Shown here one piece after another: positions 1 to 27,479 of a stretch of 27,479 bases of DNA. Location of the stretch: the IMG/VR virus record IMGVR_UViG_3300037042_002012, positions 1 through 27,479 of that record, one strand, 5' to 3'. The notes under the pieces were generated by a model, which saw only the letters and a list, made by a program, of their open reading frames with translations, did no database searches and had not been told where the DNA came from. How positions within the stretch are numbered: position 1 is the first letter of the stretch; the number at the start of each line of letters is the position of its first letter. This DNA is from a virus. A program made the position numbers and the translations under genes.

Positions 1-197
1 TCCATTAACTTCATTGATAACTCTAATGCTTTAACTGGGTCAGTCTTTTTTAATTCTTCTAAATCCGATTGTATTGTATTGAGTGTATTGTTTACTGCAC
101 GATTAATGGTTAACCTCATTTGCTCTGTTGTTCTATTCAGTGCACCTTTTGGTCTACCATTTAAATTTATTCTTGTATCTCCTTTAATGAATGCCAT
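1..197 (-). CDS. Small terminase-like protein, N-terminal part (runs off left edge)
   Basis: A reading frame opens at the ATG at 195-197 and continues past the window edge, giving 65 complete codons. The N-terminus reads MAFIKGDTRINLNGRPKGAL and continues with NRTTEQMR, then a helical segment ending near DPVKALELSMKLME. The GRPKG-x-xNxTT pattern followed by a DPxKALEL helix is typical of small DNA-binding proteins just upstream of the large terminase in Bacteroidetes phages (DUF5681 or small-terminase-like). In transcription order it is the last gene seen, so a large terminase would be expected next, outside the window. Assignment rests on this pattern and on position. Another small DNA-binding protein is possible because the C-terminus is missing. 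Confidence 0.55.
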   Translation of the reverse strand, partial: MAFIKGDTRINLNGRPKGALNRTTEQMRLTINRAVNNTLNTIQSDLEELKKTDPVKALELSMKLM

Positions 198-255
198 AGT
201 ATTTTAATTGTATTTTACTACTATTTTAACAACTCTGCTTGGTTTTTGTAGTTGA

Positions 256-438
256 TTACATAAGTCTTTCGTATCCATATCCTTTTACTAAGTTGCCTTC
301 ACTATCTAAAATAAAAAGTGCTCCACCTGTTTCATCTCCCTTATGTACAATTTGTTTATCCTTTATCCAAGTCCAATTAAATGTAAAGTAAACATATTGA
401 TAATCTATGTTATGATGCTTAATATTCGTAGTAGTCAT
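256..438 (-). CDS. Small hypothetical protein (60 aa)
   Basis: A 60-residue protein that I do not recognise. It is rich in aromatic residues (YQYVYFTFNWTWI at 13-25) and ends in an alternating, beta-like stretch (GGALFILDSEGNLVKGYGYE). It has no signal peptide or membrane helix. The start overlaps the end of the upstream zinc-ribbon gene by 20 nt, consistent with translational coupling in the leftward operon. The next gene starts 58 nt downstream. Its function is unknown; its place between a zinc-ribbon protein and a terminase-like gene says only that it belongs to the same transcript. Confidence 0.55.
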   Translation of the reverse strand: MTTTNIKHHNIDYQYVYFTFNWTWIKDKQIVHKGDETGGALFILDSEGNLVKGYGYERLM

Positions 439-859
439 GATGGTTTGGATAATCTCTTTGAATAGTTTTTCTGCTCCTTATTGTTCTAGCGTCTAATGTT
501 TCTTTATCTCTTCTATCTAATATCCATTTTAATATTCCGTTATCTTCTATTTCTTTAAGTTGTTTATTGTAGTGTTGAGTTATTACATCTCTATTGCCTG
601 TCTTATTGTATTCTTTCCATGCATTACTTAGTGCAGTCCGAATTGAACAAAACCTACTACCTGCTTCATGTGTTTTAGTATTAAATGGATAGTTATCTTT
701 CTTTGGATACTTAGCTCTTTTTCTTACTTCATATACCTTTTGGTTTTTATTTAAGCATTGCTTACATCTCCATCTTGGTTTGAATGTATGAAATGATGCT
801 CCACATTCTTTACAATCTCTATTCTCACCCGTTGTTCTATTAAATGGTTTCTTAAACAT
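419..859 (-). CDS. Zinc-ribbon protein (146 aa)
   Basis: The N-terminus carries a clear CX2C-X12-CX2C zinc ribbon (C16, C19, C32, C35). The rest is basic, with a predicted helical middle (residues about 70-120) and an R/K-rich segment near 115-135. No HNH or GIY-YIG catalytic motif follows, so there is no sequence basis for calling it a nuclease. Zinc ribbons of this form often begin phage DNA-binding proteins and endonucleases, and the GIY-YIG protein at 2113-2634 also starts with one. The start overlaps the 3' end of the sigma-like gene by 8 nt, so the two are probably coupled. A nucleic-acid-binding role is an inference. Confidence 0.65.
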   Translation of the reverse strand: MFKKPFNRTTGENRDCKECGASFHTFKPRWRCKQCLNKNQKVYEVRKRAKYPKKDNYPFNTKTHEAGSRFCSIRTALSNAWKEYNKTGNRDVITQHYNKQLKEIEDNGILKWILDRRDKETLDARTIRSRKTIQRDYPNHHDYYEY

Positions 860-1412
860 ATGGATTGTCTATAACTTGTTCTAAATACTTTCTAATTTTT
901 TTAACTGCAAGAAAGGTTGTACTCTTGCTAATTTTAATTTTCTTTGCTACTTCATCAAGTGTGTCCGAACTCATCCAATACAATTGAAATATCTTACTTT
1001 GTGGCCACATCTTTGTTTTCTCTAATTGCTTTAGTTCATTTAGTATTTGGTCATGTGCTCTTTGTATCTGTAAATCTCTTTCTTCATCATATATAATTTC
1101 ATCTTGTTCTTCCCATGCGGTATAGTCACCCATTAGTTTAACTCGATTCAATTTTTTAGTTTTGTTCATAAATCTACTATGAAGAAACTTATTACAATAG
1201 AATAGATTGTAAGTGTTATCACCCCAAAACAATTTAACATTACACTTCTCATGTAAGTAAATGTAAAGTTCTTGTACTAAGTCTTCTGCTTCCTCTCTAT
1301 TCTTTGTAATCTTTTTTGCTGCTGATACTAACCAATTATTAGATTCATTGTATAGTCCGACTAATCTTCTTTCACATTCACATTGTTGAATACTACCTGA
1401 GTCGATTATCAT
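852..1412 (-). CDS. Sigma-70-like phage transcription factor (186 aa)
   Basis: The layout is that of a small sigma-70 family (ECF-like) factor. Residues about 26-53 (WLVSAAKKITKNREEAEDLV, then QELYIYL) match region 2, including the AEDLVQE core that normally contacts the RNA polymerase clamp. A linker follows. Residues about 138-177 (TLDEVAKKIKISKSTTFLAV, then KKIRKYL) form a region-4-like helix-turn-helix, which in the family reads the -35 element. Related small sigma-like proteins occur in Bacteroidetes phages and are suspected of directing late transcription. Its start codon shares a base with the stop of the 70-aa gene upstream (TAATG). A DNA-binding protein that only resembles sigma remains possible. 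Confidence 0.7.
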   Translation of the reverse strand: MIIDSGSIQQCECERRLVGLYNESNNWLVSAAKKITKNREEAEDLVQELYIYLHEKCNVKLFWGDNTYNLFYCNKFLHSRFMNKTKKLNRVKLMGDYTAWEEQDEIIYDEERDLQIQRAHDQILNELKQLEKTKMWPQSKIFQLYWMSSDTLDEVAKKIKISKSTTFLAVKKIRKYLEQVIDNPYV

Positions 1413-1624
1413 TATCTTACTTTTGCGTAATCATGTAAAAAGTCAATTGCTCTTTTCCAATGTCCTCCTGCAGATGCACAGGTGCAAGGTCTAGGTTCTT
1501 GCTCATCTCTAATATGATTAAATGTGTCCCAAATGTAAGGTGCTTTATTTTCTGGTAAGTATGCACCGATTTGACTTAATTCATTCTTAAGTTCTAATAA
1601 TGCTTCTGGACTTAATTCTTTCAT
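1412..1624 (-). CDS. Small conserved-looking phage protein (70 aa)
   Basis: Helical N-terminal half (residues 3-20), then APYIWDTFNHIR and a compact PCTCxSxGGHWKRAIDFL motif with two cysteines (C47, C49) and H55/W56. The combination of a CxC pair with a His-Trp helix looks like a small metal-binding or structural motif, and I believe similar peptides occur in other phages of this type. No enzymatic function can be assigned. It lies between a 90-aa unknown (4 nt away) and the sigma-like gene (1-nt overlap), so it is co-translated with the latter. Confidence 0.6.
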   Translation of the reverse strand: MKELSPEALLELKNELSQIGAYLPENKAPYIWDTFNHIRDEQEPRPCTCASAGGHWKRAIDFLHDYAKVR

Positions 1625-1628
1625 ATTA

Positions 1629-1901
1629 CTATAATGTTTTTAACTTAGGTAATTTTAAATCGTTTGCTTTAGGTTGTACTGGTGCAGGTTGATTTGTCTT
1701 AATAGGATTAGATAAGTCCAAAAGATGTTTAATTGTTTCAAAGTGAGGATGATGTCCACTAAAACTAAGACCCATGCATGCAAAGATTAAAACTAAATCT
1801 TCTACTCCTTTTAAGTTTTGCCAATCTACAAAGTAAAGTGCTTCTTTGTCAATGTCTTCTGTGTAAGTTGTTCCGTCTAATGTTGCTTTTTGTGTTTGCA
1901 T
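1629..1901 (-). CDS. Hypothetical protein (90 aa)
   Basis: Unrecognised. Residues 1-30 include TTYTEDIDKEALYFVDWQNL. A hydrophobic helix at about 34-47 (DLVLIFACMGLSFSG) is followed by HHPHFETIKHLL, and the last 25 residues are proline- and lysine-rich and probably disordered. The hydrophobic stretch is short and not flanked like a typical membrane anchor, so a buried helix is as likely as a membrane segment. The gene lies in the leftward operon, 15 nt after the 64-aa gene and 4 nt before the 70-aa gene. Confidence 0.5.
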   Translation of the reverse strand: MQTQKATLDGTTYTEDIDKEALYFVDWQNLKGVEDLVLIFACMGLSFSGHHPHFETIKHLLDLSNPIKTNQPAPVQPKANDLKLPKLKTL

Positions 1902-1916
1902 ATTTATTGTTTTTGT

Positions 1917-2111
1917 TTATAATTTAATCATTCCACAATTTCCATTGTAGTCTTTATTTGTTAATCTATTTAACCATTCCTTGCGTTCACAGCAATAGCA
2001 TTTATCATATCCCATCAGGCGTGCAATAGATAGTGCTAATTTCTCACCAAATCCAAAAGTGATGACATATATCAATGCCTCTACCCAATCTCCTAATTTA
2101 ATTCTTTTCAT
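1917..2111 (-). CDS. Small cysteine-containing protein (64 aa)
   Basis: The pattern KLGDWVEALIYVITFGFGEK, then ALSIARLMGYDKCYCCERKEWLNRL, has an N-terminal GDxVE turn, a hydrophobic helix (10-34) and a CxCC cluster (C38, C40, C41) followed by the RKxWLN segment, with one more Cys at 59. Small phage proteins with a GD-x-V-E start and a C-x-C-(x)-x-R-K-x-x-L-N end are common and unassigned; the cysteines could bind a metal. The stop of the upstream nuclease gene (2113) lies 1 nt before this gene's start, so the two are coupled. No function is proposed. Confidence 0.55.
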   Translation of the reverse strand: MKRIKLGDWVEALIYVITFGFGEKLALSIARLMGYDKCYCCERKEWLNRLTNKDYNGNCGMIKL

Positions 2112-2112
2112 A

Positions 2113-2634
2113 TTATTTGATATTTAAACTGATGTTTTGAGATTTATTTATGATAATGTATGCATCCTCTAATTGTTTTAGTTGTGCTCTAGTCAAACCT
2201 ATACATTCTTTTACTACTTTAAATTCGTGATTTTCCATACCATATTTGTCAAATGATTCATGCAGTAATGGTAATGATTCTCTTTTACCTTGTTTGAATT
2301 GTTTATAATGTTTTTTATGTTCTACTATTCTACATTTAAAATACATTTCTGACATTCCAATATAAGTTTCACCATTAGGATTTGTAATAGAATAAATAAT
2401 ACCAGTTTTGTCGGCTTTCCTATACTTTCTTAAATATTCCATAAACCTATCCCAATTTGTATCTTGCCACTTCTTATGGTGTGTTGGATTGATTTGAGTT
2501 CTAAACTTATGATTATCATTTTTGTTACACTCCTTACACTTAGGTTGTAATTTATCTTTGGTTGAACTACATTTACTGAATTGTGTGGTGTCTTTTAATT
2601 TACCACAATGTCTACATTCTTTCATACTTGTCAT
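2113..2634 (-). CDS. Zinc-ribbon GIY-YIG endonuclease (173 aa)
   Basis: I place the start at the ATG at 2632-2634. The open frame extends further upstream, but that part crosses a terminator hairpin and a promoter and has no protein-like composition. Residues 7-36 form a CX2C-X22-CX2C zinc ribbon (C7, C10, C33, C36). Residues 78-171 form a GIY-YIG nuclease domain: GIIY at 78-81, YIG at 91-93, the conserved Arg at R102 in KCRIVEH, the KYGMENHEF segment, a likely catalytic Glu at E156 (QLEDAYI) and N171. Stand-alone enzymes of this form are mostly homing or mobile endonucleases that cut double-stranded DNA. The gene has its own promoter and follows a terminator, as expected for an inserted element. 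Confidence 0.85.
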   Translation of the reverse strand: MTSMKECRHCGKLKDTTQFSKCSSTKDKLQPKCKECNKNDNHKFRTQINPTHHKKWQDTNWDRFMEYLRKYRKADKTGIIYSITNPNGETYIGMSEMYFKCRIVEHKKHYKQFKQGKRESLPLLHESFDKYGMENHEFKVVKECIGLTRAQLKQLEDAYIIINKSQNISLNIK

Positions 2635-2646
2635 TTTGTTATTAGT

Positions 2647-2675
2647 AATATACGAATAATTCTTGATATTACCAA
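2647..2675 (-). promoter_or_regulatory. Promoter A, upstream of the GIY-YIG nuclease gene
   Basis: On the minus strand the sequence reads TTGGTA, 17 nt, TATATT, a sigma-70-like arrangement (4/6 at -35, 5/6 at -10) with optimal spacing. It lies just upstream of the nuclease start and downstream of a terminator, where a new promoter is needed. The same 31-nt element (25 identities, including the 12-mer TTCGTATATTAC) recurs upstream of the DUF1376-like gene. The expected transcription start falls within about 5-15 nt of the first ATGs, so the leader would be very short. Confidence 0.6.
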
Positions 2676-2707
2676 CTATATATATTGTTTTCAAAACCCA
2701 AACGCAT

Positions 2708-2743
2708 AAAAAAGGCCAAGGAATGACAAAAAACCCTGGCCTT
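2708..2743 (-). terminator. Rho-independent terminator after the DUF1376-like gene
   Basis: Read on the minus strand, a 10-bp stem (AAGGCCAGGG / CCTTGGCCTT, one mismatch) encloses a 12-nt loop and is followed immediately by TTTTTT. It lies about 100 nt beyond the stop codon of the DUF1376-like gene and before promoter A, separating that gene from the nuclease and the rest of the leftward operon. On the other strand no T tract follows, so it acts leftward. Confidence 0.8.
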
Positions 2744-2845
2744 ATATATGTTGGATAGGACTTCATAATGTAATGCTGAATAGCGAATGAAGTATTGTTT
2801 AACCTATCTTTTGTAATAACATATATTGATTGTAATATAATCAAA

Positions 2846-3346
2846 TTATTTTACATCTCCAAATATATTATCAAACTTATTTATTATTTCTTTTTGTTCT
2901 TTATCTAAACTACCTGTAATAACATCTGCAAGCATATCTTGTCTTTCAGCTTTAGTTCCAGTTACAAGTTCTAGTTCAACAGTATCAGTTACAGTTACAG
3001 TTCCAGTTACAGTTCCAGTATGGTTTTCCATATGGGAGTTCATATCTACTTTCATATCTTTTTTCTTACTGAAATTCTTTAATCTATTTTCGGTATAAGA
3101 TTTTCTTCTAATACTTTCTTCTTTCATTTTTAGATTATACCATTTGCCATCTTCTTTGATAAACTTTTCAGCAACCTGTATATCTTCTTCGGTTAATATA
3201 CTTTTCATATCACCATCAGTAAGATATTGATTTTGATGTTGTAAGCATAATAAAGTAATATACTTACCTTTTTGTTCCATTGTCATTGTCATTGTTCCTA
3301 CTAAGAAATCTTTTGTCCATAATAGGACTGCTGGGTCTTTTGCCAT
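2846..3346 (-). CDS. DUF1376-like replication-associated protein (166 aa)
   Basis: The start at 3344-3346 (MAKDPAVLLWTKDFLVGTMT) is preferred to upstream in-frame ATGs because the family signature begins there and promoter B lies upstream of it. Residues 1-90 show the pattern of DUF1376-type phage replisome-organiser proteins: a W-x-x-D-F-L-x-G-T start, M-x-x-EQKGKYI-x-LLCLQHQ helix, then DGKWYN and a basic RKSYTENRLKN segment. Residues 108-131 are a Val/Thr/Gly repeat, probably a flexible linker, before a short charged C-terminal helix (134-160) of the sort that can bind a helicase or polymerase partner. It is shorter than many relatives. The replication role comes from family knowledge, not from catalytic residues. 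Confidence 0.65.
   Translation of the reverse strand: MAKDPAVLLWTKDFLVGTMTMTMEQKGKYITLLCLQHQNQYLTDGDMKSILTEEDIQVAEKFIKEDGKWYNLKMKEESIRRKSYTENRLKNFSKKKDMKVDMNSHMENHTGTVTGTVTVTDTVELELVTGTKAERQDMLADVITGSLDKEQKEIINKFDNIFGDVK
2986..3015 (-). repeat. Hexanucleotide repeat inside the DUF1376-like gene
   Basis: Five consecutive hexamers CAGTT(A/C) on the plus strand; on the coding strand they give an alternating T/V/G linker. The repeat unit is a multiple of three, so gain or loss of units would lengthen or shorten the linker without breaking the frame. Confidence 0.8.
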
Positions 3347-3377
3347 AATTGTTGTTTTTAATTGTTTGTTATAATGT

Positions 3378-3406
3378 AATATACGAAAAGTTTTCCATAA
3401 TACCAA
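3378..3406 (-). promoter_or_regulatory. Promoter B, upstream of the DUF1376-like gene
   Basis: The minus strand reads TTGGTA, 17 nt, TATATT, the same boxes and the same spacing as promoter A. The -10 box ends 31 nt upstream of the DUF1376-like start codon, giving a leader of roughly 25 nt that is A-rich and lacks a Shine-Dalgarno sequence. The two 15-bp palindromes lie 75-120 nt upstream of it. Confidence 0.6.
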
Positions 3407-3480
3407 ATTATGGGTTTCCATATGGTAATAGATATGGTTTCTCATAATAAACATAATATAAAAAAATGTAATATATTGTA

Positions 3481-3495
3481 TTAGAAAATATCTAA
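3481..3495. promoter_or_regulatory. Operator-like palindrome, copy 1
   Basis: TTAGAAAATATCTAA, a perfect TTAGA-N5-TCTAA dyad. An identical 15-mer lies at 3512-3526, 31 bp away centre to centre (about three helical turns), so two dimers of one regulator could sit on the same face of the DNA. Protein binding is inferred. Confidence 0.6.
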
Positions 3496-3511
3496 AAAAA
3501 CCCCCTTTTTG

Positions 3512-3526
3512 TTAGAAAATATCTAA
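3512..3526. promoter_or_regulatory. Operator-like palindrome, copy 2
   Basis: Second identical copy of the TTAGA-N5-TCTAA dyad. An A7-C5-T5 tract separates it from copy 1. Both copies lie between the leftward promoter B and the start of the rightward operon, where a shared regulator could control both directions. Confidence 0.6.
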
Positions 3527-3569
3527 TCCAGGCGTAATCACCTCATTTTCAGACAGTTATATATGGGTT

Positions 3570-3634
3570 TTTTTACCATATTTAACTTATTGCATATCAA
3601 TGAGTTATGCAGACTATGTCATATATGGTAAAAA
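3570..3634. repeat. Separated 12-bp inverted repeat
   Basis: TTTTTACCATAT at 3570-3581 and its exact reverse complement at 3623-3634 flank a 41-bp centre that itself holds the partial palindrome ATTG-CATAT-CAAT (3589-3601). It could be a regulator site pair, a cruciform or part of a replication origin. Symmetry alone does not distinguish these. Confidence 0.55.
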
Positions 3635-3780
3635 CATATGTATAACTAGTTGATACTCAATAAAGAACTTTTGGGTATATGACAAATCGTCTCATATATC
3701 AGTAGGCCAGTATCAAAAATTGTCGTATCTTAGTGTATTGGGTTGAGAGAATGACCCTTCACATATAAAAAATATATAAT

Positions 3781-4059
3781 ATGACAAAAATGACAAACAA
3801 AATGCAAAAACAATTGGAAACAATGTTAAGAGAAAAATTCAATTTTAATCCTGATGGTGAGTTGGATGATGATAAAATTGGATATTCGTGTATCAATGGA
3901 TTTGAATATATGAATTTTATTGATTACGATTTATCTACAAATTTAATTACACATAACATTGTAGATGATAGTGGTAATTTAATAGAAGAAACTACTTACT
4001 TAACATTACAAGATATAGAAAATAAATTGTATAGTCTATTTACAGGAGTCTTAAAATAA
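3781..4059 (+). CDS. First gene of the rightward mini-operon, unknown (92 aa)
   Basis: Unrecognised acidic protein. The N-terminal 20 residues form a basic/amphipathic helix (MTNKMQKQLETMLREKFNF), followed by an acidic, beta-like middle (ELDDDKIGYS, NFIDYDLSTNLITHNIVDDSGN) and a C-terminal helix (LQDIENKLYSLFTGVL). ATGs at codons 1, 4 and 8 are all possible starts; the first is used here. A terminator hairpin follows the stop by about 10 nt, so this gene may yield its own abundant short transcript. It is the first gene expressed to the right of the control region, a position often taken by early host-takeover or regulatory proteins. That role is inferred from position only. Confidence 0.6.
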   Translation: MTKMTNKMQKQLETMLREKFNFNPDGELDDDKIGYSCINGFEYMNFIDYDLSTNLITHNIVDDSGNLIEETTYLTLQDIENKLYSLFTGVLK

Positions 4060-4068
4060 TAAAAAATT

Positions 4069-4095
4069 GGGGAAGTGAAATATCTTCCCCTTTTT
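4069..4095 (+). terminator. Terminator or attenuator after the first mini-operon gene
   Basis: A perfect 7-bp stem GGGGAAG / CTTCCCC with an 8-nt loop is followed by TTTTT. On the opposite strand the stem is followed by AATTTTTT, so it could also stop antisense transcription. It lies between the 92-aa and 80-aa genes and may reduce expression of the later genes. Confidence 0.75.
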
Positions 4096-4123
4096 AATTT
4101 AATAAACAACAAACAAAAAAGTT

Positions 4124-4366
4124 ATGAATTACACAATTAAAGGTTGGGAAACCGAACAATGTAGAAACGAAGGATTATCATTTGACATTGAAGATTTTGA
4201 CAATGTTGAAGATGCTGCAAATGAAGCAGAAAGTTATTATAGAAATGGATTAGCGTGTGTAGAAGTAGAAGATGAAAATGGTAATGTATATTATCATTTA
4301 AGTTTTGATGCTGCTTCTAAAAAAGAAATTGAGAAATACAATAGTGGTAAACAATTAAAAAAATAA
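4124..4366 (+). CDS. Unknown acidic protein (80 aa)
   Basis: Small acidic protein with an alpha/beta pattern: strand (NYTIKGWETE), an acidic helix (FDNVEDAANEAESYYRNG, 26-43), then a beta hairpin CVEVEDENGNVYYHLSFD (45-62) and a basic tail. The helix followed by a hairpin with D-x-NGxVxYH resembles small phage proteins of unknown role; I do not recognise a named family. It follows an A-rich leader without Shine-Dalgarno and lies 3 nt before the next gene (TAAGTTATG junction), so the two are probably translated together. Confidence 0.6.
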   Translation: MNYTIKGWETEQCRNEGLSFDIEDFDNVEDAANEAESYYRNGLACVEVEDENGNVYYHLSFDAASKKEIEKYNSGKQLKK

Positions 4367-4369
4367 GTT

Positions 4370-4903
4370 ATGAACAAAGAGTTAAAAACAAAAATGGAAT
4401 TAGAAGTATTAAAAACAATTATTTGTGTAAATAAAGAAACTACGCAAGATGAATTATGGTTGCAATCAGATACACCACATATGCACAAACATTTTCTTAA
4501 AAGACTTGATAGAAATATCAAAACATATGTAAAAAGATTAAAAACATTATTAGTCCCAAACAAAGAGTATATTTTAGATTTAGGAAACTCTACTATACCT
4601 TATGATGAAAAAGATAATTTCGTTCAATTCCTTTATGATAATATGGTTTATGCTGACTATAAAGGTGATTATGATGAGTATCATTACGATATTGATAGTT
4701 TTAATAAAACAAATGAGGATGATAAATCAGAAATTATAGAATGTTTACACTTATCTATATTAACTTTTTATGTTGATGATAATGGAAATACAATTATCAA
4801 TGGTTTATTCCATGGATTTGATAGTGAAAAGGTAAATGTAAAAGTAAGTAAGAATATCTTTGAGACTAATTTAATTGCTAACATAAGTTTAGTATCACTA
4901 TAA
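4370..4903 (+). CDS. Unknown protein (177 aa)
   Basis: Unrecognised. The N-terminal 65 residues are helical and basic (ELEVLKTIICVNKETTQDEL; HKHFLKRLDRNIKTYVKRLK), with possible helix-turn-helix spacing but no convincing motif. Residues about 80-125 are acidic and tyrosine-rich (NMVYADYKGDYDEYHYDIDS). The C-terminus (130-177) is beta-like (LTFYVDDNGNTIINGLFHGF). An acidic, aromatic surface of this kind is seen in DNA-mimic and anti-defence proteins, but that is only speculation. The gene shares the operon with the 80-aa protein upstream and a 30-aa peptide 10 nt downstream. Confidence 0.6.
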   Translation: MNKELKTKMELEVLKTIICVNKETTQDELWLQSDTPHMHKHFLKRLDRNIKTYVKRLKTLLVPNKEYILDLGNSTIPYDEKDNFVQFLYDNMVYADYKGDYDEYHYDIDSFNKTNEDDKSEIIECLHLSILTFYVDDNGNTIINGLFHGFDSEKVNVKVSKNIFETNLIANISLVSL

Positions 4904-4913
4904 AACAAATAAT

Positions 4914-5006
4914 ATGATAATATTCAAAATAATCACATTCGTATTACCGATAACAATAATGATATTCGGTATAAGTAAAATTCGTAAACAATTAAACAAC
5001 AAATAA
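4914..5006 (+). CDS. Tiny putative membrane peptide (30 aa)
   Basis: A short frame, MIIFKIITFVLPITIMIFGI followed by SKIRKQLNNK. Residues 1-20 form a single hydrophobic segment, and the last ten residues are basic, which predicts a single-pass inner-membrane peptide with a cytoplasmic C-terminus. It fits exactly between its neighbours: 10 nt after the 177-aa gene and 2 nt before the 160-aa gene, with an A-rich leader like theirs. Tiny membrane peptides of this sort act as holins, toxins or regulators of host membrane proteins; nothing here picks one. Confidence 0.5.
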   Translation: MIIFKIITFVLPITIMIFGISKIRKQLNNK

Positions 5007-5008
5007 AA

Positions 5009-5491
5009 ATGGCAACAAAGTATCAAGTAACAGAATTAGACAGAGCGTTAGAACAATTCAAACGAACCGATGAATGGACAAATGAAAAACAATTAGAGTG
5101 GCAATTAAGGAGAAGTGAAGAATCAGCAATAAAACAATTGCAAAGAATGGCTGAAGAAAAAGCAGAACTTTATACGGATAATGTCTTACTTAAAAGAGAT
5201 ATTGAAGTATTAAAAACACAATTAAAAAAAGGAAAGGATTTGATTTCAAAATTACAAAAACGAGAAGAAACTCATAAACATATAGTTCCAAACTTACAAG
5301 CTTGGAGAGATAGACACGCTGATACAATTAAAGAATATGATAATCTTAAAAGTGAATGTCATAGTGATATAGAAAAGGTATGGATGTTCGATGCAACCTT
5401 AACAAAAGATTTATCTGCATATCATAAAAGAAAAAGAAGTGAAGCAATAGAAAGAGTATTCTATAAGATTGCAAACCAATGGATTGATTAA
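5009..5491 (+). CDS. Coiled-coil protein (160 aa), last gene of the mini-operon
   Basis: Charged and highly helical. Residues about 27-90 are a continuous coiled coil (QLRRSEESAIKQLQRMAEEK; NVLLKRDIEVLKTQLKKGKD), followed by a second helical region ending in a basic segment (SAYHKRKRSEAIERVFYKIA). No catalytic motif is seen. It resembles no named family I know. Phage coiled-coil proteins of this size often act as scaffolds or as partners of replication or recombination proteins; that would be an inference. Its stop codon is followed 47 nt later by a strong terminator, which closes the operon. Confidence 0.6.
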   Translation: MATKYQVTELDRALEQFKRTDEWTNEKQLEWQLRRSEESAIKQLQRMAEEKAELYTDNVLLKRDIEVLKTQLKKGKDLISKLQKREETHKHIVPNLQAWRDRHADTIKEYDNLKSECHSDIEKVWMFDATLTKDLSAYHKRKRSEAIERVFYKIANQWID

Positions 5492-5538
5492 GATTTTGTC
5501 TGTTTATAACAAGTTGTTAACTTCTACTTAACAACAAA

Positions 5539-5569
5539 CCCCAGCCGTAAATGGTTGGGGTCTTTTTTT
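5539..5569 (+). terminator. Terminator between converging transcription units
   Basis: An 8-bp stem CCCCAGCC / GGTTGGGG (one G-T pair), loop GTAAAT, then TCTTTTTTT. It closes the rightward operon. On the minus strand the stem is followed by TTTGTTGTT, so it probably also stops the long leftward structural transcript arriving from 5668. Confidence 0.85.
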
Positions 5570-5629
5570 GCGTTTAAGACGCTATTGGTTACTTTCCGTA
5601 TACTTTACTCACTTTCTAATTTGAGTGTC

Positions 5630-5649
5630 TTATAATAGGTTATAATAGG
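5630..5649. repeat. 10-bp tandem duplication
   Basis: TTATAATAGG occurs twice head to tail in the short gene-free gap (5570-5667) between the terminator and the 43-aa gene. It may be a chance duplication. The TATAAT words do not precede a rightward gene. Confidence 0.6.
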
Positions 5650-5667
5650 GTTGTACCTAATCCTGGC

Positions 5668-5799
5668 TTATCTACCTTGTCCTCTATAAGTTTTTTTCTT
5701 AGGTGTATGCTTATTAAAAGATTTCTGTCCATTTAATTGTCTGGACTTTCTTGTCCCAAATGAAATCTTATTGCTATTTACCTTAGATACTTTAGCCAT
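5668..5799 (-). CDS. Small basic protein ending in YRGQGR (43 aa)
   Basis: The frame reads MAKVSKVNSNKISFGTRKSR, then QLNGQKSFNKHTPKKKTYRGQGR. It is strongly basic, has no hydrophobic segment and is probably unstructured until bound to nucleic acid or another phage protein. I recall short phage proteins with the same layout, a GKxKKxFxKH core and a terminal YRGQGR/K, which supports a real gene; I cannot name a function. It starts 2 nt after the lipoprotein gene and is the last gene of the late transcript before the convergent terminator. Being last and tiny, it may be a minor virion or nucleic-acid-binding component. Confidence 0.55.
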   Translation of the reverse strand: MAKVSKVNSNKISFGTRKSRQLNGQKSFNKHTPKKKTYRGQGR

Positions 5800-5801
5800 C
5801 G

Positions 5802-5975
5802 TTATTTTTTTAATGTGTCTACTAATGTAGTGTCCATATGTGTTGTATCGGTATGAGTTGAATCAGTTTTCACTTCGTTACTTACTGCAGTTCCACATCC
5901 CCATATACAAAATGCTACTAATGTTATTGCAATAAATAATGTAATAATTTTTTGTGTTTTAGTTAATTTTTTCAT
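5802..5975 (-). CDS. Small putative lipoprotein (57 aa)
   Basis: The N-terminus is a signal peptide: basic MKKLTKTQK, a hydrophobic core IITLFIAITLVAFCI, then WGC with Cys27 as the likely lipidated residue (C23 is the alternative). The mature part is short and dominated by Thr, Asp, Ser and His (TDSTHTDTTHMDTTLVDT). Small lipoproteins with Thr/Asp repeats are common in Bacteroidetes and their phages. In a phage, such a protein could be an outer-membrane spanin partner or a superinfection-exclusion lipoprotein. The lipobox (IWGC) is non-standard for enterics but acceptable for Bacteroidetes. The start overlaps the upstream stop by ATGA, so the genes are coupled. Confidence 0.6.
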   Translation of the reverse strand: MKKLTKTQKIITLFIAITLVAFCIWGCGTAVSNEVKTDSTHTDTTHMDTTLVDTLKK

Positions 5976-6157
5976 ATTGATTTTCCGTATTTTTCGTTTG
6001 ATAGATAATTCAACTCAATAGTGAGTGAATTTATGTCTTTTGATAATTGTAAAACTAATTCTCTTAGTTCGTTAATTTGTTTTTGCTGTGCCTCTACTTT
6101 CAACTCCAAGTCATAAAGAGTTGAATTGAATTTATCCTTTCGGAATAAGTGCATCAT
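5972..6157 (-). CDS. Coiled-coil protein (61 aa)
   Basis: Residues 13-52 form a continuous coiled coil (LYDLELKVEAQQKQINELRE, then LVLQLSKDINSLTIELNYL) with leucine/isoleucine at heptad positions. No membrane segment is seen, so it is not a classical inner-membrane spanin. It starts 6 nt after the 107-aa gene's stop and its own stop overlaps the start of the lipoprotein gene (ATGA). The coupling suggests the coiled-coil protein and the lipoprotein are made in similar amounts and could act together. Role unknown. Confidence 0.6.
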   Translation of the reverse strand: MMHLFRKDKFNSTLYDLELKVEAQQKQINELRELVLQLSKDINSLTIELNYLSNEKYGKSI

Positions 6158-6163
6158 ATTATT

Positions 6164-6487
6164 TTATTTTGGTTCTGAAATAGGAACACAGTTAGGGACT
6201 TCTCTACCATCCATATCTTTTGTTCCAATTGCTTCGTAACCTGGCCAACAAGCATCTTCTAAACCTGCTGCTTGTAGGTTTATTCCTCTAAACTTTGTAT
6301 CGTATGCTACTCTTGCCATTACTTTGGCAGTTGTATCTTTAATCTTAGACATCTTATCTTTATCGTAAGTACTTTTACAAACTGCATAGGCTTGACCTTC
6401 TACATCGTATTCACTACTAATTTCTGATATACATCTACTGATATATTTGTCCTCTTGTTCTCCACCACTTGGTTTTGGAATTGGCAT
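6164..6487 (-). CDS. Two-module cysteine protein typical of phage structural regions (107 aa)
   Basis: Residues 1-43 (MPIPKPSGGEQEDKYISRCI, then SEISSEYDVEGQAYAVC) match a short module often found at the start of phage portal or protease proteins: MPxPKPxxGExxxxFIxRC followed by an AVC. Residues 76-103 (EDACWPGYEAIGTKDMDGRE, then VPNCVP) match a second module usually seen at protein C-termini, with CxxGYxAxGxKxxxGxxVPNCV. Four cysteines (19, 37, 80, 100) are paired by module. Here both modules stand together in one small protein at the 3' end of the structural block. Function is unknown; a capsid- or protease-related role is suggested only by where these modules occur elsewhere. Confidence 0.6.
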   Translation of the reverse strand: MPIPKPSGGEQEDKYISRCISEISSEYDVEGQAYAVCKSTYDKDKMSKIKDTTAKVMARVAYDTKFRGINLQAAGLEDACWPGYEAIGTKDMDGREVPNCVPISEPK

Positions 6488-6498
6488 TTTATTTAATT

Positions 6499-7836
6499 TT
6501 AAGTTGATGGTGTTGTTTCATATAAACAATTATAATAAGTTTGACTTGCGATTCCATATCCAAATGAGCGTATTAAACCTTCTCCAACAAGTATAAATTC
6601 TTCTCCTAAACTATAAGTGAATCCTGGGTCTGTCGTTGGTGGATTTATTGAAACTAATTGACCATTAACATAAATACCTACTTCCCTTCTTCCGAATGGA
6701 GAAACATATGTTCCTATTGTAAAACCAATTATAGAATTTTTAGTTGTAGTATTTGATATTGTATATGGTACTATATCACCACCCAATACAACATCACCAC
6801 CACCTGGCTCTACTGATACAGAAAGTGACCATGCAGATGGTGAAGTTCCACCATATACAGTGAATGAACCACTTGCAATTGCTAAATATATTGCTGGTGG
6901 AACAGTTACACCTGGAGTTGGTAAATCAAATGTAGCAGAACCACTCATATAAATTGCATTATATCTACAATCTCCAGTTTCTTGATTTGTTCTTACTGCA
7001 CTACCTGTTATAAATCCATAAGAAGTTGATGCTGATGTAAATGTACCTTGTTGATTTGCTGGATACCATATTTCATTTGCTGCATCGTATGAGTCAACCG
7101 TATATTGTAATTCATTGGGCCCACAAATACTTTGTCTTCCTGGTAAGTGGTCAATAGACGCAGTTACATAATAATCTTGATTTGGTATTGCAATATAATC
7201 TCCTACAAAAATAGATGATGAATTGAATACACAAGATGATGTATAATAAGAAACATTACTACCAGTTATCAATAAACTCATTGAAGTCGAACCTGTGTAA
7301 GGAACTGATAATGATTGTATAGATGCACTAACTGCTGATGAAGATGGTATTTGATAAAATGTGCCACTTTGTGCAGTTGTTGTATCTAATATAGTGCTAC
7401 CTGTTACCGCAATAGTAAATCTAGCATTTGCTAAATTTTCTACAAAATTGTAATTCAATCTAGAGTTTGGAATATACAATATTTCATTTGAATAGTCCGA
7501 TGTTAACGGGTCAAATGGTTGTTCATCAGAAGAACATGATGTAAATAATCTATAATAAGCAGATTGTGAAGGCATTGGAACTAAATTAGTAACAGAACAA
7601 TTGCCTGGATTAATAGTAGTCCAGGAACTTCCACTATTTTCAGATACATGAATATAGCCACCAACACAACTTTTACAATTTATTAAATAAGTTCCAAATA
7701 AAGCAGTTACAGTTAATTCCGTAAGTGATGCACTAACAACACTTTCCAAAGTAGGAGTACAGCATACATTGGTTATACCTCTTTTGATATCTCTACCTAA
7801 TGATTGTTGTTGATTAGTATTTCTTAAATACAACAT
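6499..7836 (-). CDS. Putative virion surface or receptor-binding protein (445 aa)
   Basis: A secreted-looking, beta-rich protein dominated by S, T, G and Y with few charged residues. Residues about 30-125 look like an immunoglobulin/fibronectin-type sandwich (SSWTTINPGNCSVTNL, then SAYYRLFTSC) with several cysteines. Further beta segments rich in ITGS/SGS follow. The C-terminal ~100 residues (GFTIGTYVSPFGRREVGIYV) resemble a carbohydrate-binding-like jelly roll, but I cannot assign a family. The N-terminus (MLYLRNTNQQQ) has no signal peptide. It lies downstream of the small decoration-like gene at 7848-8105. A head or tail fibre, or a decoration protein that binds host glycans, is the best guess from composition and position. 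Confidence 0.55.
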   Translation of the reverse strand: MLYLRNTNQQQSLGRDIKRGITNVCCTPTLESVVSASLTELTVTALFGTYLINCKSCVGGYIHVSENSGSSWTTINPGNCSVTNLVPMPSQSAYYRLFTSCSSDEQPFDPLTSDYSNEILYIPNSRLNYNFVENLANARFTIAVTGSTILDTTTAQSGTFYQIPSSSAVSASIQSLSVPYTGSTSMSLLITGSNVSYYTSSCVFNSSSIFVGDYIAIPNQDYYVTASIDHLPGRQSICGPNELQYTVDSYDAANEIWYPANQQGTFTSASTSYGFITGSAVRTNQETGDCRYNAIYMSGSATFDLPTPGVTVPPAIYLAIASGSFTVYGGTSPSAWSLSVSVEPGGGDVVLGGDIVPYTISNTTTKNSIIGFTIGTYVSPFGRREVGIYVNGQLVSINPPTTDPGFTYSLGEEFILVGEGLIRSFGYGIASQTYYNCLYETTPST

Positions 7837-7847
7837 ATTTTTTTAAT

Positions 7848-8105
7848 TTATCTTAATGCTATAATAGCACCTGCAGTTGTTGATGATGATACCGAAGTAA
7901 ATATACCTGGTATAAATCCTGATGCAGATACAAATGTCAATACTGAACCATCAATAGTTTTTGCAATTAAATTACCAGTTTGACCAATGTATAGTCCACC
8001 TGCTGTAAATGGTAAACTTCCTATTGGGTCTGAACCGGTTACTGCTAATCCACCTGCGAATTGTCCGTTTTCAACATATCCGTTTTGATTAATGATTTTG
8101 CTCAT
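7848..8105 (-). CDS. Small spike-base or decoration-like structural protein (85 aa)
   Basis: Low-charge beta protein. The core GGLYIGQTGNLIAKTIDGSV, then LTFVSASGFIPGIFTSV, and the TTAGAIIAL end match the pattern LYVGtgGnvkVttxxGdxvTFxnvxxGxfiPv...ttAtxIvAL of small spike-base or decoration proteins known from many phages and from gene transfer agents. The N-terminal 30 residues (NQNGYVENGQFAGGLAVTGS) look like an attachment tail. It probably forms a trimer on the virion surface and may hold the 445-aa protein encoded 11 nt downstream. The family link is from pattern memory, so head versus tail location is not settled. Confidence 0.55.
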   Translation of the reverse strand: MSKIINQNGYVENGQFAGGLAVTGSDPIGSLPFTAGGLYIGQTGNLIAKTIDGSVLTFVSASGFIPGIFTSVSSSTTAGAIIALR

Positions 8106-8116
8106 TGTTTTTTATT

Positions 8117-8443
8117 TTAATTTATTTTAAATGTTTGTCCGTTAAATCTACATTTTGTAACTGTATTGTAGTTAATTGTTCTCCAATCACCATCAATATC
8201 CATCACTTGTAAATTGACCATTCCTTCTGCTGCTTTGGTTGCACTTCCACCGGCGTTACCACCTACATATGCTGCACTATCCCAATAGCAAAAGTAATAT
8301 CTATTTCTACCTTCTTCCGTTTGCCAACCTATACGAATTGGATTACTTTGAGTTGATTCTTTTAACATCAATTCAAATGTATTAAATGAAATTGTGCTTA
8401 AAGCAAAGTTCATTAACTTATCGTATACTTTATTTTCTATCAT
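8117..8443 (-). CDS. Hypothetical protein (108 aa)
   Basis: Unrecognised alpha/beta protein. The first 30 residues are helical (YDKLMNFALSTISFNTFELM). The rest is beta-like with RIGWQTEEGRNRYYFCYWDS, a glycine/alanine-rich turn (VGGNAGGSATKAAEGM) and a final DGDWRTINYNTVTKCRFNGQ strand pair. It contains no catalytic motif. The start overlaps the protease gene's 3' end by 14 nt, so it is translated in step with it. A short small domain of this kind between a head protease and a spike-like gene is most likely another minor virion component. Confidence 0.55.
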   Translation of the reverse strand: MIENKVYDKLMNFALSTISFNTFELMLKESTQSNPIRIGWQTEEGRNRYYFCYWDSAAYVGGNAGGSATKAAEGMVNLQVMDIDGDWRTINYNTVTKCRFNGQTFKIN

Positions 8444-9518
8444 CTCCTATTAATGCTGGTGCAACAATTAAATCTTTCTTTTTCACTTTAGCTATTTGAC
8501 CTGGATAAGATGAATTAGGTATTGATGGAATATATCCTGCAGGAGCTGCTTCAGTTTCAGTTAATAAACCTAATTGTCTTAACTTATTTCTACTCCAACC
8601 CAATCCTGCTTTACCACCCCATGCATCATACATCAATTTACCACATCCGTCTCCGTATGCAGTACTAGTTTCTAAATCACCTTCATGTCTACTTAAAAAA
8701 GAATACATTCTCTTTATAGTATCTACTGAAATAGGTTCTCCTTTTGCTAATTGATTTGCTCTTTGTTTTCCAACAGGAGTTCCACAACTTCCCCAACCAT
8801 TCGTATTTGCATACTCTAATGCTCTTTTAGCATTATTCTTTACACCATCTGGATAGTCCGAATAACTTTCCATCTCAATTCTCTTTCCTACTTTATATCT
8901 ACTATCTTTTTTAATCATAGCTCTTATCATAGATAAAAACATTTCTGCTTCTTCATTTGATAATTCAGTAATATCCTTTTCTAATATATCTTCGTCTAAC
9001 AAAGATGCTTTAATCAATTTGTTGCTGAAAATACCTTCTATTGAGAAACCTTTAACTTTACCGGTCTTTACATAATCATTCCAAATATTGTCATCAGTAA
9101 TTTTAAAAATACCCATCCAAGTTCCTTCAGGCACATTTAAACCAAAGTTATTACTTTTGTCTAATTTGCCAGTCTTTACCCAACTTTCTACTAAGTCTAC
9201 ACCTTTGATAGTTTTATCATGTTCTAATGTTGCTTTATCAGTATACTTTTTTCTTAAATAATTCTGTGCAATTTTAGCAACAGTATCTTTAGTAAAGAAT
9301 ACATGATAAGGTTCTCCCTCACCATCAATCCTTAATATGTTTTTATCAGGTATTAAGATTGCACCGATAAGCATTTTCTTTTCGATATCAACTGCTGCGA
9401 ATTGAAGTTTCTCCTTATCAAAATAAATAAAGTCAGACTCAATTGCAGGCGATTCAACTAATGATATCGCAAACACTTCATCTTCGTTATCTTCTATTTG
9501 TAATTCGTATAGTTTCAT
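8430..9518 (-). CDS. XkdF-like phage serine protease with extra C-terminal domain (362 aa)
   Basis: Residues about 1-170 match the XkdF-like phage protease family (Peptidase_S78_2): EDEVFAISLVESPAIESDFI near the start, GAILIPDKNILR, the catalytic His at H100 (ATLEHD), GTWMGIFKI and the nucleophile S159 in GFSIEG. These enzymes cleave capsid and scaffold proteins during head maturation. Residues about 218-315 form a second domain (YPDGVKNNAKRALEYANTNG; KRMYSFLSRHEGD; YDAWGGKAGLGWSRNKLRQ), a small module found beside phage portal or protease proteins and of unknown role. Unusually, the gene lies downstream of the tape measure, about 17 kb from the capsid gene, instead of beside it. Likely substrates are the proteins at 25593-26576 and 26604-27335. 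Confidence 0.8.
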   Translation of the reverse strand: MKLYELQIEDNEDEVFAISLVESPAIESDFIYFDKEKLQFAAVDIEKKMLIGAILIPDKNILRIDGEGEPYHVFFTKDTVAKIAQNYLRKKYTDKATLEHDKTIKGVDLVESWVKTGKLDKSNNFGLNVPEGTWMGIFKITDDNIWNDYVKTGKVKGFSIEGIFSNKLIKASLLDEDILEKDITELSNEEAEMFLSMIRAMIKKDSRYKVGKRIEMESYSDYPDGVKNNAKRALEYANTNGWGSCGTPVGKQRANQLAKGEPISVDTIKRMYSFLSRHEGDLETSTAYGDGCGKLMYDAWGGKAGLGWSRNKLRQLGLLTETEAAPAGYIPSIPNSSYPGQIAKVKKKDLIVAPALIGDDRK

Positions 9519-9549
9519 AATGTAATAACATTAAAGTATTTAAAAATTG

Positions 9550-11586
9550 TTATCCCCCACTAAATGTTGCTGCTCTACTCGTTCTGCGGTCAAGCGCCTG
9601 TTGAGAACTAACATCACCACTCACAACATATGCTTTAAGTGGAGCCTGTGATTTACCTAATGTTTCAGCTAATTGAGTATTAGGATTTTGTCCACCTGTT
9701 GTTTGTATTTCAGGTGCCGCAGCTCCACTAACTCTAGGTGCAGGTATGTTAGGTGCACTTACTGCAGAACCTCCACCACCTCCAGTAACACCCGCTTGTG
9801 ATGCTGCTGAATTAATTTGTTGTATCGATTTAGCTGCAGATGCAACAGTTGATGCAATGCTTAATGCTGCACTAATAGTATTAATTGCAACCCAAGGTTG
9901 TCCGAATGTTAATGGTGATGCAGTTACTGCTTTTGCATTTGCTATACCTGTGTTTGCAATAATTTGTCCGATAGCTGCTGCTTGTGATATTACGATACCT
10001 GCAATTGCTAATGCTTTATTCTTTCCAGCAATTTGTTGTAATACATTACCGAATTGTTCAAATAAACCCAAGTAAGCCATATTGATATCATGCTTAGCTT
10101 GAGCTGCTGCCTTTTCTGTTTCAACTTCTTGGTTTGTAATATCTTTTCTAGCATCTGCATATTTCTTTCTAATTTCTGTTTTTTGAAATTCAGTTAAATT
10201 AGTATTTTGTAATTCAGTAGCTTCTTGTTGTGCAAGTATATCTCTTTGTTCTGATAATCTTTCCAAATCCATTTCAAAGTCACCATCTATTCTTTGATTT
10301 TCAGCATCTAATGCTTCTAATCTTGTTTGTAATCCTAATAGAATTATTCCTCTCTCATCTTCACCTAATTTATTAAGTCTTTCTTTTTCTTTTTCATCAA
10401 TGTCTTTTTGTTTATCGTCATCTTCTTTTTTAAACTTATCTTTTAATATTCTAAGTGCATTAAGTTTTGCCTCTTCTAATATAACAGTATCTTTACCATT
10501 CGCAGTTGCTAATGTAATCTGTTCATTATAATCATTTACAACTTTTCTTTTTTGTTGTTCTCTTTCATCTAACAAAGAAAGTGCTGCAGCCTTTTCATTT
10601 TTATCAATTTCTTCTAAAACTTTCTTTCTATCAGCTATTTCCTTATCGGTTTCAGCTTTTGTTTTTTCTGCAAATTTTTGAGCTGCTTGTTTAGATTTCT
10701 CTAATTTGTCAGCTTGGAAATTAGCCTCTGCAACTTTTATTTCATTTTGAGTATTTTTAATATTATTTATTGCAGCAATTGCCTCATCAGAATCTTTATT
10801 TTTTAAATCATTATAATATATTTGTTGAGACTCTAATAATAATTTTTTATTAGATTGTTCAATTTTGTATATCTCATCTGCATTTGCACCTCTTGCTTTT
10901 GCTTGTGCGATTAATAAATCACCACTTCTTTTAACATTGGCACTTTCTGCATCTAGTGCAACTTTACTTCTTTTTAATAAACTATCATTTAATTTCTTTT
11001 GTGCTTCCTCGGCTCTTTCAGCTTTCTTAGAAAAGTTATCCCATGCAGTTGTTAATATGTCTACTGCAGCAACTATTGCTAATATACCACTTGCAGCTAA
11101 TAAAGTTGATAAAGTTATTCCTAATGCCTTACCTGCGGTATTTGCAGTGTTTAATGACACACCAAAGAATTGTAATGCTTTACTTGTTGTTGCAGTTACT
11201 ATTTCATATGCTTTTGTAATACCTGTAAGTTGTAATAATCCTTTACCTGCATCTACAACATCTTTACCTAATTCAGTAAATGATGCTTTTATATCAGCAA
11301 ACTTTAATGAACCAAATTGTTTTAAGTTTTGTAAAGTTCCACCAACTGCAGAACCAATGTTACCAATAGGACCTGGTAATGTACCCAATACTTCAGCAAA
11401 GTTATCGGCACCAGTTCTTGCAGACTTGATTGCATCTTCTGTATCATTGATTTGTTGTTGAAGTCTTTTAAATTCAATAGGGTCTGATGTTTCCTTTAAT
11501 TGTAGTTTTAATTTTTTTAATTCTGCAATAGTAGGTTGTACATCTGCTTCTACATCAACTTTAACTTTTATCGTTTTGTCTGCCAT
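9550..11586 (-). CDS. Tail tape measure protein (678 aa)
   Basis: The tape measure fills the tail tube, sets tail length and helps DNA cross the host membrane. Evidence: the characteristic N-terminal helices (KLKLQLKETSDPIEFKRLQQ), a first hydrophobic segment at about 152-180 (LGITLSTLLAASGILAIVAA), a very long charged coiled coil from about 185 to 505, and a second Ala/Ile-rich hydrophobic region at about 525-590. A Gly/Pro-rich linker leads to a C-terminus with KAYVVSGDVSSQQALDRRTS, a tail often seen in tape measures of these phages. At roughly 0.15 nm per residue the tail would be near 100 nm. The start overlaps a 50-aa frame by 19 nt. No peptidase or lysozyme domain is visible. Confidence 0.9.
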   Translation of the reverse strand: MADKTIKVKVDVEADVQPTIAELKKLKLQLKETSDPIEFKRLQQQINDTEDAIKSARTGADNFAEVLGTLPGPIGNIGSAVGGTLQNLKQFGSLKFADIKASFTELGKDVVDAGKGLLQLTGITKAYEIVTATTSKALQFFGVSLNTANTAGKALGITLSTLLAASGILAIVAAVDILTTAWDNFSKKAERAEEAQKKLNDSLLKRSKVALDAESANVKRSGDLLIAQAKARGANADEIYKIEQSNKKLLLESQQIYYNDLKNKDSDEAIAAINNIKNTQNEIKVAEANFQADKLEKSKQAAQKFAEKTKAETDKEIADRKKVLEEIDKNEKAAALSLLDEREQQKRKVVNDYNEQITLATANGKDTVILEEAKLNALRILKDKFKKEDDDKQKDIDEKEKERLNKLGEDERGIILLGLQTRLEALDAENQRIDGDFEMDLERLSEQRDILAQQEATELQNTNLTEFQKTEIRKKYADARKDITNQEVETEKAAAQAKHDINMAYLGLFEQFGNVLQQIAGKNKALAIAGIVISQAAAIGQIIANTGIANAKAVTASPLTFGQPWVAINTISAALSIASTVASAAKSIQQINSAASQAGVTGGGGGSAVSAPNIPAPRVSGAAAPEIQTTGGQNPNTQLAETLGKSQAPLKAYVVSGDVSSQQALDRRTSRAATFSGG

Positions 11587-11720
11587 GAGTGTCTTTTTAT
11601 TTTATACCATACATCTTTCCATGTATTAGGTAATTGATATTTGCCTTTAGCTGTTTCAATTCTTTCAGTACCATTTTTATATTCGTCAAGCTTTAAAAGC
11701 TCTAATATATTCTCTAACAT
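11568..11720 (-). CDS. Small protein just upstream of the tape measure (50 aa)
   Basis: The frame reads MLENILELLKLDEYKNGTER, then IETAKGKYQLPNTWKDVWYK and a basic end. It has an amphipathic helix at the start and a tryptophan-containing motif later. It overlaps the tape measure start by 19 nt. This is the position normally taken by tail assembly chaperones, but it is much shorter than those and I see no slippery sequence to make a fusion. It may be a reduced chaperone, or a small unrelated gene. Codon use and tight fit argue against chance. Confidence 0.45.
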   Translation of the reverse strand: MLENILELLKLDEYKNGTERIETAKGKYQLPNTWKDVWYKIKRHSWQTKR

Positions 11721-11758
11721 ATTTTAATAACAATTTAATTTATTTCTATTATTGAGGA

Positions 11759-12277
11759 TTAACCAAATACATCAGGAATAACTGGTCCTACTAATTGTAG
11801 ATTACATTCTCCTGTTTTAAGTGAGTAATCATTTATTGCTCTTAAATGCCAATAATTTCCTCTGAAATTTACTACATCATTCAATTCCATTTCAAAATAA
11901 TCTGCAAGAGGTATGATTGCTTGACAATTTAATATTCTTGTTTTTGGATTATAAATAAATTCAATATATTTTTCCCAATAACTTGTATAAAGTGAATTAT
12001 CAGGTATTTGACCATATGAAGCATCTTCATTATTGAAAAGTAATGAACGAGAATTTGTTGTTGGAAAACTACCAGTTACTACATTATAATTGTCAAAATA
12101 TGGAAATATATTTTGTTCGTATGTAACACCTGTTGTTGTCAATGACCCACTTTCAATATAATAACTTTGACAATCAAGTACTCCATTATAAAATAATAAT
12201 CTAGGTAATACTCGTGCAGGTGCGTATTCTGCATTGTTAATGTAAGTTGGTATGTATATTGGTATAATTTGACTCAT
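11759..12277 (-). CDS. Tail-tip protein, C-terminal half of a split gene (172 aa)
   Basis: Beta-rich protein with the features LPRLLFYNG (25-33), PYFDNYNVVTGSFP, NNEDASYGQIPDNSLYTSYW, EKYIEFIYNPKTRILNCQAI and a final LNDVVNFRGNYWHLRAINDY segment. In related phages these motifs, as I remember them, form the C-terminal part of one large tail protein whose N-terminal part resembles the 670-aa product encoded just upstream here. The two genes are 14 nt apart and in different frames. It probably assembles next to that protein at the tail tip or baseplate. The split is an inference from remembered family layout. Confidence 0.6.
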   Translation of the reverse strand: MSQIIPIYIPTYINNAEYAPARVLPRLLFYNGVLDCQSYYIESGSLTTTGVTYEQNIFPYFDNYNVVTGSFPTTNSRSLLFNNEDASYGQIPDNSLYTSYWEKYIEFIYNPKTRILNCQAIIPLADYFEMELNDVVNFRGNYWHLRAINDYSLKTGECNLQLVGPVIPDVFG

Positions 12278-12291
12278 AATATATTTTTATT

Positions 12292-14304
12292 TTAACAGAA
12301 ATCTCCTGTTCCGTATCCAATTTCTCCTGTGAATCTATCTATTTGATAAATTTCATTACCACCACCATATGTAAAGTATCTGTATCCAGTTATAGGTGAA
12401 ATTCCATATTGGTCATAATATGCAATCTGTCCTTGTGTAATCATACCATCTGCAGTATACATATCAAAATCAAATGGACTAGTACATACTGCTCTTGAGT
12501 CGGATGCACCTGTGAATGTATGAATACCTGCAGTGTATTTGGTAATAGGTGGATTTATTCCACCAACACTACCAGATAAACCAGTTCCAGCAATTCTAAT
12601 TAATGGGTCAGATGCAAAAGTAGTTTTAACTTCATATGTTCCTTGTGAATAAAAATTTGTTGTATCGGTATAATAAATTTTTCCATATTCTCTATTAGCT
12701 CCTTTAGCAAATTGTTGTGAAATATAATCTTGGTCTAAAGTATCACCAAAGTTTAATTTATTTACAGCAAAATTATTTGCAGGTATTACTTCAATTTTTT
12801 CATCTAAATTTATATATTTGTTAAAATCTTTTACTTGCCCTTTGTTATACCAATTATTAAATGTTTCAATAACGAACTCATTTGGTTTAGTATTGTTAGG
12901 ATAAATTACCAAATTAAACTTCTTTTGTATTCCTGAAATAAAATCAACCAATTTTATACCTGATGTACCAAACGGCATATTTAAAGGAATATCCATTACT
13001 CTACCATCTGCAGCTTGTTTAACTTCTTTAATTTGTATAAAAGATTTAGTTGTTCCTTGTGGGTCTAATGTTACAAGTGGCAATGGAGGAGTTGCTGAAT
13101 TTGGGGATTGTCTTAACTGAAAATAATAATTACCAACAGGTATATCATCCATTATAAATTCAGTTGCTAATTCATATGTTGTATTGATACCACCTGTTCT
13201 ACTTTGTTGTAATTGGTCAAAGAAAAATATATAAGATTGTATTGCACGAGTTGAATACGGTGTTGAACTACCTGTTTCTAACATTCTTATTTGCCATGTT
13301 CCATTTGCGGAAAGTGTTCCAGGCATATTATTTACAGAGCAACTTACATTTATATTTATATTTAATACTCCTGATAAGTTTGTTCTTTTTTCAACTTTAT
13401 ATGCACCATTATTATAAAAGTCTTGAGGGTCAGATAATGTATTATACCAAGGTAAAGTTGTCCAACTACCAGATGCAAGGGTTATGTCTGTCATACCACT
13501 ACCTGATATTGCACTTACTTTTATTTTACCATAAGTTTCCAAATCAACACCACTATATTCAGGATATTTTAATGAATTATTACATACCATATAAACATCA
13601 TCTAACCATGGTTCGTTCATAAATGAAGATGTATATGTATATCCTGCATAATCAAAGATTGCATCAAATACAGGTTTTATTCTAATTGCAGGTTTGAAGT
13701 TTTGAACAGTTAATGCACCTTGGTTATCATCCATACCAAATAATTGATATTGACCTTGTGTAAATGCATATCCACTACCATAATCGGCTAAAGGATAAAC
13801 TATATCACCACCAAATAAATTACCACCCCAACTTGCTGAAATATTATCATAAGATGAAGTATGGTTATATTGTGAAAGTGAACTTAAATCTGTTAAGTAT
13901 GCTCTATTAATATCTCTACCAAAACTAGATAAAGCACCATATATAGTTACTTCATATGAATCAATAAACTTATTTGCAATTACATTTACTTTATTAAGTT
14001 GTAAATATCCACTTGATAAATAAAAAGAACCAAAGTCAAAATAACAAGGAACTTTAATATTAGTTGCAAATAGAAATGGTGAATCAATACTGATATCATA
14101 CACATGTTCAAAAAATGCATTGTTTACTTTTGTTCCAGGTAAAGTTAATTGACGAGTAAAGTCAGCAGGTAAAACTCCAATATCAAAAAGACCTGTTACA
14201 TTATTAGATAATTTAATATCTTCATCTTTAAATAAGTCTAATTGTTGTGATGGTGTTCCTGCTAATAAACGAAATACAAAACCTTGTGTTGATATAACTC
14301 CCAT
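12292..14304 (-). CDS. Tail-tip or hub-like protein (670 aa)
   Basis: Large beta-rich protein. The N-terminal ~130 residues carry a pattern common in tail proteins of Bacteroidetes phages: QLDLFKDEDIKLSNNVTGLF, then LPADFTRQLTLPGTKVNNAF (F)E and YLQLNKVNVIANKFIDSYEV before TIYG. The centre contains long beta stretches. Residues about 430-520 (GIKLVDFISGIQKKFNLVIY; INLDEKIEVIPANNFAVNKL) look like a hub-type fold that ends with YYTDTTNFYSQGTYEVKT. The last ~60 residues contain repeats of GYRYFTYGGGN type. The gene overlaps the 388-aa gene's stop by one base (TAATG). It is most likely a distal tail or baseplate protein. Confidence 0.65.
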   Translation of the reverse strand: MGVISTQGFVFRLLAGTPSQQLDLFKDEDIKLSNNVTGLFDIGVLPADFTRQLTLPGTKVNNAFFEHVYDISIDSPFLFATNIKVPCYFDFGSFYLSSGYLQLNKVNVIANKFIDSYEVTIYGALSSFGRDINRAYLTDLSSLSQYNHTSSYDNISASWGGNLFGGDIVYPLADYGSGYAFTQGQYQLFGMDDNQGALTVQNFKPAIRIKPVFDAIFDYAGYTYTSSFMNEPWLDDVYMVCNNSLKYPEYSGVDLETYGKIKVSAISGSGMTDITLASGSWTTLPWYNTLSDPQDFYNNGAYKVEKRTNLSGVLNININVSCSVNNMPGTLSANGTWQIRMLETGSSTPYSTRAIQSYIFFFDQLQQSRTGGINTTYELATEFIMDDIPVGNYYFQLRQSPNSATPPLPLVTLDPQGTTKSFIQIKEVKQAADGRVMDIPLNMPFGTSGIKLVDFISGIQKKFNLVIYPNNTKPNEFVIETFNNWYNKGQVKDFNKYINLDEKIEVIPANNFAVNKLNFGDTLDQDYISQQFAKGANREYGKIYYTDTTNFYSQGTYEVKTTFASDPLIRIAGTGLSGSVGGINPPITKYTAGIHTFTGASDSRAVCTSPFDFDMYTADGMITQGQIAYYDQYGISPITGYRYFTYGGGNEIYQIDRFTGEIGYGTGDFC

Positions 14305-15470
14305 TATATAATAAGTTTATAAGCCTGTCCGTAATTGAAATCAAATTGATATTGAATTAAACCATCTACTACACCTGTTTTAAATGTAATATTTTTATTA
14401 GTAATTGTAATTGGTCTTACTAAAGCATTTGGTTCATCATATACCCAATATGCTTCATCGGTTACTAATAATTCTTTTAATATATCATTATAAGCTTCAG
14501 GAATCCAAAATGTATTAACTTGGATTGATTGTTGTGAATCTACAATATAATTTAAAATACCAGAATCATAATTTTGATAACTTAAAGTAGAACTTTCCCA
14601 ACTTCCTAATTGTGGTTGGTATGTTCTTTTTTCAGTTTCAAATGATTGTCTATTAACCATATAAAAGTTAAAGTAATCGAACTGGCCGTACCTATTTTTC
14701 CACTTTATTCTTATATTAGGGTATTTCTGTATACAATCAATTGTGTACAAAATTGGGGTTCCTAAAGGTGTTCCACCATTATATGCTTGAGTAGTATAAT
14801 ATGTTAATCCGGTTGTTGAAAGAGGAAATCCACTTTGAGATGGGCCTATTGGATATTGTGCAATTTGTCCTGATGTAGAAGTTGTTGCAGAAACTGTGTA
14901 ATCAGCACTTCCTAAATTAGATGTATAAACTATTTTAGTAGGCGCGGTACTTCCTGCATCACCAACATAAACTCCTGCAGTTCCATAATTTGTTGTAAAT
15001 GCAGATTGAGTTACAGGCCCATCAGTCATTAAAGGCCAATGTGGAGTTTTATTATAAACTGCTTGACCAATTGCTTCTTGAAATATACCATAACCATCTA
15101 ATGCTTTATAAGTAGATGATTTCAAATGTGACCCAGTTACATATGCCGTTCCATTATAATATTGTGTATAAAAATCAACAGCAAAGTATTCAACATTAGA
15201 TGTATTAACGATTGCTAAATCTGTAAGTGTTGAATTAATAATTCTATTTAAGTCAAAAATACCAACATTTGATGTGTTAGGATATTTGTTAATAACATAG
15301 TTTGCAGCTGAAGATGAGTTAGTTAAACTACCTGTAAAGTAATATAAGTTTCCTACATATTGAAATGAGGATGAAGTTAATAAGTTAGCATCAGATTCAG
15401 CAATCGTAAATATAATTGGTGATTGTGCTAAAGAAACTAACGCTGGTGTTTGAGTAATCGATAAAGACAT
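14304..15470 (-). CDS. Tail protein (388 aa)
   Basis: Beta-rich protein starting MSLSITQTPALVSLAQSPII and containing, in the C-terminal third, a strong family-like stretch: NIRIKWKNRYGQFDYFNFYM, then RQSFETEKRTYQPQLGSWES, followed by SYQNYDSGILNYIVDSQQSI and a DEAYWVYDEPNALVRPITIT end. I recognise this arrangement from tail proteins of Bacteroidetes phages, though it lacks a characterised function. It lies in the tail-tip block, next to the 670-aa and 172-aa proteins and the tape measure. The distal part of the tail is the likely location. It has no signal peptide or enzyme motif. Confidence 0.65.
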   Translation of the reverse strand: MSLSITQTPALVSLAQSPIIFTIAESDANLLTSSSFQYVGNLYYFTGSLTNSSSAANYVINKYPNTSNVGIFDLNRIINSTLTDLAIVNTSNVEYFAVDFYTQYYNGTAYVTGSHLKSSTYKALDGYGIFQEAIGQAVYNKTPHWPLMTDGPVTQSAFTTNYGTAGVYVGDAGSTAPTKIVYTSNLGSADYTVSATTSTSGQIAQYPIGPSQSGFPLSTTGLTYYTTQAYNGGTPLGTPILYTIDCIQKYPNIRIKWKNRYGQFDYFNFYMVNRQSFETEKRTYQPQLGSWESSTLSYQNYDSGILNYIVDSQQSIQVNTFWIPEAYNDILKELLVTDEAYWVYDEPNALVRPITITNKNITFKTGVVDGLIQYQFDFNYGQAYKLII

Positions 15471-15520
15471 TTATAAATCGTTTAATATAATAACCAACTT
15501 TTGTTTAATTGTATTTGATA

Positions 15521-15925
15521 CTATTTTATATCGTCAATTGCTTTACTGATTTCTTCAACAATCATTACACCAATTTCATCCATATAATCATTAATCAAAG
15601 AATCTACTATTGGAGAATATAATGCTTTTTCAGCAAAGTTAATTGATTCAGGTATATTTTTAGTTTTACCACTACTAACTGTTTTACTTACAGTTGGGTC
15701 GTTCCAAAACATACCATACTCTGCTCCAGGAGGTGCATAGTTAATTTCAAAACTGAATGATTTAGTTTTAGGATTTACATTTAAAACCTTATCAGGAGTA
15801 TTTGCTCTTGCTAATGCTCTTTTAAGATTACCAGGTTTTTTACGATTAGAACCTTTTAAACTTTGTGGTGCTTTAGCAACAGTTAGTCCTCCTATCTGTT
15901 TTGCTATGTCTCTTAAAGTAGGCAT
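15521..15925 (-). CDS. HK97 gp10-like tail completion protein candidate (134 aa)
   Basis: Small basic protein with a lysine-rich N-terminal region (SLKGSNRKKPGNLKRALARA), a central beta part (KTKSFSFEINYAPPGAEYGM) and a C-terminal amphipathic helix (SLINDYMDEIGVMIVEEISK). The YGMFWNDPTVS segment followed by INFAEKAL is the pattern I associate with gp10-like neck/tail completion proteins of siphoviruses. In most phages this gene lies between the head-tail connector and tail tube genes; here it follows the fibre and lectin genes. The assignment is tentative because the family is short and diverse. Confidence 0.5.
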   Translation of the reverse strand: MPTLRDIAKQIGGLTVAKAPQSLKGSNRKKPGNLKRALARANTPDKVLNVNPKTKSFSFEINYAPPGAEYGMFWNDPTVSKTVSSGKTKNIPESINFAEKALYSPIVDSLINDYMDEIGVMIVEEISKAIDDIK

Positions 15926-15944
15926 ATTTTATTATTTTTTTAAT

Positions 15945-16568
15945 CTAAGGTAATGGAGTTAAATCACAAAGATATCTTATTGGTCTAACTAAATGAGTAG
16001 TATTACGCCTTTTATAATCACTCATATTACCATTACTCATATTAGCAGTTAATGCATAATTGTTAGCCAATCCAATGAATGGCCCAAACGGAACACTTTG
16101 CCAATAATTATTAGTTCCTAAATTAGCACCTCCTGCATTTAATACAACTCTATTATTGTATATTTCTTGCCACTCAGCTCTATTACCTAAACACCAATCA
16201 GTATATCCACTTCCTGTGTAATCATTTGCTAATATAGCTGCTGTTGATGCGGTACAATTAGTAAGTATATTTTGAGTATTATACCAACCTTGTCCTATTG
16301 TATCTGCGTTTATTTGTAGACTTGAAGTAACTGGCAATGTAACTCCATCATATTGTAAACCTTCACAACCTATAATTCCACTGCCTATATTTTCTAATCC
16401 TAATACTATTGCTCCAGATGTAGAGGTAAATGCAACGATACCACCTGCTATTAAATCACCAACATTATATTGACATAGAGGTGACACTAATATATTATTA
16501 TCAGTAATATTTATATTACCTAAATAATTTCCATTTCCAATTGTTATATTACCTAAGTATACTGACAT
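15945..16568 (-). CDS. DUF1566-like lectin-fold tip protein (207 aa)
   Basis: The first 25 residues contain two copies of a YLGNI-x-I-x-x-N motif (positions 4-14 and 15-25), then the DUF1566/Lcl-type domain: GDLIAGGIVAFTSTSG (37-52), GYTDWCLGNRAEWQEIYNNR (121-140, the family's W-x-x-P-x-x-x-E-x), NNYWQS (153-158) and THLVRPIRYL (191-200). Domains of this type have a C-type-lectin-like fold and often sit at the tips of adhesins and fibres, where they bind sugars or proteins. The start is 1 nt after the stop of the giant fibre (TAATATG), so the two are coupled and the protein is probably the fibre's distal receptor-binding piece. Several cysteines (C32, C68, C105, C126, C201) may form disulphides. 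Confidence 0.75.
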   Translation of the reverse strand: MSVYLGNITIGNGNYLGNINITDNNILVSPLCQYNVGDLIAGGIVAFTSTSGAIVLGLENIGSGIIGCEGLQYDGVTLPVTSSLQINADTIGQGWYNTQNILTNCTASTAAILANDYTGSGYTDWCLGNRAEWQEIYNNRVVLNAGGANLGTNNYWQSVPFGPFIGLANNYALTANMSNGNMSDYKRRNTTHLVRPIRYLCDLTPLP

Positions 16569-16569
16569 A

Positions 16570-19500
16570 TTATGAATTATTTATTATAAACCAACCTACC
16601 GTATCACTATCTCCGTTATGATTAGAGGTAATTGTGAAACTACCTGCACTCTTTGCACTTACTGCAACATATCCATTAGAGTGAGCCAAAGTTTGTTTAC
16701 TTACCATAATGATTGAGTTTGCAGTCACCAATGAGTTAGATACTGTTACTGTACCTGGGTTTGCACCATTTAATACTGCCGTTCCTGCTTGCTTATTACT
16801 ACCTGTTGCAAAGTTCACACTTCCACTCATACTTAAACTACCAGTTATAGCTAAACCTCTTGTCATTATAGGTGCAGGATTACTTCCATCATTAGGTATT
16901 GTTTTTAACCATGGCACATAAACAAAATTAGTTCCATTATCCCAATCACTAAAAGTAATTCCACCACTTGGTTCTGCAGTTATTTGTAATTCGTTATCAT
17001 ATGTATAATTATCAGGGTCGTATACACCAACATTCATGTTTGCTGATTGTGATGCAAATGCTCCAAATGTTGCATTCTTTGCCATATTTGAATACATTGT
17101 GAAATTACTATTTCTATCATTTTGTATAATACCCAAACCATTAGCACCAAATACCAAATATCCACTACTACTAAACTCTAAATTAGTTGAATTGATTGCT
17201 TGTATTTTTAATGCATCTCCACCGGCAGAGCCCGAGAATATTAAATTGGAGTTTTTAATAGTTTGATTACCTGTAAATGTATTACTACCAGTTGTTGCGA
17301 AACTACCTGTGTTTATACTACTACCGAATGAGCTAGTAGCAACTAATGTTGTTCTATTATTGTTATCACCTACTAACACATATCCTTGTTGTAAACTTGC
17401 AGTTAATGTATTTTGTATATCTAAATTACCACTTATGTTTGTGTTTCTATATAAACTAACTTCACCAAAATTACCTGTTGTAGAGGTTCCTACTTGCATC
17501 CAAGTTTCATATTGGGTAGCATCTGGAAAGTCTTGGAATAAAGTTCCGTTATTTGCCGAGTCAACTCCGAACTTGAATGTATCATAGTTTCCACCATTTG
17601 CAAACATTTCAATTGTAGTTGAGTTATTAGCACCCATTTCAAGTCTAGAAAAAGATTTATCAGCAGACAAATTAAATGCACCTCCTAAGAAATCAGTAGC
17701 GTATGTTCCATATTCAAAGTCATATCCATTACCCCATGATTTTACTGTTCCTGATACGGATAAACTACCAGTTATTGTTTGGTTTCCTATAAAGTTATTA
17801 CTACCTGTTGTTGCGTATGAGCCAGTTGCTGCTTCCAATGAACTTACTCTTTGGTCATTACTTTGTGTGTATGCATTGAATGAAGATGTAGTTACGAAGT
17901 TACCACTACTTCCCGATACATCAGGAATGTTTACACTAAATTGTGTATTGTTACCCTTTGTGAATGTTAAGTTACGAGTACCATTATCAAATGATGCAGT
18001 TGTTAAACTTAAACTTGTAGAAGTAAATAAACTTGCAGTTGCATTATTTAATGAAGATGTACTTTCACCAATTGCACTATTGATTGTTAATTGACTTGAA
18101 GTAAATGTATTATACCCAGTATTGATTGTTAACTGAGATGCGGTAAATGCATTCAACGATGTGATATCAGTTGTTCCTCCTCCACTACCAGAGATACTAC
18201 CAGATACGATATATAATGTATTTGGATTAGTCAAACTACCACTTAATAATGCAGCATATGATGCAGAAGTTAAAGTTACTATTTGTTGAACCGATGGTAC
18301 ACTTGTATATATGTCAGTTAAATTAGTAATTAAACTACCACTAAATGATTGACTTAGGATAGAAGGTGCACTACCTGTAAATGATACTGCTCCGCTAAAT
18401 GTGTTTGTTCCAAAGAATGCATTACTACCTGTTGTTGCAAATGTTCCGTTTAATATATTTTGTGATGAAGTAAATGCATTTAAATTAGTTAATGATATTA
18501 ATGTAGATGCACTAAACAATTCTAAGTTTTGTGTTTCAATTAAAAGACTTGCAGTAGTTGATTCTATATTTGTTAATCTACTATTAGTTGAAGATGTATA
18601 TGAATTCAAAGATGCAGTTGTTGCAAAGTATGAATTACTTACATATTGAGATGCAGTAAATGCATTCAATGATGATATATCAGTTGTTACTGCACTACCT
18701 GTATTTACAATAATATTAAATGTAGATGTATCACCTTTAGTAAATGTAATTGTATTCAAATTTACCGATGCAGTTACTAATGAACTTGCAGTAATTGCAG
18801 ATGTTACATACGATGATGTTGCTGCTTCTAAACTTCCAATTCTTTGATTTGCAGATTGTGTAAAACTATTTATATTAGTTATAGAACTATTTAAACTTGC
18901 AGTTGTAGTTTCTATATTTGTCAATCTTGTTAATGTAGAAGCACTAAATGCATTTAAGTTATCAATTGATGTTACTAATGATGCAGTTGATTGAGATGCT
19001 GTAAATTGATTTAAATTACTTACTGAACTATTTAAAGATGCAGTAGTTGAATTTATATTTGAAATACTAATATTAACACTTGCAGAATTAGTTTCTAATG
19101 AACTAACTCTTTGGTTGTTACTTTGAGTATATGCGTTAAATGATGAAGTAGTTACAAATCCGGTAACATCAGCAGAACTTGTTAATACAGGTGTTCCATT
19201 AACTGTTAAACTACCTTGCACTTTAACACTACCTGAAAGAGTTTGTATGTCTGTCAATTCATCTCCAAATTGGTTTGACCCACTAGAATAGATTACAGAT
19301 GCAGTCTCATATAAAGTTTGAACATATGTAAATGATGCAGATACCGCAGTTATATTTGTGAATGTTTGATTTGCAGTAAAGTTATTGTCTATGTTTGTTC
19401 TTGCAAAAGATGCAGTTTCACTTTCAGTTATGTAAGAAGATGTTGCTGCATTTAAATTATCTATACTAATTTGTTGAGATGCAGATGATGCATTCAATTG

Positions 19501-21279
19501 AGTTACTGAACTATTTAATGATGCAGTAGTCGTTTCAATATTAGTCAATCTAGTTAATGTAGATGCACTAAATGTATTTAAATTATTTATTGATATTTGT
19601 GCTGATGCAGTAAAGGTATTTAAAGAAGAAGTTGATGCTCCTATTGCACTATTGATTGTTAACTGAGATGAAGTAAATGCATTCAAAGCAGTAATGTCAG
19701 CAGATGCAGTTAAATAAGACCCTGTTGCAGCAATCAAAGAATTAATTTGTGATTGTTGTGCTGCGTCTACTGCTGCTACTGAACTACTTATTGCGTAAGA
19801 TGATGTAGCTGCATTTAAAGAGTTGATTGATATCTGTGCACTTTGACTAAATTGGTTTAAATTACTTATAGAAGTTGCCTGGCTTGCTGTGGTTGAGTTT
19901 AAATTACTAATTGATATATTGACACTAGCCGAATTAGTTTCTAAGTTATTTAGTCTTATATTTGCAGACTGAGTAAATGAGTTTATATTCGTTATAGATG
20001 TATTTACACTTGCAGAATTTGTATTTAATGCATTTATAGAAACTTGTTGAGATGCAGATGATTGATTCAAATTAGAGATTGAAATTAATGCAGATGCACT
20101 AAACAATTCTAAGTTTTGTGTTTCAATTAATAAACTTGCAGTGGTAGATTCTATATTTGTTAATCTAACATTTGTTGATTGTGTATAAGAATTAAATGAT
20201 GCAGTTGTTACTAAACTGCCTGTATTTACATTTGTCACCAATGAAGATGTAGCTACTGTTGTAGTTCTACCATTACCATCACCAACCCAAACATATCCTT
20301 GTTGTAATGATGATGTAAATGTTCCACTAACTAATAGCGAAAGGTTTTGTAAATCTACTTTAGATGCAGTTGCAATTTTGTTAAATACTAATGACCCACT
20401 TATATTTTGTAATGAGAATGTATTTAATATTTGACCATCACCAAATGTAGTTTGACCTGCTATACTAAGACCATTCTGTGCATTAATAGTTGTTTGAAAT
20501 GTATTTGCTCCTGTAAATGTATTACTACCGGTTGTTGCATAACTTCCGGTTGCGTCAATTAAACTATTTACTTTAATATCATTACTTTGAGTATACGAAT
20601 TAAATGAAGATGTTGTAACGAAACTACCTGTGTCAAATGTACTACCACTTACATCAGGAATATTTACACTAAATGTAGCATTGTTTCCTTTTGTAAATGT
20701 TAAGTTTCTTGTTGCATTATCAAATGATGCAGTTGTTAAACTTAAACTTGTTGAAGTAAATAAACTAGCGGTAGCAGTATTTAAATTACTCACAGATGTA
20801 TTTAGAGATGCAGTAGTCGTATTTAAATTAGATATTGAAACTAATGCAGATGCACTAAAAGTATTTAAATTATTTATTGATGTTACAATACTTGCAGTAG
20901 ATTGAGAAGCAGTAAATTGATTTAAATTAGATATTGAAATATTTACACTTGCAGAATTTGTATTTAATGCACTTATACTATTGTTTAAACTTGCAGTAGT
21001 TGTCTCTATTGAGTTTAATCTTGCATTGGTTGATGATGTATAAGAATTAAATGAAGATGTCGTAACGAAACTGCCAGTATTAATTACAGATGCAGTTATA
21101 TTAGCTCCGTATATATTTCCTGAAGAACTTATATTAGTTCCGTCAAAAGAAATATTTAAACTATTACCTAAACCATCTTGTAATATAGTCATTGTACCAG
21201 CTGACAATGCATTATTAGTTCCTAAGTGTGCTAATGACTGATAACTTTGTGATATATAAAGACTACTTAAACTTCCCAT
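16570..21279 (-). CDS. Giant repetitive tail fibre (1569 aa)
   Basis: The N-terminal ~60 residues (SLYISQSYQSLAHLGTNNAL, then QDGLGNSLNIS) look like a virion attachment module. Most of the rest is a 14-residue repeat close to NLNxxTASxxxSIS, in which hydrophobic residues recur with 4-3-4-3 spacing, as in a trimeric coiled coil with Ser/Thr in many core positions. Interspersed modules recur: LTFTKGN near residues 195, 845 and 1105; IETQNLELFSAS near 387 and 918; SLQQGYVxVGDxNxRTT near 326 and 1303. The C-terminal ~80 residues (KQAGTAVLNGANPGTVTVSN to the end) match a common terminal fibre module. Mostly extended and trimeric, it probably forms a long tail fibre carrying the lectin-like tip encoded next. 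Confidence 0.85.
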   Translation of the reverse strand: MGSLSSLYISQSYQSLAHLGTNNALSAGTMTILQDGLGNSLNISFDGTNISSSGNIYGANITASVINTGSFVTTSSFNSYTSSTNARLNSIETTTASLNNSISALNTNSASVNISISNLNQFTASQSTASIVTSINNLNTFSASALVSISNLNTTTASLNTSVSNLNTATASLFTSTSLSLTTASFDNATRNLTFTKGNNATFSVNIPDVSGSTFDTGSFVTTSSFNSYTQSNDIKVNSLIDATGSYATTGSNTFTGANTFQTTINAQNGLSIAGQTTFGDGQILNTFSLQNISGSLVFNKIATASKVDLQNLSLLVSGTFTSSLQQGYVWVGDGNGRTTTVATSSLVTNVNTGSLVTTASFNSYTQSTNVRLTNIESTTASLLIETQNLELFSASALISISNLNQSSASQQVSINALNTNSASVNTSITNINSFTQSANIRLNNLETNSASVNISISNLNSTTASQATSISNLNQFSQSAQISINSLNAATSSYAISSSVAAVDAAQQSQINSLIAATGSYLTASADITALNAFTSSQLTINSAIGASTSSLNTFTASAQISINNLNTFSASTLTRLTNIETTTASLNSSVTQLNASSASQQISIDNLNAATSSYITESETASFARTNIDNNFTANQTFTNITAVSASFTYVQTLYETASVIYSSGSNQFGDELTDIQTLSGSVKVQGSLTVNGTPVLTSSADVTGFVTTSSFNAYTQSNNQRVSSLETNSASVNISISNINSTTASLNSSVSNLNQFTASQSTASLVTSIDNLNAFSASTLTRLTNIETTTASLNSSITNINSFTQSANQRIGSLEAATSSYVTSAITASSLVTASVNLNTITFTKGDTSTFNIIVNTGSAVTTDISSLNAFTASQYVSNSYFATTASLNSYTSSTNSRLTNIESTTASLLIETQNLELFSASTLISLTNLNAFTSSQNILNGTFATTGSNAFFGTNTFSGAVSFTGSAPSILSQSFSGSLITNLTDIYTSVPSVQQIVTLTSASYAALLSGSLTNPNTLYIVSGSISGSGGGTTDITSLNAFTASQLTINTGYNTFTSSQLTINSAIGESTSSLNNATASLFTSTSLSLTTASFDNGTRNLTFTKGNNTQFSVNIPDVSGSSGNFVTTSSFNAYTQSNDQRVSSLEAATGSYATTGSNNFIGNQTITGSLSVSGTVKSWGNGYDFEYGTYATDFLGGAFNLSADKSFSRLEMGANNSTTIEMFANGGNYDTFKFGVDSANNGTLFQDFPDATQYETWMQVGTSTTGNFGEVSLYRNTNISGNLDIQNTLTASLQQGYVLVGDNNNRTTLVATSSFGSSINTGSFATTGSNTFTGNQTIKNSNLIFSGSAGGDALKIQAINSTNLEFSSSGYLVFGANGLGIIQNDRNSNFTMYSNMAKNATFGAFASQSANMNVGVYDPDNYTYDNELQITAEPSGGITFSDWDNGTNFVYVPWLKTIPNDGSNPAPIMTRGLAITGSLSMSGSVNFATGSNKQAGTAVLNGANPGTVTVSNSLVTANSIIMVSKQTLAHSNGYVAVSAKSAGSFTITSNHNGDSDTVGWFIINNS

Positions 21280-21298
21280 TTATTTTTATTTTAATATT

Positions 21299-22168
21299 TT
21301 AATCATATTGCCATTGTCTATATGCCACCGCAGACCCAGAAGACCAGTTTTGCGGAGTTGTTCCCCATATTTGTGGTGTTGTCCATAATCTACAATATTC
21401 ACAATTACCAAAGTCTGCGTAAGGTATTTGTAATATTGGTAAGTTTACAAAATTATAGTCATCTTCTCCACTAAATGTTCCAACAATAGTATAACAAATA
21501 AAGTTATAATAAGTATTGATGTTGGGCCCGTTAGGAGGTACTGGATTTAAAGTAGCAAATACTTGTCCAATTGTACCAGGTTCTGCTAAAACAGCTTTAT
21601 ATTGTTGTTGAGTTTCGCAATTTTCAATTATATATCCACTACCCGACGGATTAACTAAAAAAAAAAGACAACGATTTTTGTCATTGTGAGTAGTAAGAGT
21701 AAACTCGGCAGTCCAACCCGCAAGACCATTATCAAACCTATCCGCAAAAGGGGTACATATAATGTCCTCATTGATTTCAAAATTCTGGACACCTCTTTGT
21801 GTGTAAGAAGTTAAATCGTTCAGGATTGCAAGTGTATTTGCGAATATGTCTACTTTATCATCGACTTGATAATAAGGAATTGTTTGTTCGTTTGTTGTAG
21901 GATTAGATTCGTTATTTTTATTCTTTACTTTATCAGCAATCATTAACTGACATCTGAAATTAGTTACCGAAGTTCCGAAATCAGATTCTAATATTTGAAT
22001 GTTACCAATAGGATATGTAGGAAATTGTTTATCATCAAATTCTGCAATATCTCCTAATGTTACTATTTCAATAGAAGGATGATTACTCATTATTGTTCTA
22101 AAGTAATTAATTACATTATAATAAAGAGTATAATTATTTCCTGTATTATGTATTATTTGTTGGCTCAT
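21299..22168 (-). CDS. Tail-terminator-like paralogue with added C-terminal domain (289 aa)
   Basis: I start it at the ATG at 22166-22168 (MSQQIIHNTGNNYTLYYNVI), not the upstream in-frame ATG, because this lines up with the paralogue's N-terminus and makes the TAATATG junction. Residues 1-165 are clearly homologous to the 174-aa protein: NYTxYYNxINYF, HPSIE, DIAEFD, ADKVKNKNNES, TNEQTIPYY, FADRFDNGLAGWTAEFTLTT. Residues about 170-289 are an extra domain with paired cysteines (ENCETQQQYKA; GNCEYCRLW) of the beta-rich type found on other phage tail proteins. Both proteins are probably at the head-tail junction or top of the tail. Confidence 0.65.
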   Translation of the reverse strand: MSQQIIHNTGNNYTLYYNVINYFRTIMSNHPSIEIVTLGDIAEFDDKQFPTYPIGNIQILESDFGTSVTNFRCQLMIADKVKNKNNESNPTTNEQTIPYYQVDDKVDIFANTLAILNDLTSYTQRGVQNFEINEDIICTPFADRFDNGLAGWTAEFTLTTHNDKNRCLFFLVNPSGSGYIIENCETQQQYKAVLAEPGTIGQVFATLNPVPPNGPNINTYYNFICYTIVGTFSGEDDYNFVNLPILQIPYADFGNCEYCRLWTTPQIWGTTPQNWSSGSAVAYRQWQYD

Positions 22169-22169
22169 A

Positions 22170-22694
22170 TTAATTTGGATATAATTCAAATAGACAACGA
22201 TTTCTGTCGTTGTGTGTTGTTAAAGTAAAAGTTACTACCCATCCTGCTAATCCGTTATCAAATCTTTCTTCGAATTGTTTGCAATTGATTCCAGCACTAA
22301 TATCAAAATTAGTAACTCCTCTTTGAATAAAAGAAGTTATGTCATTTACAATTGCAAGTGTGTTTGCCCAAATATCCATTACATCATCTATTCCATAATA
22401 AGGTAATGTTTGTTCATTCGTTCTACCATCACTTTCATTGTTCTTATTCTTAATCTTATCAGCAACGATTATTTGTATTTCATAATCAGTTGTACTTATT
22501 GCAAATCTAGTTGATGGTATAGTGACATTTGCAACAGGGTATGACTGAAACTCTCTCTTATCAAATTCATCAATATCTTCAGTTGATACTTGAACAATAG
22601 ATGGATGTTGTGCCATATACTCTGCAAAGAAATTAATCAAATTGTAATAATTTGTATAATTTACATTTGTATTTGTTACTAATGCACTTGCCAT
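22170..22694 (-). CDS. Tail-terminator-like protein (174 aa)
   Basis: Contains a helix (YYNLINFFAEYMAQHPSIVQ), then DIDEFDKREFQSYPVANVTI, a pattern like tail terminator/neck proteins of related phages (D-x-x-E-x-D-x-x-K-x-x-x-x-P-x-x-x-x), followed by IIVADKIKNKNNES, LPYYGIDDVMDIWANTLAIV and FEERFDNGLAGWVVTFTLTT. It lies directly after the connector-like gene (3 nt) and before its own paralogue, as a tail completion or terminator gene would. The paralogue next door repeats all these motifs. Family assignment is by pattern and place. Confidence 0.6.
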   Translation of the reverse strand: MASALVTNTNVNYTNYYNLINFFAEYMAQHPSIVQVSTEDIDEFDKREFQSYPVANVTIPSTRFAISTTDYEIQIIVADKIKNKNNESDGRTNEQTLPYYGIDDVMDIWANTLAIVNDITSFIQRGVTNFDISAGINCKQFEERFDNGLAGWVVTFTLTTHNDRNRCLFELYPN

Positions 22695-22697
22695 AGT

Positions 22698-23216
22698 TTA
22701 TAATTGTATTCCACCGAAATATTGATTCGATTGGTCAGGATATATTTGAGTTTGATTACCTATTGATTGTAAATATTGAGGTATGTTGTTTGAATATGCA
22801 ATTAGATAGTTTTGTAATCTTAATGCATAATAGTCAGCGTTATTCAATGCCTTAGCTAATAAATAATCTATTTCACTTTTAGAAGGTGCAGTTCCTTGTT
22901 CTGATTGTTGTTTAACACTACCATTAGATTTAAACTGAACTGAACTAAACGGAATATATTCAACGCAAGAATACCACATCAATGTATTTTTAACATAGTC
23001 ATCTAATAGGTCTTGATAATATACTGACAAGTTGTCTACATTATTTGCAATGATTTGTGCCTGTAAGTAATCAAATAAGATTGTACCTAAAAGATTCTTT
23101 AAGTATTTATCTTGAGCAGTTCTAACGAATGGTAATAAAGCATCTGCATCAATTGCTCCTTGAAGAGGTGTATTCTTAATTATATCGTTTCTATTAATAA
23201 AAAGTGCGTATGCCAT
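22698..23216 (-). CDS. Head-tail connector-like protein (172 aa)
   Basis: Helical protein with the plan of small head-completion/connector proteins: DIIKNTPLQGAIDADALLPF, then RTAQDKYLKNLLGTILFDYL, VYYQDLLDDYVKNTLMWYSC, a short extended region (SSVQFKSNGSVKQQSEQGTA) and a C-terminal helical hairpin (LLAKALNNADYYALRLQNYL). I associate this layout with a family of Bacteroidetes-phage proteins (DUF6712-like) next to portals. It starts 3 nt after the portal gene's stop, the expected place for the first connector ring. The name of the family is remembered, not checked. Confidence 0.65.
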   Translation of the reverse strand: MAYALFINRNDIIKNTPLQGAIDADALLPFVRTAQDKYLKNLLGTILFDYLQAQIIANNVDNLSVYYQDLLDDYVKNTLMWYSCVEYIPFSSVQFKSNGSVKQQSEQGTAPSKSEIDYLLAKALNNADYYALRLQNYLIAYSNNIPQYLQSIGNQTQIYPDQSNQYFGGIQL

Positions 23217-23219
23217 AAT

Positions 23220-24518
23220 TTATTTTTGTTTATATATTTCGTATTCTTTTTCAAAAAATGCTGAACTTAAACTAACATTAGGTACTGGTTCACTTTGGAA
23301 TGTACCATCTTGTGTTGTTTGGTCACCTGGATTTTCTTGTGTTGCAGGATTTTCCATAGATTTATTTGTCTCATCTTCAACTTGTGAAATTGTTTTACCT
23401 GTTTCTTCTGCAGTTTGAGATAATAAAACCAATGGAGTTAATTGTTCAAAGTATAATTCCATATTGTCATATCCACCTTCTGTCAATGCCATATCTAATG
23501 CATTTAAGATTAAATTTTGGAATGGACTAATAGTCATTGTTTGTAAGATACTAAACGCAGTTTTCATTTCTTCTGATTGAGAACTAAAGCCATTATTTGA
23601 GGTTCTTATACCAAATAATAAAGGAGAGGTTACTCTATGTGCTACAAGTATTCTATCTTGTGTATATGTTGCTACATAGTCATACTTCTCATGTAGATTA
23701 GGTATGTCAATAATATCAATTGTAGGTTTAGTTGCGGGGTCATCGTTAAATGATAACATAAATCTACCTGCGTTATCTGTTCCTGTAAATTTAGCTTGTA
23801 CTAAATCTTCAATTGTTTCTCTTTCTTCAGGAGCAGGTACACCATTATTAAAGTTTAACATTACAGCAGGTAAGAAACCATTTGTAATATTATTTAAATG
23901 TAGGTTACTAATCTCACCCTCCGTTACTGCGAATTGCATTGCTGCAACCCAATCAGGTAATGAGTAATAATACAAACCTGGTGAGTAATTCTTAATGTAA
24001 AGTATTTCACACTTCTCATTACTTGTACCAAATGCAGGTATTCTTTTTTTATTTTTAATCTTTCTTTGGTCATTCCAATCAGTACAATAAAAATAGTTCT
24101 GCACTTTTGGATGTGAATCTAACTTCTCTGCTCTTAAATATTGAACAGGTACATGATACATTTTAATTATCTTTGTATGTTCGTCATTCCAATATACTTG
24201 ATACGCACCATTACCATATAATTTTAAATCAAATGAAACTCTTTTAGTTTCTTCTTGTGGAATTAACTTTTGCAATGTATCATTAAATGCTTTATCTTTA
24301 GAGTATACACCCTTACCATATATTAAGTCAGCTATACCTTCAATACATGCTGAGTTAGTTGTACTTACATTATAAGTCATTGTTACTGCATCAAAGAAAT
24401 CATCGTGCCCATAAACACCGAATGGTATCCAATTATATCGTGTTTTAGCATCTTCCGTTATAATAGGAAGCTGATTATTATTTACATTAACGATGGAGAA
24501 TTTTTGTTGTTGTTTCAT
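23220..24518 (-). CDS. Portal protein (432 aa)
   Basis: The portal is the dodecameric ring through which DNA is packaged. Features: N-terminal region through DDFFDAVTMTYNVSTTNSAC and IEGIADLIYGKGVYSKDK (entry helices), KRVSFDLKLYGNGAYQVYWN, HVPVQYLRAEKLDS, LPDWVAAMQFAVTEGEISNL, then the stem and crown helices with TYTQDRILVAHRVTSPLLFG, FSSQSEEMKTAFSILQTMTI and SPFQNLILNALDMALTEGGY. The arrangement matches PBSX/SPP1-like portals, and 432 residues is a normal length. The C-terminal ~50 residues are Gln/Pro-rich and probably flexible. It follows the 127-aa gene by a TAATATG junction and precedes the connector-like gene. Confidence 0.85.
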   Translation of the reverse strand: MKQQQKFSIVNVNNNQLPIITEDAKTRYNWIPFGVYGHDDFFDAVTMTYNVSTTNSACIEGIADLIYGKGVYSKDKAFNDTLQKLIPQEETKRVSFDLKLYGNGAYQVYWNDEHTKIIKMYHVPVQYLRAEKLDSHPKVQNYFYCTDWNDQRKIKNKKRIPAFGTSNEKCEILYIKNYSPGLYYYSLPDWVAAMQFAVTEGEISNLHLNNITNGFLPAVMLNFNNGVPAPEERETIEDLVQAKFTGTDNAGRFMLSFNDDPATKPTIDIIDIPNLHEKYDYVATYTQDRILVAHRVTSPLLFGIRTSNNGFSSQSEEMKTAFSILQTMTISPFQNLILNALDMALTEGGYDNMELYFEQLTPLVLLSQTAEETGKTISQVEDETNKSMENPATQENPGDQTTQDGTFQSEPVPNVSLSSAFFEKEYEIYKQK

Positions 24519-24519
24519 A

Positions 24520-24903
24520 TTAAGTCAAAATTATGTATCTGTTTTCACTAGTGTGTGAAGTTATTGGAGGTATTTGGTTTTCGTATACTGATTTGTCTAT
24601 TGATTGAGATGCATATACTTGTATTGAACCTTGCCATATTGCATTGCCTGTTGCATTAGAAGTTATATTAGTTGCACCTGAATTATAAAGAGTTACTCTA
24701 TATTCAGCACCTTCATAGGCACCACTAATACTTCCTGTAAATGATACAAATGATTCGTATCCATTATAAGACATACTTGCCATTGACATAGTTAAGTTTT
24801 GTAAAGTATACATGTCTTGCAAACTCATTGTAAACTGATTGGAGCCAGTAGGTTGTGTTCTAAATGTATACTCATTTGATTGAGATATGTAATATGCTAG
24901 CAT
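24520..24903 (-). CDS. Small beta-rich structural protein (127 aa)
   Basis: A one-domain beta protein: MLAYYISQSNEYTFRTQPTG, NLTMSMASMSYNGYESFVSF, GAEYRVTLYNSGATNITSNA, IWQGSIQVYASQSIDKSVYE and the end ENRYIILT. Similar short proteins sit next to portals in other phages of this type, with a conserved WxGSIxVxxSQSIDKxxYxxQ core and an EYIIL end, but no function is known. It starts just below the UUCG terminator at 24963-24994, so transcription must read through or restart before it. It may be a minor head or neck protein. Confidence 0.6.
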   Translation of the reverse strand: MLAYYISQSNEYTFRTQPTGSNQFTMSLQDMYTLQNLTMSMASMSYNGYESFVSFTGSISGAYEGAEYRVTLYNSGATNITSNATGNAIWQGSIQVYASQSIDKSVYENQIPPITSHTSENRYIILT

Positions 24904-24962
24904 TATCTATTGTTTATCTTGTCTGTATGTAATAATAACAAATAATTATCCAATAATAGTTA

Positions 24963-24994
24963 AAATAAAAAACCCCCTACCGAAGTAGAGGGTT
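24963..24994 (-). terminator. UUCG-loop terminator inside the late operon
   Basis: The minus strand reads AACCCTCTAC-TTCG-GTAGGGGGTT, a 10-bp stem (one G-T pair) closed by C(UUCG)G, an unusually stable tetraloop, followed by TTTTATTTTA. It lies 23 nt beyond the stop of the 181-aa gene. It probably lets capsid and tail-tube-like proteins be made in large excess over the portal and later genes. Confidence 0.85.
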
Positions 24995-25016
24995 AATATT
25001 TTTATGCTAATACTGA

Positions 25017-25562
25017 TTAAGCTGCAGAACCATAAACTATTGTGTAGTTTGCAGTTAAACCGCCTAATGCGTTAGTTGTAGAACTTCCTGATAAGAATGC
25101 TGCTGGTAATTGTTCCATACCTGTGAAAGTTACTGAATAACCATAAAGGTCACCCAATGCTGCACCTGTTTGAATTGTACCTGCGGTTACATCCGCACCT
25201 AATTTTTCACCAACTAACAATGCATCTCCGTTATTTGTCCAAACGATAATTTGAGGTCTACCATAAGCCATAAGCTTTAATTGGGTAGTCATTTCGTTTG
25301 TTAACTTCTTTAAGTTTAGAATTAATTCTTGTGAAAAGAATGTAGTTCCGTTGTCTCTAGAAGTGGTAACAGTTTCAGTATATGCACTTGAACCTTTTAA
25401 TTGGTAGTAGTATAATACACTTCCTGAAGGAACTGCAGTTACTTCACCACTTCCGTTTTTAGTGAAAGAGCCAGTTGTATAGTTTACGAAGTATACACCT
25501 TGTATACCACCGATACTTTCTTTACAAACTTCGTTTCTTCCAGCTGATAAATTACAAGCCAT
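25017..25562 (-). CDS. Tail-tube-like structural protein (181 aa)
   Basis: The pattern MACNLSAGRNEVCKESIGGI, then QGVYFVNYTTGSFTKNGSGE, SAYTETVTTSRDNGTTFFSQ, LILNLKKLTNEMTTQLKLMA, YGRPQIIVWTNNGDALLVGE and LGDLYGYSVTFTGMEQLPAA matches a protein usually found beside the capsid gene in Bacteroidetes phages. The RDNGTTFFSQ...KLTNEM...L...YGRPQIIV core and the GDLxGYxVTFTGMEQxPA end look like a tail-tube fold. Its position between capsid and terminator implies high expression, as expected for a tail tube built of many copies. A head-associated protein is the main alternative. Two cysteines near the N-terminus (C3, C13) might form a disulphide. Confidence 0.65.
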   Translation of the reverse strand: MACNLSAGRNEVCKESIGGIQGVYFVNYTTGSFTKNGSGEVTAVPSGSVLYYYQLKGSSAYTETVTTSRDNGTTFFSQELILNLKKLTNEMTTQLKLMAYGRPQIIVWTNNGDALLVGEKLGADVTAGTIQTGAALGDLYGYSVTFTGMEQLPAAFLSGSSTTNALGGLTANYTIVYGSAA

Positions 25563-25592
25563 GATACTTTGTTTTAGTTTTGTTAGTTAATA

Positions 25593-26576
25593 TTAGTATG
25601 CTCCGTAGTAAACGATATCTTGTCCAACACCGAATTGTACACCTGATGTAAATCTCATTACAATTCTGTAATTTTGAGAACCATCAATGTTAGCCATGTC
25701 GATTACTTTTGTTTCATTGTAGTCAGATAATAAACCTGTACCGAAGAACAAGTTAGATTTTTGAGCTGCAACGATTTTGTTAGTACCCATACCTGGACAC
25801 ATTACCATTTCAATACCATTGAAATTCATTGGTTTTTCACCTACATTCAATTGGTTGTTGAAACCGTTAGCACCTAAACCACTTGCACCACCACCTGCTA
25901 ATGCAGCTTGGTAATCTCTTGCAACATCAGTTGAAACATAAATCAATAAATCTGGTTTACCGAAAACTGTCTTAGGGATAGTTAAGTAAACATCAGTTAA
26001 TTTAGAGATTACACTTGTTGAATCAATACTACCAGAGATAATAGCACCTGTACCATTACTTTTTGCAGGTAATACTGCAGTTGCTCCACCCGCTGCTACT
26101 GAAGCAGAGAATAAACTTTGGAAACCTGTGAAAGAACCATTAGATGCAGTTCCAGCCCAGATGTTTTCTTCAGTTGCTTGAGCTACTGTTCCACCTACAT
26201 AAGAGATTAAGAAGTCGTTAAAGTTCTTAGGGATTTCATCAAAAGCTGAAAAACCTAATTGTAAAGCTTCCCATGATGCTACAAATTCTTGCTTACATAA
26301 TAGTAAGTTAACTTGTAATTCTTTTGGTGTTAAAATTTGTTCAGTAATAGCTACGCTACCTGAAGTTGTAAAGTCGCAAGAAGCATCTTGTACGATACCA
26401 CTTACTGCTAATTTTTGGATTACAGATTTGTACTTCACGTTTGGCATGATAGTTACAAGCTTCTTATCCAATGTGTTTGCACTTAATAACGCTGCTGCGA
26501 TATATCCTGCTGCCGCTTCACCCGTATAGGTAGTAGAGGTAATAGTAGGAAGTGCGAATTTTTGTAATTTGTTCAT
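25593..26576 (-). CDS. Major capsid protein (327 aa)
   Basis: Single-domain structural protein with an HK97-like plan: N-terminal helix (MNKLQKFALPTITSTTYTGE), NVKYKSVIQKLAVSGIVQDA, EQILTPKELQVNLLLCKQEF followed by VASWEALQLGFSAFDE, a Gly/Ala-rich loop at about 165-200, KPDLLIYVSTDVARDYQAAL, GEKPMNFNGIEMVMCPGMGT and the C-terminal GVQFGVGQDIVYYGAY. It follows a scaffold-like gene and precedes the tail-tube-like gene. It has one of the few Shine-Dalgarno-like leaders in the window (AAAAAAGGAAACA before ATG), consistent with very high translation. The leading ~20 residues could be a target of the distant XkdF-like protease. Confidence 0.85.
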   Translation of the reverse strand: MNKLQKFALPTITSTTYTGEAAAGYIAAALLSANTLDKKLVTIMPNVKYKSVIQKLAVSGIVQDASCDFTTSGSVAITEQILTPKELQVNLLLCKQEFVASWEALQLGFSAFDEIPKNFNDFLISYVGGTVAQATEENIWAGTASNGSFTGFQSLFSASVAAGGATAVLPAKSNGTGAIISGSIDSTSVISKLTDVYLTIPKTVFGKPDLLIYVSTDVARDYQAALAGGGASGLGANGFNNQLNVGEKPMNFNGIEMVMCPGMGTNKIVAAQKSNLFFGTGLLSDYNETKVIDMANIDGSQNYRIVMRFTSGVQFGVGQDIVYYGAY

Positions 26577-26603
26577 TGTTTCCTTTTTTGGATTTTAATA
26601 ATT

Positions 26604-27335
26604 TTATTTATAAAGTTTAGATAAGAAAGTAGATTGTGAATCTGTTGTTTTCTTACCATAGTTTTTTCTATTTGTTTCAGCTGAGAATCTAGTTGCCTCT
26701 TCTGTTGGAGCACCATCTAATTTTGGTAACTCTTCTTCTTCATCAGGCTCTGCTGACATTTTCATTCCTGCAACTTCTTGAGTTACTTCAGAATCTACTG
26801 GTGGCATCATTGCTTCCATTTTAGTTTCCATTTCTTGGATTCTGTAAGACATCTCTTCGATTTTCTTAACCATGTCTCCTAAGTTAATTTCTACTTCTGA
26901 CTCATCTTCTTCAGTTGCATCTTCTGGGATTGGCATTACTTCTTCAGTTTCTTCTGCCATTAAAGTTCCAGATTTAATTTGGTTAGTTTGGTCAGGTACT
27001 AAATTTACATCTAATACATCTCCTGATGCAGAAGGTAAATCTTCAACCTTTACAGTCTCTAATTCTACATTCTCTCTTTCAGAAATTTTACCATCTTTGG
27101 TCATTACTTTAATTAAGTTCTCATTACCTGATTCATCTTTTAAAGATAATTCATGCTCACCATCTGGAGCTGGAGTTTTAGTACCATCTTCTGATACTAC
27201 GAATAAATCTTCACCTACATCAAATGTTGCAGATTCAACGATTGTTCCGTCTTTCAATTTTGCGTAAGTTAATTCCACTTCCTTATCCATAGATAAAAGT
27301 CCTAATATCTTACTTAATACAGTTTTTGAATTCAT
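26604..27335 (-). CDS. Scaffold-like acidic protein (243 aa)
   Basis: Highly acidic protein upstream of the capsid gene. Residues 20-95 form a small beta domain (VELTYAKLKDGTIVESATFD; GEDLFVVSEDGTKTPAPDGE). Residues about 125-205 are acidic and include a coiled coil (151-177, LGDMVKKIEEMSYRIQEMET). The C-terminal ~23 residues are basic (NRKNYGKKT...FLSKLYK), the usual capsid-binding hook of scaffolding proteins. Acidic middle, coiled coil, basic tail and place immediately before the capsid gene all fit a scaffold that is lost or cleaved on maturation. It has no similarity I can name. Confidence 0.7.
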   Translation of the reverse strand: MNSKTVLSKILGLLSMDKEVELTYAKLKDGTIVESATFDVGEDLFVVSEDGTKTPAPDGEHELSLKDESGNENLIKVMTKDGKISERENVELETVKVEDLPSASGDVLDVNLVPDQTNQIKSGTLMAEETEEVMPIPEDATEEDESEVEINLGDMVKKIEEMSYRIQEMETKMEAMMPPVDSEVTQEVAGMKMSAEPDEEEELPKLDGAPTEEATRFSAETNRKNYGKKTTDSQSTFLSKLYK

Positions 27336-27350
27336 TGTTTGATTGTTTAT

Positions 27351-27368
27351 ACCTTTAATAACAAAGGT
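27351..27368. repeat. Short inverted repeat upstream of the scaffold-like gene
   Basis: ACCTTT-AATAAC-AAAGGT, a perfect 6-bp hairpin in the 52-nt gap between the glycine-rich gene and the scaffold-like gene. No T tract follows on either strand, so it is not a typical terminator. It could be a processing site or a weak pause hairpin in the scaffold leader. Confidence 0.4.
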
Positions 27369-27387
27369 TGATTAAAAAATAGTTATT

Positions 27388-27479
27388 TTATAATGTATAT
27401 CTTAATATTATTATACCATGTCCACCTGAACCTGCTTGTTGTGGGTTACCCGCTCTCTCGCCACCGCCTCCACCACCAA
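27388..27479 (-). CDS. Glycine-rich virion protein, C-terminal end (runs off right edge)
   Basis: The last 29 codons read GGGGGGERAGNPQQAGSGGH, then GIIILRYTL and a stop. A glycine-rich stretch ending in a GxxGIIIxRY strand is the usual C-terminus of glycine-rich phage fibre or spike proteins, where polyglycine helices bundle and the final strand closes the fold. It lies upstream of the scaffold-like gene in the late operon. The rest of the protein is outside the window, so its role (host-binding adhesin or head fibre) cannot be told. Confidence 0.65.
   Translation of the reverse strand, partial: GGGGGGERAGNPQQAGSGGHGIIILRYTL

Follow-up and report, generated by a model that had tools for sequence, protein, structure and literature searches.

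A paired 15-bp dyad between divergent phage operons: a probable relic of a homing-gene cassette

The locus and its paired 15-mer

The window, i.e., the entire stretch of 27,479 nucleotides analysed here (viral record IMGVR_UViG_3300037042_002012), contains a leftward operon and, beyond an intergenic region of 434 bp, rightward genes. When the first gene of the leftward operon was compared with sequenced phages a single remote match emerged (38%, MT837034). No relatives of the rightward genes at 3781-4059 and 4370-4903 were found among the viral contigs searched, and a DNA search of sequenced phages with the intergenic region gave no match. The next gene to the left (2113-2844) combines an endonuclease VII/HNH-like part with a GIY-YIG-like homing endonuclease part, each with a PHROG match; it varies in relatives and has two partial tandem matches in the contig L003.

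The features of the intergenic region are collected in Table 1. Most conspicuous is the 15-mer TTAGAAAATATCTAA which occurs twice with a period of 31 bp. The initial annotation had described two identical copies, each a perfect TTAGA-N5-TCTAA dyad, with an A7-C5-T5 tract between them; its coordinates are exact, and the tract is correctly given if one includes both A of TCTAA. No other perfect dyads of this type exist in the window. A third copy was not detected in the window when up to two mismatches were allowed. The dyad pattern with two mismatches occurs at chance level (34 seen, 34.1 expected).

Table 1. Features in and next to the intergenic region, with positions in the window
Feature	Positions	Strand	Remarks
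First gene of leftward operon	2846..3346	-	weak primosomal / DUF1376-like similarity; the locus was traced in other phages through its relatives
Native promoter/leader of left gene	3347..3474	-	common to phages without pair or homing gene (L003, L004, L085)
TATATTGTATTA, probable deletion junction	3472..3483	+	12 bp exact to homing-gene promoter -7 region of L032 and L161
Copy 1, TTAGAAAATATCTAA	3481..3495	+	orphan counterpart of homing-gene end Leu-Glu-Asn-Ile-stop (4 sense codons + stop)
16-bp spacer AAAAACCCCCTTTTTG	3496..3511	+	in the alignment, length 16 in 6/7 phages, sequence variable
Copy 2, non-coding 15-mer repeat	3512..3526	+	better conserved than copy 1
GTTATATATGGGTTTTTTTA, counterpart of homing-gene downstream terminator	3556..3575	+	stem decayed in window
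Iteron-like TTGAT-N2-TCAAY array and promoter-like TTGTCGTATCTTAG before rightward genes	3580..3733	+	present with and without pair

The longest exact repeat of the intergenic region is 15 nt, compared with a mean of 9.4 and a maximum of 15 in 300 dinucleotide shuffles. Perfect dyads of a 5-5-5 build number six in this region (1.2 expected). Among them is the AAAAA-CCCCC-TTTTT of the spacer; the segment 3469-3483 is built likewise. Read from 3469 to 3526 the window consists of four such dyads end to end, TAATATATTGTATTA, TTAGAAAATATCTAA, AAAAACCCCCTTTTT and TTAGAAAATATCTAA.

To the right of the pair lies the iteron-like array, TTGAT-N2-TCAAY followed by n-AGTTA. It occupies 3580-3720 in the window, is seen in several copies in L021 (1080-1480) and recurs in many of these phages, such as L004, L006, L016 and L032. 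It could be a replication origin or a set of tandem regulator sites.

The IMG/VR collection was scanned for paired dyads with any core. Some TTAGA-N5-TCTAA pair is carried by 54 viral contigs, most of which belong to other families with other spacings and cores and were set aside. The same core at about the same spacing occurs in L016, L032, L021 and L064; L079 was added by a looser scan for the pair and L150 from among 80 relatives collected for the sigma-like gene of the window. All these relatives come from uncultured contigs between a few and 34 kb long, and the records closest to the window were possibly excluded. In an alignment of the seven pair-bearing records the 15-mer is close to TTAGAAAWTNTCTAA both times and the spacer sequence is variable. 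The period is 31 bp in six of seven phages and 32 bp in L021, the dyad arms are unbroken in 12 of 14 copies, and the central base, A or C, is identical between both copies in six phages.

That the pair is a coincidence of AT-rich, low-complexity DNA is thus a negligible prospect. The surroundings do have a GC content of 26%, and other 5-5-5 dyads such as AAAAACCCCCTTTTT lie close by, yet a pair with the same period is kept in six other viral records, and the paired form TTAGAAAWTNTCTAA-N10-24-TTAGAAAWTNTCTAA is rare: it was met at only two places in bacterial and archaeal genomes totalling 257 Gb, both with other spacings. A plain 31-bp tandem duplication was rejected as well; in every member the likeness of the copies stops sharply at the 15-mer.

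Two further groups of paired dyads came to light in the scan. A separate TTAGA-N5-TCTAA family, mostly in viral contigs of higher GC, has a fixed period of 28 bp (L012:9085, L017:671, L034:1949, L040:1506, L048:3498, L049:8489, L058:2940, L060:3395, L061:3407, L065:10785), and several of its pairs are followed by a TAANNTTGCTC/CCTGC-like string. These 28-bp-period sites look like a genuine operator region. Another widespread paired dyad, TTAGAATNATTCTAA-like, has varying periods and sometimes three or more copies; it occurs in many viral contigs (L013, L014, L020, L023, L025, L029, L035-L038, L041, L043-L046, L050 and others).

Copy 1 and the 3' end of homing endonuclease genes

A different picture emerges when the sequence to the left of the pair is translated in the related phages. 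In L016, L032, L079 and L150 an open reading frame reads into copy 1 and stops inside it. Codon by codon copy 1 is TTA GAA AAT CTC TAA, i.e., LENL followed by the stop (CTT replaces CTC in L150), and copy 2 follows beyond the stop codon, 31 bp on. In these four phages the pair and a whole gene thus occur together; in L150 the gene occupies the space between the promoter of the left operon and the pair, and in L016, L032 and L079 it stands next to the pair.

The proteins encoded next to the pair have about 147-149 residues and share 53-65% identity in the pairs compared among the four genes. Those of L032 and L016 match the Pfam families PF01541 (GIY-YIG; E-values 2e-8 and 3e-9, respectively) and PF07453 (NUMOD1; 2e-8 and 8e-5), and the L079 and L150 proteins align with them. 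Judged by these domains, the pair-adjoining genes are predicted to be free-standing GIY-YIG/NUMOD1 homing endonucleases. Neither the tail region of L016, used as a DNA query, nor the homing protein of L150 found a match in sequenced phages.

The window itself has no endonuclease reading frame which ends in copy 1; upstream of it frame 0 runs into several stops within about 12 codons. A remnant of such a frame may be visible in the distant phage L064. Here a replication-type gene has the pair at its 3' end. The pair is preceded by an in-frame tail of ten residues, TTIFKDLEII-stop, which resembles the ...KGYIFKSLENL-stop of L016. We read this tail as the presumptive end of another lost copy of the homing gene. 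In L021 the pair is present and a gene tail is not recognizable. Conversely, a homing gene of the same subfamily in L161 terminates with ...YIFKKV-stop without a pair and has AAAACCCC-TA-TTTTTT after its stop codon; hence the pair module is not obligatory for these genes.

Behind the pair, some 77 bp from where copy 1 starts, L016, L032, L079 and L150 have a TATATATGGG(G)TTTTTT element, a terminator which in L150 and L016 is set in a proper stem (AACCCC..GGGGTT and AACCCA..TGGGTT). Among all loci compared TATATATGGG plus TTTTTT is restricted to the five pair-bearing family members, i.e., to the window and these four phages. In the window TAAAAAAACCC (3493-3503) and GGGTTTTTTTA (3565-3575) are fully complementary at a distance of 61 nt. 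Because the gene-bearing phages have a similar arrangement, the pair spacer may double as the 5' arm of a long terminator.

CTC, the leucine codon of copy 1 which makes the TCTAA arm, is used for 2 of the 686 leucines of the window and not once among the 36 leucines encoded elsewhere in the four homing genes; nevertheless, it is the tail codon in three of these genes, and the fourth has CTT. Four genes are a small sample, and as the tails are related by descent the three CTC are not independent observations, but the rarest codon has persisted through a divergence of the proteins to 53-65% identity. Further, family members are 80-98% identical in the pair block, compared with 57-68% in the 130 bp downstream (88% for L032/L079). 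From codon retention and conservation above the flanks we conclude that the 15-mer is probably constrained at the nucleotide level, as a site or structure which appears tied to the homing gene, not to the flanking operons.

Origin of the pair in the window

The distribution of the pair was examined in 17 related phage records which contain the left-hand gene with 500 bp or more upstream of it, duplicate loci per contig being counted once. Neither the pair nor the homing gene is present in 16 of them, and L150 has both. The presence of the homing gene accordingly varies at one and the same intergenic site. Conservation at the same place in related phages, on which the initial annotation had staked its interpretation of the pair as a cooperative operator, is therefore lacking in most relatives. 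What these relatives do share is the leader of the left gene at 3366-3476, which is well conserved, reads TTTGGTATTATGG...CGTATATTA on the minus strand and has repeated CATATGG motifs. The conserved control region that relatives have for the leftward operon is this leader rather than the two dyads.

To the left of the pair the window is native up to 3474; this flank is common to L003, L004 and L085, all without pair and homing gene. The likeness to the gene-bearing phages starts at 3480/3481, the first base of copy 1. Across this border lies TATATTGTATTA, composed of the last nine bases of the flank and the TTA common to copy 1. Its match to the promoter of the homing gene is the longest of its kind among 344 end positions in the intergenic region. 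When ...TATATTGTA[TTA] of the promoter is joined to [TTA]GAAAATCTCTAA of the gene end the window sequence is obtained save one base.

These junctions, together with the coding identity of copy 1, suggest that the pair probably is the deletion relic of a homing-gene cassette which had entered between the divergent operons and subsequently lost its promoter and gene body. The cassette would have consisted, in this order, of promoter, gene, copy 1 with the stop codon, the 16-bp spacer, the non-coding copy 2 and the terminator. Most likely the gene body would have been deleted between the -7 region of the promoter and the last codons at the common TTA. Such an event would leave copy 1 orphaned; the window has kept the two dyads and the terminator segment, not the gene. 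The deletion model is weakest at its left border: the -33 part of the homing-gene promoter was not found in the window, and thus a second, unexplained junction near 3470 is needed. Also, both copies in the window are perfect and identical, and a decaying relic need not be so. The absence of a gene tail in L021 and the L161 gene without a pair likewise speak against a relic of a cassette.

The same data can be read in the reverse direction. The pair might have existed first, and a homing gene might have inserted directly to its left, with copy 1 supplying the final four codons and the stop of the gene; in that case the window would represent the uninvaded site. The native left flank fits this sequence of events, as do the pair of L021 and the L161 gene, which demonstrates that the endonuclease domain can end short of the LENL tail. 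We consider such an empty site rather unlikely. Because 16 of 17 left-gene records have neither pair nor gene, a gene-free pair would need to be rare and yet the sole invaded allele. Moreover, the window holds the terminator segment of the homing gene and 12 bp of its promoter. For the direction of events we therefore infer a deletion of the cassette rather than an uninvaded site.

Function of the dyads and comparison with known systems

Less certain than the origin of the pair is its function. The initial annotation had proposed that two identical dyads on one face of the helix serve a cooperative repressor or activator. This is supported in part, insofar as the pair behaves as a constrained nucleic-acid site with a spacing of 31 bp in six of seven phages and a conservation above that of its flanks. 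The intact arms, the constant period and the shared central base would suit two dimeric sites for a cooperative phage or host regulator, and the A/T-tract spacer could bend the DNA. An assignment as operator of the flanking operons did not hold up, and we regard it as improbable. The pair is about 100 bp away from the left and about 190 bp from the right promoter, and phages with the same promoters almost all lack it. In four phages copy 1 is coding, and in L064 a comparable promoter array is missing beside the pair. Among the neighbouring proteins a clear helix-turn-helix regulator was not seen.

Alternatively, the dyads may act in RNA, a functional reading which is compatible with an origin from a cassette. 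The 46 nt could fold into a single interrupted hairpin that spans the stop codon in the homing-gene mRNA, with an outer TTAGA/TCTAA stem and an inner TCTAA/TTAGA stem plus A/U pairs, and affect 3'-end stability or termination. On the gene strand all seven phages fold better than shuffled sequences (z -2.0 to -3.9), both changes in L150 keep or add pairs, and one inner-stem pair in L064 is changed on both sides. However, covariation is not significant (125 of 500 shuffles score equally well), spacer pairs are broken in up to three of seven phages, and L021 and L079 fold differently. Rfam has no such family and returned sub-threshold chance matches only; furthermore, the fold leaves the likeness of the two unpaired 5-mers unexplained. 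We consider an RNA element possible, although on the unlikely side. As an intrinsic terminator the pair was rejected because a U-tract after the hairpin is lacking: there is no T-run after 3526 and a terminator scan was silent. A tRNA search found none.

Considering both proposals we infer, with less confidence than for the origin, that selection maintains the 15-mer for the homing gene, be it as a paired recognition site or as a folded 3' element, and not as an operator for the operons on either side. A paired site would perhaps be read by the NUMOD1 part of the endonuclease itself. In its extreme form this would amount to an endonuclease family which has its stop codon inside one half of a doubled dyad, has the dyad read by its own DNA-binding domain and so marks its own 3' end. 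This is a speculation to which we assign a distinctly low probability. If true, the mark would serve autoregulation, guide the edge of gene conversion or help the tail module move to new sites, and the dyad would outlive the gene in genomes that lost it.

With tandem operators of the lambda cI/Cro type the pair shares two similar dyads, their helical phasing and a position between divergent operons. It differs in that it is located away from the promoters, is not conserved with them, has no repressor gene adjacent and possesses one copy which is coding in sister phages. What looks like a convincing operator pair between divergent phage operons may be a scar left by a mobile homing gene, and it was the comparison of relatives, not the sequence alone, which exposed it.

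Free-standing GIY-YIG genes with their own promoters in intergenic regions are well known from T4 (seg genes; PMC2988022). Like these, the sister-phage gene encodes GIY-YIG and NUMOD1 domains, occupies an intergenic region by itself and varies in presence among phages that are otherwise similar; unlike in T4, the window has no endonuclease reading frame at the pair. Searches of open papers found no description of a dyad repeat which lies at, or overlaps, the stop codon in such a phage gene. The feature of the window hence is probably what remains of an element of known kind whose tail is undescribed. Since the tail module is small and recognizable, it could be used to trace lost copies of the homing gene in uncultured phages. 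It also raises the question of what reads a 15-bp dyad which at the same time supplies the final codons of an endonuclease gene. A precedent is I-TevI, a GIY-YIG endonuclease which doubles as a repressor (PMC10448857). By analogy, a homing endonuclease whose DNA-binding part is separate could attach to a site by its own gene, although here the candidate sites are dyads and are positioned at the 3' end of the gene.
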